From positions 88,282 to 152,281 of the forward strand of contig BQJD01000002.1 in assembly GCA_021604525.1 (NCBI GenBank): a stretch of 64,000 bases of DNA, given 5' to 3'. Origin of the DNA: a marine bacterium B5-7. GTDB lineage: Bacteria; Pseudomonadota; Gammaproteobacteria; Arenicellales; CAJQKF01. The number at the start of each line of letters is the position of its first letter. Within the stretch, counting starts at the first letter, position 1. This document shows, in pieces, positions 1-64,000 of this stretch. Made by a program: the position numbers and the translations under genes. The notes under the pieces were generated by a model that was not told the origin of the DNA, did no database searches, and saw nothing but the letters and a program-made list of their open reading frames with translations.

Positions 1-121
1 CACCGGCCACCGGCACAAGCAGCATGACGACCGAGCGCCACCAGCCACGCAGATACAGCGCCGCAAACGCTGCCGCGTAGAATAAAACAAAGGGCGGCAG
101 GTCAGTCGTCCACAGAATCAT
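1..121 (-). CDS. N-terminal fragment of an MrpD/NuoM-like antiporter subunit (cut by window edge)
   Basis: This reading frame is missing from the ORF track because it runs off the left edge. It opens with ATG at 121-119 and reads MILWTTDLPPFVLFY followed by a hydrophobic stretch. The start overlaps the end of the 87-codon upstream gene by 20 bases, in keeping with the tight packing of the operon. Antiporter subunit D proteins in similar proteobacterial clusters often open with a short LPP-containing segment and then a first membrane helix, so a further proton-channel subunit is the best guess. Only 40 codons are visible, so the family call is an inference from context and the opening motif. 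Confidence 0.5.
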   Translation of the reverse strand, partial: MILWTTDLPPFVLFYAAAFAALYLRGWWRSVVMLLVPVAG

Positions 122-365
122 AGTAGTCTTCGTTACGCATTAGAACCTTACGCATTTCCTTCGCCAGCAGAACCAGAACGACACAAGCGACGAAACCATA
201 GAAGGCATAAAACCCGAACAAGGCTTCCAAAGGATTATCGACATGCCGGTGAATCACCAGATCGGCCAGTAATAGTATTACGCAGCAGACGATTAGCACC
301 CGCACAACCAGACGAACATTGCGCGGGTTATCGAAAACATGTTGTTTATCAGATTCGTTTTTCAT
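102..365 (-). CDS. Small two-helix membrane protein in the Mrp operon, unknown
   Basis: An 87-residue protein with a charged N-terminus, a hydrophobic segment at about residues 20-40, a second at about 48-68, and an acidic C-terminal tail ending in DSVDD. It lies 40 bases after the MrpD-like gene and overlaps the next antiporter gene by 20 bases, so it is almost certainly co-transcribed with the antiporter. I do not recognise it as one of the standard Mrp subunits. It could be an accessory or assembly subunit specific to this type of complex. The reading frame is supported by its operon position and membrane-protein composition, not by a known motif. Confidence 0.65.
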   Translation of the reverse strand: MKNESDKQHVFDNPRNVRLVVRVLIVCCVILLLADLVIHRHVDNPLEALFGFYAFYGFVACVVLVLLAKEMRKVLMRNEDYYDSVDD

Positions 366-405
366 CTTTCATACCTGAATAATTCTGCAATCATGTCTGA
401 CCGGA

Positions 406-1857
406 TTATCTAACCAGCATCGAGGCCACTCGATATAGCGGATCTGGAATAAAAAACAGTAAGACGGTCATCAAAACGGCCACCCCGATCGCCAACAGGC
501 AGGTAGCAGGTGCTTCATTGTAACGATGATCATCAATGGATCTTTTGAAGAAGCCACGTACCGGTATCTCAAGCAAGTAACCGATGTTGAGCAGGGTACT
601 GACCAGCAGTACCGATAGCAGCACCCACTGCCCTGTTTCCACTGTAGCCTGCGCCAGAAGCCATTTACTCCATACACCACCGGCCGGAGGCAATCCGGCA
701 ATACTGAGACTGGCGATAAAAAACGCCGTCATGGTCCATGGCATATCCTTTCCCAGACCGTCGAGCTCACTGACTTTTGATTTATTTGTAGCGATCAAAA
801 TCGCGCCAGCGCAGAAAAACAGGGTAATCTTTCCGAAGGCGTGCATCACGATGTGCATGGTTCCACCGATAACGCCGGCCTGTACTGCCAATAGCGAACC
901 AAGCACAACGTAGGACAATTGACTGATTGTTGAATAAGCCAATCGCGCCTTGAGATTGTCTTTGCTAAACGCGATCAATGAAGCAACAACAATTGTGAAT
1001 CCGGCAACATAACCCAGCATTTCCGCCGCCGGCAGTGTGGCCATGCGTTCGATGCCGAATATATATATGGATATTTTCATGATCGAAAACACACCGGCCT
1101 TGACGACCGCCACTGCATGCAGCAACGCACTGACCGGTGTTGGCGCGACCATCGCGGCCGGTAACCAGAAATGAAACGGCATTAGCGCCGCTTTGCCGAT
1201 ACCGAAGACAAACAACGCCAACAGCATACCAAGCATCATCGTAGTGCTGGCGTCGCTAAAGATCCCACCACTCACGAAGCTAAGCGTACCGGCTTCAAGA
1301 GCCGTCAGGATAATTGCAAGCAGCAGCATACTCATCGATGTACCCACCAGGACACCGAGATATATTCGGCCGCCAGCACGGGCCTTCGGTGTACCGACAT
1401 GGGTTACCAGCGGATAAGTCGAGAAGGTCAACAGTTCATAGCAAACGAACAGCATCAACAGGTCACCGGCGAAGGCCACCCCCATGGCGGCGGCAATTGC
1501 TATGGCAAAAAATGTATAAAACCGTGTTTGATTCTGTTCATTATGGCCACGCATATAGCCAATTGCGTAGATAGTTGTCACCAGCCAGAGGAAACCGGCT
1601 ATCAGTGCGAATAACATACCGAGCGGCTCAACCGCCAATGTCAGACTGAATCCGGGAATCGGCTCGGCAAGTACCAATGAAGGCATATCACCATCGAAGA
1701 CGTGACTTGCCAGCCAAACGAGATCAACACACAACACCACGGCCGTTGCGATACTGAAAAACTCACGCAGGTTGGGACGCGCGGCGGCCAGAAGCACCAG
1801 CATCGCACCGATAAGCGGCAACATGATGGCGGCCAGCATGGCATTTACGGGACTCAA
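406..1857 (-). CDS. MrpD/NuoM-like proton-translocating antiporter subunit (second copy)
   Basis: A 483-residue polytopic inner-membrane protein of the proton-antiporter M family, shared by Mrp antiporters and complex I subunits NuoL, NuoM and NuoN. A NuoL/MrpA-like stretch GYMRGHNEQNQTRFYTFFA is visible near residue 100. The family core follows, with conserved charged residues in helices, seen as the CYELLT glutamate, the GKAALMPFHFWLP segment and the HAVAVVKAG segment. These residues form the ion channel in relatives. The start overlaps the stop of the preceding mrpD by 4 bases. It is one of at least two, probably three, such subunits here, which is more than a simple Mrp operon carries. 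Confidence 0.88.
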   Translation of the reverse strand: MSPVNAMLAAIMLPLIGAMLVLLAAARPNLREFFSIATAVVLCVDLVWLASHVFDGDMPSLVLAEPIPGFSLTLAVEPLGMLFALIAGFLWLVTTIYAIGYMRGHNEQNQTRFYTFFAIAIAAAMGVAFAGDLLMLFVCYELLTFSTYPLVTHVGTPKARAGGRIYLGVLVGTSMSMLLLAIILTALEAGTLSFVSGGIFSDASTTMMLGMLLALFVFGIGKAALMPFHFWLPAAMVAPTPVSALLHAVAVVKAGVFSIMKISIYIFGIERMATLPAAEMLGYVAGFTIVVASLIAFSKDNLKARLAYSTISQLSYVVLGSLLAVQAGVIGGTMHIVMHAFGKITLFFCAGAILIATNKSKVSELDGLGKDMPWTMTAFFIASLSIAGLPPAGGVWSKWLLAQATVETGQWVLLSVLLVSTLLNIGYLLEIPVRGFFKRSIDDHRYNEAPATCLLAIGVAVLMTVLLFFIPDPLYRVASMLVR

Positions 1858-3329
1858 GAAACGCCCCCTAAAAGCCAGATGGCGGCCGCCTTTGCTGAAC
1901 CGATATTGATACCCGTGAAAATACCGAAATAAATATTTGCCAGTGCCAGAATCCAGGCTGGTGCAAGCAACGATAATGGTGCTTCCTGACGTGGCGCATT
2001 TTCAGCAGGCGGCCGGATCATGATTTCAATCACCCGCCAGATATAAACAACGGCAAGTAGCGAACCAATGAGCACCAGTAGTGCAATCATCCACCAACCG
2101 GCCGCCAAAGCTGCTTGAACCAGCAGCCACTTGCTGGTGAAACCAGCAGTCAGCGGCATGCCAATTAGACTTAAACTGGCAATCGTAAATGCGCCGAATG
2201 TCCACGGCATACGTCGCGACAGGCCTGTCAGGTCATCGCGCATGACGCTTCCGATCTGATACACCACACAAGCCAGTGCCAGAAACAGCGCGCCTTTCAT
2301 CAGTGCATGGTTAAATATATGCGCAATACTCGCCGTGACCCCGGCCTGGCTGGCAATGGCGATACCAAGCAGCATATAGCCTATCTGTGCGACGCTTGAA
2401 TACGCCAGCATGCGTTTAATATCACGCTCGAAAATTGCCACTGTCGAAGCAACCAGAACAGCGGCGACAGCAAGCACTGCAAGGATTGCCGATAGCGGCA
2501 TCTCCACAAAAGAAAACTGATAACCAAAAATGGTGAACAGGAATCGAATCAGCGCGTACAGGGCAACCTTGGTTGCAGTGGCGGCGATGAACGCCGACAC
2601 CACGCTGGGTGCATAAGCGTATGCATTCGGTAACCACAGGTGAAGTGGAAACATGGCGATCTTCAAACCCATGCCAACCGTCAGGAATGCCAGAGCACTC
2701 TCCATCGTACGGGTGGCTATCGTGTCCGGTAAACGCACCGCGATATCCGCCATGTTAAGGCTACCGGTGGCTAAATATAAAAACCCGACACCAATAATTA
2801 TGAAAGTGGCGCCAATCGTACCCATGACCAGATACTGGAACGATGCAGTCAGCGCCCGGCGATCGCGTCCCATGGCGATCAGAACGTATGACGACAGTGA
2901 GGATATCTCAAGGAAAACGAACAGGTTAAAAGCGTCGCCGGTTACCGTCATGCCTATAAGACCAGACAGACATAACAACCAGGCGGTGTAGAAAAGCGGC
3001 TGACGTGAACTATCAATTTCCTTGTTAATACTGAGCCTGGCAGACAACAGGCATACGCTGCTGATGCCGGATACAATCAACATCACCAGTGAGTTGACCG
3101 GATCGACTCGATATTCGATCCCCCACGGCGCGGCCCACCCTCCAAGGGGTGTCACGATCATGCCGTCGCTTTGCACCAGAACGAACAGACGCACCGAGAT
3201 GGCAAAGCACGCAACACTGGCAACCAACGCCAGCAACCACGACCAGCGGGCACGTGGCATTAACACACAAAGTGGTGCCGCCAGCAGTGGGGCTACCACC
3301 GCAAGCACGCTCAATTGCTCATCAATCAC
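1854..3329 (-). CDS. mrpD: Na+(cation)/H+ antiporter subunit D
   Basis: A 491-residue polytopic membrane protein matching MrpD/MnhD. It has the family signature segments FVFLEISSLSSYVLIA (the key glutamate in a helix near residue 140), MFPLHLWLPNAYAYAPS and the TATKVALYALIRF lysine helix. It directly follows mrpC with a 4-base overlap, the classical C-D order. With MrpC and the other small subunits it forms an inner-membrane complex exchanging monovalent cations for protons, used for pH and sodium homeostasis. The second antiporter subunit follows with the same 4-base overlap, implying translational coupling. Confidence 0.92.
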   Translation of the reverse strand: MIDEQLSVLAVVAPLLAAPLCVLMPRARWSWLLALVASVACFAISVRLFVLVQSDGMIVTPLGGWAAPWGIEYRVDPVNSLVMLIVSGISSVCLLSARLSINKEIDSSRQPLFYTAWLLCLSGLIGMTVTGDAFNLFVFLEISSLSSYVLIAMGRDRRALTASFQYLVMGTIGATFIIIGVGFLYLATGSLNMADIAVRLPDTIATRTMESALAFLTVGMGLKIAMFPLHLWLPNAYAYAPSVVSAFIAATATKVALYALIRFLFTIFGYQFSFVEMPLSAILAVLAVAAVLVASTVAIFERDIKRMLAYSSVAQIGYMLLGIAIASQAGVTASIAHIFNHALMKGALFLALACVVYQIGSVMRDDLTGLSRRMPWTFGAFTIASLSLIGMPLTAGFTSKWLLVQAALAAGWWMIALLVLIGSLLAVVYIWRVIEIMIRPPAENAPRQEAPLSLLAPAWILALANIYFGIFTGINIGSAKAAAIWLLGGVS

Positions 3330-3730
3330 CCGTCTATGCCCCCGGCACTTTCACCCGAATGATTTGAAGTGTCGTTTAACCCTTCGGTTTCCTTGAGGTG
3401 AATCTCGTCCTCTTCGAGACTGCCATAGGCCTCCTTGATGCGGATCGCCAAAGCCAGACCCAAGGCTGTCGTAGCCACACCCACCACGATAGCGGTGAGG
3501 ATCAGCACATGGGGTAGCGGATTGGAATACACGTCCGTACCATCACGCAGAATCGGCGGCTCGCCGCCGGTCACCACACCCATGCTGATGTATAAAATGA
3601 ATACCGATGCCTGGAACAGGTTCAGACCAACGACTTTCTTAACCAGGTTGCCACTGGCGATAACCACGTAAAACCCGGTCATCATCAGGAACACTACAAC
3701 CCAGTAATTGAGATGTCCGAGAATATCCAT
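3326..3730 (-). CDS. mrpC: Na+(cation)/H+ antiporter subunit C
   Basis: A 134-residue NuoK-like protein with three predicted helices. The middle region GLNLFQASVFILYIS and the third-helix region ending DPLPHVLILTAIVVG-like sequence (here NPLPHVLILTAIVVG) are typical of MrpC/MnhC. An acidic C-terminal extension of about 25 residues follows the last helix. It lies 5 bases after mrpB and overlaps mrpD by 4 bases. NuoK relatives contribute a proton path in complex I, and MrpC is essential to the antiporter in studied Mrp systems. Confidence 0.93.
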   Translation of the reverse strand: MDILGHLNYWVVVFLMMTGFYVVIASGNLVKKVVGLNLFQASVFILYISMGVVTGGEPPILRDGTDVYSNPLPHVLILTAIVVGVATTALGLALAIRIKEAYGSLEEDEIHLKETEGLNDTSNHSGESAGGIDG

Positions 3731-3735
3731 ATCTT

Positions 3736-4158
3736 TTAGCGACGCGCGCCACGTCCGGCAAATGCCAGGAATATGCTGATCATGACAGCAGCAACGGTAA
3801 TCCCGACGCCGAGTTCAACCAGGAATATACCCAGATGCTGACCATGGACAGGATCGTGGGCGAGAGTATTGTAATCGAGGAAATCGCTGCCGAGCAGCAA
3901 TGTGTAAACGCCCACCCCGCCGTAGATCAACACGCCTGTCGCAATTAATACTTTTAGCACCTTTGCGGGTATCACCCGCTCAGCCGCTTCAATGCCGAAT
4001 ACCATGGCATACAAGACCAATGCGGCGGCAAATATCACCCCGGCCTGAAACCCACCCCCGGGACCGTAGTCGCCGTGAAACTGAACGTACAGTGCAAATA
4101 GCAGAATCAAAGGGATCATGATTTTAGCAATCACCCTTAAAACCGGATTGTTGATCAC
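3736..4158 (-). CDS. mrpB: Na+(cation)/H+ antiporter subunit B
   Basis: A 140-residue membrane protein of the MnhB family. The diagnostic loop GDYGPGGGFQAGVI follows the first helix at about residues 29-42, and about four helices are predicted. It overlaps the upstream DUF4040-type gene by 4 bases and is followed by mrpC after 5 bases. It corresponds to MbhF of archaeal membrane-bound hydrogenases. Function in the complex is structural, with a proposed role in the ion path. Confidence 0.93.
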   Translation of the reverse strand: MINNPVLRVIAKIMIPLILLFALYVQFHGDYGPGGGFQAGVIFAAALVLYAMVFGIEAAERVIPAKVLKVLIATGVLIYGGVGVYTLLLGSDFLDYNTLAHDPVHGQHLGIFLVELGVGITVAAVMISIFLAFAGRGARR

Positions 4159-4691
4159 TTGCGTCGCCCTCTTACGCCGATGCCGAGCAAGGCCATGACG
4201 CCAATTCCGGCTGTGAAGATCACCGTCAATTCGCCGAATGTGTCATATCCTCGATAGCTCGCCAGAATCGATGTCACCACGTTGGGGATACCGATCTCGG
4301 TCGAAGATTGTTCAAGATAGCGATCCGCCACATGGAGATTGACGCTGCTGTTGGGATCACCAAAAAGCGGCATGTCCAATGTTCCATAGACCAGAACCGC
4401 GCCAGTCAAGCCGACCACGGTGAGCGGTAATAGCGATTTGTGCGTCGACGGCTTTTCAAAACGCCCGGTCAGAACCAGAGTGGCAAGCATCAGGATGGTG
4501 GAGATGCCGGCACCCACAGCCGCTTCAGTAAAGGCGACATCCACCGCATCCATCTGGACAAACATCGACGCCGCCAACAAACTGTAGATGGAGAACATGA
4601 TAACCACAGCGAACAAATCGCTCAGACGAATAGCCGCCAGGGCGATCAATATCATCATCGCAAACAGCGCAATGAGAATTGGGTCGCTCAT
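4155..4691 (-). CDS. MbhD/MbhE-like (MrpA C-terminal domain) antiporter subunit
   Basis: A 178-residue membrane protein that corresponds to the C-terminal part of MrpA, free-standing here. Residues 1-80 match the DUF4040/MbhD type, with the motif VDVAFTEAAVGAGIST. The C-terminal part, GYDTFGELTVIFTAGIGVMALLG, is the MbhE-like segment. In canonical Mrp operons these domains are fused behind the NuoL-like part of one large MrpA. A separate D/E protein between MrpG and MrpB copies the order seen in archaeal Mbh operons. It overlaps both neighbours by 4 bases. Confidence 0.87.
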   Translation of the reverse strand: MSDPILIALFAMMILIALAAIRLSDLFAVVIMFSIYSLLAASMFVQMDAVDVAFTEAAVGAGISTILMLATLVLTGRFEKPSTHKSLLPLTVVGLTGAVLVYGTLDMPLFGDPNSSVNLHVADRYLEQSSTEIGIPNVVTSILASYRGYDTFGELTVIFTAGIGVMALLGIGVRGRRK

Positions 4692-5080
4692 TCGGTATTT
4701 CCTTGCGATTGATCACCTGACTCACGGATTAGCGGCCAAACGTTATTCGTCACGCCGAACTCCAGTTCCTTGTTATGGCCTTCACGGGCAGATCGTGCGT
4801 TATAGTGGGCAATCGATCTTGACAAGGCATGGGATGCAGTCGGATTGGTAAACAGCAGCACTGCCAGAATTACCAACAGCTTGATCGTTAACAAGGTGAA
4901 TCCCGCCTGTACCATCAGGCCCAGCACGATCAGGGCGACGCCCAGGGTATCGGTGATTCCGGCCGCATGAATCTGGGCCATTGCATCAGGGAAACGAAGA
5001 ATACCGATCGTGCCAACCAACATGAAGAAGGCACCGGAAAATAACAATATCCCACTCACCACATCCATCATAACGCTCAT
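4688..5080 (-). CDS. mrpG: Na+(cation)/H+ antiporter subunit G
   Basis: A 130-residue MnhG/MrpG protein. It carries the family signature GTIGILRFPDAMAQIHAAG at about residues 23-41, followed by two further helices, and a hydrophilic C-terminal tail of about 45 residues. It overlaps mrpF by 4 bases and the MbhD/E-like gene by 4 bases. MrpG is a small structural subunit of the antiporter complex. Confidence 0.94.
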   Translation of the reverse strand: MSVMMDVVSGILLFSGAFFMLVGTIGILRFPDAMAQIHAAGITDTLGVALIVLGLMVQAGFTLLTIKLLVILAVLLFTNPTASHALSRSIAHYNARSAREGHNKELEFGVTNNVWPLIRESGDQSQGNTE

Positions 5081-5373
5081 TGAACTTCTTCCCTTTCGGT
5101 GTCCGGATCATCCCGGTCGAGGAAACCACCATATTCCACGCAGCGTAATACCGCCACGGTGCCGATAAAGCCGATGATAGCGTACATGAGTGAGATATCC
5201 AGATAATCCGTTGGCGATTCGGACAAAAATCCGATCACTGCGATTAGCAGGAGCGTCTTGGTATTAAATGAGTTCGCGGCCAAAATCCGCTCGAATACGC
5301 TTGGTCCACGGATCGCACGGATCAGCACCAACGCCATTCCGAGAAGTAACGCCGCAGCGGTTAATTCAAGCAT
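5077..5373 (-). CDS. mrpF: Na+(cation)/H+ antiporter subunit F
   Basis: A 98-residue three-helix membrane protein of the MnhF/MrpF family. Recognisable elements are IRGPSVFERILAANSFNTK near residue 25 and the DYLDISLMYAIIGFIGTVAV segment before the charged tail. Its start codon shares a base with the mrpE stop region, so the two genes are likely translationally coupled. It corresponds to MbhB. Confidence 0.93.
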   Translation of the reverse strand: MLELTAAALLLGMALVLIRAIRGPSVFERILAANSFNTKTLLLIAVIGFLSESPTDYLDISLMYAIIGFIGTVAVLRCVEYGGFLDRDDPDTEREEVQ

Positions 5374-5852
5374 CAGGTTCCAGACTCTAACTTGAGCACC
5401 CGACGATTCATCGCCCCATCGTTGAGGTCACGTCTGGCATCAGCCGTCAGTGCATGAACCAGAATGTTGTCTTTGTTGATTGCCACTGCAACGGTACCCG
5501 GTGTAAGTGTAATGGAATTGGCAAAACATACCCGAAAGACATCGCCCGATTGCGAACATGGGGTTGTGAACAGAGCAGGATCGATAATGGGACGTGGTGC
5601 CAGAATTTGCCTGGCCACAGCGATGTTGGACTTAATGACCTCAATAAACAACCAGCCCCAATATAACGGTATACGGGGCAGAATCGTGATTGGCAGGACC
5701 TCAGAATCGATCAGCGCCATGCGTCCGGCCAGCATCAAAACCATGCCGACCGACACTATCCCAAGGGCCAGCAAGTACCATTCGGTATGGCCCGACAGCA
5801 CCCACCACAGCCCGGCGAGCAGAAGCGTATAAACAATCTTTATCACTTTCAA
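5373..5852 (-). CDS. mrpE: Na+(cation)/H+ antiporter subunit E
   Basis: The first gene of the antiporter operon, 159 residues, MnhE/MrpE family. Two N-terminal helices are followed by a soluble domain carrying the family motif ANSITLTPGTVAVAI at about residues 110-124. The ORF start at 5852 is TTG; an in-frame GTG lies 6 bases downstream, and an AAAGG-like ribosome site sits better for the TTG. A typical C-terminal histidine/DP motif of some MrpE proteins is replaced by a Lys/Leu/Glu end. The operon promoter must lie in the 334-base gap toward ald. Confidence 0.9.
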   Translation of the reverse strand: MKVIKIVYTLLLAGLWWVLSGHTEWYLLALGIVSVGMVLMLAGRMALIDSEVLPITILPRIPLYWGWLFIEVIKSNIAVARQILAPRPIIDPALFTTPCSQSGDVFRVCFANSITLTPGTVAVAINKDNILVHALTADARRDLNDGAMNRRVLKLESGT

Positions 5853-6186
5853 AGACCAACCTTTATTCAGATTTGTTTAGATGATAAATGAATTGTACAT
5901 GGGGACAGCCCGCCTTATACCTCATTACGGGATAACGGAAAATAATCAAATGCTATGTGTAGCAGTAATCACGTTGATATTTAATGCAATTTCGATCGGC
6001 ATTGTGTCACTATATATCTGAATTATCTGGTCCATCGGTGAACTTATCGCTGGTACTAGTTTAATTTCACATACTTCATTATGGTGCGTGAGCGCCACAT
6101 AGCGCTTTGAAGATAAACCAATTTACCGACACATCACGGACAATCATTTCCGTCATACATATGTCTACTTCAATGGGAAAGATGCA
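5853..6186. other. Divergent intergenic region, mrpE / ald
   Basis: A 334-base AT-rich spacer between the divergent mrp operon and ald, with no supported gene. It must hold both promoters, but I could not pick a convincing -35/-10 pair by eye. A short inverted repeat AGCGC-N6-GCGCT lies at 6091-6106, about 80 bases before ald. Confidence 0.5.
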
Positions 6187-7308
6187 ATGATTATTGGAGT
6201 TCCAAAAGAAATCAAGAATCACGAATACCGGGTCGGGATGGCTCCCGCCAGCGTTCGCGAGGCCGTGGCCAATGGTCACACTGTTCTGGTAGAAAGTTGT
6301 GCCGGTGAAGGTATCGGATGCCTGAACGATGAGTATGTAGCCGCTGGCGCAGAAGTAATTGAAAAAGCTGAAGATATTTTTGCTCGCGCCGATATGATCG
6401 TAAAGGTGAAAGAACCCCAGGCGGTTGAACGGGCCATGCTTCGCGAGGGTCAGATTCTATTCACCTATCTGCATCTGGCGCCAGACCCGGAGCAGACCAG
6501 CGATTTGGTGAAAAGTGGCGCAATCTGCATCGCATACGAGACCGTCACCTCGCCCTATGGTGGCCTGCCATTGCTAGCCCCAATGTCGAAGGTTGCCGGA
6601 CGTATGTCCATACAGGCTGGAGCCTATTGTCTTGAACATCCCCACGGTGGTCTCGGCATGCTGCTGGGCGGCGTACCGGGGGTCGATCCGGCCAAGGTCG
6701 TCATTCTCGGCGCCGGTGTGGTGGGTACCCACGCGACCCATATCGCTGTCGGCATGGGTGCGGATGTGTGGGTCATCGATCGCAGCCCCGAGGCGATCGA
6801 AGCACACTGGCGCCAGTTCGGTCGCAGCACCAACACCGTATTCTCAACCACGGAATCGGTTGAACGGCATGTTCTTGATGCCGATCTGGTGATCGGTGGC
6901 GTACTGATTCCCGGCGCCGAAGCGCCCAAGCTAGTCACTGCCGACATGGTCCGCCGAATGAAACCCGGTTCAGTCATCGTCGATGTCGCTATCGACCAGG
7001 GAGGTTGCTGCGAAACCTCGCGAGCCACCACCCATGCCGAACCGACATATATTGTTGATAATGTGGTCCATTACTGCGTTGCCAACATGCCAGGCGGCGT
7101 GCCGCGCACCTCGACCTACGCACTTAACAACGTTACCCTGCCACACATACTAAAGTTGGCCAACAAGGGATATATCCAGGCGCTGACCGACGATCCCCAT
7201 CTGCGCAATGGCCTGAATGTTCATAAAGGCCGAATAACCCAGCGTGAAGTCGCCCATGACCTCGACTACGAATATCTTGACCCCCAAGTTGCCTTGGCAA
7301 ATGAATAG
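6187..7308 (+). CDS. ald: Alanine dehydrogenase
   Basis: A 373-residue NAD-dependent L-alanine dehydrogenase, interconverting L-alanine and pyruvate plus ammonia. The N-terminus [17 protein letters not shown] is the family signature. Lys75 in VKVKEP and His96 in TYLHLAPD occupy the catalytic positions known from the Mycobacterium enzyme. The dinucleotide-binding glycine motif GAGVVG is at residues 175-180. Length equals the family norm. It is monocistronic, with a strong terminator about 50 bases after the stop. It could serve nitrogen assimilation or alanine catabolism. Confidence 0.97.
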
Positions 7309-7356
7309 AACCTTCTCAATATGAGTGAAAAAAGATAACTGCAACAACATTGTCTG

Positions 7357-7389
7357 AAAAATGCGGGGTCAGGGCCCCGCATTTTTTTT
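7357..7389 (+). terminator. Rho-independent terminator of ald
   Basis: A GC-rich stem TGCGGGG / CCCCGCA with a 6-base loop (TCAGGG), flanked by five A on the left and eight T on the right. The A/T flanks extend the stem to 12 pairs and could allow it to act on both strands. Confidence 0.92.
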
Positions 7390-7472
7390 ACCGGAGCATT
7401 TATATTTAGGCGGATCATGGCAAAACCCTAAACCGGTCACACTCATCTGCCAACGCCATACTGCCATTCACC

Positions 7473-8231
7473 ATGAATATAACCACCCTCACCGGTTACG
7501 ATATCCCCTCGCTGTTGCTTATCGCCGCAGTGATATTCTTCGCCGGTTTCATGCGTGGCTATGCTGGTTTCGGCTTATCGGCTCTCGCAGTCAGTGCACT
7601 GTCAATTGTTATTGACGTATCCGCTATCGTACCCGTGGTCTGGGCGCTGGAAGTGGCGGCAAGCGTACAAATGGTACCCACGGTGGTGCATCAAATTGAC
7701 CGACCCCTGTTGTCAAGACTGACAATCGGCATGCTGGTGGCGGTACCCTTCGGACAATGGCTGCTGCTGTCGTTGAATGCGGACACAACACGAATTGTCG
7801 TCAGCTCGATCGTGCTGTTGCTAGTGGGTTTCAATATTTTCGGCTTAAGCCTGGAACGTTTTCGAAGCAAGGGCTTCTACCTGATCACAGGAATTATTGG
7901 AGGCACTATCAACGGTATGGTTGCCATGGGAGGGCTGGTTGTCAGCAGCATATTGCTCAACACCACACTTAGCATTAACACCTTGCGCGCCACTCTGATC
8001 GCTTTTTTCTTCTTTACCGGCATCTATGCCATCATAATTGGTTATGTTAGCGGACTGGTTAACGGACACACGCTGATCGTATCAGCCTTGATGCTGCCAC
8101 CGATGATCTTCGGTGTACGCGCCGGTCATCGTCGATTCAATCCCGCTCGGGTTAAGACATATCGCCGCGCGACACTTGGCCTGCTTGCAGTGCTCGCCGT
8201 GAGTGGACTCATGTTCACCCTGTACCGATAA
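7473..8231 (+). CDS. TauE/SafE-family sulfite/anion exporter
   Basis: A 252-residue membrane protein with about eight predicted helices, of the TauE/SafE (DUF81) family. Typical features are the N-terminal FFAGFMRGYAGFGLSAL segment (residues 23-39) and its repeat-like counterpart GIIGGTINGMVAMGGLVV in the second half. Family members export sulfite, sulfoacetate or related anions, and many are uncharacterised. It follows ald on the same strand but is separated by a strong terminator, so it is probably transcribed on its own. Sulfite export would suit a sulfur oxidiser; substrate is not shown by the sequence. Confidence 0.88.
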   Translation: MNITTLTGYDIPSLLLIAAVIFFAGFMRGYAGFGLSALAVSALSIVIDVSAIVPVVWALEVAASVQMVPTVVHQIDRPLLSRLTIGMLVAVPFGQWLLLSLNADTTRIVVSSIVLLLVGFNIFGLSLERFRSKGFYLITGIIGGTINGMVAMGGLVVSSILLNTTLSINTLRATLIAFFFFTGIYAIIIGYVSGLVNGHTLIVSALMLPPMIFGVRAGHRRFNPARVKTYRRATLGLLAVLAVSGLMFTLYR

Positions 8232-8241
8232 TCGACGAAGG

Positions 8242-8904
8242 TCAATCCGAGGATCGACCATAACCAGCAAATCTGGCTTCGACCTCCGCCATCTGCACAT
8301 CATCCAGCAGTACCGGTTCACCCACACCAAGCGCCAACAGGTATTGCTGAGCAAGCGCTTCCAGCTCGATAGCCCGCCACAATGCCTGGTCAATATCCTT
8401 GCCGTAGCAAATCATGCCGTGATTGGCGAGCAAGCAGGCGAAGCGCCCATCCAGGGCATTCAACATGTTGATGGACAATTCAGCACTGCCGAACGTAGCG
8501 TATGACGCGCAGCGTATGTTACGACCGCCGGCAATCGCTACCATGTAGTGGAATGCAGGAATGCCGCGATTCAGGCAAGCGAGCGCGGTAGCATGCGGTG
8601 GATGGGCATGCACCACTGCACCGGCGTCAGCGAATCGTGAATAAATGTCGACGTGCATGCGCCATTCTGAAGAAGGCGGTTTAGATGCATGGGTGTTGGC
8701 GGTGTCGATATCACCTGCCGTGTCGAGCGCCACGATCTGCTCGGGCAACATCGAATCATAAGCAACCCCACTTGGTGTAATGAGACAGCCGCCCGATGTG
8801 CGAATACTGACATTACCCGACATGCCCTGATTGATTCCGGCACGATTCATGGCCAGGCAGGTATCGATCACTTGTTGGCGCTGGACGTTATCGCGAATCA
8901 CCAC
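8242..8904 (-). CDS. Class II aldolase / adducin-family protein (FucA-like)
   Basis: A 220-residue metal-dependent aldolase of the L-fuculose-phosphate aldolase type. The phosphate-binding SGN lies at residues 29-31 and the general-base glutamate Glu80 in SSEW. Zinc ligands are His99 and His101 in HAHPPHATAL and His162 in LANHG. All expected catalytic groups are therefore present. Substrate cannot be read from the sequence; related proteins act on fuculose phosphate, methylthioribulose phosphate and other sugar phosphates. It ends only 10 bases from the convergent exporter gene and begins 2 bases after lptG, so it may be read through from lptFG. Confidence 0.85.
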   Translation of the reverse strand: MVIRDNVQRQQVIDTCLAMNRAGINQGMSGNVSIRTSGGCLITPSGVAYDSMLPEQIVALDTAGDIDTANTHASKPPSSEWRMHVDIYSRFADAGAVVHAHPPHATALACLNRGIPAFHYMVAIAGGRNIRCASYATFGSAELSINMLNALDGRFACLLANHGMICYGKDIDQALWRAIELEALAQQYLLALGVGEPVLLDDVQMAEVEARFAGYGRSSD

Positions 8905-8905
8905 A

Positions 8906-9970
8906 CTAGATCACCCGACGATACATGATCATCGCCAGGGTTAAAAACAGGAACAACGGCAGCAGCGCCCCAGCGAGCGGCGACAATCCATAGGCGAGTA
9001 CCACATAGCCAAGCGATTTGTTGGCTGCGTAAAAGCCAAGTCCGATCATGATACCGACAAACAGGTTGCGACCCGTGTTGCCGGCGCGCAGATTGCCGAA
9101 CACAAATGGTATCGCCAGTGCGACCATGACACCAATGGAAAGCGGCAAGACTACCTTGGTCCAGAACACCAATTCATAGCGACTGGTTTCCTGATCGTTT
9201 CTGCGCAGATGCTGGATGTAACGCTTAAGTTGCCAGACCGACATCTGTTCAGGTTTGATCAAAAATACAGACATGATCTGCGGCGATACCGAGGTTTCCC
9301 AGTTTGCCTCATTCAGCTTGCGAGTCGTTGCCAGACCATCATCGGTGATGACGGTCTGGCGGACATCGGTCAAGCGCCAGTTCTGGTCAACAAAACGACC
9401 GCTCGTGGCATACACCAGTGACCTCAGCCGCGCGTTTTTGTCAAATTCGAACACCCGTACACGCAACAAGGTCAGATCCGGCAGGATTTCGCCAATGTTG
9501 ACGTAAGTTGTGGTATCGCGCATCCATAAACCATATTCGGTTTGTTGGCGAACGTCTTTTTGCAACGCGCTGGCACGGCCGTTTTTTGCAATGGTCTCCG
9601 TGGTCGGAGAGATTACTTCGCCGACAACGAACGCCAGTGCGACCATCACAATTCCGGCCTTAAGAACCGAACTTGTGATCTGAACCAGGGAAAATCCGGA
9701 GGCTCGCAGCACCACCAGTTCGGAATCAACTGCCAGCGAACTCAATGCGAGGATCGTTCCCAACAGCGCGCCCATGGGAAACAGCTCATACACCGTATAC
9801 GGGATAGACATGACGACAAACTTGAGAACCTCAAGAATATTGTAGTTGCCGACACCCAGGTCACCCAGTTGATCAATAAAATTGACGAAGGTAAACAACC
9901 CCAACAATACCCCGAGGGCAACCAGTGTGTAGTAACCGATGGTGCGGCCAAAGTAGAGATCAATAATCAT
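8906..9970 (-). CDS. lptG: LPS export ABC transporter permease LptG
   Basis: A permease of the LptB2FG transporter that pulls lipopolysaccharide from the inner membrane into the Lpt bridge. The ORF track starts at 10057, but those first 29 codons overlap lptF. I place the start at ATG 9970 (MIIDLYFGRT), which gives 354 residues, the usual length, and an 11-base overlap with the lptF stop. Six membrane segments are predicted, three at each end (for example FVNFIDQLGDLG and the C-terminal LSPLAGALLPLFLFL), around a periplasmic jellyroll domain. Gene order lptF-lptG is classical. Confidence 0.95.
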   Translation of the reverse strand: MIIDLYFGRTIGYYTLVALGVLLGLFTFVNFIDQLGDLGVGNYNILEVLKFVVMSIPYTVYELFPMGALLGTILALSSLAVDSELVVLRASGFSLVQITSSVLKAGIVMVALAFVVGEVISPTTETIAKNGRASALQKDVRQQTEYGLWMRDTTTYVNIGEILPDLTLLRVRVFEFDKNARLRSLVYATSGRFVDQNWRLTDVRQTVITDDGLATTRKLNEANWETSVSPQIMSVFLIKPEQMSVWQLKRYIQHLRRNDQETSRYELVFWTKVVLPLSIGVMVALAIPFVFGNLRAGNTGRNLFVGIMIGLGFYAANKSLGYVVLAYGLSPLAGALLPLFLFLTLAMIMYRRVI

Positions 9971-11075
9971 CAACTGACCGCCGCCGAATACCACGGGTAA
10001 TAAAGTCCGGGAGCATCGACCTGTTTTCCACTCGTCTCGCAAACAACCAGATTCCAAGGAGGAAGAACAGGCCGTGAACCAGCCATACGCCGTAGTTGGG
10101 GTCGAGCTGGCCTTTACGCATCATGGCTATTGCAAAGCCCACCATGTTGGCATAGGCAAAATACACCAGGAAGGCAAAAATCATTTTCGGCATGCGGTTG
10201 CTGCGACTGTCCAGTGTACTGAATCCCAGCGCAAAAAGTATCAGTACCGGAATGCCCACGATTTTTGAAATTCGCCAGTTGAATTCGGTCATCCGAATTC
10301 GATTTCCGGGCTCAAGCAGCTCGCTGGTCTTCATGCCTTTCGCCGGTATCGCCAGGGCATTCTCCGGCTTTTCCTCGAGACGGATGGCATACGTTTCAAA
10401 GTCCACCACCGTGTAGGCCGGTTCTCCCGGAGTGCCGGTATAGCGCGTACCGTTTTTCAACACCAGGAAGACATCGTTGGTGTTGACGTCGACACTCTGG
10501 AATCCAATTCCTGCTATTACCACCAGTTCTTCACCACGTTCCTGTCCATAGTAGAAAATATTCTGATAGTAGCCGGCCTCTTCGTTATATCGTTCTATAA
10601 AGTAAACACTGCCCTGCTTGGTCTCCGAAAACACGCCAGGCGTCAGGCCGGTCACTTCCCGACGGCTTTCGTACTCCTGCTGTATCGATTCGATTACCCG
10701 GACCGACAACGGCGAAAGGTATAGCGAGAACAAGCCAACCAGGAATCCCATAACCAGGCCCAACCAGATCATCGGCCTTAGCAACTGCACCGGGCTGATA
10801 CCGCAGGCCGTCACAACCGTCATTTCATTGTCACGATTCCAGCGCCCGAGCACCATCAGCACTGCCACGTATAGAACCAGCGGTAGAATGATGTCCATAT
10901 TGGTCATCAGTCTCAAAAACAAAATCTCGAGTACCGAGTCGATGGGAATGAGACCTTCGGCCGCCTGGCGCAGCACCGCTACAAGGCGAATGACCACAAA
11001 GATGGAAAGCAGCACTAGTGCGACAGCACCACTGGTCTGTAAGGTTTCGCGCAATAAAGCACGGTTGAGTATCAT
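9960..11075 (-). CDS. lptF: LPS export ABC transporter permease LptF
   Basis: A 371-residue partner permease of LptG. The N-terminus MILNRALLRETLQTSGAVAL and the coupling-helix region DNEMTVVTACGISPVQLLRP are typical of LptF. Three N-terminal helices, a periplasmic jellyroll domain (about residues 130-260) and three C-terminal helices are visible. It is divergent from pepA across about 300 bases, the arrangement conserved in Gammaproteobacteria. The gene overlaps lptG by 11 bases. Confidence 0.96.
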   Translation of the reverse strand: MILNRALLRETLQTSGAVALVLLSIFVVIRLVAVLRQAAEGLIPIDSVLEILFLRLMTNMDIILPLVLYVAVLMVLGRWNRDNEMTVVTACGISPVQLLRPMIWLGLVMGFLVGLFSLYLSPLSVRVIESIQQEYESRREVTGLTPGVFSETKQGSVYFIERYNEEAGYYQNIFYYGQERGEELVVIAGIGFQSVDVNTNDVFLVLKNGTRYTGTPGEPAYTVVDFETYAIRLEEKPENALAIPAKGMKTSELLEPGNRIRMTEFNWRISKIVGIPVLILFALGFSTLDSRSNRMPKMIFAFLVYFAYANMVGFAIAMMRKGQLDPNYGVWLVHGLFFLLGIWLFARRVENRSMLPDFITRGIRRRSVDDY

Positions 11076-11372
11076 CGCGGCTGACCCTTTACCCTGCTAA
11101 AAAGCCGTCGGGATGCTGTCGGTAGTCATCTGTTTACTATCGCCATAAAAAATGTGAAGTCCTGTTCAATGCGGGTAAGTTTCGATCAAGCCGAGCCGCG
11201 GACATTACCCAAGTCGTATGGCCATCAGTCAACTACAATCAATTATCTGGAGTGAATCGAATTGTATCAGCGCGTCGGCGTTGGGAATACCGGCATGTCC
11301 TGATATATTCTTACGTTGAAATCGACTGCAACAAAGTTACTTTTCAATCACACCCATCGGTATTAATAACAG
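11076..11372. other. Divergent intergenic region, lptF / pepA
   Basis: A 297-base spacer with no supported gene, expected to hold promoters for lptFG and pepA-holC. No clear operator or hairpin was found. A 69-codon ORF at 11252 overlaps the pepA start out of frame and looks like chance. Confidence 0.5.
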
Positions 11373-12857
11373 ATGAAATATTCGGTCAAATCCTCAAACC
11401 CCCTGACTCATGCCTCCGGCTGCCTGGCAGTCACCGTGTATACCGATGGGTCAATAGGTGACGTTGCCAAAAGTGTCGACCAGGCTACCGGCGGTGTTAT
11501 CACAGCCGCCGTGAAACGCGGCGATATCAAGGGAAAGGTCGGCGAAAGCCTGATGATTCCGCTGATCGATGGTATACGCGCGCATCGACTGCTACTGCTC
11601 GGTGCCGGCGACAAAGCGGATGAGTGCTCCCTCGTCAATATCAAGAAAATCGGCGCTAAACTCGCCAATACGCTGGAGAAATCCGGTGCCGCCGATGCCG
11701 CCGTTAGCATCGAGGGTCTTAACATTGCCAATCGCAGCCTCGCTGATAGCGTGACCATTTTAATTGAGGCGATGGAGTATGCAGCCTATCGTTTCGACCA
11801 GTTGAAACAGAAAAAATCTTCTGCTTCACTCAAGGCTGTAACCCTGCTGTGCGACAGTCGCTCACAGGCCAACATTGCGCAGACTGGCGTCAATCGCGGT
11901 GAAGCCATCGCCGGTGGTGTCCGTCTGGCCCGCGATCTTGGCAACCTGCCGGGCAATATCTGCACACCGAGCTATCTGGCAAGCGAAGCTCGCAAGATGC
12001 AAAAAAGTCATTCCCTGAAAGTAACTGTTCTTGACGAAGGACGCATGGAAAAACTCGGCATGGGCTCGCTGCTTTCAGTATCACGTGGCAGTCGCGAACC
12101 GGCCAAGCTGATCATTATGGAATACCAGGGTGCGGCCAAATCAAAGGCGCCAATCGTTCTGGTGGGTAAAGGCCTGACCTTCGACGCCGGTGGGATTTCA
12201 TTAAAGCCTGCCCCGGCAATGGACGAGATGAAGTACGACATGTGTGGCGGTGCCAGCGTGTTAGGCACACTCAAGGCGGTTGCCGAACTCGGCCTTAAAA
12301 TCAATGTGGTCGGTATCGTGCCCGCGAGCGAAAACCTGCCCGATGGCGCTGCCAATAAACCCGGTGACATCGTCACCAGCATGGCAGGCAAAACCATTGA
12401 GATTCTAAATACCGACGCCGAGGGACGCCTGATTCTATGCGATGCCCTGACCTATGCACGACGTTTCAAGCCGGCTGCGATTATCGACATCGCCACGTTA
12501 ACCGGAGCCTGCGTCATTGCCCTCGGCGCGCACCCGTCCGGACTGTTCTCCCAGGATGATGCCCTGGCGGAAGAAATTCTCGAGGCCGGCAACCAAAGTG
12601 GTGATCGCGCTTGGCGCATGCCGCTATGGGATGACTACCAGAAGCAGCTCGACAGCCCGTTCGCAGACATCGCCAATATCGGTGGCAAGGGTGGCGGTGC
12701 AGTCATCGCTGCCTGTTTCCTCGCGCGTTTTACCGAAGACCTGACATGGGCCCATCTTGATATTGCCGGTACCGCCTGGACTCAGGGAAAAAATAAAAGT
12801 GCGACCGGCCGGCCGGTCGCCCTGTTGACTCGTTTCATTCTCAGCCGCTGTCAGTAG
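11373..12857 (+). CDS. pepA: Leucyl aminopeptidase (M17)
   Basis: A 494-residue cytosolic aminopeptidase of family M17, which trims N-terminal residues from peptides and in enterobacteria also binds DNA. The signature NTDAEGRL is at residues 346-353, the metal-binding GKGLTFDAGGISLKP lies upstream, and the C-terminal GGKGGGAVIAACFL segment is also present. The N-terminal macro-like domain occupies about 1-160. holC begins 3 bases after the stop, matching the conserved pepA-holC-valS order. Confidence 0.97.
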   Translation: MKYSVKSSNPLTHASGCLAVTVYTDGSIGDVAKSVDQATGGVITAAVKRGDIKGKVGESLMIPLIDGIRAHRLLLLGAGDKADECSLVNIKKIGAKLANTLEKSGAADAAVSIEGLNIANRSLADSVTILIEAMEYAAYRFDQLKQKKSSASLKAVTLLCDSRSQANIAQTGVNRGEAIAGGVRLARDLGNLPGNICTPSYLASEARKMQKSHSLKVTVLDEGRMEKLGMGSLLSVSRGSREPAKLIIMEYQGAAKSKAPIVLVGKGLTFDAGGISLKPAPAMDEMKYDMCGGASVLGTLKAVAELGLKINVVGIVPASENLPDGAANKPGDIVTSMAGKTIEILNTDAEGRLILCDALTYARRFKPAAIIDIATLTGACVIALGAHPSGLFSQDDALAEEILEAGNQSGDRAWRMPLWDDYQKQLDSPFADIANIGGKGGGAVIAACFLARFTEDLTWAHLDIAGTAWTQGKNKSATGRPVALLTRFILSRCQ

Positions 12858-12860
12858 GTA

Positions 12861-13301
12861 GTGACGGCAATCGGCAGCAATTCTGCAGGGGGTGTGGATT
12901 TTTATGTCCTCAAGTCAGGATCCGACCCGGCAGTTTTAAAACTCGCCTGCCGGGTCGTCGAAAAAGCGTATAAAGGTGGTTACCGAGTACTGCTCATGGG
13001 ACGTGACGAACAGCAATGCAGTCAACTCGATGAGCAGCTTTGGACATTTTCTCAAGGAAGCTTCATCCCCCACGAACGTGGTACCGACGCAACCGCCGCC
13101 AAGGTTCGAATCGCGCCCTCGCCTGCCCTTCAGGACATCGATGTAATCGTGACACTGAATCGGGCACCGCTTGATGATGCGTTCCATCACTTAAGGATTG
13201 CGGATATCATTGGCGCCAGCGAGACGGAAAAACACGAAGCCCGCGAGCGATTCAAATTCTATCGGTCGCACGGTATCGAACCGCGTACGCACCATATCTG
13301 A
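12861..13301 (+). CDS. holC: DNA polymerase III subunit chi
   Basis: A 146-residue chi subunit of the replicative clamp-loader complex, contacting SSB. The core VDFYVLKSG at residues 12-20 and the end-of-sheet region DVIVTLNRA match the family. It starts with GTG at 12861, 3 bases after pepA; the N-terminus is about 10 residues longer than usual, so a downstream start is possible although no better in-frame start is evident. The C-terminal helix region ends RSHGIEPRTHHI. Confidence 0.9.
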   Translation: MTAIGSNSAGGVDFYVLKSGSDPAVLKLACRVVEKAYKGGYRVLLMGRDEQQCSQLDEQLWTFSQGSFIPHERGTDATAAKVRIAPSPALQDIDVIVTLNRAPLDDAFHHLRIADIIGASETEKHEARERFKFYRSHGIEPRTHHI

Positions 13302-13433
13302 CAAACCTCAGTATGGCGTCGAGACGCCTCGCAGCAAGTAAAAGCGTTGTAACAGGCCAGCGCTGTATATTCGCCAGTCATCGAGTTTGATCGATAAAGG
13401 CAACGGACAACCAAGCTACCGGGAGTATCCCGA

Positions 13434-14177
13434 GTGAATGATTCCAGCGACAAAAACCCAACGCATTACGACGACCTGATCAGGGAACTCAATGAGCTGA
13501 AACGGTTTATCGAACAAGGTGATGACGACGGCGATAATGCCCCAGGCAATAATAAATTGTCAGATGCCTCAGGCGATGACGACGATCCGGTTATCGCTGG
13601 TTCACATGCCAACGCCGGCCCTGCTCATCCCCATCCGTCCGATAGCGTCGCGACGAACAGTATGGTCGACGACGAGACAATCGATGAACCCGAAATCGAT
13701 AGTGATCCAGATATTGTTGACACGGACAGTTCCGATGCGGATGAATTCCCGACCCTCAACGAAGTGGTTCGCCGCCCACAATCAAATGATGAATTTCAGC
13801 TCGATCTGCTCTCGCCAACACAAAGTATAGAGTCAACAAAACCCTCCCCAGACAAACCCACCAGCCAGGAAGCTGTCGCCGATCCGCCTATTGCTGACAA
13901 GGATTCGGCAACTGAAAATACTGTGGCTGGATTACAGCATCCAGCAACTACCGACAACACCATTGTGGATGACAACCAGCCGGCAACCCAGGACGATGTA
14001 GCTGAGGGTGAGGGTGATGATGAGATACTTGAGTTCGTGCTCGACCTGTCCGAGCGCATAATGGGAACGATCGAGGATCGCCTGCTGGAGAGAAGCGGTG
14101 AATTGATCCCCGATGATCTACGCGATGAACTACGCGAATCCATCGGCGACATTCTCTATGAGTGGTGTGAACGATAG
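13434..14177 (+). CDS. Acidic low-complexity protein between holC and valS, unknown
   Basis: A 247-residue, very acidic protein that I do not recognise. A short N-terminal segment (HYDDLIRELNELKRFIEQ) looks helical. About 150 residues of Asp/Ser/Thr/Pro-rich disordered sequence follow, and residues 195-247 form a second helical block (EFVLDLSERIMGTIEDRLLE). GTG at 13434 is preceded by GGGAG eight bases upstream, which supports the start. It sits between holC and valS, where many relatives of this locus carry a small acidic reading frame. The ordered ends joined by a long acidic linker suggest an adaptor or protein-binding role, but no function can be assigned. Confidence 0.75.
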   Translation: MNDSSDKNPTHYDDLIRELNELKRFIEQGDDDGDNAPGNNKLSDASGDDDDPVIAGSHANAGPAHPHPSDSVATNSMVDDETIDEPEIDSDPDIVDTDSSDADEFPTLNEVVRRPQSNDEFQLDLLSPTQSIESTKPSPDKPTSQEAVADPPIADKDSATENTVAGLQHPATTDNTIVDDNQPATQDDVAEGEGDDEILEFVLDLSERIMGTIEDRLLERSGELIPDDLRDELRESIGDILYEWCER

Positions 14178-14418
14178 ATTGTATCGGCGGCGGCTGATCA
14201 CCACGTCACTGGGTCGCTCACTATGCCGCCACTTCTCCGTTTATCCCGCCATTGCCAGTATAATCGCTGCCTGCTAACCCGATTGCGCAGGCATTGCACA
14301 TCAGCTGATGCATGCCGCGCTGAATACGGCTTGATTCAATAAAACTACACGCCACCATATACCTTGCGGCGCATGATGCCGACGTAACCCATCGACTCAA
14401 ATTATCAGTATCAGCAAC

Positions 14419-17265
14419 ATGAGCACCACGCCCCTCGACAAGACCTACGATCCTCATACGATTGAGCGCCCCTTGTATCAGCAATGGGAACAACAGGGTT
14501 ACTTCGAACCAACAGGCGAAGGCGAGCCGTATTGCATCATGATCCCGCCACCCAACGTGACTGGAAGTCTGCACATGGGTCATGCCTTTCAGGATACGGT
14601 GATGGATATCCTGACCCGATACCATCGCATGTGTGGCCGCAATACCCTCTGGCAAGCTGGCAGCGATCATGCCGGTATCGCCACACAGATGGTGGTTGAA
14701 CGCCAATTGGAGCAACAGGGTATCACCCGGCACGATATCGGCCGGGAAAAATTTGTCGAGAAAGTCTGGCAATGGAAGGAACAATCAGGCGGCACCATTA
14801 CCGGACAATTACGCCGTATGGGGGCATCACTCGATTGGGCTCATGAACGCTTTACCATGGACGATGGACTATCGGATGCGGTACGCGAAGTGTTCGTGCG
14901 TTTGTTTGAAGAAGATCTTATCTATCGTGGCAAACGATTGGTGAACTGGGATCCGGTCCTTCACACCGCGCTATCCGATCTTGAGGTATTGAGCGCGGAG
15001 GAGAATGGTCATCTGTGGTACATCCGCTACCCGGTTACTGACAGCGAGCAGTTCGTAGTGGTCGCCACCACTCGCCCGGAAACCATGCTCGGCGATTGCG
15101 CCGTCGCGGTAAACCCCGAAGACGAGCGTTTTGCTTCGCTGATCGGTAAGCACCTGCAACTGCCATTAACAGGCCGGACAATTCCAGTCATTGCCGATGA
15201 CTATGTCGACCCCGAATTTGGAACCGGTTGCGTCAAGATTACCGCCGCTCACGACTTCAACGACTATGCCGTGTGGCAACGACATCGCGAACATGCCGAC
15301 ATCGCATCGCTACCCCACGGCGGCCTGATCAACATCTTCACTATGGACGCAGCGATACGTCAACCGGATGAAGCCGAAGCGGGCATGCTGCCCGATGCCT
15401 ATATCGGACTGGATCGATTTGAAGCGAGAAAGGCAATCATTAAGGATCTTGATGCAACCGGACTGCTGGAAAAGACGGTGGATCATAAACTGCCGGTACC
15501 TCGTGGCGACCGCAGCAATGCGGTGGTGGAACCCTATCTGACTGATCAATGGTACGTTCGTACCGAGAAGCTGGCACAACCGGCAATAGAAGCCGTTGAG
15601 TCCGGGCGTATTCGTTTCGTCCCGGATAACTGGAAGAACACCTACTTCGAGTGGATGCGCAATATCGAGGATTGGTGTATTAGCCGGCAGATTTGGTGGG
15701 GGCACCGGATACCGGCATGGTACGACGACGAAGGCCGGTTCTATGTCGGTCGCAGCGAAGAGGAAGTCAGACAGGCCCATGGCCTTGAAGATGACCTGGG
15801 CCTGCGCCAGGATGACGATGTTCTTGACACCTGGTTCAGCTCCGCATTATGGCCGTTCTCGACTCTCGGCTGGCCGGAGCAAACAGATCGACTGGCCACC
15901 TGGTATCCAACGTCCGTTCTTGTTACCGGTTTCGACATCATATTTTTCTGGGTGGCACGGATGATAATGGCCGGCCTCAAGTTCATGGACGATATTCCGT
16001 TTCATGAGATCTACATCCACGGACTGGTGCGCGATGCCCACGGCAATAAAATGTCGAAGTCCAAAGGTAATGTGCTCGATCCCATCGACCTGATCGACGG
16101 CATTGAACTGGATGCCCTGATAACAAAACGTACCAGCGGCATGATGCAACAACATCTTGCCGACAAAATAACGAAACAAACCCGCGAAGACTATCCGAAC
16201 GGAATACCAAGCTATGGTACCGACGCGCTGCGATTCACCTTCGCCTCACTCGCCACCACCGGCCGCGATATTAACTTCGATCTCGGCAGAATCGAAGGCT
16301 ACCGGAACTTTTGCAATAAATTGTGGAATGCGGCGCGCTATGTGCTGATGAACACAGAAGATCAGGATTGCGGTGTGACAGGTAATGCATCCATACACTT
16401 GGGCGTTGCCGAGCGCTGGATTATCTCAAGACTCCAAGCAACCGAAGCGGAAGTTGAACGAGCGTTTAAAAGCTACCGCTTCGATCTCGCCGCCATGAGC
16501 ATCTACAACTTTGTGTGGAATGATTATTGCGACTGGTATCTGGAATTATCAAAACCTGTTCTGAATGACGATACTGCCGCCGCCGAAGCAAAGCGCGGCA
16601 CCAGGCGTACTCTGGTGCGAGTGCTCGAAACGACGCTGCGTCTGGCGCATCCGATCATCCCGTTTATCACCGATACCATCTGGCAGCGAATCGCCCCATT
16701 GGCAGGAACCGAAGGGCGGAGCATCATGATCCTGCCTTATCCGAAAGCGGACATGGAACGAATTGATCAAGACGCCGAAGACGGCATGCAATGGCTGCAA
16801 CAGTTCATTTTGGGTATTCGTAAAATCAAGGCCGAAATGAATATCAGGCCATCGGCCCCTGTGTCGGTACTGCTATCAGGCGCAAGTGAGACCGATCGGC
16901 AACGAGTTATTGATAACCGTATGTATCTGAACTTTCTGGCGCGCACTCAATCTGTCGATTTTCTCGGTGACAATGACGAGGGCCCGGAAGCAGCCATTAC
17001 CCTGGTCGGTGCAATGAAAGTTCTGATTCCGCTGGCCGGACTCATCGATCGCGATGCGGAAATAACCCGGTTGTCGCGGGAAATCGACAAACTTGAAACG
17101 GATCGAAATAAAATCGCTGGTAAACTCGCCAATTCCAGTTTTGTGGATCGAGCGCCCGCCGCTATCGTCGAAAAGGAACGCAGCCGACTTAAGCAGATAA
17201 GTTCCGACCTGGATAATTTGCAAGATCAGCTTTCAAAAATCCGTGCGTTACAGGATGTCGAATGA
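14419..17265 (+). CDS. valS: Valyl-tRNA synthetase
   Basis: A 948-residue class I synthetase charging tRNA-Val. The HIGH-type motif HMGH lies at residues 52-55 in [13 protein letters not shown], and KMSKS is at about 544-548. The editing (CP1) domain lies between them with [18 protein letters not shown]-terminal coiled coil (about 880-945) is present. Length and architecture are standard for Gammaproteobacteria. The 241-base gap upstream probably contains its own promoter. Overlapping ORFs on the other strand are shadows. Confidence 0.98.
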
Positions 17266-17302
17266 TTCTGCCGCGCTTTGATAGCCAGCGTCTCTACGTA
17301 AT

Positions 17303-17321
17303 CGCGACATCAATTGTCGCG
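17303..17321. repeat. Inverted repeat downstream of valS
   Basis: CGCGACA and TGTCGCG form a 7-pair stem with a 5-base loop, 38 bases after the valS stop. No T run follows, so it may be an attenuating hairpin or a protein site, not a simple terminator. Confidence 0.35.
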
Positions 17322-17389
17322 GTTCAGCGAGCATGACTACTTTCGTCCTGATAACTGAAAGCGCACCTTGAACAGGAGATCGTCTGATT

Positions 17390-17602
17390 ATGCACTACAG
17401 TGAACTTCAACTGGAGGAAATGCGCCAGCAGCTTGCTGAACTTCGCATCGAGCATCGCGATCTCGATCATGCGCTCGAACTTATCCAGCAGGGTGGCTAC
17501 ATTGATCAGCTTCAGATTCGTCGCATGAAAAAGCGTAAACTGATGCTAAAGGACATGATTACCTACATCGGGAATGCGCTTATTCCCGACGAGCCTGCCT
17601 GA
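17390..17602 (+). CDS. DUF465 / YdcH-family small protein
   Basis: A 70-residue, mainly helical protein of the DUF465 (YdcH) family. It shows the family pattern of an N-terminal helix, LRIEHRDLDHAL (residues 17-28), then a turn with a DQLQIRRMKKRKLMLKD basic helix. ATG at 17390 follows a good AGGAG ribosome site. The family is widespread in proteobacteria, and its function is unknown. It stands alone between valS and sqr. Confidence 0.87.
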   Translation: MHYSELQLEEMRQQLAELRIEHRDLDHALELIQQGGYIDQLQIRRMKKRKLMLKDMITYIGNALIPDEPA

Positions 17603-17780
17603 AATAATTCGACGCTCTGTTGTGTTTCCATCACCCTTTGGCAATCGTACCCACCAAAGACCGTACTTGAGTAAATACAGCGAATCGGCGCAAGGATAAT
17701 TACCACGACACAATTATAGATAATAAGTGGCCATTCAAGGTTCGCCTCCAGCGAAGTGATGCGTCAAGTCATCATCTTTT

Positions 17781-17794
17781 GTGATTCTGATCAA
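17781..17794. promoter_or_regulatory. FNR/ANR-like operator upstream of sqr
   Basis: GTGATTCTGATCAA matches the FNR/ANR consensus TTGAT-N4-ATCAA at nine of ten fixed positions, 60 bases before the sqr start. It would place sqr under oxygen control. A CRP/Dnr relative could use the same site. The match is read by eye, and no promoter hexamers near it were identified with confidence. Confidence 0.4.
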
Positions 17795-17853
17795 TACCCC
17801 CTCTCATTTTCATTGCCATACTACTTGCGAGTTTTTGCATCTTGGGATCTCAC

Positions 17854-19128
17854 ATGGCACATATCGTTATCGTTGGCGCTGGAATTGGCGGGGTACCTGG
17901 CGCCTATGAATTGCGTGGGGCGCTTGGCAGAGAACACAAAATTACTCTGATAAACGCTACGGACTACTTTCAATTTGTCCCCTCAAATCCCTGGCTGGCT
18001 GTCGGTTGGCGTACACGGGAAAAAATTACCGTACCAATCGGGCGCCATCTTCAAAAACACGATATCAATTTCATTGCCCAACGGGTGAGTGAAATTGACG
18101 CTGATAATAATCTGCTTAAATTACACAACGGCGAACTCGTTACGTATGACCACCTGGCCATAATGACAGGTCCACGACTGGCATTTGAAGAAGTAGAAGG
18201 CACTGGGCCGGACAGCGGTTACACTCAGTCAGTTTGCACCGTCGACCATGCTGAGAAATCTTATAAGGATTTTACCAGGCTAATTGCTGATCCCGGCCCG
18301 GTAATTGTTGGAGCAGTTCAGCTTGCCAGCTGCTTCGGTCCCGCCTATGAATATGCAGCAATTCTTGATACTGAACTCAAGAAGAGGAAAATTCGCGATA
18401 AAGTTCCCATGACCTTCGTAACCAGCGAACCTTATATCGGTCATCTCGGGCTCGGTGGTGTAGGCGATTCAAAAGGCATGCTGGAGCATGAGTTTCGCAA
18501 CCGTCATATCAGCTGGATTACCAATTCGAAGGTCACCCGCGTTGAGGACGGCATGATGTTCGTCGATCAGCTAGATGATAGCGGCGAGTTGTTTAAACAA
18601 CATAAACTGCCATTTAAACATGCGATGATGTTGCCATCATTCAAGGGGGTCGATGCCGTCGTCAATGTAGACGGTTTATGCAATCCTCGCGGGTTTGTCA
18701 TCGTTGATGAACATCAGCGCAGTCCTAAATATTCCAACATATTCGCAGCCGGTGTGTGTATTGCCATCCCACCGGTCGAAGCCACGCCGGTTCCAACCGG
18801 TGCGCCGAAAACAGGCTATATGATCGAATCGATGGTCACCGCAATCGTTAACAATATAAAGGCAGATATCACCGGAACCACCGCAGATGCGAAGGCTACC
18901 TGGAATGCATTCTGCCTGGCAGATCTTGGTAGCAATGGCGCGGCATTCATTGCCGTACCGCAGATACCACCGCGGAATATCACCTGGTTTAAAAAGGGTA
19001 AATGGGTACACTGGGCCAAGATTGCCTTTGAGAAATATTTTCTAAGGAAGATCCGCAAAGGCGTTAGTGAACCAGTCTTTGAAAAGTGGGCCTTGAAAAT
19101 GATCGGCATTTCCCGTTTGCGTCCTTAA
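17854..19128 (+). CDS. sqr: Sulfide:quinone oxidoreductase
   Basis: A flavoprotein that oxidises sulfide to sulfur or polysulfide and passes electrons to membrane quinone. I choose ATG 17854 (MAHIVIVGAG) over the TTG at 17842, because Acidithiobacillus ferrooxidans Sqr starts with the same MAHVVILGAG pattern. With this start the redox cysteines fall at Cys128 (SVCTVDHA), Cys160 (ASCFGPAYEYA) and Cys354 (NAFCLADLG). These match Cys128, Cys160 and Cys356 of that enzyme. The FAD motif GAGIGG is at 8-13. The C-terminal amphipathic region (FEKYFLRKIRKGVSEPVFEK) matches the membrane-anchoring end. 424 residues; one additional cysteine, Cys302. Confidence 0.95.
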   Translation: MAHIVIVGAGIGGVPGAYELRGALGREHKITLINATDYFQFVPSNPWLAVGWRTREKITVPIGRHLQKHDINFIAQRVSEIDADNNLLKLHNGELVTYDHLAIMTGPRLAFEEVEGTGPDSGYTQSVCTVDHAEKSYKDFTRLIADPGPVIVGAVQLASCFGPAYEYAAILDTELKKRKIRDKVPMTFVTSEPYIGHLGLGGVGDSKGMLEHEFRNRHISWITNSKVTRVEDGMMFVDQLDDSGELFKQHKLPFKHAMMLPSFKGVDAVVNVDGLCNPRGFVIVDEHQRSPKYSNIFAAGVCIAIPPVEATPVPTGAPKTGYMIESMVTAIVNNIKADITGTTADAKATWNAFCLADLGSNGAAFIAVPQIPPRNITWFKKGKWVHWAKIAFEKYFLRKIRKGVSEPVFEKWALKMIGISRLRP

Positions 19129-19192
19129 GCAAATTGACCGCTTCGCTGAATGCTGATGTTGTAATACCTTGATGTACTTACTTCCGGCGTGG

Positions 19193-19930
19193 TCATGTCG
19201 TGCGCTCGCTGGCAACCAGTGTTGCAAAAGCGATTGCCGCCGCCTCGATCCTCAGTATTCCTGTACCAAGAGCAACTGACTGATAACCGACAGCATGCAA
19301 CCGTTCGGTTTCATTGGGCGTCAATCCACCTTCAGGACCTATAATTACAACTGTCTGTGTTAGCGGGCACTTGGGATAAAGCCTGTGCATGACTGGTTCA
19401 CCGGCTGGATCCGCCAGCCATCGCCGGCCTGCTAACGATATCTCATTGTCTGTAAGCCAGTTGTGAAGTAGTACCGGCACATCGATCACGGGAATAAAAT
19501 TTATCCCTGACTGCTTGCACGCCTCAATGGCGACACGCCCCCAGCGTTCAGTACGTTTGCTACCGGTCAATTTGACGCTGCGTTCAAATATCACCGGCGT
19601 GATGCGAACAGCACCCAATTGCGTCACCATGTCGATGAGGGTCTCCATCCGATCGCTCTTTGGAATCGCGGTTACCAGATGGATACCAAGGGGTGGCGTA
19701 GCAAGCACCGCTATGGATTCAATACGTGCAGCGAGTTGATTTTTTGAAGACGAGTCAATTATCCGTCCAAGAGCAAGATTACCTCGTCCGTCAAACAGTT
19801 CAATCTCGCTGCCGGCAAGACGACGCTTGACCTTGAGCGCATGGGCACTCTGAGCAGCATCGAGGCTCACTACATCGCCCTCTTCAGCATCGCCAAATGA
19901 CTCAAGAAAATATCTGTCGGGGCGTTTCAA
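19193..19930 (-). CDS. rsmE: 16S rRNA (uracil1498-N3)-methyltransferase
   Basis: A 245-residue SPOUT methyltransferase that methylates U1498 of 16S rRNA. An N-terminal PUA-like RNA-binding domain (about 1-70) precedes the trefoil-knot SAM domain. The knot is identified by TVVIIGPEGGLTPNE (about 187-201) and LGTGILRIEAAAIAF near the C-terminus. It overlaps rsmJ by 4 bases, so the two rRNA methyltransferases are translationally coupled. Confidence 0.94.
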   Translation of the reverse strand: MKRPDRYFLESFGDAEEGDVVSLDAAQSAHALKVKRRLAGSEIELFDGRGNLALGRIIDSSSKNQLAARIESIAVLATPPLGIHLVTAIPKSDRMETLIDMVTQLGAVRITPVIFERSVKLTGSKRTERWGRVAIEACKQSGINFIPVIDVPVLLHNWLTDNEISLAGRRWLADPAGEPVMHRLYPKCPLTQTVVIIGPEGGLTPNETERLHAVGYQSVALGTGILRIEAAAIAFATLVASERTT

Positions 19931-20706
19931 GTTTCGTTTTCCACTGGCCCATCTAAGAGATACACATCATAGCGAACGGTATTGCCGCAATGCGAGTGAT
20001 GGACACCGTCGACCAGTGGTGGTGACTTGTCGGGTCGCTTTACTACCACTCGCTTGAAATGACGCCTGGCGATGGCGGCAAGATCACGGGCATCGACATC
20101 ATCACCAGCCAGCTCGCGGGCAACTTGCATGGCTTTGCGTGGTAGAGACTTCAACCCACGGCTTGCATCAAACATCGGATCGACATAAACCACATCCGCA
20201 TGGTGATGCTCAAGACACCGAAGACTATCATCTGGAAGCAAACGAATTCGCGAAGCGGCTTCATCCCGGGCACACAGAATTGCATCATCAAGCAATAGTG
20301 CAATCGGCTGACAACGTTCAATCGCGGTTACCTCAAGACCCAGGCGAGCGAGGTGAATTGCATCGCGCCCAAAGCCTGCGGTAGCATCGATAACACTCGA
20401 TGATTGCCGTCCGATTGCCCGCCTCAGGAGATCCACACCGGTGGCACGCCACGGCTGATCGAGATCGATAATAACAGGCCGTATCCTGGGTTTACGACAA
20501 TCGACCAAAGCCAATCGGTCATCGACCAGATCGACAATGAAATCGAAATCGTGGGTACTCGATGCCCTGACCAACGGCAAATCACACATTTGCCGATACC
20601 TTGAGAACCGCTCAGGGTTTTGTATCTCAAAATCAGCGAGTGCAACATGTGCGAACTGCGCTGTATAACTGCCGTTTGACACGTCTAATCCCGACATTTG
20701 GAACAC
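19927..20706 (-). CDS. rsmJ: 16S rRNA (guanine1516-N2)-methyltransferase
   Basis: A 259-residue SAM-dependent methyltransferase of the RsmJ family, acting on G1516 of 16S rRNA. The SAM motif DATAGFGRDAIHLARLG is at about 108-124, and the catalytic-loop motif VVYVDPMFD is at about 173-181. An alternative start three codons in is possible. The gene is divergent from fabI across 139 bases and leads the rsmJ-rsmE pair. Confidence 0.92.
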   Translation of the reverse strand: MFQMSGLDVSNGSYTAQFAHVALADFEIQNPERFSRYRQMCDLPLVRASSTHDFDFIVDLVDDRLALVDCRKPRIRPVIIDLDQPWRATGVDLLRRAIGRQSSSVIDATAGFGRDAIHLARLGLEVTAIERCQPIALLLDDAILCARDEAASRIRLLPDDSLRCLEHHHADVVYVDPMFDASRGLKSLPRKAMQVARELAGDDVDARDLAAIARRHFKRVVVKRPDKSPPLVDGVHHSHCGNTVRYDVYLLDGPVENET

Positions 20707-20783
20707 ACGATTACGATATTCCCTGAAGATGATAAAATCACCAGCGCCACAAACTTTTTCTCGCGTATGCGCGAGGGCGTGTT

Positions 20784-20802
20784 ACCGAACAATATGTTCG
20801 GT
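20784..20802. promoter_or_regulatory. Palindrome in the fabI promoter region (candidate operator)
   Basis: ACCGAAC-AATAT-GTTCGGT is a perfect 7-pair palindrome abutting TATAAG (20803-20808), a plausible -10 element for fabI. It lies 44 bases before the fabI start. A second palindrome, TCGCG-TATG-CGCGA, sits at 20761-20774. The position would let a dimeric repressor block fabI transcription. Confidence 0.45.
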
Positions 20803-20845
20803 TATAAGATTCGATTCAACCTGACACATCTCGGATAACAATACC

Positions 20846-21637
20846 ATGGGTTTTCTCGCAGGAAAAAAGGCACTCGTTGTCGGCGTCGCCAGTAACCGCT
20901 CTATTGCCTGGGGCATTGCTCAGGCAATGCACCGTGAAGGAGCTGAACTTGCCTTTACATACCAATCAGACAAGCTAAAACCCAGGGTTGAGAAATTTGC
21001 CCAACAACTCGACTCGGACATTGTGCTGCCTTGCGATGTTCAAAGCGATGAGCAAATTGATGCTGTGTTCACTGAGCTTGAAAACTATTGGGACGGTTAC
21101 GACATTCTGGTGCATTCGGTAGCCTTCGCACCGCGCGAGGAACTCGAGGGTCTCTATCTCGACTCAGTCACCCGGGCCGGATTTCTCACCGCCCATGAGA
21201 TCTCATCTTACAGCTTTGCGGCCTTGGCCCGCGCCGGCCGCAACATGATGGCCGGTCGCAATGGTGCACTCATTACACTTTCCTATATCGGCGCACAGCG
21301 GTCGATGCCGGGATACAACATCATGGGTCTTGCCAAAGCTTCCCTCGAAGCCAATGTTCGATATCTTGCGCAGTCTCTGGGCCCGGAAGGAATCCGGGTC
21401 AATGCGATTTCTGCCGGACCAATCAAGACACTGGCCGCATCCGGTATCAAGGGACTTAAGTTGATGCAGGATTTCTGTGAAAAGTCATCACCGTTAGGAC
21501 GCGGCGTGACTATTGAGGAAGTTGGAAATACTGCCGCATTTCTGTGCTCCGACCTCGCATCCGGCATTACTGCCGAGATCACCTATGTCGATGCCGGTTT
21601 CAACACAGTGGGTATCAGCCAACGACTGATCGACTGA
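20846..21637 (+). CDS. fabI: Enoyl-[acyl-carrier-protein] reductase (NADH)
   Basis: A 263-residue enoyl-ACP reductase for the last step of each fatty-acid elongation cycle. It is a short-chain dehydrogenase with the FabI-type nucleotide motif [13 protein letters not shown] (13-25). The active-site Tyr157 and Lys164 lie in YNIMGLAK, with Tyr147 at the additional conserved tyrosine; all are one position later than in E. coli. Length is normal. It is monocistronic and divergent from rsmJ. Confidence 0.97.
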
Positions 21638-21670
21638 CTCATCTCAACCATACCCGGACATTAAACTGTG

Positions 21671-21694
21671 AATGGCCAGTTCAAACTGGCCATT
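21671..21694. repeat. Perfect inverted repeat after fabI
   Basis: AATGGCCAGTT and AACTGGCCATT are perfect complements separated by 2 bases, effectively a 9-pair stem with a 6-base loop, 33 bases after the fabI stop. It lacks a T run. A terminator for fabI or a protein-binding site are both possible. Confidence 0.45.
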
Positions 21695-21885
21695 GATATT
21701 GATTATCGATACGACTAATAAGTCGCGCAGTCCCGGGATATAAACTGGAACCGATCTCAAAGCGAGCGAAGACGGCCAGGACAAGGTAATGGGAGTGGAA
21801 ACGCGCAGTTTACATGTGTAAATGAACATTTGAGCGAGCATTTAACACTGTATTGGAGGGTTGCAGCCATCTTAAGACAAAGGTT

Positions 21886-23802
21886 TTACAACGCGTCGTC
21901 GAATACGGTTACGTCCGAGGCTTCTCGAAGTGCTTGAAGATAACTTAGATACACATCCTCGGACTGACGATTTTTAAGCAGATTCTTTACTGCCGCGCGA
22001 CGTGCATCGTCTGCCTTTGCAGGATCGGCATCGGTGATTGAAGTGAGTCGATATACCACGTAATCGCCGTTTGTAGTATTCAATCCCCGCACAACCGGCA
22101 GATTCGATGTTGGTACGACCACGTTGAATAGCTCATCAACCAGTTCATTGCTCAAGGGGTCATAGGCATCTTCACGGGTACCGTCGAACGACACCGGATC
22201 AAGATTTTCTGCCGCGAGCGTGGTCTGCCAATCTTCAGCTTCGGACAGCGATTTGATCAGCATTTCTCCATGTTCGTGAGCGGCATCAATACGCGCTGTA
22301 CGTTCGAGTTTTTCTCGAACTTGATCGCGAACCTCCTCCAGCGTCAACTGACGTCGATCTTTAGATTCAAGTCGATGCAGAGCGACCATACTGTTTGCAT
22401 CAAAATCAAATGCTTCGCTGTTCAAGCCCTCCACCCTGACTTCTTCAGAGAAAGCCGCTTCGCGAAATCTCTGATTGGCGGCGACACCGTCACCCTCATC
22501 CATGCTGAACCAATCGGTAGACTGTATTTCGAGATTGAGATCGTCCGCGGCAGGTTCAAGACTTTCTGGCTGCTCGTATACAATGTTAGTGAAGCGCTCA
22601 GCCTCTTCAAGATAGCGCGATTCCGCCGACTGTTTCTTCAACTCGGATTCAATCTGATCCTTAACCTCATCGAATTTTGCAACAACTGCGGGCTTGTAGC
22701 CGGTCAAGGAGATCACATGAAAGCCAAATCTCGAACGCACCGGATCACTAATATCACCAACTTCTTCAAGGGCCAGGGCTGCGTCCTCGACGGGCTTGAC
22801 CAATACACCGGAGGTGATAACACCGAGATCACCACCTTTCGCTGCTGAACCGGAGTCATCGGAATTCTGTTTTGCGAGCGCTGCGAAATCTTCACCAGCG
22901 CGGGCTCTTCCAGCCAGCTCACGGGCTTTGTTCAAGGCCGATTCAACTTGCGCGTCGTCGGCATTGTCACCGACCTGAATCAATATATGACTGATCCGCC
23001 GCTCTTCTGGAGTCATGTATTGACTCTGGTTTTCAGCAAAATACTGGCGTAATTCCGCCTCGTCAACATCAATGCTTTCAGCAATCCGATCCACCGACAA
23101 TGTGATGTAACTTGCACGCATCATCTCGGGAGCGAAATACTGATCCTTATTTTTTCCGTATGCTGTGGCGATATCTTCTTCACTTATCTTGATTTCGCGT
23201 GATGGATCATTTGCCGGGATTACAACGTACTCGGCCGTTCGTACCTGTCCAAGGATTCTCAATACATTGTTGATGTCTTCATCTGTGACAAATGCCGAAT
23301 CGGTATAAGCGCTTCGAATCTGATTGGATATGAGTTCCTGACGCTGCTGCTGCTCGAATCGGGCAACACTCATCCCGGCATTGGCAACGACTTCCTGGTA
23401 GCGATCGGGATCAAACTGACCATCGACCTGGAAATAAGGCAATTGACGGATGCGATTACCAAGGAGTTCTTCGCTAATACGATAGCCGGATGCTTCGGCA
23501 TATGACGCCTCGGCAGCGTTTTGGATTAGTCCTTCAAGGACCTGTCGCTTGAACTCCGCAGATTCGAAAAATTCCGAGTCAAGATTTTGTTGAAGAACCT
23601 GGGCCATAACCCGACGCCTTTCTGACAGCGCGTTCTGATAGGTATTAAGATCAATATCGACACCCTCGACTTCAGCGACAACAGACTGACCGCCACCTTC
23701 GAAGTAGGAGTTTATGCCCCATAGCGCGAATGGAATGGTGATCATGGCAACAATCACCCAGGCAAAGATACCTGACGCTTTTTCTCTGATCTTGGTTAAC
23801 AT
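21886..23802 (-). CDS. ppiD: Periplasmic folding chaperone / peptidyl-prolyl isomerase PpiD
   Basis: A 638-residue inner-membrane-anchored chaperone acting at the SecYEG exit. The single N-terminal helix (about 12-34, FAWVIVAMITIPFALWGINSY) is followed by a SurA-like chaperone domain. A parvulin domain covers about 265-360 (ISHILIQVGD ... GDLGVITSG ... RSRFGFHVISLTG), and a second, degenerate C-terminal part follows. It is the last gene of the tig-clpPX-lon-hupB block, just after two tRNA genes, the classical position of ppiD. Confidence 0.93.
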   Translation of the reverse strand: MLTKIREKASGIFAWVIVAMITIPFALWGINSYFEGGGQSVVAEVEGVDIDLNTYQNALSERRRVMAQVLQQNLDSEFFESAEFKRQVLEGLIQNAAEASYAEASGYRISEELLGNRIRQLPYFQVDGQFDPDRYQEVVANAGMSVARFEQQQRQELISNQIRSAYTDSAFVTDEDINNVLRILGQVRTAEYVVIPANDPSREIKISEEDIATAYGKNKDQYFAPEMMRASYITLSVDRIAESIDVDEAELRQYFAENQSQYMTPEERRISHILIQVGDNADDAQVESALNKARELAGRARAGEDFAALAKQNSDDSGSAAKGGDLGVITSGVLVKPVEDAALALEEVGDISDPVRSRFGFHVISLTGYKPAVVAKFDEVKDQIESELKKQSAESRYLEEAERFTNIVYEQPESLEPAADDLNLEIQSTDWFSMDEGDGVAANQRFREAAFSEEVRVEGLNSEAFDFDANSMVALHRLESKDRRQLTLEEVRDQVREKLERTARIDAAHEHGEMLIKSLSEAEDWQTTLAAENLDPVSFDGTREDAYDPLSNELVDELFNVVVPTSNLPVVRGLNTTNGDYVVYRLTSITDADPAKADDARRAAVKNLLKNRQSEDVYLSYLQALREASDVTVFDDAL

Positions 23803-23904
23803 CGAATCGATCCGTGATGGGATACGAAGGTCCGGCCAAATAAACAGGTTTCGCGGGGCTCGTGAATTGGGCCACGGCGATGGAAAACATCAAAGCAGCG
23901 AATA

Positions 23905-23981
23905 TGGCGGAGCGGACGGGACTCGAACCCGCGACCCCCGGCGTGACAGGCCGGTATTCTAACCAACTGAACTACCGCTCC
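23905..23981 (-). tRNA. tRNA-Asp (anticodon GTC)
   Basis: A 77-nt cloverleaf with encoded CCA. The acceptor GGAGCGG pairs with CCGCTCC, the anticodon stem is CCGGC/GCCGG, the loop CTGTCAC, and the T arm GCGGG/CCCGT. It lies 27 bases after tRNA-Val in the direction of transcription. Confidence 0.97.
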
Positions 23982-24008
23982 GATTCGCGGGACTGACAAC
24001 CACCAGTT

Positions 24009-24084
24009 TGGTGGGTGCTGCAGGACTTGAACCTGCGACCCTCGCCTTGTAAGGGCGATGCTCTACCAGCTGAGCTAAGCACCC
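24009..24084 (-). tRNA. tRNA-Val (anticodon TAC)
   Basis: A 76-nt cloverleaf with encoded CCA. The acceptor GGGTGCT pairs with AGCACCC, the anticodon stem is TCGCC/GGCGA, and the loop CTTACAA. It starts 9 bases after the hupB stop, so it is probably co-transcribed with hupB and released by processing. Confidence 0.97.
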
Positions 24085-24093
24085 AAGGGCGCG

Positions 24094-24366
24094 CTAGTTT
24101 ACGGCATCCTTAAGTGCTTTGCCAGCCTTGAACTTAGGCATTTTCGAAGCGGCGATATGGATCGTTTCGCCGGTTTGCGGATTGCGTCCTGTGCGAGCTG
24201 CACGATCCGACACTGAGAATGTACCAAACCCGGTAATGGCGATGCTGTCGCCCGAGCTAAGCGTTTTGGTAACGATATCAACTAAGCCATCGAGGACGGC
24301 TGCGGCTTCACTCTTGGACATGTCATTGGACGCGGCCAGTGCTTCTACCAGTTCGGTTTTATTCAC
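24094..24366 (-). CDS. hupB: DNA-binding protein HU-beta
   Basis: A 90-residue nucleoid protein of the HU/IHF family. The core [20 protein letters not shown] (46-65) contains the DNA-wrapping arm, with the conserved Arg and Asn-Pro. The start is GTG ([10 protein letters not shown]), preceded by a strong AAAGGAGAT ribosome site. It follows lon, as in most Gammaproteobacteria, but has its own promoter at 24496-24525. No terminator separates it from tRNA-Val. Confidence 0.97.
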
Positions 24367-24905
24367 AAGTTATCTCCTTTCTTGATTGATAGGTGCGGTG
24401 GATCATTAAATTCATACAATTACTCAATTACTGCGGTATCCGTGACCCGCATAAGCGCACTTGAATGAGGAGAACGATCTCTTATACAGCGCGAGGTTAT
24501 ACCAAGCCGACAATTTTGGTGTCAAGAAAAAGTGTGGGAATTGATCTCGTTGTTTTTTCAAAACGGCCCGGCACTCATATCGAGGCGTTCGCAACAGAAT
24601 CATAATGACATTTAAAACCATGGCATTGAAAATCGCTGTTGCGACACCCTGACACCCGAAGTATACCGGGTTTTTGGCCCATGTCGCGGCAATTGATAGC
24701 ATTGATTCCGAGCATCATCACGATACCGGATTGTGCCAGGGCAAGTCCGTTACTACTGAATCAAAACCGATTGATCATCATCAATAACTTCACACAAGCA
24801 CACTACGATATTGAAACATCTGCCGAAATCATAATCGGAATGCTCGCAAAATATCGCTATTCAGCACCGATTTCAATCGTCACCATAGACCATCTTGCCT
24901 CCTGC
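24367..24905. other. Intergenic region hupB / lon
   Basis: A 539-base gap holding the hupB promoter. The two ORFs listed here (24424 minus, 24639 plus) have no ribosome site, no recognisable motif and AT-rich composition, so I see no gene. No lon terminator was recognised. Confidence 0.5.
24496..24525 (-). promoter_or_regulatory. Sigma-70-type promoter of hupB
   Basis: On the minus strand TTGACA (-35) is followed by 18 bases and TATAAC (-10). Expected transcription start is near 24489, giving a leader of about 120 bases before the hupB GTG. Confidence 0.75.
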
Positions 24906-27344
24906 CTAGTGCGGCCTGACCGCATCTTTGGCAAGATTATCAGCAACAGGGCCTGCTTCAGGTGATGCTTCAGCATCTTCCTTGAATGGCGCAGGAACAT
25001 GCTCAAGTGCAATCTCGAATACCTCATCGATCCACTGAACCGGTTTCAGATTTAGGCCTTCGATAATATTGTCGGGAATCTCCTTGAGATCCTTTTCGTT
25101 GTCTTTCGGAATGATTACCGTCTTGATGCCGCCACGATGCGCGGCCAAGAGCTTTTCCTTCAGTCCGCCTATTGGCAACACTTCTCCGCGCAAGGTTATC
25201 TCACCGGTCATCGCCACGTCGGCCTTGACCGGCACATTTGTCAATGCAGACACCACGGCAGTACACATCGCGGTCCCGGCACTCGGGCCATCCTTCGGCG
25301 TTGCCCCTTCCGGCACATGAATATGTACATCATGATCCTGATAAAAGGTGGCGCTGATACCATATGTCCGCGCCCGCGAACGCACTACGCTAACCGCAGT
25401 CTGAATGGATTCCTGCATCACTTCGCCGAGTTTCCCGGTATATATCTGCTTGCCCTTGCCTTCGAGTGTAACCGCTTCTATAGTGAGCAGATCACCGCCC
25501 ACCTCTGTCCAGGCCAGGCCCGTGACCTGTCCCACACGGTTCATCTCCTCGGCCTCACCATATCGGAACTGGCGTACGCCAAGATACTTGTCAAGATTAC
25601 GACGACTCACGGTGACCCGTTTCTTGTCAGTCTCGACCAGCAGTTCCCGCGCGACCTTGCGACAAATCTTGGATATCTCCCGCTCAAGTCCACGCACACC
25701 GGATTCACGGGTGTAGTAACGAACGATGTCATACAGAACTGGTTTGCCAATGCTGAGTTCTTCCTTCTTCAAGCCATTGTTCTTTATCTGCTTTGACAGC
25801 AGGTAACGTGTGGCTATATTGATTTTCTCGTCTTCGGTGTAACCCGAGATCCGAATTACCTCCATTCGATCAAGCAAGGGACTCGGAATGTTCAGTGTAT
25901 TGGCGGTGGCAATGAACATGACTTCAGAGAGGTCGTACTCAACTTCCATGTAATGATCGCCGAATGCGTGATTCTGTTCCGGATCAAGCACTTCCAGCAG
26001 TGCAGATGATGGATCGCCACGAAAATCCATTGACATTTTGTCGACTTCATCAAGCATAAACAACGGGTTACGTGACTTGACCTTGGCCATATTCTGGATG
26101 ATCTTGCCCGGCATCGAACCAATATATGTCCTTCGATGGCCTCGGATCTCTGCCTCATCGCGTACCCCACCTAAGGACATACGAATGAACTTGCGATTGG
26201 TTGCGCGAGCAATAGACTCGCCCAGCGACGTCTTGCCGACACCGGGAGGGCCGACCAGACATAGAATCGGACCCTTGATCTTCTTGATCCGCTGTTGAAC
26301 GGCCAGGAATTCAACGATTCGTTCCTTGACTCGATCAAGACCGTAATGATCGTTATCGAGAATTTTCTCGGCCTTGGCAACGTCCTTGGATACCCGTGTG
26401 CGTTTCTTCCAGGGAACGGCGACCAGCCAGTCAATATAATTACGCACTACGGTCGCTTCCGCTGACATGGGCGACATCATTTTCAGCTTCTTGAGCTCGG
26501 ACTCAGCCTTCTCACGAGCCTCTTTCGGCATACCGGCTTCGTCAATCTTCTGGGCAAGTTCTTCCAGCTCGTTGGGGACATCATCCATATCGCCCAACTC
26601 TTTCTGAATGGCCTTCATCTGCTCATTCAGATAGTACTCGCGCTGGCTTTTCTCCATCTGCTTCTTGACCCGGCCGCGTATTCGCTTTTCGACCTGCAAG
26701 AGGTCAATTTCTGACTCCATTACGCCGAGAATATGCTCAAGCCGGTCGCGCACGCTACCGAGTTCCAGAATTTTCTGCTTGTCTTCATTTCGAAGACTGA
26801 GATGCGCCGCAATGGTGTCGGCGAGTCGACCAAGATCCTCAATACCATTCAAGGAGGTTAATATCTCCGGTGGAATCTTGGAGTTCAATTTGACGTATTG
26901 CTCGAACTCGGCCAATACGGTTCGTTGCAGGACTTCCGCTTCACGCTCGTTTACATCCTGGTCCTTGAGCGCAACGGTATCGACAACAAAACAGGCGTCT
27001 GCGTCGACATAGCGGATAATGGATGCACGTCGTACGCCCTCCACCAGAACCTTCACCGTGCCATCGGGCAACTTCAGGAGTTGCAGAATATTGGCAACCG
27101 TACCAACCTCATAGATATGCTCGGGACCCGGATCATCATCACCGGCATCTTTTTGCGCGGCAAGAAATATATTCTTGCCCGCATCCATCGCTTCCTCCAG
27201 CGCCTGGATTGATTTCTTTCTCCCAACGAACAGCGGGATCACCATATGCGGAAAGATCACTACGTCACGTAGCGGCAGCATTGGGAAACGAGTTTCTTCA
27301 GTCACGGACAAGACGGTACTCCACGAGTTTTCATGGTTGGCCAC
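24906..27344 (-). CDS. lon: ATP-dependent protease La
   Basis: An 812-residue cytosolic protease degrading misfolded and regulatory proteins. The N-terminal substrate domain begins at FPMLPLRDVVIFPHM. A central coiled coil (about 190-270) leads to the AAA+ domain with Walker A GPPGVGKTS. The C-terminal protease domain carries the catalytic Ser688 in KDGPSAG and a downstream lysine. The ORF starts with GTG at 27344 without a clear ribosome site; the in-frame ATG before LPLRDVV (about 27281) is an alternative. It lies downstream of clpX, the standard order. Confidence 0.96.
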   Translation of the reverse strand: MANHENSWSTVLSVTEETRFPMLPLRDVVIFPHMVIPLFVGRKKSIQALEEAMDAGKNIFLAAQKDAGDDDPGPEHIYEVGTVANILQLLKLPDGTVKVLVEGVRRASIIRYVDADACFVVDTVALKDQDVNEREAEVLQRTVLAEFEQYVKLNSKIPPEILTSLNGIEDLGRLADTIAAHLSLRNEDKQKILELGSVRDRLEHILGVMESEIDLLQVEKRIRGRVKKQMEKSQREYYLNEQMKAIQKELGDMDDVPNELEELAQKIDEAGMPKEAREKAESELKKLKMMSPMSAEATVVRNYIDWLVAVPWKKRTRVSKDVAKAEKILDNDHYGLDRVKERIVEFLAVQQRIKKIKGPILCLVGPPGVGKTSLGESIARATNRKFIRMSLGGVRDEAEIRGHRRTYIGSMPGKIIQNMAKVKSRNPLFMLDEVDKMSMDFRGDPSSALLEVLDPEQNHAFGDHYMEVEYDLSEVMFIATANTLNIPSPLLDRMEVIRISGYTEDEKINIATRYLLSKQIKNNGLKKEELSIGKPVLYDIVRYYTRESGVRGLEREISKICRKVARELLVETDKKRVTVSRRNLDKYLGVRQFRYGEAEEMNRVGQVTGLAWTEVGGDLLTIEAVTLEGKGKQIYTGKLGEVMQESIQTAVSVVRSRARTYGISATFYQDHDVHIHVPEGATPKDGPSAGTAMCTAVVSALTNVPVKADVAMTGEITLRGEVLPIGGLKEKLLAAHRGGIKTVIIPKDNEKDLKEIPDNIIEGLNLKPVQWIDEVFEIALEHVPAPFKEDAEASPEAGPVADNLAKDAVRPH

Positions 27345-27358
27345 AGTTGGGCCACATA

Positions 27359-27388
27359 ATTTGGGCAGGACAATGGCGTGGCTTCAAG
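27359..27388 (-). promoter_or_regulatory. Possible sigma-32-like promoter before lon
   Basis: On the minus strand CTTGAAG, then 15 bases, then GCCCAAAT resembles the heat-shock consensus CTTGAAA-N11-16-CCCCATNT imperfectly. If used, transcription would begin about 7 bases before the annotated GTG, implying a leaderless message or the downstream ATG start. Weak. Confidence 0.25.
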
Positions 27389-27861
27389 GCTATCGTCACA
27401 CCCTCTAATAACACGAATAATATGACGACAACGGATCAGGAATTCAACTGCGTGATATCACTCACAATTAACACACCCAAACGAATGAAACTGCAGGGTG
27501 CAGTCAAATAGAGAAACGTGAGTATGTCAGCACGTTTGCAAGCAGCCAGAACAAAAGTTTTCGGATCTGCCCGGTTAATTTAATCGAGCCATGAAGCCGT
27601 ATAAGACAGATTCAAAACGATCCTGGCGCGGGGAGCCAGGAAATTCCCTGAAGATCAAGAAACAAATGCGAAAAACAAAAGAACAGGTTTTGTCCCGAGA
27701 ACTCAATGACTCCGCAGACAATCCATCCGGCTCACAGTATGTGTTTGCCCTGAAAAAGTTGGGGTTTATTCTCTTACTGACGACGCCTGATTATGATGCA
27801 TCGGCCGATAATGGTTACCGTGATACTGACATCGAGTAGCATATAACCTGGGCGATCAAAA
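27389..27861. other. Intergenic region lon / clpX
   Basis: A gap of about 470 bases after the possible lon promoter. The only ORF of note (27591-27839, plus, 82 codons, Lys/Ser-rich) has no ribosome site and no recognisable domain, so I leave it out. No clear clpX terminator is visible. Confidence 0.45.
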
Positions 27862-29136
27862 TCAGTCGCCGGTGCCGCTTTTCTGATCGTCCTCGAAGAC
27901 ATATAACGGTCTTGAGCCGTCATCGATAACACTTGCGTCGACGCTGACCATCTTGACGTTTTTCATTGACGGCAACTCGTACATCGTATCGAGCAAGGCA
28001 TTTTCGAGAATTGATCGAAGACCTCGAGCGCCGGTCTTGCGATCCATCGCCTTTTTAGCAACTGCCCGCAGTGCGTCAGGACGAATTTCAAGGCTGACAC
28101 CCTCAAGCTCAAAGAGCTTTTGATATTGTTTGACGAGCGCGTTACGCGGCTCTGTCAAGATGGTAATCAGCGCTTCCTCATCCAGCTCGCGCAGGGTAGC
28201 AACCACAGGCAAGCGACCAACAAACTCCGGTATCAGTCCAAATTTGATGAGATCTTCAGGCTCAAGGTCAGCAATCAATTCCTCGGCACGGGCACGAGAA
28301 TCCTTGCTTTTGATATCAGCGCCGAAGCCAATTCCCGATTTCTCGGTTCGCGACTGAATCACTCTCTCAAGACCAGCAAAGGCGCCACCACAGATAAACA
28401 ACACATTCCGGGTGTCGACCTGTAGAAACTCCTGCTGGGGATGTTTGCGTCCTCCTTGTGGCGGAACCGATGCAACCGTACCTTCTATCAGTTTCAACAG
28501 AGCCTGCTGAACGCCCTCCCCCGATACGTCACGGGTAATTGACGGGTTATCGGATTTACGCGAGATCTTGTCAATCTCATCAATATAAACGATGCCCATC
28601 TGCGCTTTTTCGACTTCGTAGTCACATTTTTGCAACAGTTTCTGGATGATGTTCTCAACATCCTCTCCCACATATCCGGCTTCGGTCAGTGTGGTGGCAT
28701 CGGCAATGGTAAAAGGCACATTCAACTGCCGCGCAAGTGTCTCGGCCAACAGAGTCTTGCCTGACCCGGTCGGACCGATCATCAGAATATTACTTTTGGA
28801 GATGTCGACATCGCCAGCGGTGTCTTCGTTCTCGATACGCTTGTAGTGGTTATAAACCGCTACGGACAGTATTTTCTTGGCATCGCTCTGGCCAATGACA
28901 TAATCGTCGAGCTTTGTGCGAATTTCCTGCGGCGTCGGGTAACCCGATTCCTTTTTATGAGATTCACCGGCTTCGGCGGCTTCTTCGCGGATAATTTCGT
29001 TGCATAATTCGACGCATTCATCGCAAATGAATACCGACGGGCCGGCAATCAGTTTCCGTACTTCGTGCTGGCTCTTACCGCAAAATGAGCAGTAAAGAAG
29101 CTTGTCACCTTTTCGATCGTTACTGTCTTCAGCCAT
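27862..29136 (-). CDS. clpX: ATP-dependent Clp protease ATPase subunit ClpX
   Basis: A 424-residue AAA+ unfoldase that recognises tagged substrates and feeds them to ClpP. The N-terminal zinc-binding domain has two CxxC pairs (CSFCGK at about 16-21 and CDECVELC at about 38-45). Walker A is GPTGSGKT, Walker B is VYIDEIDKI, and the ClpP-contacting IGF loop appears as KSGIGFGAD. The gene follows clpP after 167 bases without an obvious terminator. Confidence 0.97.
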
Positions 29137-29303
29137 GTCGATACCGAATTACTACAATGTGCCCTGAATAACTCAAGCCATGCGGGAGAATCCCAGGACC
29201 CTTATGGTTTGAGCGCTAAAGATGCAGCCTTTATGTTAAAAATGCAAGTCTCGGCAATGATCAGGCAGGTGCCTCGAAATGCCGGATAAACGTCTGTCAA
29301 CCG

Positions 29304-29939
29304 TTACTTGGTCTCGCGACTGGTGATAACCGAGTCTATCAAACCATATTCCACCGCCCTTTCGGCACTCATGAAATTATCACGCTCGGTATCGCGAGCA
29401 ACAGTATCTGCATCTTTACCGGTATGGTGCCCCAATATCCCGTTAAGACGGGTTCGCAGCTTGAGGATTTCACGCGCATGGATGTCGATGTCGCTGGCTT
29501 GCCCCTGAAAGCCTCCCCACGGTTGGTGAACCATGATCCTCGAATTCGGTAGTGCATGACGCTTGTCTTTGGCGCCACCGGCAAGAATGACAGCACCCAT
29601 GCTGGCCGCCTGCCCGATACAAACGGTGCTGACATCGGGTTGCACAAACTGCATGGTATCGTAGATGGCAAGCCCGGCATTGACCACGCCCCCGGGACTA
29701 TTGACATACAGATGGATGTCCTTGTCAGGGTTCTCGGATTCAAGGAACAAAAGCTGTGCAATGATCAGGTTTGCCATGTGGTCCTCAACCTGACCCACCA
29801 GAAATATCACTCGCTCCTTAAGCATTCGCGAGTAGATATCGTAGGCACGTTCACCGCGGCCCGTGGTCTCGATAACCATCGGCACCAGGCCGAGATTTTG
29901 CTCCGGAATCCGTTCCGGTGATTGACTCATATAATTCAT
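29304..29939 (-). CDS. clpP: ATP-dependent Clp protease proteolytic subunit ClpP
   Basis: A serine protease subunit forming the 14-mer chamber used by ClpX. The ORF track starts at 29990, but I prefer ATG at 29939 ([12 protein letters not shown]), which gives the usual 211 residues and has a purine-rich AGAGAG upstream. The catalytic triad is complete: Ser113 in QAASMGA, His138 in MVHQPWGG and Asp187 in DRDNFM-like context (ERDNFM). The N-terminal sequence includes [19 protein letters not shown], the mature ClpP start region. It lies between tig and clpX. Confidence 0.96.
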
Positions 29940-30008
29940 GATGAACTCTCTGGTATTCGCCTGTTGACCGCCTTGGCGGAGTTTGTCCAAATATCTGCAG
30001 ACGCCGTA

Positions 30009-31310
30009 CTATGTGCGATCAGCATTGACAAATTCATCGAACGTGACCGGCTTATCTTCGACAGTGGCTGATTCCAGGAGAAATTCAACTACCTGGTCTT
30101 CAAGCACTGCAGCCTCGATATTCGACAGTCGCGATCGGTCGGCATAATGCCACTGGATGAATTCCTCGGGTTGCTCATAACTCGAGGCCAATTCTTCTAT
30201 TCGCTCACGGACACGCGCTTCGTCGGACTTGATATCGTTACCGCGAACAACTTCGTGAACAATCAAACCCAGTGAAACGCGCTTGCGGGCTTCGGCTTCA
30301 ATTCGTTCAGGATCGACGGGCATGTCAGCCAGACCTTGCTGGGCAAACTGTGCTCGGGTCGCTTCGGCAAGCCGTGCTGCCTCTTCATTTACCAGTTGCG
30401 CAGGCACTTCAATGGGATTGATCGAAGACAGGCAACCCATTACCTCGTTTTTGACATGACTTCGAATACGGTCTTTAAGCTCACGCTCAAGGTTCTTGCG
30501 AACTTCTTTTCCAAGACCTTCATTTGTGCCATCTTCGACACCGAGCGACTTGATAAATTCCTCATCGACATCCGGTAGACGTGGGTTATCGACCGCCTTG
30601 ACGGTCACCTCAAACGATGCCTTCTTGCCCGCCACAATGGTGCCGGGATAATCATCGGGAAACACGACCTCGATGGTACGCATATCGCCCGCCGATGCGC
30701 CGGCCAGACCCTCATCGAAGCCTTCGATCATTGAACCGGAGCCCAAAACAAGCTCAAAATCACTCGCTTCGCCGCCTTCAAAGACCTCGCCGTCGATCAT
30801 GCCTTTAAAATCCATGGTGACCTTATCACCTTCGGCCGCCGGACCCTCGCTCGTTACCCATTCGGTCTGGCGGGTACGGAGTGATTCAATGGTTTTTTCA
30901 ATATCGGCATCACTCACCTCGCATACCGGGCGGGTGATTGTTTGGCCTTTGAGGTCGAGTTTGCCAATCTCGGGAAACACATCGAATTCGGCTACAAATT
31001 CAAGGTCTTTGCCACGCTCAAGGGTTTTAGCCTCGATCTTCGGAGACCCTGCCGGTACGACTTTTTCCTCACCAAGCGCATTGCGATAACCCTCGCTGAT
31101 CATCTGCTCGGCAACTTCCATAACCACCTGGTTACCGTACTTTGCTTCAATCAGTTTGCGCGGCGCTTTACCGGGCCTGAACCCTGGCAGACGAACCTGT
31201 CGGCTCATGGTACTCAGTTTTTCGAGTACGCGACTTTCCATCTGCTCCGCCGGAATGGTGACGGTCATTTTACGGCCTATCGAGCCGGTACTTTCCAATG
31301 AAACCTGCAT
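30009..31310 (-). CDS. tig: Trigger factor
   Basis: A 433-residue ribosome-bound chaperone with prolyl isomerase activity. The N-terminal ribosome-docking loop GFRPGKAPRK is at about 44-53. The FKBP-like domain covers about 155-240 (GDKVTMDFKGMIDGEVFEGG), followed by the helical C-terminal arms. The track begins with GTG 31313; I prefer ATG 31310 because the family begins MQVS. It is read after the five-tRNA block and heads tig-clpP-clpX. Confidence 0.96.
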   Translation of the reverse strand: MQVSLESTGSIGRKMTVTIPAEQMESRVLEKLSTMSRQVRLPGFRPGKAPRKLIEAKYGNQVVMEVAEQMISEGYRNALGEEKVVPAGSPKIEAKTLERGKDLEFVAEFDVFPEIGKLDLKGQTITRPVCEVSDADIEKTIESLRTRQTEWVTSEGPAAEGDKVTMDFKGMIDGEVFEGGEASDFELVLGSGSMIEGFDEGLAGASAGDMRTIEVVFPDDYPGTIVAGKKASFEVTVKAVDNPRLPDVDEEFIKSLGVEDGTNEGLGKEVRKNLERELKDRIRSHVKNEVMGCLSSINPIEVPAQLVNEEAARLAEATRAQFAQQGLADMPVDPERIEAEARKRVSLGLIVHEVVRGNDIKSDEARVRERIEELASSYEQPEEFIQWHYADRSRLSNIEAAVLEDQVVEFLLESATVEDKPVTFDEFVNADRT

Positions 31311-31373
31311 CACTTGCCCCTGACAAGGAAATTATTCTCGAACATCACGGTGTGCTTTCCCGGTATTTGCAAC

Positions 31374-31458
<85 letters not shown>

Positions 31459-31468
31459 GGGATGTCCA

Positions 31469-31544
<76 letters not shown>

Positions 31545-31597
31545 ATGAAATCTTGTTTGTATATCTGGCTCGATGCGCCTTTTCACGCCGAAGATAT

Positions 31598-31674
31598 TGG
31601 GGTGAACGATGGGGCTCGAACCCACGACCGCCGGAATCACAATCCGGAGCTCTACCAACTGAGCTACGCTCACC
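31598..31674 (-). tRNA. tRNA-His (anticodon GTG)
   Basis: A 77-nt cloverleaf with the extra 5' G characteristic of tRNA-His pairing with C73, and encoded CCA. The anticodon stem is CCGGA/TCCGG and the loop TTGTGAT. Confidence 0.97.
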
Positions 31675-31761
31675 ATACTTGCATATCAATATCCGCATCA
31701 TCCGCATCGACAGATCCAACGTCGACCCGGCCATCACGGGATCATACAAACTACGCCAGCG

Positions 31762-32211
31762 TGGCGCGCCCGACAGGACTCGAACCTGTAACCTACGGCT
31801 TAGCTTACCCACTACGACTTTCGCCGCGCCGAATCCTCACAAAACAATATTATAAGGTCACATACCATAAAGACATATGCCCGAAAATCACCACTGTGAA
31901 GACCCGATTTGGAGTCTGGACTATATCTTCGCCATCGCAGGCGGGACACGTATAGTCTCTACGGATCCCTGCGCCAATTTCTACCCGAAACCACTATTCG
32001 GTCTCCATTCGAAACGGCGGCAGCCCATTACAGGCTGCGGTTTCCTCGGTATTGCCATCGCCACGACGCGTTAAGGGTTCACCGATACAGTGTCCTGCAC
32101 TTCGCGGGTTCTGTTTTCCCGCGAAGGCTCCAACCTGAACGCCAGAATCAATAGATCGATTCGACGTATCCGGCTAAAGGCCGTTGCTCTATCCGGTTGA
32201 GCTACGGGCGC
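31762..32211 (-). tRNA. tRNA-Arg (anticodon TCT), split by a group I intron
   Basis: Two exons, 32211-32177 (35 nt) and 31803-31762 (42 nt), join into a perfect 77-nt tRNA with encoded CCA. The acceptor GCGCCCG pairs with CGGGCGC, the D stem is GCTC/GAGC, and the T arm is ACAGG/CCTGT. The anticodon stem ACGGC/GCCGT closes the loop CTTCTAA, anticodon TCT. The anticodon stem and loop exist only after joining. The junction falls after T34, the only cut that rebuilds a seven-base loop. Position between tRNA-Pro and tRNA-His matches the conserved Arg-His-Leu-Pro tRNA cluster upstream of tig in relatives. It would decode AGA codons, so splicing is probably essential. Confidence 0.93.
31804..32176 (-). 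ncRNA. Group I self-splicing intron inside tRNA-Arg
   Basis: A 373-nt intron on the minus strand. P7 pairs GACTATA (31957-31951) with TATAGTC (31925-31919), inside the hallmark AGAGACTA and AAGATATAGTCC segments. P3 pairs GGACAC (32095-32090) with GTGTCC (31949-31944). P4 pairs TCGGT (32085-32081) with ACCGA (32050-32046). P2 is CTTCGCGGG/CCCGCGAAG (32126-32100) and P8 is CGCC/GGCG (31943-31930). The layout and joining sequences resemble the Azoarcus tRNA-Ile intron (IC3-like). It follows a U and ends in G, as group I introns do. The intron's TAG start could pair with the 3' exon CTA (P10). P1 could not be resolved. It is larger than the Azoarcus intron because of extra sequence before P2 and after P7. 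No endonuclease ORF is present. Confidence 0.92.
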
Positions 32212-32292
32212 TAATCTGGCGCCGAACAACAAATAGTATGTTAATACTCAAATGGCGTGCCGCTGCCAATTAACCAATACATCGGCTCGATC

Positions 32293-32369
<77 letters not shown>

Positions 32370-32419
32370 CCACTGTCGTCACTACGCCGAAATCGGCGGC
32401 GCCTGCGCCAAGGGCGGGG

Positions 32420-32448
32420 AATATACGCCGCAGGGATGCGATCGTCAA
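32420..32448 (-). promoter_or_regulatory. Promoter of the tRNA block
   Basis: On the minus strand TTGACG (-35), exactly 17 bases, TATATT (-10), followed by a GC-rich discriminator beginning CCCCGCCC. Such discriminators mark stable-RNA promoters under stringent control. The start would be near 32413, about 44 bases before tRNA-Pro. Confidence 0.8.
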
Positions 32449-32472
32449 CGACGCCAAAGGATGTCAAAATCT

Positions 32473-32500
32473 CTTGAAATAACCGCTGAACTCCCCACTT
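32473..32500 (+). promoter_or_regulatory. Sigma-32 (heat-shock) promoter of htpG
   Basis: CTTGAAA, a 13-base spacer, then CCCCACTT, close to the heat-shock consensus CTTGAAA-N11-16-CCCCATNT. It points toward htpG with a predicted leader of about 210 bases, with no other gene between. Confidence 0.7.
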
Positions 32501-32715
32501 TGAATGACGAATCACAAGACTTCAGGTGATCTGATTAAATCAGACACAGAAATCGGATCCATGACATGCGCCGTGATTCGGTACATTTCGCACCCATGGG
32601 CAGAATATATGTCTGTCCACTCGCGTCGCCCAGATTAATCAAGGGCGAATAGGTAGATCGGCCGTTTGGGCCAGGTGCACATTTTAAAATAATATTTTCA
32701 CAACTGACTCATCCA

Positions 32716-34620
32716 ATGAACAAAGCTGTAAAACACGACTTTCAGGCAGAGGTTAAGCAGATCCTGCACCTCATGATCCATTCGTTGTACTCGAACAAGG
32801 AAATTTTCCTGCGCGAGTTGATATCCAATGCGTCCGATGCCTGCGACAAGTTGCGCTTCGCCTCGTTGACTGACGCCAGCCTGATGGAAGACGGCGGTGA
32901 ACTTGCGATTGATGTGACTTTCAACACCGACCAGAAGACAGTAACCATCAGCGACAACGGCGTTGGTATGGACCATGATGAGGTGGTGTCCAATATCGGC
33001 ACCATCGCCCGCTCCGGTACCCGCGATTTCGTTGCTGCATTGAGCGGCGAGTCGAAAAAAGACAGCCAGTTGATCGGCCAGTTCGGCGTCGGTTTCTATT
33101 CGGCCTTCCTGGTCTCCCGTAAAGTGGTTCTGGTCACACGCAAGGCCGGCGCTTCGGCATCGGAAGGGGTTCGCTGGGTATCCGAGGGAGCAGGCGAATA
33201 CACCATTGAATCCATCGAGCGGCCGGAACGCGGTACTCGTATTACCCTTTACCTGAAAGATGAAGACAAGGAATTTGCCGACTACTATCGGCTGCGTTCG
33301 GTCATCTCGAAATACTCCGATCACATTTCCTTGCCGATTCGCATGGTAACGCCTGCCACGGATTCCGATGATGCTGAAGATTCGGACAAGTCGGACAACA
33401 CGGAACCGAAGATTGAGAGCGTTAATAGGGGTGCAGCGCTGTGGACGCGACCTCGCAACGAGATCAGCGAGGAGGAGTACAACAACTTTTACACCACCTT
33501 AAGTTACGATCCCGAACCACCGCTTTTGACCTTGCACAATCGTGTCGAAGGGAAGATTGAGTACACCTCGCTGCTGTTTGTCCCTGCCAGGGCACCCTTT
33601 GACATGTGGGATCGGGAACGACGTCACGGGCTGAACTTATACGTCAAGCGTATCTTTATCATGGACGATAGCGAGCATCTCATGCCGCCCTATCTGCGCT
33701 TTGTGCGCGGCGTCATAGACGCCAGCGATCTGCCACTTAACGTGTCGCGCGAACACTTGCAGAAAAATCCCGATATCGATCGCATACGCGGTGGGTCGGT
33801 GAAGAAGATTCTCGGCGAATTAAAAAAACTCGCCAGCAACGATACTGAAAAATACAATGAGTTCTGGTCCGAGTTCGGCCGGGTAGTCAAGGAAGGGGTC
33901 ATCGATGATGCTGAGAACAAGGAAACGATTTCCGATCTGCTGCGATTCGCCAGTACCCGCGAGACAACTCAGAAGGTATCGCTGAAAGATTACGTCGCGC
34001 GAATGAAGGACAGGCAGAAATCGGTCTACTACATTACCGCCGATTCGCTGAGTGCCGCCCAGGCATCCCCGCATCTTGAGATTTTCGCCAAAAACGATAT
34101 CGAGGTACTCCTGCTGCACGATTCGATCGACGAATGGCTAGTGAATCACCTGACCGAATTCGATGGCAAATCATTGAAGTCGGTGGCCAAGGGTGCCTTA
34201 CCCGAAGACGAGATCGAGAATAGTGAAGAAGCTGACAAGGAACAGCATGAGCAGAAATCCGAATCACTCAAGGGTTTGGTCGATGCTCTTAAGGAAAAAC
34301 TGGGCGAACGCGTTAAGGACGTGCGCCTGAGCCGGCGACTGACTGACTCACCCGCCTGTCTGGTGGCGGATGAACATGATCTCGGCGGCAATCTGAAGCG
34401 TATCCTCGAGGCAGCCGGACAGAATGCACCGGACTTCAAGCCCATACTGGAAATCAATCCGGATCATCAATTGATCAGTCGAATTTCTCCGGATTCTCCG
34501 GATCTGGAGGACTGGGCTCACGTCCTGCTCGATCAGGCAGCATTGTCCGAAGGCGCGCCCCTTGAGGAGCCAGCGGCATACGTTCGGCGGATCAATAAAC
34601 TGCTTGCGACCGCAGCCTGA
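32716..34620 (+). CDS. htpG: Molecular chaperone HtpG (Hsp90)
   Basis: A 634-residue Hsp90-family chaperone. The N-terminal GHKL ATPase domain shows ELISNASDACDKLR (about 33-46), DNGVGMDHDE (about 82-91) and the lid region GQFGVGFYSAFLVS (about 120-133). The middle domain carries the RGVIDASDLPLNVSRE segment with the catalytic-loop arginine, and the C-terminal dimerisation domain follows. A charged linker rich in Asp/Ser (about 215-235) separates the N and middle domains. ATG at 32716 has no clear ribosome site. A sigma-32-like promoter lies about 220 bases upstream. Confidence 0.97.
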   Translation: MNKAVKHDFQAEVKQILHLMIHSLYSNKEIFLRELISNASDACDKLRFASLTDASLMEDGGELAIDVTFNTDQKTVTISDNGVGMDHDEVVSNIGTIARSGTRDFVAALSGESKKDSQLIGQFGVGFYSAFLVSRKVVLVTRKAGASASEGVRWVSEGAGEYTIESIERPERGTRITLYLKDEDKEFADYYRLRSVISKYSDHISLPIRMVTPATDSDDAEDSDKSDNTEPKIESVNRGAALWTRPRNEISEEEYNNFYTTLSYDPEPPLLTLHNRVEGKIEYTSLLFVPARAPFDMWDRERRHGLNLYVKRIFIMDDSEHLMPPYLRFVRGVIDASDLPLNVSREHLQKNPDIDRIRGGSVKKILGELKKLASNDTEKYNEFWSEFGRVVKEGVIDDAENKETISDLLRFASTRETTQKVSLKDYVARMKDRQKSVYYITADSLSAAQASPHLEIFAKNDIEVLLLHDSIDEWLVNHLTEFDGKSLKSVAKGALPEDEIENSEEADKEQHEQKSESLKGLVDALKEKLGERVKDVRLSRRLTDSPACLVADEHDLGGNLKRILEAAGQNAPDFKPILEINPDHQLISRISPDSPDLEDWAHVLLDQAALSEGAPLEEPAAYVRRINKLLATAA

Positions 34621-34694
34621 CGGCTACGGTCAACGGGGTAGGACATCTTGGTTGGCGCACAATCTTAAACGGTCGATATGTGGCGGTTGGCGAT

Positions 34695-35798
34695 TCAGTC
34701 AACCGCCCTATTGACAGAGCGGTCGCTCAAAGTAAAAACGTCGGCGAGAAATTCCGTGGCGAAGCAGCCGCCGGCAAGGGTAAAGGCGATCTCAATCTCG
34801 TCCTGCTTAAGCCAGGTCCATTGCAGATCTTCGGCAAAGGCTCGCAGCGGTCGCCGTTCCATCGGAAAACGTTGCGATTCAAAGCGTGTGAGGTCGTTGG
34901 CGAATTGTTGAAGAATTGTCCGTTCGCGTTCGATAACAGCCGCTGACAACTTGCCAGGCTCCCCCCACAGTGGACCGGATGGATGCAGGTCACCAATTGT
35001 AATTCTCTCAGCCAACGGCGCAATCGGCTCAACCGCCTCGAACAGACTGTTGGATCCATCAAGAATTAACAAATCCCCAGGTCTTGCTTTCAACCAATCG
35101 CCCCCCGCCAGTCTGTCCGCCAGCACCGCATTAAACAGCATCGAGCGCAGTGCCGAAATTTCCATACTGCGACGTGTACGCGAACTACGGGGCACGCGAC
35201 GCGTAACATCAGAATCGAGCCAGCGACGGCCACGCTCATGATTGCGACCATCTCGACCAAAACGCTGCGATCCGAAGTAATTGGCGAACCCGTTGACACG
35301 TAGTGTATCGAGGCGTTCATCAACCTGGTCGGCTGATACGTCAACATCGCGAAGACGGATAACAAAACGATTGCCACGATGATATCCACGTTTTAACTTG
35401 CGATGATGTATATCGATCGAGATCAGCTCAATACCATTGGGCCAATCCGCAACAGATAGTGCTTCCTCGCACAAAGTCGTTGCTGGAATGCTGAAATACT
35501 GAGTGGTTTCGGCATGCCGATCCTTTTGTCCGCAATAACCCACATCCATATCCCGACAGCCTATAAGACGCGCCAGATGTCGGGCCACATCGGCACTGTT
35601 CCAACCATTCTTTTTCACTTTCAACAAGCGGTGAACGCCGTCTCCCGAAGGTTTGAAGCCAAGCACTTCCTCGACTTTGAAATCTTCCGGAAAATTCTTG
35701 AAAGTTGCCGACCCAAGGGCAGGCCCGGCAGATCGTGGCAGGCCATTGGTGCGCCCGGAAAACTGTTCAGGGACGAGAATTGCTGATATCTTATTCAT
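34695..35798 (-). CDS. truD: tRNA pseudouridine(13) synthase
   Basis: A 367-residue pseudouridine synthase of the TruD family, modifying U13 of tRNA-Glu. The catalytic aspartate lies in the family motif YCGQKDRHAETTQYFS (about 89-104). RGYHRGNRFVIRLRDV and the TruD-insertion motif NYFGSQRFGRDGRN are also typical. It stands alone between htpG (convergent) and the outer-membrane-like gene (divergent). Confidence 0.94.
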   Translation of the reverse strand: MNKISAILVPEQFSGRTNGLPRSAGPALGSATFKNFPEDFKVEEVLGFKPSGDGVHRLLKVKKNGWNSADVARHLARLIGCRDMDVGYCGQKDRHAETTQYFSIPATTLCEEALSVADWPNGIELISIDIHHRKLKRGYHRGNRFVIRLRDVDVSADQVDERLDTLRVNGFANYFGSQRFGRDGRNHERGRRWLDSDVTRRVPRSSRTRRSMEISALRSMLFNAVLADRLAGGDWLKARPGDLLILDGSNSLFEAVEPIAPLAERITIGDLHPSGPLWGEPGKLSAAVIERERTILQQFANDLTRFESQRFPMERRPLRAFAEDLQWTWLKQDEIEIAFTLAGGCFATEFLADVFTLSDRSVNRAVD

Positions 35799-35891
35799 CG
35801 TGAAAGTTTTTTATAGAATGTCTGAGTTAACAAGCGACGCCAGCCTGTGTCGCTTCAATTGGCATTTACGATTAAGGGGTCTGGCGCATCA

Positions 35892-36818
35892 ATGAACGAT
35901 ATACGAAAATTAATCAAAAGGACGACGCTGGCTACACTGTTCATTCTGTTGCCGTGGCAAACGTCCTACGCCCTGGAATCGTTATTTGACATATCTATCG
36001 GCCCGCGTACCGATGATCTCAATTGGCGGGCAACCGGACCTGTTAGTCCAGCCTTGAGTGGCCGCTCTGATCTGTTCTTCAGCAACATTGAAAGTATACA
36101 GCTCGGTGTTAACTATGAAGGGACCGCTGAATCAGGCTTCACATATCGTGCTTCGCTATCGGTCGGTGATATCCAGGATGGCAAGGTACGAGATTCCGAT
36201 TATGCGGGTTCAACCGAGTTTTCGCGATCAATAGCCGATACCGATGGTGACGATGTATTCGATGCCAGCCTCGCCTTCGGTCGACGAATCCCGGTCACAG
36301 ATACCCGTCGTACATTTGTAACACCACTGATTGGTGTGTCCTACCACGAAGAAGATTTTCGCATTACCAACGGCAGGCAGGTGATCGATCTCGTCAGTGG
36401 CACAGCCGGCAACCCGATCCCAGGACTGGATTCGCGCTATCGCGCCGAATGGTGGTCGAGGTTTCTTGGCGTCGAGTTTTCACATCGAAACGGCAACTGG
36501 AACACCTTCGGCAAGGCAGAGTTTCATGACCTCGATTACGAGGGTACCGGCAACTGGAATCTGCGTCCGGACCTGGCCAACCCGGTCAGTTTTACTCACG
36601 ATGCCGACGGTTCCGGGCCGCTGTACCAGTTGGGAACCCGCTACATGTACAACAATAACTGGGCATTCAATGCCATCGTTACCTGGACCGATTTCAAATC
36701 TAACAATGGTCGTGATCGTGTTTTTCTGTCCGATGGCACGGTGGTGGATGCAAATCTTGACGAAGCCCACTGGGACCAATTGTCGGTTATGTTCGGCATG
36801 AGCTATCTATCCAACTGA
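35892..36818 (+). CDS. Secreted outer-membrane beta-barrel-like protein, unknown
   Basis: I place the start at ATG 35892 (MNDIRKLIKRTTLATL) behind an AAGGGG ribosome site, not at 35847, because this gives a clean signal peptide ending near TSYA. The mature protein (about 280 residues) is rich in alternating polar and aromatic residues with many Gly, Asn and Asp, as in transmembrane beta strands. Examples are SIQLGVNYEG, FTYRASLSVGD and SVMFGMSYLSN. The C-terminus ends in Asn, not the usual Phe. No family was recognised. It stands alone with a hairpin after it. Confidence 0.78.
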   Translation: MNDIRKLIKRTTLATLFILLPWQTSYALESLFDISIGPRTDDLNWRATGPVSPALSGRSDLFFSNIESIQLGVNYEGTAESGFTYRASLSVGDIQDGKVRDSDYAGSTEFSRSIADTDGDDVFDASLAFGRRIPVTDTRRTFVTPLIGVSYHEEDFRITNGRQVIDLVSGTAGNPIPGLDSRYRAEWWSRFLGVEFSHRNGNWNTFGKAEFHDLDYEGTGNWNLRPDLANPVSFTHDADGSGPLYQLGTRYMYNNNWAFNAIVTWTDFKSNNGRDRVFLSDGTVVDANLDEAHWDQLSVMFGMSYLSN

Positions 36819-36830
36819 CCTTTTAGTTAA

Positions 36831-36860
36831 TAATCGCCTGAATTTTTTTCCAGGCGATTA
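36831..36860. terminator. Hairpin between convergent genes
   Basis: TAATCGCCTG and CAGGCGATTA form a perfect 10-pair stem around a T-rich 10-base loop. No T run follows on either strand, so terminator activity is uncertain, but the position between convergent genes fits. Confidence 0.45.
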
Positions 36861-36910
36861 CTGTCAACCTGCGACCGCATAGCATATCTGTTGCATAAAC
36901 GTCTAACAGA

Positions 36911-38023
36911 TTAACTGTCTGTCGGCGCGTCGCGGGAATCGCTCACCCAATCGAGTTCCAGGTCGCCATCGTGGATCGATTGACCCTCCTTATCGACGCA
37001 GTTGCGACCAAATATCACGGCTTCGTCGACGTTTGCACGCGATCCTAATCTTGAATATTCAAACAGGATACTTCGCCGAACTTTCGCGCCACCCTCTATC
37101 ACACAGCCGTGACCAATCCAGGTCGGCCCCAATATTTCCGCGCCGCTGCGAATGTTGGAGCCGGCACCGATATATACCGGTCCTTCGATTCGAACATTGT
37201 CCCAGTCGACCTTGACGTTCAATCCGCACCAGACGCCTGGATACATCTCGGTGCCGGGCATACGAATATAGTTGAGATGGCCCAGCATCAGCCGCTGGTT
37301 TGCATCCCAGTAATCGCTAAGACGACCAATGTCGATCCAGTTGAATGGAATATCGATGGCGTTGAATGGTAGTCCGGCTGCCAGAATATCGGGGAAAAGC
37401 TGACTGCCGATATCGTATTCGCAGCCCTTTGGAATCAGATCGAGCACTTCGGGTTCGAAGAAATAAATACCGGTATTGACGAGATCCGAGCGGGCCTCAT
37501 CGACACTCGGCTTTTCCTGAAAACCGGTAATTCGTCGATTCGAATCGCATTCAACCACACCATAGTTCGATACCTCGGAAGGCGGGACATGGGCTACTAC
37601 CATACTGGCGGCCGCCCCCGACTGCCAATGACGGCGGACCGCCGCCGTCAAATCCAGATCGATCAACGCATCGCCACAAACGACTAAAAAGGTATCGTCG
37701 AAAAAACCACCGAAGTCCTGAATACGTCGCATACCGCCAGCTGAACCGACCGGTTGCGCAATCACCTCACCATCACGAATCTGGCCTTCGAACGAGTAGC
37801 CGATCTCAACTCCCCAACGACGACCATCGCTGAAGTAATTTTCAAGGTGATTGGCTAGATGAGCGGTATTCACCATGATCTGATTGAAGCCGTGTCGGGA
37901 CAATTCCTCCACCAGGTATTCCATAACGGGTTTACCAAGAATGGGAATCATGGGCTTGGGTAGCGAGTGGGTAAGAGGGCGTACCCTGGTGCCCTTACCG
38001 GCCGCCAGTATCATCGCTTTCAT
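36911..38023 (-). CDS. Sugar-phosphate nucleotidyltransferase
   Basis: A 370-residue enzyme with an N-terminal nucleotidyltransferase domain marked by LAAGKGTRVRPLT and LPKPMIPILGKPV (residues 6-33). The C-terminal part shows left-handed beta-helix-like repeats (GAGSNIRSGAEILG, IGHGCVIEGGAKVR). This layout fits mannose-1-phosphate guanylyltransferase or glucose-1-phosphate thymidylyltransferase relatives, which make NDP-sugars for surface polysaccharide. The substrate cannot be decided from the sequence. No polysaccharide genes lie beside it. Confidence 0.85.
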   Translation of the reverse strand: MKAMILAAGKGTRVRPLTHSLPKPMIPILGKPVMEYLVEELSRHGFNQIMVNTAHLANHLENYFSDGRRWGVEIGYSFEGQIRDGEVIAQPVGSAGGMRRIQDFGGFFDDTFLVVCGDALIDLDLTAAVRRHWQSGAAASMVVAHVPPSEVSNYGVVECDSNRRITGFQEKPSVDEARSDLVNTGIYFFEPEVLDLIPKGCEYDIGSQLFPDILAAGLPFNAIDIPFNWIDIGRLSDYWDANQRLMLGHLNYIRMPGTEMYPGVWCGLNVKVDWDNVRIEGPVYIGAGSNIRSGAEILGPTWIGHGCVIEGGAKVRRSILFEYSRLGSRANVDEAVIFGRNCVDKEGQSIHDGDLELDWVSDSRDAPTDS

Positions 38024-38190
38024 GAATATACGAACCGAAGATTAGAACTGTTGTTTTAAGTCGGACAGATTAAGAATAGAAACGGCGCTCACCGTTCACC
38101 ACAGCCATTAAGCGATATAGTTTAACCGCTATCGGCCAACAGCAGCGCCGTTTCAGATATTTATCGTGGCTTCAAACCATCCCTGTCACG

Positions 38191-40791
38191 TCATGCACGC
38201 AGATGCTCGACATTCACTTCGCGGGTGAAGCTGAATTCGTCACCGACCACATCAATAAGAATCATGTCTCCTGGTCCAAATCGACCCGAGAGTATTTCCT
38301 CTGCAAGTCGATTTTCAAGATTGGTTTGAATCGCCCGCTTCAGTGGCCTGGCTCCGTAGACCGGATCAAACCCGGCTTCGGCCAACTTGTCCAGAGCAGC
38401 CTCACTGAGTTCGAAATCCATATCGCGGTCCTGCAACCTGCGTCGCAGGTTGGCCAATTGAATGCTCGTAATCTGGCGCAATTCAGCCCGATCGAGGGCA
38501 TGGAATACTACAACGTCATCAATACGATTGATAAACTCAGGTCGAAAGTGATGGGTTACCACATCCATAACCGCAGATTTCAACTCAGCATAATCACTAT
38601 TGTTACCGAGTTCCTGAATACGATCCGAACCAAGGTTCGAAGTCATGACAATAACGGTATTCCGAAAATCCACCGTCCGACCCTGGCCGTCGGTTAAACG
38701 ACCGTCGTCGAGCACCTGCAACAAGACGTTGAACACATCGCTGTGCGCTTTCTCCACTTCATCAAGGAGGATGACGGAGTAAGGTCGACGACGCACCGCC
38801 TCGGTAAGGTAACCACCTTCTTCGTAACCGACATATCCCGGTGGTGCGCCGATCAAACGCGCAACGGAATGCTTCTCCATGAACTCGGACATGTCGATGC
38901 GCACCATGGAATCCTCGGTATCGAACATGAATGATGCAAGCGCCTTGCACAGTTCGGTTTTACCGACACCCGTCGGCCCCAGAAACAGGAACGAACCATA
39001 GGGACGATCCGGATCCGAAAGCCCGGCGCGGGAGCGGCGGATAGCATTACTGACTGCGGTGATCGCTTCACTTTGACCCACTACCCGGTGGTGCAGTTCG
39101 TCTTCCATCCGCAGCAGTTTTTCTTTTTCGCCCTCAAGCATCTTGTTAACCGGAATACCGGTCCAGCGGGAAACCACTTCAGCGATTTCCTCTTCCGTAA
39201 CCTTGTTTCTCAACAGGCTGGGTTCACGCCCTTCCGCATCGGTTGCATCGTCCAACTGTTTCTCAAGTTCAGGGATGCGGCCGTATTGCAACTCTGACAT
39301 TCGGGTCAGGTCACCGGCCCGACGCGCGGTCTCCATTTCCACACGGGCCCGGTCCAGCTCTTCCTTGACGTGCTGACTGCCCTTTAATGCAGCCTTCTCG
39401 GATTTCCAGACTTCTTCGAGTTCGGAGTATTCACGCTGTAGCTGTTCAAGTTCACTTTCAATATTAGCAAGCCGCTTACGTGATGCATCGTCGTCATCCT
39501 TCTTCAGCGCCTCACGCTCGATCTTCAACTGAATCATGCGTCTGTCAAGACGATCCATGCTCTCCGGCTTTGAGTCGATTTCCATGCGTATTCGACTGGC
39601 GGCCTCGTCAATCAGGTCGATTGCCTTGTCGGGAAGCTGGCGATCGGTGATATAGCGATACGATAACGTCGCCGCGGCCACGATGGCCGGGTCAGTGATA
39701 TCGACACCGTGATGTACCTCGTACTTTTCACGTAAACCACGCAGGATCGATATGCTGTCCTCAACACTTGGCTCGTCCACCAGCACTTTCTGGAATCGAC
39801 GTTCCAGCGCCGCGTCTTTTTCAACATACTTTCGATATTCATTAAGAGTCGTGGCACCAATACAATGAAGTTCTCCGCGAGCCAGCGCGGGCTTCAGCAT
39901 ATTGCCGGCATCCATGGATCCTTCGGCTTTGCCGGCGCCCACCATGGTATGCAGCTCATCGATAAAAAGGATGATGCGCCCTTCCTGTTTGGTCAGGTCG
40001 TTCAGCACCGCCTTCAAACGTTCCTCGAATTCACCACGAAATTTGGCACCAGCAATCAGTGCACCAAGATCAAGTGACAACAGACGCTTGCCGCGCATGC
40101 CTTCAGGTACTTCACCGTCGACGATACGCTGGGCAAGACCTTCGGCGATGGCAGTTTTGCCAACACCCGGTTCGCCGATCAATACCGGATTATTCTTGGT
40201 ACGACGTTGCAGCACCTGGATAGTGCGACGAATCTCGTCGTCCCGACCGATGACCGGATCAAGCTTGCCCTGCTCGGCGCGCTCGGTCAGATCCAGGGTA
40301 TATTTTTCAAGCGCCTGTCGCTGATCTTCAGCACCGGCATCATTGACGCTGTGGCCATCGCGCATCGCATCAATTGCTTTCTCGATGCCACCTTTGGACG
40401 CACCTGCTTTACGCAGTGCCGCGCCTGTCTGTCCGCGATCCTCGATGAGCGCCAGCACAAACAACTCACTGGCAATGAATTGATCCTTGCGTTGCTGAGC
40501 AAGCTTGTCGGTGACATTCAACAGACGCGACAATTCATTGGACACATGAACGTCGCCCTGATTACCTCGCACCGATGGTAGTTTCTCCACCATCTCACCA
40601 AGCTGCGAACGCAATAAATTGACGTTGGTATCGGCTGCGGTTAACAAATGCCTGACCGACCCGCCTTCCTGATCGAGCATGGCAATAAGCAAATGAACCG
40701 GTTCGATAAATTGATGATCCCGGCCGACCGCCAGGCTCTGCGCTTCCGCCAGCGCTGACTGGAATTTAGTAGTGAGTTTATCCATTCGCAT
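38191..40791 (-). CDS. clpB: ATP-dependent chaperone ClpB
   Basis: An 866-residue disaggregase that works with DnaK to rescue aggregated protein. Two Clp N-terminal repeats come first, then AAA+ domain 1 with Walker [15 protein letters not shown] (about 205). The long coiled-coil middle domain (about 410-525) is characteristic of ClpB and distinguishes it from ClpA. AAA+ domain 2 has Walker [15 protein letters not shown] (about 608). The start [11 protein letters not shown] resembles the family start. A sigma-32-like promoter precedes it. Confidence 0.98.
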
Positions 40792-40863
40792 AAAAATTAC
40801 CCTGAAACTGTTGTTTAACTGCCAGGCATCGACTGATTACCTGGCGTCATAAATACTGCAATA

Positions 40864-40892
40864 ATTGTGGGGGCAAGCCGTTAGGATTCAAC
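40864..40892 (-). promoter_or_regulatory. Sigma-32-like promoter of clpB
   Basis: On the minus strand GTTGAAT, 12 bases, then CCCCCACAAT, close to the heat-shock consensus. The predicted start gives a leader of about 65 bases before clpB. Confidence 0.6.
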
Positions 40893-41011
40893 ATCACATA
40901 CACACCGTTTCCTGTGCTACATCAAGCAGAAGCCTGTGTCATACAAGAACAGCAGTTATCAAGGTCTGACATCAAGAATTGATTGTCGGTACCTAGAAAC
41001 CTTTTTTTCGA

Positions 41012-42562
41012 CTAATCGGACACTTCGTTTTCACGAAAGAATGTCGGCAGTTTATGCAGAGCAATTTTACCAAGCGGCGTTCTCGGCAACTCGTCAATGA
41101 GTGCAAATCGGGTAATCTGATTGTGTGCCGAAACCAGTTTATTGAATTCTTTCAAAATACGTCGTGCCTCGGTGACAGGGTCTTCGCACGCCAGCACAAG
41201 AACCGCCGCCGGCCGCATATCGAGTTCCAGAACAGCCGCTTCTGTGATCATGGGATCACGCTCAAGCAGCGTCTCAAGTTCTTCGGGATAGACATTCTTG
41301 CCACTCTCGGTGACGATGAGGCGCTTGCTGCGTCCGGTTAGAACAATATTACCGGCGGCATCGATATGGGCGATATCACCGGTATGAAACCAGCCATCGA
41401 CGATAACCTCTTTGGTGAGTTTTTCGTCGGTGTAACCAAGCATCACATTCGGTCCACGTACCAGCAACTCACCATTACCGGACTCATCAGGAGAGGCAAT
41501 TTTAACTTCGATATCCTGAAGGGGTTTGCCGACACTATCGAGAACCTCGTCGAAATGCTCCTGGGCGCTGACAACCGGCGTGGTCTCGGTAAGGCCGTAA
41601 CCTTGCCGCAAGGAGATGCCAAGATTAAGAAAATATTTTTTAATATCAGGATCAAGACGCGATCCGCCACTCATCCAGCACTTCAGGTTTCCACCGAACT
41701 GTTTCCGAATCGGAGCATTCAGTTTCTTCCTCATAAACAACGGCATGTGTCGCAGTGCATTGACGTAAAGCTGTAATGGACGTCCACCCGTGGCAATGCG
41801 TTTTTCAAGACCAAGCATGATATTGCGAAACAGACGCGGCACCGCAACCAGAATACTGATACGGTTATCACGCATTGCATCCAGGATTTCAGAAGCCGCC
41901 AGTACTTTTGGAGCGACCAGGGTCGCACCCACATGCAACGCCAGTAACATCACGCCCGTTAAGCCCATGGCATGGGAGAACGGCAGAAGTGCCAAAAAGC
42001 TGTCTTCGGCATCCGCATCGGATAGCCTTGAAGACGCGATGACATTGGTCACGACATTTCTGTGTGACAACCGTACGATTTTGGGATTGCCGGTGCTCCC
42101 GGATGTGTAGATCGCCAGCGCCTCATCGTTACCGGATGCCGGCGGTTCAAATTCGGCTTCGCGCTCGGTCAAATGTGCATCGTAGTTGGGCTCGATAGGA
42201 ATATCGGCGTCGGTCAGCGCACGGTGATGAGACAGGATGAGACTCGGTTGGGTGGCCTCGATCTGCGCGGTGATTTCATGGTCGCTGTTACCTACGTGGA
42301 TCGGCGTCAGGACCGCACCGATTTTCCAGATGGCCAGCGAAGCGACAGTCCATTCCGGACCATTAGGTGCCATGAGCCCAATACGGTCGCCTTTTTGAAC
42401 ACCCCGCTTACGCAGATCAGCGGCGAGATTCAGGGCTGCGTGATAGATCTCGCCATAACTGACTTCGCGAGTTTTACTTTTGCCGAGCCGGCATATCCAT
42501 GCCGTATGTGACATATCGGCTTTTAACGATTCGCTGATCAGCGTCCAGATATTTTCTTTCAT
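41012..42562 (-). CDS. Acyl-CoA synthetase (AMP-forming)
   Basis: A 516-residue ANL-superfamily enzyme that adenylates a carboxylic acid and transfers it to CoA or another thiol. The P-loop-like motif AIYTSGSTGNPKIV is at about 150-163, YGLTETTPVVS at about 318, and the hinge-region GWFHTGDIAHIDAAGNIVLTGR further on, then the A10-type lysine in PLGKIALHKL near the end. It resembles long-chain fatty acyl-CoA ligases, but chain length cannot be read. It appears monocistronic. Confidence 0.88.
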   Translation of the reverse strand: MKENIWTLISESLKADMSHTAWICRLGKSKTREVSYGEIYHAALNLAADLRKRGVQKGDRIGLMAPNGPEWTVASLAIWKIGAVLTPIHVGNSDHEITAQIEATQPSLILSHHRALTDADIPIEPNYDAHLTEREAEFEPPASGNDEALAIYTSGSTGNPKIVRLSHRNVVTNVIASSRLSDADAEDSFLALLPFSHAMGLTGVMLLALHVGATLVAPKVLAASEILDAMRDNRISILVAVPRLFRNIMLGLEKRIATGGRPLQLYVNALRHMPLFMRKKLNAPIRKQFGGNLKCWMSGGSRLDPDIKKYFLNLGISLRQGYGLTETTPVVSAQEHFDEVLDSVGKPLQDIEVKIASPDESGNGELLVRGPNVMLGYTDEKLTKEVIVDGWFHTGDIAHIDAAGNIVLTGRSKRLIVTESGKNVYPEELETLLERDPMITEAAVLELDMRPAAVLVLACEDPVTEARRILKEFNKLVSAHNQITRFALIDELPRTPLGKIALHKLPTFFRENEVSD

Positions 42563-42695
42563 CGGGTTCTCCTAAACACCATCATTGGGCATCCATTGCC
42601 CGGCATTTTTTTAAAATGTACCCCAGTTACTGCAAGTCATTCCAGCGATGACATCGAGGCGATCGGATAACAGCAAAATCGTGCTTCAAACTGAA

Positions 42696-43202
42696 TCATT
42701 CCGGTACATGAGTGCGCAGCCAGTTCATGTCGACCTCGCCAAGATGCGATGCGGTAAGCATACCCTCTGGTGATACGACAAATGTCGATGGTAATCCCTT
42801 GAGTGGTTCGAATGGCAGTAGCGGCTGATCTGAAACCAATATTACGGGATAACTGATAGCCAGGGCTTTTACGACTGATACAACCTCGGCAGGCTCCAGT
42901 ATTTCGAAGTTGACGCCAATCACGGTGACATCCGGGCGACTCGCATGAAAGCGTTCGAGTAACGGCATTTCACGAAGGCAGGGAGAACACCAGCTTGCCC
43001 AGAAGTTTACAACCACCCACTGGCCTCGGTAGTCAGACAGACGAATAGTTTCCCCATCAGGAGAAGGTCGTTGGAACTCAATTGGCGCGTTGTTAACGCC
43101 AATCCCACTGGAAACCTCGCTGGAAATGGCGGGGAACATGCTTGCCATAAAGGCAATCAATGAGACGATACGCACGATTTTTCCCAACCACAGACAGCGC
43201 AT
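42696..43202 (-). CDS. TlpA-like periplasmic thioredoxin
   Basis: A 168-residue protein with an N-terminal signal or anchor (about 1-28) and a thioredoxin fold of the TlpA/ResA type. The redox motif WCSPC places the cysteines at 72 and 75 in FWASWCSPCLREMP. The cis-proline loop region GLPSTFVVSPEG is present. Such proteins reduce disulfides in the periplasm, for example during cytochrome c maturation. No cytochrome genes are adjacent. It is transcribed away from the rhodanese gene. Confidence 0.88.
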   Translation of the reverse strand: MRCLWLGKIVRIVSLIAFMASMFPAISSEVSSGIGVNNAPIEFQRPSPDGETIRLSDYRGQWVVVNFWASWCSPCLREMPLLERFHASRPDVTVIGVNFEILEPAEVVSVVKALAISYPVILVSDQPLLPFEPLKGLPSTFVVSPEGMLTASHLGEVDMNWLRTHVPE

Positions 43203-43319
43203 ATCACGTACCAGATAAACTAATTATACTGATGGACATCAAAATATTGTCAGTTTTATCATGATCGCCAGGTTATCTGGAGTTATCTTAATCAGTATGG
43301 ATTTTAAATCAACACGATC

Positions 43320-43514
43320 ATGAAGCTGATTCTCATGCTGACACGCTACATCGCCCTTGCCTTGCTGGTAACATCCATCACAACCACAGTTTTGCTGACG
43401 CCAGTTGTCGTACAGGCACAAAGTGATACCCCCGAGACATCGGAAACCACGACTGATAGCGGCACCGGTACCGGCACTGAGGAAACGACCAGCGAAGAAG
43501 AACCCGACTGCTAA
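43320..43514 (+). CDS. Small secreted acidic peptide with C-terminal cysteine, unknown
   Basis: A 64-residue product: a signal peptide (about 1-33, ending VVVQA) and a 31-residue mature part consisting almost entirely of Thr, Ser, Glu, Gly and Asp, ending in Cys. No ribosome site is obvious. The secretion signal and upstream position to the rhodanese suggest a real gene. I do not recognise a family. It may be part of the same transcript as the rhodanese gene 125 bases downstream. Confidence 0.5.
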   Translation: MKLILMLTRYIALALLVTSITTTVLLTPVVVQAQSDTPETSETTTDSGTGTGTEETTSEEEPDC

Positions 43515-43639
43515 TTAGCCAACAGTGGTTACGGTGCTTCAATCGTCAATTGAATCTGGAAAGATTTTTGAGGCCTGAATGTCTCGGAAATCAGGTTTTT
43601 AAACAGTAAATTAAAGATATAACCACAGTGGAGAGAACC

Positions 43640-44287
43640 ATGAAAATCAGACAACAATTGCTTTGCACAATGATGGCTACGACGTTACTTTTGCCCATCG
43701 GAGCAAGTGCCGATGATGTCAATATCACTCCAGATATGATGAAGGCCACCGTGACCCACAATGGCACTAGCACTGAAATCATGCGTAATCAGAACAACGA
43801 TAATACTGTTGTGCCTGCATTCGCCAAGACCTCCCGTCCGTGCCCGCCATTTTGTATTCAGCCATCCACACTTGCACCAGGCATTGAAACCATTGGTGAA
43901 GTTGAGTTGATTGAATACGCTACTCGCATGAGCGGCGGCGATGACACTATCGTGATCATCGATTCCAGGACTCCTGACTGGGTGGAACGCGGAACGATCC
44001 CAAGTGCCATCAACCTGCCCTGGACCCAGCTCAACCAGGCCAAGGGTGCCACACCTTTTGAGATTGCCGAGATCATGCAGGAGATTTTCGGCGTAACCGA
44101 AAGCGAAGGCCTGTTTAATTTCGAGAACGCCAAAACTGCGGTCATGTTTTGCAATGGCATGTGGTGTGGCCAATCACCAAGCAATATCAAGAGCCTGTTA
44201 AAGTTTGGCTACCCGGCACACAAAATCAAGTGGTATCGGGGCGGCATGCAGGATTGGGAAATCCTCGGCTTGACGACCGTCAAGTAA
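43640..44287 (+). CDS. Periplasmic rhodanese-domain protein
   Basis: A 215-residue exported rhodanese-like protein. I choose ATG 43640, which has GGAGAG just upstream and starts a clean signal peptide (1-24, ending GASA), over the track's GTG 43628. The rhodanese domain covers about 90-212, with IIDSRTPDWVERGTIPSAINLP and an active-site loop beginning at Cys171 (FCNGMWCGQSP). A second cysteine at 176 lies in the same loop, and a CPPFC pair (68, 72) precedes the domain. Rhodaneses bind sulfane sulfur as persulfide, so a periplasmic role in handling sulfur from sulfide oxidation is plausible. A terminator follows. Confidence 0.88.
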   Translation: MKIRQQLLCTMMATTLLLPIGASADDVNITPDMMKATVTHNGTSTEIMRNQNNDNTVVPAFAKTSRPCPPFCIQPSTLAPGIETIGEVELIEYATRMSGGDDTIVIIDSRTPDWVERGTIPSAINLPWTQLNQAKGATPFEIAEIMQEIFGVTESEGLFNFENAKTAVMFCNGMWCGQSPSNIKSLLKFGYPAHKIKWYRGGMQDWEILGLTTVK

Positions 44288-44318
44288 CGTTACTTCAAAA
44301 CAAACTGTTTTTAGGTTG

Positions 44319-44349
44319 AGGCGGCCCGGGCTTAACTGGCCGCCTTTTT
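44319..44349 (+). terminator. Rho-independent terminator after the rhodanese gene
   Basis: AGGCGGCC and GGCCGCCT form an 8-pair GC-rich stem followed by TTTTT. The hairpin overlaps the last codons and stop of the convergent rluD gene. Confidence 0.85.
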
Positions 44350-45324
44350 ATTGTCATCATCGAGGGCTGCCAGCAATTGGCGGAAATCATCGGGTAGCGG
44401 CGCATCGAATCGCAGATTGCGTCCCGATACTGGATGATCGAATTCAAGGTGTTCGGCGTGCAGTGCCTGGCGTTTGAAGTTTGTCATTACTTCACGAGTC
44501 ACCTCATCCATTCCGGCGGCAATGGCCAGACGGCGGCCATACAACGGATCGGCAAACAGCGGGTGGCCAATATGTGCCATATGGACGCGGATCTGGTGCG
44601 TTCGTCCCGTCTCCAGATCGACCCTGACAAGCGTATGGGCGCGTAACCGTCGCACCACACGGTAATGACTGACAGCGCGTTTACCGGCACGGGTCACAGT
44701 CATTTTAAGACGGTTCTGACGATGCCGGCCGATTGGCGCATCAACCGTACCGCCACTTATCAGACGACCTTCCACCAGCGCCAGATAACGGCGGCGGACA
44801 CGATGCTCTTTGAGCAGGCTGATTAACTTCTGCCGCACCACTTCGTTGCGAGAGACCACCATCAGGCCGCTGGTATCCTTGTCGAGACGATGAACAATAC
44901 CCGCCCTCGGAAGGGCAAACAGTGCCCGGTCATAACCTAAAAGCGCATTCATGAGCGTACCGTGGGCGTTGCCTGCGCCAGGATGAACGACCCGTCCTGC
45001 GGGCTTGTTCAGCACCAGGATATCCTCGTCCTCATAGATGACATCCATGGCAATATCTTCGGCCTGTGAAACATTTTCAAACACCGCGGGAAAGTTGACC
45101 TGAACCAGGTCTCCTTCCCTGACACGGGTTTTTCGAGTGGCTGCGGTATTGTTAATTATTACTTGACCGTCGGCTATCAGACCCTGAAGAAAGACTCTCG
45201 AGCGATCGTTGATCAGTTGTGCCAGCGTTTGATCGAGACGCATACCGTCAAACACGGCGGGGATTTCGAGGCGTTTTACAGACGCTTCCGTAATCTTTGA
45301 CGTGGCTTGTGACGTGTCGGACAC
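44332..45324 (-). CDS. rluD: 23S rRNA pseudouridine(1911/1915/1917) synthase
   Basis: A 330-residue RluA-family pseudouridine synthase. An N-terminal S4 RNA-binding domain (about 25-90) is followed by the catalytic domain. The aspartate lies in RAGIVHRLDKDTSGLMVV (about 137-154), and GRTHQIRVHMAHIGHPLFAD follows. It is divergent from bamD across 142 bases, an arrangement common in Gammaproteobacteria because rluD modifies the ribosome next to an envelope gene. Its 3' end lies inside the rhodanese terminator hairpin. Confidence 0.95.
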   Translation of the reverse strand: MSDTSQATSKITEASVKRLEIPAVFDGMRLDQTLAQLINDRSRVFLQGLIADGQVIINNTAATRKTRVREGDLVQVNFPAVFENVSQAEDIAMDVIYEDEDILVLNKPAGRVVHPGAGNAHGTLMNALLGYDRALFALPRAGIVHRLDKDTSGLMVVSRNEVVRQKLISLLKEHRVRRRYLALVEGRLISGGTVDAPIGRHRQNRLKMTVTRAGKRAVSHYRVVRRLRAHTLVRVDLETGRTHQIRVHMAHIGHPLFADPLYGRRLAIAAGMDEVTREVMTNFKRQALHAEHLEFDHPVSGRNLRFDAPLPDDFRQLLAALDDDNKKAAS

Positions 45325-45466
45325 AACAAAAAGACTCCACTGTTCATTAGTTACAATGCGGTGTTCATATGTTACACGGGCGGTAGGCCCCTAGACACAG
45401 ACAGTTTATAATCAGGCCGATAACATATATACATTCGCTTGTTGCAACACACGGGATAAACCGCGC

Positions 45467-46246
45467 ATGAGCATAAAAACAGTTCGTTACCTGCTACTTA
45501 TCGGCACCATGCTGTCTCTCATCGGCTGCTCGTCGCTCGAGGAAGAAGACAAGTACGCCGATCTGCCGGCCACTACACTTTTATCGTATGCCAGAACCGC
45601 ACTCGACGACGGCGACTTTGAAGAAGCGATCAATTTGTACCGGGAACTGGAATCCCGTTTCCCATACGGTAAACCAGCCGAACAGGCGCAGCTTGACGTT
45701 GCCTATGCCTATTACAAAAATGAAGAACCGCAATTGGCGGTGGCTGCTGCGGATCGATTCATCCGCCTGCACCCGACTCACGAGCGTGTCGATTATGCTT
45801 TTTATCTGAAAGGCATTGCGAGCTACCGCGAACGTACCGGGTATGTCGCCAAAGTGACAGGTACCAACGATCTCAGTAATCGTGATACCAAACCCGCTCA
45901 AGACGCCTACAGCGCGTTCCGTGAACTGGTGACCCGATTCCCCAACAGCCCCTATGCCGACGATGCACGCCAGCGTATGGTTTACATGGTCAATGTTCTG
46001 GCACGCCACGATATCAGCGTGGCGAGATACTATCTGTCACATGGTGCCTATGTGGCCGTTCTCAATCGAACCAAGAAAGTGGTCGAGGAATACCAGAGAA
46101 CGCCCTCGGTAGAAGATGCGCTGGGCCTGATGGCCATTGCCTATCGTGAAATGGGCCTCACCGACCTGATGACCGATACTGTCCGGATTCTTGAGAAAAA
46201 CTTCCCCGAAAGTCCTTATCTCGCCGAAATCAAGGCAGATTCCTGA
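45467..46246 (+). CDS. bamD: Outer membrane protein assembly factor BamD
   Basis: A 259-residue lipoprotein of the BAM complex, which inserts beta-barrel proteins into the outer membrane. The signal ends with a lipobox LIGC, placing the acylated cysteine at residue 21. Five TPR-like helical repeats follow, beginning TLLSYARTALDDGDFEEAI. It is divergent from rluD, as in many relatives. Confidence 0.95.
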   Translation: MSIKTVRYLLLIGTMLSLIGCSSLEEEDKYADLPATTLLSYARTALDDGDFEEAINLYRELESRFPYGKPAEQAQLDVAYAYYKNEEPQLAVAAADRFIRLHPTHERVDYAFYLKGIASYRERTGYVAKVTGTNDLSNRDTKPAQDAYSAFRELVTRFPNSPYADDARQRMVYMVNVLARHDISVARYYLSHGAYVAVLNRTKKVVEEYQRTPSVEDALGLMAIAYREMGLTDLMTDTVRILEKNFPESPYLAEIKADS

Positions 46247-46354
46247 ATCAGGCCATGAGCTCCGGCACCGTATGGCGAAGCGATATCCAGAATACTTAAA
46301 TTAAATTACTCCACGCATAATCGCCGTTTAATATTTTAAAGTCGGACACTCGTG

Positions 46355-47986
46355 CTATTGAAAAAATCGCGAGGTCAGCGGATAACGTCGATCTCGCCCG
46401 AATGCCCGGCGACTGATGCGCACGCCGGGTGGTGCCTGACGACGTTTGTATTCGTTTCGGCTGATCATCTTCAGTACCCGCCTGACGTCGGCTTCGTCAT
46501 ACCCCATGGCAATAATTTCTTCCGCTGATTGATCGAGTTCGACGAAAGCTTCGATAATCGGATCAAGCACATCATAGGGCGGCAGTGAATCCTCATCCAG
46601 TTGATCGAGGGCGAGTTCCGCCGAGGGTGGCCGCTCGAGAACGCGCCCCGGAATCACATTCGCAATCGTGTTGCGATAGCGTGCCAATCGATATACCCAG
46701 GTTTTAGGCACGTCTTTTATGGCCGCAAAGCCGCCCGCCATATCACCGTACAAGGTTGCGTAGCCAACCGCCATCTCGCTTTTGTTGCCCGTGGTAAGGA
46801 CGATTTTGCCGCTCTTGTTGGAAATTGCCATCAACAATGTACCCCGGCAGCGGGCCTGGATATTTTCTTCAGTGGCATCCACCGGCAAACCCTCAAATAC
46901 CGGCGAAAGCTGAGCGAGGAAGCTCTCGAATATCGGCTCGATATTGATCTCCCGGCACTCAACCCCAAGTCGCCTGCACTGATCAAGCGCGTCCTTGACA
47001 CTGATGTCGCGGGTATAGCGTGACGGCATGGTGACCGCAAGTACACGATCAGCGCCCAGTGCATCACACGCCACTGCCAGAGTGAGCGCGGAATCGATCC
47101 CGCCGGACAGACCAATGACCACACCGCTAAATCCATTCTTGTCGACATAGTCGCGCACCCCGGTCACCAGCGCGCTATAGGCGCTTTGCTCTTCATTTAT
47201 CGGAGAGACAACCGTGGCAGCACCAATCGACACGACCCCATTCGAATCGCGATTAAAGACTACACGACTTAAGTCCTCGATAAAGGCCGGTGCACGATGA
47301 ACAATGTGACCATTGCCGTCGACCACAAAGGAGGCACCATCGAACACTAGTTCATCCTGACCCCCAACCAGATTCGTGTACACGATAGGTACGCCAACGG
47401 CGTGCGCCACACTGCCGACAACGATGCTTTCACGCTCTGTCGATTTATTGAGATGAAATGGTGAGGCGTTCAGATTCAAGATAAGTTCGGCACCGGCGGC
47501 AGCCGTCTCTTCCACCGGAAGTCGCTCCCAGATATCCTCACAAATAGTGATACCGAGACACCAGCCATTAAAGTCAAACACCACTGCCTGCTCACCGGGA
47601 TCGAAATAACGCTTCTCATCAAAAACGCCGTAGTTCGGTAAGGCCCGTTTTCGATAAGTCGTCTCGATGGTACCGTTTGCAATAACCGACGCAGCGTTAT
47701 ACAACTCGTCATTCACACGCATGGGATGACCGATGACACAGGCAATACCGTCAAGCTCGTTACATAATCCATTTAACGCCTGTTCCGCATGACCAATAAA
47801 ATCGTTACGAAGCAGCAGGTCTTCTGGAGGATAACCAGTAATCGTCAGTTCCGGGAATACCAGCATGTCGACACCGAATTCGTCGCGAGCCCGATTTGCT
47901 GCTTCGACTACCTGCCGGACATTTCCGTCGATATCGCCGACTATCAGGTTGATTTGGGCAAGACCCACGCTTAAGGATGATTTCAT
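46355..47986 (-). CDS. nadE: NAD+ synthase (glutamine-hydrolysing)
   Basis: A 543-residue two-domain enzyme forming NAD from deamido-NAD, ATP and glutamine. The N-terminal nitrilase-type glutaminase domain (about 1-250) has the catalytic cysteine in GITICEDIWE. The C-terminal synthetase has the pyrophosphate loop GLSGGIDSALTLAV (about 292-305). The C-terminal RRAFGRDRRYPLTSRF end is typical. It stands alone between bamD (convergent) and the GNAT gene (divergent). Confidence 0.96.
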   Translation of the reverse strand: MKSSLSVGLAQINLIVGDIDGNVRQVVEAANRARDEFGVDMLVFPELTITGYPPEDLLLRNDFIGHAEQALNGLCNELDGIACVIGHPMRVNDELYNAASVIANGTIETTYRKRALPNYGVFDEKRYFDPGEQAVVFDFNGWCLGITICEDIWERLPVEETAAAGAELILNLNASPFHLNKSTERESIVVGSVAHAVGVPIVYTNLVGGQDELVFDGASFVVDGNGHIVHRAPAFIEDLSRVVFNRDSNGVVSIGAATVVSPINEEQSAYSALVTGVRDYVDKNGFSGVVIGLSGGIDSALTLAVACDALGADRVLAVTMPSRYTRDISVKDALDQCRRLGVECREINIEPIFESFLAQLSPVFEGLPVDATEENIQARCRGTLLMAISNKSGKIVLTTGNKSEMAVGYATLYGDMAGGFAAIKDVPKTWVYRLARYRNTIANVIPGRVLERPPSAELALDQLDEDSLPPYDVLDPIIEAFVELDQSAEEIIAMGYDEADVRRVLKMISRNEYKRRQAPPGVRISRRAFGRDRRYPLTSRFFQ

Positions 47987-48190
47987 AGGGGGACTGGATA
48001 AATTTGATCGTCAACTCAATAATCAAAATATACGCATGACCACAGCTTTAGTAACAACGCTGGCTCATGAAAATGGTGGCAACTGCTGGCAATAAGTCGG
48101 ATTGTAATCCTAAACGGACAAAAACGTCCCGAAAGACGCCCATTGACACACTTGTTCATCCCTAAAAATCTGTTCTCGTACCGGTAACCC

Positions 48191-49366
48191 ATGGAAACAC
48201 AGCAGAGCGAATCGTCGGCGACATTGACCGCGCGCAGCCTGACGAGAACGTCCGCGGTAACGGCTAACGAGTGGAACGCATTTTTGAATGACGACGACGC
48301 GCCATTTTTGAAACACGAATTTCTAAGCCTGCTCGAGGACAGCGGTTGTGTTGGACCCGGGACCGGCTGGACCCCCTGCCACCTGGTCATCGAGCAAGCG
48401 GGGGATAAGGCTCCGGCAGGCATTGTACCTCTGTATCTCAAGGAACATTCCTATGGCGAATACGTGTTTGACTGGGCCTGGGCAAATGCTTACCAACAGC
48501 ATGACATCGCATACTATCCAAAGCTCGTGTCGGGAATTCCCTTTACCCCGGTAACGACTCGCAAGTTGCTGGCGCCGCAACCTGCTACCCATGTCAAACG
48601 CGCCTTGATCAAGGCACTCCAGGTATTTGCGCAAGCCAATCCGATCTCCTCGATTCACGCACTGTTTCTCGATACGATGGATAGCAGTCTGTTCGAAAAT
48701 GCTGGATATCTGACCCGCAAGGACCACCAGTTTCACTGGAACAATGAAGGCTATGTCGACTTTGATCATTACTTGTCAGCATTCACTTCCAAGCGACGCA
48801 AGACCATACGCGCCGAACGTCGCCAGGTGCGCGATGCTGGTGTCGAGTTCTGCTGGCTGAGCGCTGAAGAAAGTCGCGAAGCGGACTGGGTGATGATGTA
48901 TCAAAGCTATCGAAACACCATCGCCGAACACGGCGGCTACCCTTACCTCACCGAAACATTCTTCCTGCAGCTTCCTAACCGGCTACCCCGGAATGTCTGG
49001 CTCTTAAGGGGAGCGATCGACGGCAAGGTGATTTGCAATGCCCTGTATTTCACCAGCGCGAAGTCGCTATATGGACGTTACTGGGGCGCCAGTCAGTACG
49101 TGCCTTGCCTGCATTTCGAAACCTGCTACTACCAGCCCATTGCCTTTGCGATCGAACATCAGCTTGCCACATTCGAAGCCGGTGCCCAGGGAATCCACAA
49201 GCTTAGTCGCGGACTGGCGCCGACGGTCACGCAATCAGCGCACTGGCTGAAACACCCGGGGTTTTATGATGCAGTGGATCGGTATTTACAGGAAGAACGT
49301 CGTGAACAGGGTCAATACACGCGTCTGTTGAATGAATCCCTGCCTTTTCGAAAAAGTGGTTGTTAA
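48191..49366 (+). CDS. GNAT/FemAB-like acyltransferase (COG3146/DUF482 type)
   Basis: A 391-residue protein of the DUF482 family, a double-GNAT or FemAB-like fold. Typical features are the early FLNDDDAPFLKHEFLSLLEDSG segment read over about residues 36-57, the YVDFDHYLSAFTSKRRKTIRAERRQV region (about 193-218) and the late segment GLAPTVTQSAHWLKHPGFYD. Family members are annotated as peptidoglycan-modifying or N-acetyltransferases without proven substrates. It stands alone. Confidence 0.83.
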   Translation: METQQSESSATLTARSLTRTSAVTANEWNAFLNDDDAPFLKHEFLSLLEDSGCVGPGTGWTPCHLVIEQAGDKAPAGIVPLYLKEHSYGEYVFDWAWANAYQQHDIAYYPKLVSGIPFTPVTTRKLLAPQPATHVKRALIKALQVFAQANPISSIHALFLDTMDSSLFENAGYLTRKDHQFHWNNEGYVDFDHYLSAFTSKRRKTIRAERRQVRDAGVEFCWLSAEESREADWVMMYQSYRNTIAEHGGYPYLTETFFLQLPNRLPRNVWLLRGAIDGKVICNALYFTSAKSLYGRYWGASQYVPCLHFETCYYQPIAFAIEHQLATFEAGAQGIHKLSRGLAPTVTQSAHWLKHPGFYDAVDRYLQEERREQGQYTRLLNESLPFRKSGC

Positions 49367-49475
49367 TGAGATAACATAATTCACTTTAAGTGAGATGTTT
49401 CCCCGGAAGGATTGCACCTGTGTTCCTGGTCATATAGTTTGATGGACAAACGTAAGCGGCTAGCTGGTTTTATTC

Positions 49476-50288
49476 TTGAAAATTCTCCTCGCACCTGAAT
49501 ACACTCGTCGCTGGCTTTGTCTGCTGTTAATCGCAGCAGCGGCGATCGTCTATTTTCATGAGTATCTTCTGTACACATTTTTGTATTTGGTCAATGCCTA
49601 TCGTGCCGGGCAGAGTCTTGATCCCATTCCAGGTTTTGAGGTTATTGATGGGTTCGTCGTCCTTGGATTTGTGCTGGTATTGGTGTTTATTTATTGGCGA
49701 CCGCGTCACTATGTTTCGATCGATGCCGGTGAAACAGCTAATGGACGTGTGATTCGCTCGGGAAAGGATTCCGGAATCGTGACCCGCGAGGATCTGAATC
49801 AGATCAAGATCAGCTACGTATCACAAAGACGGGCAAAGTCGCGTAGTTCGGGTTTTATAACATCTATCCGCATTGCCGGCGCTAATCGCCCTGATCTGAT
49901 TTTCCTTGATCGCGTCAATGGTGGTTATCGATGGCGTGCACGTCGCGTAGCGCGGTACATTGAATCCAGGATTGCAGATGTTGCATGGATAGACAGCGAC
50001 GGGATTTTGTCCGGGGCGATACCTAAGGTTACCAGCCTACAGGCCAGTCGTGAAAAACAACGCAAAAAAGTCGCGGACAAAATTCGCAAATCTGCTCCCA
50101 GGGTGCGGATGCAAACCGGTTCACGACTTGTATTTATCGGTGTGTTTACGTTAGCCGGTGTGGCTTTTTATATCGGTGGCGCAAAAGTCGTTGGATACAT
50201 ATTTGGCGCGCTCGCCGCTGTCATGCTGATTGATCTGGTTTTTGCACAGCTTGGTTACGGCCAGCAGCCTGAAAAAAAGCGCAAGTGA
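49476..50288 (+). CDS. Four-helix membrane protein with basic cytoplasmic loop, unknown
   Basis: A 270-residue protein I do not recognise. Hydrophobic segments lie at about 13-33, 57-74, 221-241 and 244-262, and a basic middle domain (about 75-215) contains runs of Lys/Arg. It has to start with TTG at 49476, since the frame has no Met until about residue 212; no ribosome site is clear, so the start is uncertain. The C-terminus is Lys-rich. Its surroundings (50.3-50.7 kb) contain a gene remnant, so this stretch may be more variable than its neighbours. Confidence 0.6.
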   Translation: MKILLAPEYTRRWLCLLLIAAAAIVYFHEYLLYTFLYLVNAYRAGQSLDPIPGFEVIDGFVVLGFVLVLVFIYWRPRHYVSIDAGETANGRVIRSGKDSGIVTREDLNQIKISYVSQRRAKSRSSGFITSIRIAGANRPDLIFLDRVNGGYRWRARRVARYIESRIADVAWIDSDGILSGAIPKVTSLQASREKQRKKVADKIRKSAPRVRMQTGSRLVFIGVFTLAGVAFYIGGAKVVGYIFGALAAVMLIDLVFAQLGYGQQPEKKRK

Positions 50289-50329
50289 AAGCGGGGACTT
50301 TGCCCGACTGCACACGTTTGGTTTTTTGC

Positions 50330-50509
50330 TCAGTACATGGAATTGCCGTTTTTCGTCTCACCTGGCACCTGCTGTATTGAGTCCCAATGTTCAACAATTT
50401 TTCCGTTATCATCAAAACAGAAAAAATCCATGGTCACATATTGCTCGTTTCCTGGCCAAGTCTGGTGCGTATGGAGCGCAACTAAATCACCTTGGCTCGA
50501 GAAATACAT
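50330..50509 (-). pseudogene. C-terminal remnant of a SnoaL-like (NTF2-fold) protein
   Basis: A 59-codon reading frame too short for the ORF track. It reads MYFSSQGDLVALHTHQTWPG, then a segment with FDDNGKIVEHWDSIQQVPG, and stops with SMY. This is the C-terminal half of predicted SnoaL-like aldol-condensation or NTF2-family proteins, which end with a VEHWD block. A stop codon lies in frame just upstream, and no N-terminal half is visible, so it is probably a degraded gene. A small functional gene is less likely. Confidence 0.65.
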
Positions 50510-50739
50510 GAGGGTTGGCCAATTTTACTCAATACACATTCAAGATCCTGCATCGCGCTGTGTCGATGTTAATGGTATCTAGCAGTTGAGTGGCCGGGTC
50601 ACCGGACCGGGCCGACAAGACTGGTGCACTGCCGAGATGCCATCTTTCATGCAATTTCAGCCCACAATCAGGATAAATCTCCCATTGTTTCCTCGCGGCA
50701 GCTTTACGAAGTCAACCAGTATCGCTATAAAATGGTCCC
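50510..50739. other. Non-coding stretch before aat
   Basis: About 230 bases with no supported gene between the SnoaL-like remnant and aat. It may include lost 5' sequence of the remnant and the aat promoter. No clear signal was picked out. Confidence 0.4.
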
Positions 50740-51444
50740 ATGCGCCAAAGCCAAACGCATCCGGGCGATTTTCCGCCATTGTCTCACGCCACCCCTGAAG
50801 GGCTGTTGGCGATTGGCGGAGATTTATCTGCTGATCGACTGATTGAAGCCTACAGCCGGGGAATTTTCCCGTGGTTCAACCCTGGACAACCGATACTGTG
50901 GTGGTCGCCCGATCCACGTTCGGTACTCTATCCAGACGGGATTCGTATTCATCGCAGTCTGCGTAAAACACTGCGTAACGGTGGTTTCAACTTCAGCATG
51001 GATCACGCCTTCGATGCGGTCATTCGTGAATGCGCTGCCAGGCGCCGTAATGATATCCGCGATTCATGGATTACGCCGGACATGATTGACGCATATACCG
51101 AGCTATATAATCTTCGCATCGCCCACAGCATCGAAGTATGGCAAGACGATCATCTGGTTGGCGGCCTGTACGGTATTTTTCTTGGCCGGGTATTCTTCGG
51201 TGAAAGCATGTTTTCGCGCGCGCCCAATGCTTCCAAGTGTGCCTTGAGCATACTGGCGTCGATGATGAATGCGCGTGGCGACAGTTTGATCGATTGCCAG
51301 ATCGAATCGCCCCATCTTGAATCCCTGGGCGCCCGCTCGATTCCCCGCCACGAGTTCATTGCCACGCTCAATTCGGGACTTGAAACACCGTTATCCTGTG
51401 ATCGCTGGGCGTTCAATTCCGGCGATCTCGAGCGTCTGTTATGA
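50740..51444 (+). CDS. aat: Leucyl/phenylalanyl-tRNA--protein transferase
   Basis: A 234-residue transferase adding Leu or Phe from tRNA to N-terminal Lys or Arg, creating bacterial N-degrons. The family signature EGLLAIGGDLS and the stretch AYSRGIFPWFNPGQPILWW are visible at about 20-55. VFFGESMFSRAPNASKCAL is the active-site region. It overlaps bpt by 4 bases, so the two N-degron transferases are coupled. Confidence 0.95.
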   Translation: MRQSQTHPGDFPPLSHATPEGLLAIGGDLSADRLIEAYSRGIFPWFNPGQPILWWSPDPRSVLYPDGIRIHRSLRKTLRNGGFNFSMDHAFDAVIRECAARRRNDIRDSWITPDMIDAYTELYNLRIAHSIEVWQDDHLVGGLYGIFLGRVFFGESMFSRAPNASKCALSILASMMNARGDSLIDCQIESPHLESLGARSIPRHEFIATLNSGLETPLSCDRWAFNSGDLERLL

Positions 51445-52169
51445 CCCGCGAGCTGCAGTTCCCGACCCTGTACCAGACGGCGCCACATCCGTGTCCGTAT
51501 ATTCATGAAAAAACCGCTGTGAACTTGATACTCGATCCCCATTTCCCGGTAACAATCGGTCTCTACCAGCGCTTATTGCAGCACGGCTTCAGGCGCAACG
51601 GCGCGTTGTACTATCGACCGTTCTGCAATGAGTGTTCGGCTTGTGTCTCAGTCCGCGTGCCGGTGAGGAAATTCCGTCCCAATCGTTCCCAGCGTCGAAC
51701 CCAGCGCCGCAATGAGCACCTTGAGGTCAGCTTTAGCAAAGCAGAATATTCACACGAACACTTCGAGTTATACCTGCGTTATCAGTCCAGCCGGCATAGG
51801 GGCGACAGCATGGACGATCCTGATCCTGATAAATATCGGCGTTTCCTGGTGGATTCTGCGGTTGATACTTCGTTTATTGAAATCCGGGAAGTTGGGCAAC
51901 TGCTTGCGCTTGCCATTGTCGATAGTGTCGACAATGGTTTGTCGGCGATTTACACCTTTTATGACCCCGACAAGTCACCACAAAGTCTCGGTACCTTTGC
52001 GATATTGAAAGAGATCGAGATGGCGCGCATCCTTGGCCTCGATTATCTTTACCTCGGTTACTGGATTGCTGATTCTCCAAAAATGTCTTACAAGTCACGC
52101 TTCCGACCGCTCGAGCGCTTCAACACGTTCAGCGGACGCTGGGAAGACTTCAACCACGGCGTCAGCTGA
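51441..52169 (+). CDS. bpt: Aspartate/glutamate leucyltransferase
   Basis: A 242-residue ATE-family transferase adding Leu to N-terminal Asp or Glu. The N-terminal cysteine cluster FCNECSAC is visible near residues 55-62, and the C-terminal ATE domain has YLGYWIADSPKMSYKSRFRP. It is coupled to aat, and together they prepare substrates for ClpS-ClpAP, whose genes are not in this window. In many relatives infA follows; here an MBL-fold gene follows after 19 bases. Confidence 0.94.
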   Translation: MTRELQFPTLYQTAPHPCPYIHEKTAVNLILDPHFPVTIGLYQRLLQHGFRRNGALYYRPFCNECSACVSVRVPVRKFRPNRSQRRTQRRNEHLEVSFSKAEYSHEHFELYLRYQSSRHRGDSMDDPDPDKYRRFLVDSAVDTSFIEIREVGQLLALAIVDSVDNGLSAIYTFYDPDKSPQSLGTFAILKEIEMARILGLDYLYLGYWIADSPKMSYKSRFRPLERFNTFSGRWEDFNHGVS

Positions 52170-52188
52170 CCCTTTTGGGCTATAACCA

Positions 52189-53088
52189 GTGGATTTTGAT
52201 CGCAATCATGTTTTCGAGTACGCGAGCGCCGAATCCGTAGCGCCCGGACTATTGCGGGTTACCGCGCCTAATCCGGGACCGCTGACGTTCCACGGCACCG
52301 GCACTTATCTCATCGGCAACCCACCAACGGCGATGATCGATCCCGGACCTCCAATTGTCGACCATGCCAATGCCCTGATGACGGCGCTGAACGGGCAACC
52401 GTTGGCGCATATTGTGGTTACCCACGGCCATAACGATCACGCCGGACTCGCCGCAATGATGAAAACCCTGACCGGCGCTGCCATTGCCGCATTTGATTTT
52501 GGCGCAAGCGATCAAAACACCCACCAGGACGTAAACCTTGCTGGCGAGACCGAGAATCACGACTTCATCACCGACATACCCCTCACCGACGGTAGTGTCA
52601 TCGAGGGCCCGGGCTATCGTCTCGAAGCCGTGCACACGCCCGGGCATACCGGCGATCACTTGTGCTTTGTCGACCATGCCGAGCGTCGGGTATTCTGCGG
52701 TGATCACATTATGGCGTGGTCAACCACCGTCATACTGCCGCCGGATGGTCATGTCGGTCGCTACATCGAGAGTCTTGAGCGATTACTCGAGTTTGAAGAT
52801 TTTGTTTTCTGGCCAACCCACGGGCCACCTGTTAAAAAGCCAGCGACGTGGATCAGGCAATTGATAGCCCATCGCGAGGAACGCCAGTTGCAGATTGTCT
52901 CGGCCCTGACAGAACAGCCGGTTAGTGCTGATGTTTTACTCAAGACTGTCTATCGCGATCTGCCACCAAATTTGACCGGCGCGGCACTGCAATCGTTACT
53001 TGCCGGACTGAACTGGCTGATCGAGCAGGGACAGGCACTGATTATTGAGAACGAGACCAGGAGCCAAAAATTATATTATCGCGGCTAG
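52189..53088 (+). CDS. MBL-fold metallo-hydrolase
   Basis: A 299-residue metallo-beta-lactamase-fold hydrolase of the LACTB2-like branch. The zinc motif THGHNDHAG holds His79, His81, Asp83 and His84. HTPGHTGDHLCF supplies the next zinc histidine, and CGDHIMAW the bridging aspartate. A C-terminal winged-helix-like domain is present. The start is GTG. Substrate unknown: relatives act on RNA, thioesters or glutathione conjugates. It lies 19 bases after bpt and may be co-transcribed. Confidence 0.87.
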   Translation: MDFDRNHVFEYASAESVAPGLLRVTAPNPGPLTFHGTGTYLIGNPPTAMIDPGPPIVDHANALMTALNGQPLAHIVVTHGHNDHAGLAAMMKTLTGAAIAAFDFGASDQNTHQDVNLAGETENHDFITDIPLTDGSVIEGPGYRLEAVHTPGHTGDHLCFVDHAERRVFCGDHIMAWSTTVILPPDGHVGRYIESLERLLEFEDFVFWPTHGPPVKKPATWIRQLIAHREERQLQIVSALTEQPVSADVLLKTVYRDLPPNLTGAALQSLLAGLNWLIEQGQALIIENETRSQKLYYRG

Positions 53089-53115
53089 TTCCGATCTTCC
53101 GATCGCTTCGTCGGG

Positions 53116-53829
53116 TTAATACGCGTCTTCCGATAACCCGGTCCCGGTGGATGTTGGGTAATCCCTTTCGACGATAAATTCACTGCCCATAAAATGATAA
53201 TAAGGCACTGATTCGGGAGGCTCGGGGGATTCGAGCCGCAGCGCCAGTTCGTTCAGCATGAATCGGGTGACACCCGCTATTGGCAGCAATTGATGGTCAG
53301 CGATATCAACCCAACGTATGTCGGACAATTCAGTGCTTGAGGTTTGCGGAAGTTGATCGATTGCAACTTCGGTGAAGAAAAAGCTTGCATGAAACCGGAT
53401 TCGTGACGGTGGCGGTGTCAACGCCCGACCAAGATAACGCAGCCGCGTCAGATCCAGTTGTCGATTACCGGCAACGAGTTCACGCCAATCATCAAAACCG
53501 CCGACCACATCGTCTTTGCCTGAAACGCTGTCGATTCCCTCAATGCCGCACAAAATACCGGTTTCCTCCAGGGTCTCGCGAATCGCACAGATTGCCAGCG
53601 TGCGTGCATCCGCCTTCTGGTCGAACCTCATCAAACGCCTATCATCGCCAGCAAGATCCCGTGCAACAGCAATGCGGTAATCCAACGTCTCAACCACTCC
53701 GCCTGGAAACACATAAACGCCGGGCATGAATCGGGCGGTATCCGGTCGCCGACCCATCAATACCTGTGGGGGGCGTCGTCGTTGAACGATGAGAAGGCTT
53801 GCAGCAGGGCGTATATCAGGCGGATTCAA
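53116..53829 (-). CDS. Nudix hydrolase (NUDT19-like)
   Basis: A 237-residue Nudix protein with the box split by an insertion, as in the NUDT7/NUDT19 branch. PGGVVETLDYRI is followed about 30 residues later by the catalytic helix AICAIRETLEETGIL. These relatives hydrolyse CoA or acyl-CoA derivatives. Activity here is inferred only. It is convergent with the MBL gene. Confidence 0.82.
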   Translation of the reverse strand: MNPPDIRPAASLLIVQRRRPPQVLMGRRPDTARFMPGVYVFPGGVVETLDYRIAVARDLAGDDRRLMRFDQKADARTLAICAIRETLEETGILCGIEGIDSVSGKDDVVGGFDDWRELVAGNRQLDLTRLRYLGRALTPPPSRIRFHASFFFTEVAIDQLPQTSSTELSDIRWVDIADHQLLPIAGVTRFMLNELALRLESPEPPESVPYYHFMGSEFIVERDYPTSTGTGLSEDAY

Positions 53830-53986
53830 GGGCTTAATCTCACTGACACAGCGATATTACAAGTCGGTGAGAATATCCCGATCAATGCCTCCCTGCACAC
53901 CCTGAGTAGATGGGATGTAGAAAACAATGTCTCTACTGACACGCCCAAAGTCTGATCGGTTGTCGACGCTGTCCAATAGGCAGCGC

Positions 53987-54454
53987 TTATCCGCGCCCCC
54001 TGTAACTCGCGACGCCCTGATCGGGAATCCAGATATCGTCCGGTGGCGCACCGGTCGCATAAAAGACATCAATCGGCATGCCGCCACGCGGATACCAGTA
54101 TCCGCCGATGCGTAGCCAGATGGGTTTTAATCGTTCTACCAGGGTAGTGGCAATTAACACCGTACAGTCTTCATGGAAGGCGCCATGGTTGCGAAAACTC
54201 TGCAAAAACAGCTTGAGTGACTTCGATTCGACCAGCCACTTCCCAGGTACGTAATCGATTACGATATGTGCAAAATCCGGTTGCCCGGTCACCGGACACA
54301 GCGATGTGAATTCCGGGCAGGTAAAACGCACAAGATAATTGACCGAACCACGCGGATTTGCCACCCGCTCGAGCAGCGCCTCCTCCGGGCGATCGGGCAC
54401 TGCCACTGACTTGCCCAACTGCTCAAGATTATCCGGCCCGTCAACGGTTGTCAT
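53987..54454 (-). CDS. queF: NADPH-dependent 7-cyano-7-deazaguanine reductase (QueF, type I)
   Basis: A 155-residue QueF enzyme reducing preQ0 to preQ1 in queuosine synthesis. I choose ATG 54454 ([15 protein letters not shown]) because it gives the short type I length. Cys53 in [14 protein letters not shown] is the nucleophile. Asp60 and Glu95, in HGAFHEDC, complete the active site, and ESKSLKLFL is the family signature. It starts 11 bases after the topA stop on the same strand, so it is probably co-transcribed with topA. Confidence 0.94.
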
Positions 54455-54464
54455 GTTTCCGCCC

Positions 54465-56963
54465 TCAGTCGTCACCTGAGGCGATCGTGTCCGCCGACAC
54501 GGCATTGCCTACTAATGATGGTTTGGCAGACGCTTTTTTCCTGGTCGCTTTCTTGCTGGCACTTTTCCTGGTCGTCTTTTTCTTTGTGCTTTTCTTCCTG
54601 GTGACCTTTCGGGTAGCCTTGCTGGCGGCTACTTTTTTGGTCGCCGTTTTCTTTTTCGAAGCACGCTTCTTGCGTAGCGGGGCGTCCTTTAAGAGTGTTT
54701 TGCAGGTATCCACATCCAGACTTTTAGGGTCAGTATCTTTGGGTATCTTGGCATTGCGCTCGCCATCGGTGATATAGGGCCCGAACCGCCCGTTTAATAC
54801 CTGGATACCGTCATCTACGTAATCGTGGATGATGCGATTGGCATCAAACTTTTTCTTTTCCTCAATCAACTCAAGCGCAGTCTCGAGGGTCACCTCATAG
54901 GGATCTTCTTTCTTCAAGGAGACGAATTTACTGGCATATCGAACATATGGACCGAATCGGCCAATGTTGGCAGAGACTTCCTCGCCATCGGCTGTCTCGC
55001 CCAGCACCCGCGGCAACTCGAACAACTTCAGCGCTTCATCCATCTCGATGGTATCCATCTTCTGGCCCGGACGCAGACCCGCAAAACGGGGTTTATCTTC
55101 GTCTTCACGTGTACCGATTTGAACAAATGGGCCGTAACGTCCCATGCGTACCGTGATTGGCTTGCCGCTTGTCGGATCCTTGCCGATCTCGCGTGCCTGA
55201 ACCGCCTCATCCCGGCTAACCGTTTCTTCCTTATTCTTCACCAGCGGATTGAAATCGGACCAGAACTCCTGCATGACTGGAAGCCAGTCCTTCTCACCAC
55301 GTGATACCTCGTCGAGTTCATCCTCGAGGCGGGCGGTAAAGTCATAGTCCACATAACGGGTGAAGTGCTCGGTCAAAAAACGATTGACCACTTTACCTAC
55401 GTCCGTCGGGAAGAAACGTCGTGATTCCAGTTCGACATATTCGCGCTGCACCAACGTGGTGATGATGTTGGCGTATGTGGATGGGCGGCCGATACCATGG
55501 GCTTCGAGCGTCTTGACCAGGCTCGCCTCGGTGTAACGTGGCGGTGGCTCGGTAAAATGTTGCTCGGCGCGAATCTCGTTCAAGCGCACCTTTTGGCCTT
55601 TCTCCAGCGGCGGCAGTTGGCTTTCATCATCACCGGAATCTGCTTTCGGGGCATCTTCATCGCGGCCTTCCTGATACACACGAATAAAGCCAGGAAATGT
55701 GATAGTCGAGCCGTTTGCACGGAATCTGTCGCTGCCGTCACCGGGGCTCAAGTCAACAGCGACCTGATCAAGCACCGCATGAGCCATCTGTGAGGCCAGC
55801 GCGCGTTTCCAGATAAGGTCGTAGAGCCGAAGCTGATCACCACCAACATAACGCTTGACCTTATCGGGACTGCGCTCGATCGATGTTGGTCGAATGGCTT
55901 CGTGGGCTTCCTGGGCGTTCTTCGACTGATTCTTGAACGTCCGAGGCGCAGGCGGGACATAATCGCTACCGTAACGTTCACCAATGTAATTGCGCATTTC
56001 TTCAACCGCATCGCGACCGAGAACGACCGAGTCAGTTCGCATATAGGTGATGAGACCGACACCCGTGCCGTCTATTTCCACACCTTCGTATAACTGCTGA
56101 GCCACACGCATGGTTCGCTGGGCCGTGAACCCGAGCTTGCGCGAGGCTTCCTGCTGCAGGGTCGAGGTGGTGAATGGCGGAGCGGGGTTGCGTTTGCGCT
56201 GCTTGCGCTCGACCTCGATGACATTCAGCTCGCCACCGGCGGCGTCGTTTAGCCGCGTCTTGACCTCAGCAGCGCGCGCTTCATTATTGATATCGAACTG
56301 GTCGAGTTTGCGTCCGTCATAATGGGTCAGACGGGCAACGAATGGCCTTTTCTCGGCTTCAAGATCCGATTCTATGGACCAGTATTCGCGCTTGACGAAC
56401 TTATCGATCTCGTCTTCGCGCTCACAGATCAGGCGTAGTGCCGGGCTCTGTACCCTTCCTGCCGACAAGCCCCTGCGTACCTTTTTCCAAAGCAGTGGCG
56501 ACAAATTGAAGCCCACCAGGTAGTCGAGCGCGCGACGCGCCTGCTGGGCGTTGATCAATGGAATCGACAGCTCGCGCGGATTATCCACCGCCTCCTGAAT
56601 GGCGCGCTTGGTAATCTCGTGGAAAACCACCCGATACACCGGCTTGCCCTTGAGTACGCCGCGTTCGTTAAGTATCTCGCACAAATGCCAGGATATGGCT
56701 TCGCCCTCACGATCCGGGTCGGTGGCGAGATACAGTGCCTCGGCCTTTCGGGCCTCACGCGCTATCTCATCGACATGCTTCTTGTTGCGCTCCACCAGGG
56801 TGTAGTGCATCTCGAAGTTGTTGTCCGTCTCCACCGCCCCGCTTTTTGGCAGCAGGTCGCGTACGTGACCATAGGATGCCAATGCCTTGAAGTCGCTTCC
56901 CAGGTACTTTCCGAGCGTGCGTGCCTTGGCGGGTGACTCGACGATAATAAGGTTTTTGGTCAT
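54465..56963 (-). CDS. topA: DNA topoisomerase I
   Basis: An 832-residue type IA topoisomerase relaxing negative supercoils. The Toprim domain begins [17 protein letters not shown]. The active-site tyrosine is Tyr307 in LITYMRTDS, and the C-terminal Toprim_C-type repeats ([30 protein letters not shown]) replace the zinc ribbons of the E. coli enzyme. The last about 70 residues form a Lys/Ala/Thr/Arg-rich, histone H1-like tail before a neutral end. smg is encoded upstream on the same strand, as in many Gammaproteobacteria. Confidence 0.96.
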
Positions 56964-57047
56964 CTACTAATTGAAAACGTTCGCTGAAACGGCAAATTCT
57001 ATGGTGCCGAATATTGTGTTTACAGGCTGTCGCGTGGTACGCGTTCG

Positions 57048-57530
57048 TCAATGGAATAGCGGTTGAACATCGTCAAACATGAGGTCTTCTATCCACGCAT
57101 AGTCATCCGGGTTGTCGGCACAATTGCTGAGAACCATCATGATGACCCACTTCACATGATCCGGGTCGAGTTCATCGCAATCGAGCGCCAACAGCCGATC
57201 AATGACCATCTCGCGCTCACTCGGAGTCAGTACCCCGCCCTGCACCAGCGATAACAGCAATCCGCGCGCAAAGGGATCGATGCGATCACATTCAGCCGCA
57301 CTGTAGTGGCGAAACGCGGTGGTCGCACCACCGGGCATGGCAGTTTGACCACGGTCGCACAGTTCCGACAAGTTCTCAAGCCAGTCGAATGCGCGACTGA
57401 TATCCCCATCTCCAAAACCCGCCAGCATCAACTCACGTGCCAGTGACTCTTGATCTGGCTGGTACTCGGTATCTTCGATCATGTAGTTTTCGAACAGATA
57501 CATGAGAACATCCAGGATGTTTTCTTTCAT
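57048..57530 (-). CDS. smg: Smg protein (DUF494)
   Basis: A 160-residue DUF494 protein of the smg family, normally next to dprA and topA. I place the start at ATG 57530 (MKENILDVLMYLFENYM) because the track's TTG 57539 adds three non-conserved residues. The family is largely helical with conserved acidic residues. Function is unknown. It sits between dprA and topA, as expected. Confidence 0.93.
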   Translation of the reverse strand: MKENILDVLMYLFENYMIEDTEYQPDQESLARELMLAGFGDGDISRAFDWLENLSELCDRGQTAMPGGATTAFRHYSAAECDRIDPFARGLLLSLVQGGVLTPSEREMVIDRLLALDCDELDPDHVKWVIMMVLSNCADNPDDYAWIEDLMFDDVQPLFH

Positions 57531-57637
57531 TAACGTCAAGGTTTTACCTCGAATTCGGCGTGCCTGATAGTCGACCGGCGAAGCACATTCCTACGATACC
57601 ATCTTAAAGATTGTGTAAGCTTTGCACGTTGACCAAG

Positions 57638-58930
57638 TCAACGAATCGTGCCCCGCCGATTGAAAAACCCCGCACTCTTGCACACCAGACCTCGCAATTC
57701 AAGGGTCACGAGAACGATAGACACTTCACTGGCGGTCAGAGAGCTGCGCCGCACGATCGTTTCGATGTCAGTGGGGCTGAAATCGATGCACTCAAGAATC
57801 TTTACCGCATTCGGCTCCAGATCGTTTCCGGCGGTATCAGCGATAAGGGCACCCCCAGGCATATTTAATTTCTGATCCGTCGTTCCTTCAATACCGGCCA
57901 CTTTCTCTGCAGTGACATTTCGAATCGCCGGCTTGCTCGCTTGTGGAATTGCGGATACCGTTTCAGTGCGATTATCGGTACTGTTCTTGATTTGCGTTTT
58001 GTTAGTGCTGTCGATAACAGCGTTATTCAATGCCGGCGCCGGCGTTGTTATCCAATTGAGTTCTTCAAGAATATCGTCTACCTGTTCTACCAGTTTGGCA
58101 CCCTGGCGAATCAGGTGATGACAGCCACGAGCGGCCGGATTATGTATCGACCCTGGAATGGCAAATACTTCTCGCCCCTGTTCTAAAGCAAACCGCGCAG
58201 TTATCAGGCTGCCGCTGTGCACCGCCGCTTCGACCACCAGAGTTCCCACGGACAAACCGCTGATAATACGATTTCGACGCGGAAAATTTTGCGCCCGTGG
58301 CGCAACCCCCGGCGCGAACTCACTTATTATTGTGCCGCCTTTGGCAACGATCTCATTAGCCAGATCCTTGTGCTCGGGTGGGTATACCTGATCCAGTCCC
58401 GTGGCGGCGACTGCGATGGTTGGAACACCGGCTTTAAGGCAGCCGCGATGGGCAGCGCCATCTATACCTCTGGCCAGGCCGCTGGTGATAACAAAACCGC
58501 CATCAGCGAGGCTCGCTGCAAAATCGTGGGCAGTTTCGAGCCCGCCGTGGGTAGGATGCCGACTACCGACTATTGCAATCTGTTGTGCAGACAGTATTTT
58601 TATGGAGCCTTTGACAAACAGTAGTAACGGCGGTCTCGCCACTTCAAGCAAACGTGCCGGATAGTTACGATCCGCCAAAGTGAGTAACGTCGTGTCGGCC
58701 TGACCGAGCCAGCGTAAAATCCGCTCGGCACGCTCGCAGTTATCCTCATTATTGAGCTGGGCACGTTCTGCGGCGCTTATTGGAAATGATGAAAGATCAC
58801 CGTGACTGGCGAGCCCGGTTGCGATCTCATGTTTACGCGGATACCGAATCCTGGCCCCATCAAGACACAACCACTGTTGAAGATTCGGTGCCGACCCGGG
58901 GTCTGTTGCAGAATTGATAGACGAAGCCAT
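57638..58930 (-). CDS. dprA: DNA processing protein DprA
   Basis: A 430-residue protein loading RecA on incoming single-stranded DNA during transformation. The Rossmann core begins IVGSRHPTHGGLETAHDFA (about 119-137) and continues TSGLARGIDGAAHRG and ISEFAPG, then RNRIISGLS. A linker precedes a C-terminal winged-helix (DML1-like) domain (about 370-425). The length is above the usual 370-380 residues because of a Thr/Ala-rich linker (about 300-360). It is divergent from nothing nearby and follows lysM on the same strand. Confidence 0.94.
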   Translation of the reverse strand: MASSINSATDPGSAPNLQQWLCLDGARIRYPRKHEIATGLASHGDLSSFPISAAERAQLNNEDNCERAERILRWLGQADTTLLTLADRNYPARLLEVARPPLLLFVKGSIKILSAQQIAIVGSRHPTHGGLETAHDFAASLADGGFVITSGLARGIDGAAHRGCLKAGVPTIAVAATGLDQVYPPEHKDLANEIVAKGGTIISEFAPGVAPRAQNFPRRNRIISGLSVGTLVVEAAVHSGSLITARFALEQGREVFAIPGSIHNPAARGCHHLIRQGAKLVEQVDDILEELNWITTPAPALNNAVIDSTNKTQIKNSTDNRTETVSAIPQASKPAIRNVTAEKVAGIEGTTDQKLNMPGGALIADTAGNDLEPNAVKILECIDFSPTDIETIVRRSSLTASEVSIVLVTLELRGLVCKSAGFFNRRGTIR

Positions 58931-59090
58931 GATTTGTATCCCGTCCTCCTTGACGAATGCCGAATGGCAATTAAATCTGTTGCACGGACGCTTTGCTGAC
59001 AGGCACTAATGCCGGATTTGCACAAGCATTTCCAGTCAGATTGGAAAAAGCCCAAAACAGGTGACTGTTTAATTGACTATCTTAATGGGA

Positions 59091-60143
59091 TTACCTTAAT
59101 GGACTCACCAATGAGTCGTTGACGTGAATCGCCCGGGTCGCATCCATTACCAGTGCATAACTCACTCTCTCGAACGCCTTGAAGACCATTAACAGCCCGG
59201 AATCCTCTTCCGGCAACTCCAGTTGCCTGCCGGTCACAGGATCCTTGATCGGGGCTTTATTGTGACGAATTCGCAGTACGTGCCCCTCTTCAATACCATT
59301 GGCAAGGCCTAATGAGATAATGACGATACTATACGGGCCGACCTCACTGACGCCTTTTGCAGCCTTGATGATATATCCAAGGACATCGCCTTCCGGTGCA
59401 TGGGGATGGAAATACGGTTTGGCGATATCGCGTTCAACCGGCAATAGGCGATCGCTCGGGGCGATCTCCTCGACCGAACGCGTGACAAGTAGCTTGGAGA
59501 CGTCATCGGCGCGCAACATGGTGGCATCGCCGAGATAAGTCGCTTCGGTGCCCAGATACTCGTTGGTGACCGGATGTATGAGTGCGTCACCCGGACGAAA
59601 CACCTGATAAACCTTACTGACAGGTTCAACGAGGTTACGCGCATATATCTCGCTCCCTTCGCCGACCACGATATTACCCTCGACACCAAGGACCACGTAT
59701 CCCAGATCATCAATCGCATCGGCATCCAGCACCATGCCCTCGGTGAGAAACGGTTCAATGACGCCGGGTGGAATCGTGGTGATTGCATCATCGACCGCTT
59801 CTTCGCGAATCCTCGGTGAGAGTTTTTCCACTGCCAGATTCTCGTTTCGCAGCACTCGAAGTGACGGGTTACCGTTGATGTTGGTAAACACCAATACGTC
59901 GCCCGGATAGATCAAATGGGGATTATCGATATAAGGATTGGCTTTCCAGATCTCGGGCCAACGCCAGGGATCTACCAGAAAACGTGCGGAAATGTCCCAT
60001 AATGTGTCGCCTTCGCGAACCACATAGCGTTCAGGATGACCATCCTTGAGCTCAAGTTCGTCGGCCAGTACAACGCTGGAGGCAACGCTCGTGAGACCGA
60101 CGACTAGCGCCAGGACAATCGGAAGAAGACGTCTTGAATACAT
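59091..60143 (-). CDS. LysM-domain exported protein
   Basis: A 350-residue exported protein. The signal peptide spans about 1-27 (ending VLADEL region), the LysM domain about 40-87 (REGDTLWDISARFLVDPWRWPEIW, read over two lines, and IYPGDVLV), and a large C-terminal part of unknown function follows. LysM binds peptidoglycan. Genes of this type are conserved next to dprA and def in Gammaproteobacteria. It is divergent from def. Confidence 0.87.
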   Translation of the reverse strand: MYSRRLLPIVLALVVGLTSVASSVVLADELELKDGHPERYVVREGDTLWDISARFLVDPWRWPEIWKANPYIDNPHLIYPGDVLVFTNINGNPSLRVLRNENLAVEKLSPRIREEAVDDAITTIPPGVIEPFLTEGMVLDADAIDDLGYVVLGVEGNIVVGEGSEIYARNLVEPVSKVYQVFRPGDALIHPVTNEYLGTEATYLGDATMLRADDVSKLLVTRSVEEIAPSDRLLPVERDIAKPYFHPHAPEGDVLGYIIKAAKGVSEVGPYSIVIISLGLANGIEEGHVLRIRHNKAPIKDPVTGRQLELPEEDSGLLMVFKAFERVSYALVMDATRAIHVNDSLVSPLR

Positions 60144-60261
60144 CGGGGATCATTCCAGTGGCCGACAAAACAGGCTTGATTTTAGCAGTTCCCGGCATTA
60201 ATAAAACATTTAACGATGACTGAGAAACTATCTGGCACTCTCATCGTGACTCCACTTTGGA

Positions 60262-60267
60262 TATAAT
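60262..60267 (+). promoter_or_regulatory. Possible -10 element of def
   Basis: TATAAT on the plus strand, 125 bases before the def ATG. No convincing -35 is visible 16-18 bases upstream, so the call is weak. Confidence 0.3.
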
Positions 60268-60391
60268 TCGACCCTGAAAACACCGGTCGACCGGTTGCGC
60301 CAACCATTGGTCGCGGTAGTTGTACCGTGTTGCCTGGATACATTTTTCTTAGCCGTAACTAACCATATTGGCTCATATTGGAACTACGCCC

Positions 60392-60940
60392 ATGGCCCTG
60401 CTCGACATTCTTGTATATCCGGATCCGCGGCTACGCCGCAAGGCAGTGCCGGTAACAGAATTCGATGATGACCTCAGAACATTCGCCAACGATATGGCCG
60501 AGACAATGTATGCGGCGCCAGGAATCGGTCTGGCGGCAATTCAGGTAAATGATCGTCGCCGGGTTATTGTAGTGGATGTATCCGAGAACCATGATGACCT
60601 GCAGATACTGGTCAATCCGGAAATCATCTCGAGCGATGGCTCGGCCGAATATGAAGAGGGTTGCCTGTCGGTGCCAGGTGTTTTTGCGCCGGTCAGCCGC
60701 GCTGAACAGATTCGGGTAAAGGGCTGCGACGTCGACGGCTCACCCGTTGAGTTCGATGCCGATGGTTTATTGGCAATTTGCATTCAGCACGAGATCGACC
60801 ACCTCAACGGAAAAGTTTTTGTCGACTACCTGTCACGCCTGAAACAGGATCGAATACGCAAGAAACTCGTCAAGGAATACAGCAATCCTGCTGAACAACG
60901 CCCGCCCCTGGAAGACACTGCCCACGGCGCGCCGTTGTAA
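60392..60940 (+). CDS. def: Peptide deformylase
   Basis: A 182-residue metalloenzyme removing formyl groups from nascent proteins. I take ATG 60392 ([15 protein letters not shown]) over the track's TTG 60368, as the family begins at this point. Motif 1 GIGLAAIQ is at 44-51, motif 2 EGCLSVPG holds Cys91, and motif 3 QHEIDHLNG holds His133, Glu134 and His137. fmt follows after 120 bases; the def-fmt pair is classical. Confidence 0.96.
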
Positions 60941-61060
60941 GTTGGTATCCTGCAGATCAGCCGGGGAAATCACCCGGTGCAAGTCCATCATTCATCACCT
61001 TGGCGATATCTGCCGCGTGGTTGAGACAAGAACTTATCCCTGCCAAACGGGCCCAAGTCG

Positions 61061-62002
61061 GTGAGCAGGCCGAAGATCATATTTGCCGGCACTCCTGAGT
61101 TCGCCGTTGCGAGTCTCGATACACTTCTGCAACTTGATGTCGACATAGTCACTGTGTATTGCCAGCCGGACCGGCCGGCCGGTCGTGGCCGGGCAACCCG
61201 AAAGTGCCCGGTCAAGATTCGAGCCGAGAGATCGTCACTTGTAGTCCGCCAACCACACAAGCTCGATAGCGAAGCGGTGGATGATCTGCTGTCGCTTCGC
61301 GCAGACCTCATGATCGTGGTTGCCTATGGTCTGATTTTGCCAGCCAGGGTTATTGACGGGCTACCACTTGGTTGCGTTAACGTACATGCTTCGCTACTAC
61401 CGCGCTGGCGCGGCGCCGCGCCGATTCAACGCGCCATCGAAGCGGGTGATGTTGAAACCGGCATTACCCTGATGCGTATGGATCGAGGTCTTGATACCGG
61501 ACCGATGCTGTCACAGGTCTCAACCCCTGTTACCCACCTCGATACCACCGGCAGCCTTCATGATCGCCTGTCGTCAATCGGCGCCTTGCTGTTGGCCGAT
61601 AACCTGTCGGCAATACTCGAGGACCGTCTGCAAGCCCGCCCCCAGGATAATGCGGAAGCCATATACGCCGCCAGGATCGATCGCCAGTCTGCACATATCG
61701 ATTGGACATTGCCAGCCTCGACCATCGAGCGACAGATACGCGCCTTCAATCCCTGGCCGATATGCTGGAGCAATTCGGATACTGGGGTGCTTCGACTATT
61801 CGCTGCCGAGGTCGATACGACAGCTACCAGCAACAAAGCCGATCCCGGGCATATTATTGCCCTTGGCGAAAACCGCATCACCGTGGCATGCGGGCAGAAT
61901 AGTCTGGCCATCAGTGAGCTACAAAAACCAGGTGGTAAACGGCTTCAAACGCGAGACTTTCTTAACGGAACGCCACTTCGCATCGGTCAAAAACTCGACT
62001 AG
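61061..62002 (+). CDS. fmt: Methionyl-tRNA formyltransferase
   Basis: A 313-residue enzyme formylating initiator Met-tRNA. It starts with GTG (MSRPKIIFAGTPEFAVASL). The formyl-transfer motif CVNVHASLLPRWRGAAPIQ holds the catalytic Asn and His, and the aspartate lies in MDRGLDTGPML. The C-terminal OB-fold-like domain is present. Unlike many relatives, no rsmB follows. Confidence 0.96.
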   Translation: MSRPKIIFAGTPEFAVASLDTLLQLDVDIVTVYCQPDRPAGRGRATRKCPVKIRAERSSLVVRQPHKLDSEAVDDLLSLRADLMIVVAYGLILPARVIDGLPLGCVNVHASLLPRWRGAAPIQRAIEAGDVETGITLMRMDRGLDTGPMLSQVSTPVTHLDTTGSLHDRLSSIGALLLADNLSAILEDRLQARPQDNAEAIYAARIDRQSAHIDWTLPASTIERQIRAFNPWPICWSNSDTGVLRLFAAEVDTTATSNKADPGHIIALGENRITVACGQNSLAISELQKPGGKRLQTRDFLNGTPLRIGQKLD

Positions 62003-62241
62003 CTCTCATTTCGGTGGTCAATAGTAATTCGCGCTAATTGTCATTCTTCGCTATCTATTGACGTTATAACAATCCGCAATACCCTGAAATGCACGGCCGC
62101 AATCCCCTATAATCCGTGATTTAATACTTCAGCCACATTCGATTCGCGAATTCCAACAAACGCGTGAACCAATACCCCCAATCAATAGTGGACCCGCATC
62201 CAGCAAGCCAACGGCCAACAACCATTGGTAAACGCAGAGGC

Positions 62242-62787
62242 ATGGTCAACTGGCTTGTCGCCCTGGTTTTGCTCGGCGTCCCAGCCTCAGTGCAGGCTAA
62301 TTTCGAAGTATTGTCCGGTCGCACAAAAATCAATTCCAACGCCATCGTCACCAATGCGGAGCTTGATCTTGAGTTGAGCGATGCGGTAGCTGAAGCACTC
62401 GATCAGGGTATCGAGATCGATATCGTTGCCGAAATTCGCCTGTACCGTATCAGACCCTATATCTGGGATGAGGAAATTGCCCGCTGGCGAATTGACTATC
62501 GGCTTAAACATCACGATCTTTCCACCACCTACGTGGTCAGGGATGATCGCAGCAACGAACTGGAAACATTCGTCACATTGCGCGAGGCCATGGATTTCAT
62601 TGCCGATTTTAATGTATCGCTGCCGGTTGTTACCGAAACCTTGCCGCAAACCGACGACGGCTATCGTGTCGCGTTCAGCATTTATCTGGATCGTGGCAGC
62701 CTGCCGCCACCTTTGAAGCTCATCGCCGACTTCTCTCCCAACTGGCATCTCGGCAGCCGCTGGAAACAATGGTCGGTCGAGCAATAG
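62242..62787 (+). CDS. DUF4390 exported protein
   Basis: A protein of the DUF4390 family, located before ntrY-like kinases in many Gammaproteobacteria and Betaproteobacteria. The track starts at GTG 62164 with a 26-residue extension; ATG 62242 (MVNWLVALVLLGV) starts a signal peptide ending near VQA and follows AGAGG, so I prefer it. This gives 181 residues. The domain shows AELDLELSDAVAEALDQGIEI and later YRVAFSIYLDRGSLP. Its end overlaps the kinase start by 19 bases, so the two are co-translated. Function unknown. Confidence 0.83.
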   Translation: MVNWLVALVLLGVPASVQANFEVLSGRTKINSNAIVTNAELDLELSDAVAEALDQGIEIDIVAEIRLYRIRPYIWDEEIARWRIDYRLKHHDLSTTYVVRDDRSNELETFVTLREAMDFIADFNVSLPVVTETLPQTDDGYRVAFSIYLDRGSLPPPLKLIADFSPNWHLGSRWKQWSVEQ

Positions 62788-64000
62788 CCCGCCGGTTATC
62801 CGGACCTGGCGCAGCGATTGCACTGTCAGCAGTGTTGTTGGCTACGTCGTTCATGTTCAGTTCCGCATCCCAGCAGGAAGGCTTGTTCGGCAAGCATTAC
62901 ACGACCTTGCTGGCATTTAATATCGGCGGCGTCATATTGCTGACAGCGATCATCGGCGCCAACATCTGGCGGCTCATGCGACAGTTTCGTGCGCAAATTC
63001 TCGGCTCACGACTGACTCTACGACTGATCGCAACCTTTTCAATCCTGAGTCTGCTGCCAATCGCCGTCGTCTATTACTTCGCCATCCAGTTTCTCAGTCG
63101 CGGCATCGATAGCTGGTTTGATGTACGCATCGACCGTGCCCTGGAGGACGCCAAGCTGCTCAGTCAGAACTCACTGGCAGCAATCAATCAGGACCTGCTT
63201 CGGCAGATTCGTGACCAGGCCGTTCAGATTTCCGAGGTAGGCAGTGATATAGCGGTTATCCGTATCCTTGAAGAATTCCGCGAACAGAGCGACTACTCGG
63301 AAATGAGCCTTTACAACAGCAATGGCAGCATTATCGCGGCAAGTACCGAAGATCCACTGGCACTGTTTCCCGACAGCCCTGATGAGTACATTTTGGCGCG
63401 AGTCAATCGCGGTCAGGAATTCAGTCGTATAGAACCACTCAATGACGATACCCTGCAACTTCGAATCGTCATACCGCTACCGCGCGACGGTGTCAGTGCA
63501 ACACAACGTTATCTTCAGGTTTTATATCCACTGCCCTCGCGTTTTTCCAAACTCGGCACAAGCATTCAAACCGCCTCCGAGGAGTACAAAAAACTTCAAT
63601 ATCTGCGGGCACCGCTGAAATTGAATTTTGTGCTGACTTTGTCGATCATTACCTTGATGACCGGCTTGATTTCACTTTGGATCGCCATTTACTCAGCGAG
63701 GCGAATGACGCAGCCACTGCGACAACTGGCTGAAGGCACCCGTTCGGTCGCTGACGGCGATTACCAGGTTCGTCTGGCGGAAACCAGCAACGACGAGTTG
63801 GGTGTGCTGGTCCGCTCGTTTAACGACATGACTCGCGAAATCCAGAGCGCCCAACAGCAGGCGGCGAAAAGTCAGCAGCAGGCCGAACAGCAGCGAACCT
63901 ACCTCGAAACCATCCTTGCGCATTTATCCTCCGGCGTGTTGTCATTTGACGAGAACACCACACTCATCAAGAGTAATGCTGGCGCCGAACAGATCCTGGG
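62769..64000 (+). CDS. NtrY-like sensor histidine kinase (N-terminal part, cut by window edge)
   Basis: Missing from the ORF track because it runs off the right edge. ATG 62769 opens a frame of at least 410 codons. Three N-terminal helices (about 13-30, 46-68, 82-104) are followed by a periplasmic or membrane-flanked sensory region. A fourth helix (about 285-308) leads into a HAMP domain with RRMTQPLRQLAEGTRSVADG. A Gln-rich coiled coil comes next, and a PAS-like domain has begun at the edge (LSSGVLSFDENTTL). This is the layout of NtrY. The kinase domain would lie beyond the window. Confidence 0.85.
   Translation, partial: MVGRAIARRLSGPGAAIALSAVLLATSFMFSSASQQEGLFGKHYTTLLAFNIGGVILLTAIIGANIWRLMRQFRAQILGSRLTLRLIATFSILSLLPIAVVYYFAIQFLSRGIDSWFDVRIDRALEDAKLLSQNSLAAINQDLLRQIRDQAVQISEVGSDIAVIRILEEFREQSDYSEMSLYNSNGSIIAASTEDPLALFPDSPDEYILARVNRGQEFSRIEPLNDDTLQLRIVIPLPRDGVSATQRYLQVLYPLPSRFSKLGTSIQTASEEYKKLQYLRAPLKLNFVLTLSIITLMTGLISLWIAIYSARRMTQPLRQLAEGTRSVADGDYQVRLAETSNDELGVLVRSFNDMTREIQSAQQQAAKSQQQAEQQRTYLETILAHLSSGVLSFDENTTLIKSNAGAEQIL

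Follow-up and report, generated by a model that had tools for sequence, protein, structure and literature searches.

In the uncultured marine gammaproteobacterium B5-7, the only tRNA-Arg(UCU) gene found, and so the only arginine tRNA gene for AGA codons, almost certainly carries a catalytic group I intron directly behind U34. The gene structure, its exact boundaries, a conserved and covarying core, empty sites in relatives, an endonuclease gene in relatives and the outcome of a search for a second gene were all computed from the 64,000-nucleotide stretch of DNA analysed here (the window), the host genome and the genomes of its relatives.

A split tRNA-Arg(UCU) gene in the tRNA block before tig

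On the minus strand of the window, segments 32211-32177 and 31803-31762 join to give a perfect 77-nt tRNA-Arg(UCU) in which the acceptor, D, anticodon and T stems are all complete and CCA is encoded, and the joined 77-mer was called by ARAGORN as a complete tRNA-Arg(tct). When introns were allowed, ARAGORN reported tRNA-Arg(tct) at c[31762,32211] and gave its intron as 373 nt long, so that the coordinates and joined tRNA proposed by a first-pass annotation of this DNA proved exact in both the intron-mode prediction and the joined fold. Within the anticodon loop, CUUCUAA, the intron follows U34 and splits the anticodon itself. The parts of the gene are as follows.

32177..32211, minus strand: 5′ exon of tRNA-Arg(UCU), 35 nt, ending ...GGCCUU (C32 U33 U34); from the sequence and ARAGORN intron mode, conserved in relatives
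31804..32176, minus strand: group I intron, 373 nt, between anticodon nucleotides 34 and 35, its last base a G (omega G) at 31804
31762..31803, minus strand: 3′ exon, 42 nt, CUAAGCC...GCGCGCCA, CCA encoded; from the sequence and ARAGORN

The gene belongs to a block with the order Pro(TGG)-Arg(TCT)-His(GTG)-Lys(CTT)-Leu(TAG)-tig, which is the arrangement that the first-pass annotation had described. As it had also anticipated, scanners blind to introns miss the gene: neither ARAGORN without introns nor Rfam RF00005 called a tRNA within 31762-32211, and both called the flanking tRNA-Pro(TGG), His(GTG), Lys(CTT) and Leu(TAG). A BLAST search of the locus against 60 relatives matched 57; among the loci inspected, the same exons are 211-524 nt apart in one group and directly contiguous, as a natural empty site, in another. 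Since relatives carry the same halves either split or contiguous, a chance pairing of two tRNA halves is excluded.

Covariation supports a compact group I core

The spacer was compared with its relatives in a structural alignment of 31 orthologous intron cores against a named structure comprising P2, P3, P4, P5, P6, P8 and P7, the last pseudoknotted with P3. Across the 31 introns, 99.0% of the 1178 cells in P2-P8, including the P3/P7 pseudoknot, were paired, compared with only 33-41% when partners were slid by 1-3 columns as a control. Changes on both sides were seen in 17 of the 38 pairs, and double-change cells numbered 167 vs 57.8 in shuffles. Examples are two positions of P3 at which GC, CG and UA all occur, and the end pair of P4, which is UA or AU. 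P7 is near-invariant in the 31 introns, its two varying pairs each doing so in single sequences, as expected for the guanosine site, and its support thus comes mainly from invariance. The elements of the window copy, which keeps all P2-P8 pairs between two unmutated exons, are listed below, all on the minus strand.

32128..32130, minus strand: predicted P1 internal guide sequence GAG, which would pair with exon C32-U33-U34, with a U34.G wobble at the 5′ splice site; pairing deduced from the sequence
32100..32126, minus strand: P2 hairpin (CUUCGCGGG / CCCGCGAAG), both-side changes in 7 of 9 pairs in the 31 introns
32090..32095, minus strand: P3 5′ strand GGACAC, 100% paired, double changes in three pairs
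31944..31949, minus strand: P3 3′ strand GUGUCC, from the alignment of 31 introns
32046..32085, minus strand: P4 (UCGGU 32085-32081 / ACCGA 32050-32046), enclosing P5; both-side changes in two pairs
32076-32075/32056-32055 and 32070-32068/32061-32059, minus strand: P5, both-side changes in two pairs
31963..32045, minus strand: P6 (GG/CC, CC/GG), loop extended, with no endonuclease ORF
31953..31957, minus strand: P7 5′ strand GACUA (guanosine-binding helix)
31930..31943, minus strand: P8 hairpin (CGCC / GGCG), both-side changes in two pairs
31919..31923, minus strand: P7 3′ strand UAGUC, following J8/7 AAGAUA (31929-31924)
31804..31916, minus strand: P9 domain and intron 3′ end (GCGGCGAAAGUCGUAGUGGGUAAG); the extension is a minimum-energy fold only

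In P1, just three base pairs appear certain. The helices P2, P3, P4 and P8, first noticed from direct complementarity, are now backed by covariation and P7 mainly by its near-invariance, and the segment AAGATATAGTCC, previously singled out as typical of group I cores, corresponds to J8/7 plus the P7 3′ strand. The P9 region carries a motif, GGCGAAAGYCGUAG...GGUAAG, that is conserved in relatives, and the window copy has long P6 and P9 extensions when compared to compact relatives. P5 is a short hairpin and the insertion site lies in the anticodon loop; subgroup IC3, the introns of bacterial and plastid tRNAs, is defined by a compact core lacking P5a-d and an anticodon-loop position in a tRNA. 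The spacer is classed here as a compact group I intron of the kind known from bacterial tRNAs, and is called IC3-like by resemblance.

A family model recovers introns that Rfam RF00028 scores poorly or not at all

A covariance model, R1, was built from the alignment of the Arg(UCU) intron family. On the host genome it matched exactly two sites, one of them the window locus at E 1.3e-53, the window copy being a member of the training alignment. The second, at G000:C35:38044-38255, is a divergent intron in tRNA-Thr(UGU) that was absent from training and was matched at E 2.2e-21.

Rfam RF00028, put forward in the first-pass annotation as a check on the group I core, gave a divided answer: it had no match to the window copy at any reported level, nor in the whole host genome, and it did match orthologs at the same site below its gathering score. 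When the window copy was scanned with Rfam at gathering and at E-value cut-offs, likewise no intron family came up to threshold. On shorter same-site orthologs, RF00028 gave 23.6-35.1 bits (E 0.019 to 6.7e-6) against a gathering score of 50 bits, the best being L032 (35.1 bits, E 6.7e-6), L031 (E 7.1e-5) and the compact, 211-nt L033 (E 1.9e-4); six orthologs besides L032 scored 31.7, 30.3, 28.8, 25.7, 23.9 and 23.6 bits. The Arg(UCU) intron family is thus recognised, via orthologs, by an independent curated model, and because those orthologs are matched, the silence of RF00028 on the window copy reflects low sensitivity of the model and not absence of the intron. Nawrocki and colleagues had earlier judged that one RF00028 alignment would be poor at capturing group I diversity (PMC6125680).

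The intron is widespread at this site

From the loci surveyed, 115 unique introns of 175-697 nt, one of them from a phage, were excised at the tRNA-Arg(UCU) site. Each of the 115 follows a U in the exon and terminates in G. A GAGCC guide close to the 5′ end is shared by 112 of them, and two others have GGGCC. The order was surveyed by scoring, genome by genome, the base context of the exon junction, and tRNA-Arg(UCU) was interrupted in 43 of the 87 scorable genomes. The two states followed family lines, with all genomes interrupted in families f1 (3), f2 (10) and f11 (6), all intact in f3 (23) and f10 (18), and 20 interrupted beside two intact (G441 and G447) in f8. A class-wide sample contained 11 interrupted genes among the 150 listed, in eight genomes besides the host. 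The first-pass annotation had considered an Arg(UCU) intron unusual, a view that must be given up, as about half of the scorable genomes in the order have one and there are earlier reports from Beggiatoaceae.

The intron-exon junction was present in at least 118 stretches of named genome contigs. Among the matches listed, named carriers were Thiohalophilus (with the cultured Thiohalophilus thiocyanatoxydans DSM 16326, L050), Thioalkalivibrio, Candidatus Thiodiazotropha and Wenzhouxiangella, together with MAGs labelled Chromatiales, Woeseiaceae and Arenicellales. The same intron site also occurred in four records labelled as non-Gammaproteobacteria, namely a Hydrogenimonas MAG (L080), Desulfogranum marinum (L084), a Deltaproteobacteria MAG (L110) and a Caryophanon MAG (L138), which could reflect either horizontal transfer or contigs placed in the wrong bin, L084 being the genome of an isolate. 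In a further record, L171 (G091:C101), the group I intron of tRNA-Arg(UCU) lies after U36 and not U34, suggesting a second insertion site within the same anticodon loop.

An endonuclease in the long copies, absent from the window lineage

Endonuclease-bearing length (634-697 nt) was reached by 23 of the 115 introns, about 20 of which have an ORF of ~137 aa in the P6 loop. Both of the long-copy ORFs examined matched Pfam PF11645, a PD-(D/E)XK endonuclease (E 1.4e-39 and 3.4e-37), and one such ORF compared with solved structures was related to PDB 2OST (E 2.6e-5), which is I-Ssp6803I from the Synechocystis tRNA-fMet intron. Broken or truncated ORFs were present in three long copies (L080, L126 and L130), and a 453-nt intron, L172, retains a recognisable endonuclease remnant. 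Paired R1 matches inside single long introns were considered as twin introns and rejected: from their sequences, L172 and L173 each proved to be a single intron divided by an endonuclease gene or what is left of one, and L174 has one full-length R1 match that spans the long P6 loop. The window copy has no endonuclease ORF.

In a tree of intron cores from Arg(UCU), the huge phage, Thr(UGU), Arg(CCU) and Leu(UAA), whose bootstrap is not fully settled, a 99/99 branch set all Arg(UCU) and huge-phage introns apart from those in Thr(UGU), Arg(CCU) and Leu(UAA). On the window intron's own branch no sampled Arg(UCU) copy was of endonuclease-bearing length, compared with 22 such copies elsewhere in the tree. 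Given that the window copy and the sampled copies on its branch lack the endonuclease, the window intron is now probably inherited vertically. Both the tree and the family-wise presence and absence of the intron fit a history in which the endonuclease was lost and the intron was then passed on vertically; the tree is explained just as simply by an ancestor that had no endonuclease. We consider it unlikely that the intron is still actively homing in the window lineage instead of being a vertically inherited relic; its patchy occurrence across the class and the intact G441 and G447 within f8 would suit such activity, but the window copy carries no endonuclease ORF, the copies long enough to encode one all fall on other branches, and the near-uniform state within families, from wholly interrupted (f1, f2, f11) to wholly intact (f3, f10), speaks against it.

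Taken more broadly, there is about an even chance that a single intron lineage occupies tRNA-Arg(UCU) in many gammaproteobacterial orders and in a 484-kb phage, driven by an I-Ssp6803I-like endonuclease that it repeatedly gained and lost, and that it has become fixed, free of the endonuclease, in this essential, single-copy tRNA gene in whole families including that of the window. If true, few tRNA introns known in Pseudomonadota would be as widespread, and it would have gone largely unnoticed because Rfam and the tRNA finders skip it.

Related introns in other tRNA genes and in a phage

The second host intron, outside the window, is a 295-nt group I intron after U36 of tRNA-Thr(UGU) (L025:301-672, G000:C35), and the sister genome G001 (L041) has the same arrangement; we found no report of bacterial tRNA-Thr(UGU) group I introns in the literature. 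Group I introns after U36 of tRNA-Arg(CCU) also occur within the order (L038, L040 and L042), those sampled lying outside the Arg(UCU) branch of the tree. R1 matches were further obtained in tRNA-Gln(CUG) in L183, L184 and L186, where ARAGORN placed the 5′ splice site after C34 and not a U, so that the difference lies either in the boundary or in the usual U.G rule.

A BLAST search of plasmids and phages returned just 3′ tRNA halves, except for one huge-phage core. This phage (LR756508.1, 484 kb) has tRNA-Lys(UUU) and tRNA-Arg(UCU) genes (L045:1366-1634 and 1765-2016), each with a compact group I intron, of 193 and 175 nt and matched by R1 at E 1.1e-38 and 3.1e-33, respectively. According to a 2014 review, all phage introns then known were in protein genes (PMC3984707). 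The split phage tRNAs are closely followed downstream by a HEARO RNA at L045:2164-2388 (RF02033, 144.4 bits, E 8.4e-31).

Splicing is probably needed for an essential tRNA

A second intact tRNA-Arg(TCT), named beforehand as the counter-evidence to look for, was not found by sequence searches of the host genome (4.4 Mb, estimated 100% complete). Ten AGA codons occur in eight genes of the window, including lon, clpX and clpP. The host has a tRNA-Arg(CCU) at C35, which under normal wobble rules does not read AGA. With no other UCU gene found and AGA codons in lon, clpX and clpP, we infer that splicing must work. For the splicing chemistry, the P1 pairing and the homing we propose the following. 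The tRNA block would be transcribed and exon C32-U33-U34 would pair with the intron's GAG guide, forming P1 with the splice site marked by U.G; an exogenous guanosine held in P7 would cut after U34, and the 3′-OH of U34 would then attack after the intron's terminal G, joining the exons into mature tRNA-Arg(UCU) and releasing the intron. In relatives that have it, the PD-(D/E)XK homing endonuclease of the P6 loop would let the intron invade tRNA-Arg(UCU) genes that lack the intron.

The intron, in an essential tRNA gene found in a single copy, is real and very probably functional. That it has instead decayed into a non-splicing group I intron, leaving a pseudogene and AGA to be read by another tRNA, is very improbable: the missing RF00028 match and the long P6 and P9 extensions of the window copy could be read as decay, but the intact exons and complete P2-P8 pairing, the need to read AGA in core genes with no other UCU gene found, and the fixation of the interrupted state across whole families of the order all argue against it. 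An unrelated insertion between the tRNA halves (a MITE, a group II intron or an enzymatically removed intron), which would account for the absence of any Rfam intron family at threshold on the window copy, is scarcely credible beside a covariation-backed core with a P3/P7 pseudoknot, RF00028 matches to orthologs, a U before the 5′ splice site and a terminal G in every one of the 115 introns, and a P6 loop that in long copies holds a homing endonuclease of the type found in tRNA group I introns.

Relation to known tRNA introns

Several known introns resemble the functional group I intron proposed here. The Azoarcus pre-tRNA-Ile(CAU) IC3 intron is alike in being compact and placed in the anticodon loop, and its P3/P7 core and J8/7-P7 strand look similar in form; it interrupts a different tRNA and is ~200 nt long, whereas the window intron is 373 nt with P6 and P9 enlarged. 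The cyanobacterial and plastid tRNA-Leu(UAA) introns, which lie in the anticodon loop after U34 and whose guide, GAG, and P2 motif, GAGCCU...AGUG, look like those of the window intron, are also in a different tRNA from the window's Arg(UCU). The Agrobacterium-type tRNA-Arg(CCU) intron shares an arginine tRNA and the group I class with the window intron but differs in tRNA and insertion position. The I-Ssp6803I intron of cyanobacterial tRNA-fMet has a PD-(D/E)XK endonuclease inside a tRNA group I intron, as do relatives of the window intron, but it is in a different tRNA and the window copy has no endonuclease.

The closest precedents come from Ca. Thiomargarita nelsonii Bud S10 and the orange Guaymas Beggiatoa BOGUAY, whose tRNA-Arg-TCT genes are reported to hold putative group I introns (PMC4853749, citing MacGregor et al. 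2013). These are in the same tRNA and host class and were missed by automatic annotation for the same reason; PMC4853749 gives their location, without structure or subgroup, and the window host is of a different lineage. We found no description of the structure of Arg(UCU) introns in the literature. The authors of tRNAscan-SE 2.0 mention 36 genomes in which group I introns had caused fMet or Ile2 genes to be overlooked (PMC8450103), and the bacterial tRNA group I introns listed in a review are mostly cyanobacterial, with a few in alpha- and betaproteobacteria (PMC4033280).

Group I introns in tRNA genes are a known kind, and the Arg(UCU) intron is widespread rather than odd; what is added here is its extent, a covariation-supported structure, the family of its endonuclease and the host-wide pattern. 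The results account for the many gammaproteobacterial genomes in which tRNA-Arg(UCU) had seemed to be 'missing', and bring to light a common intron family overlooked by the standard group I model and by tRNA finders. They also raise the question of why an intron that lacks an endonuclease stays fixed in an essential gene, and with full-length, decaying and absent endonuclease genes all at one essential site, the family offers a natural series for testing the cycle of gain, fixation and loss of homing introns.
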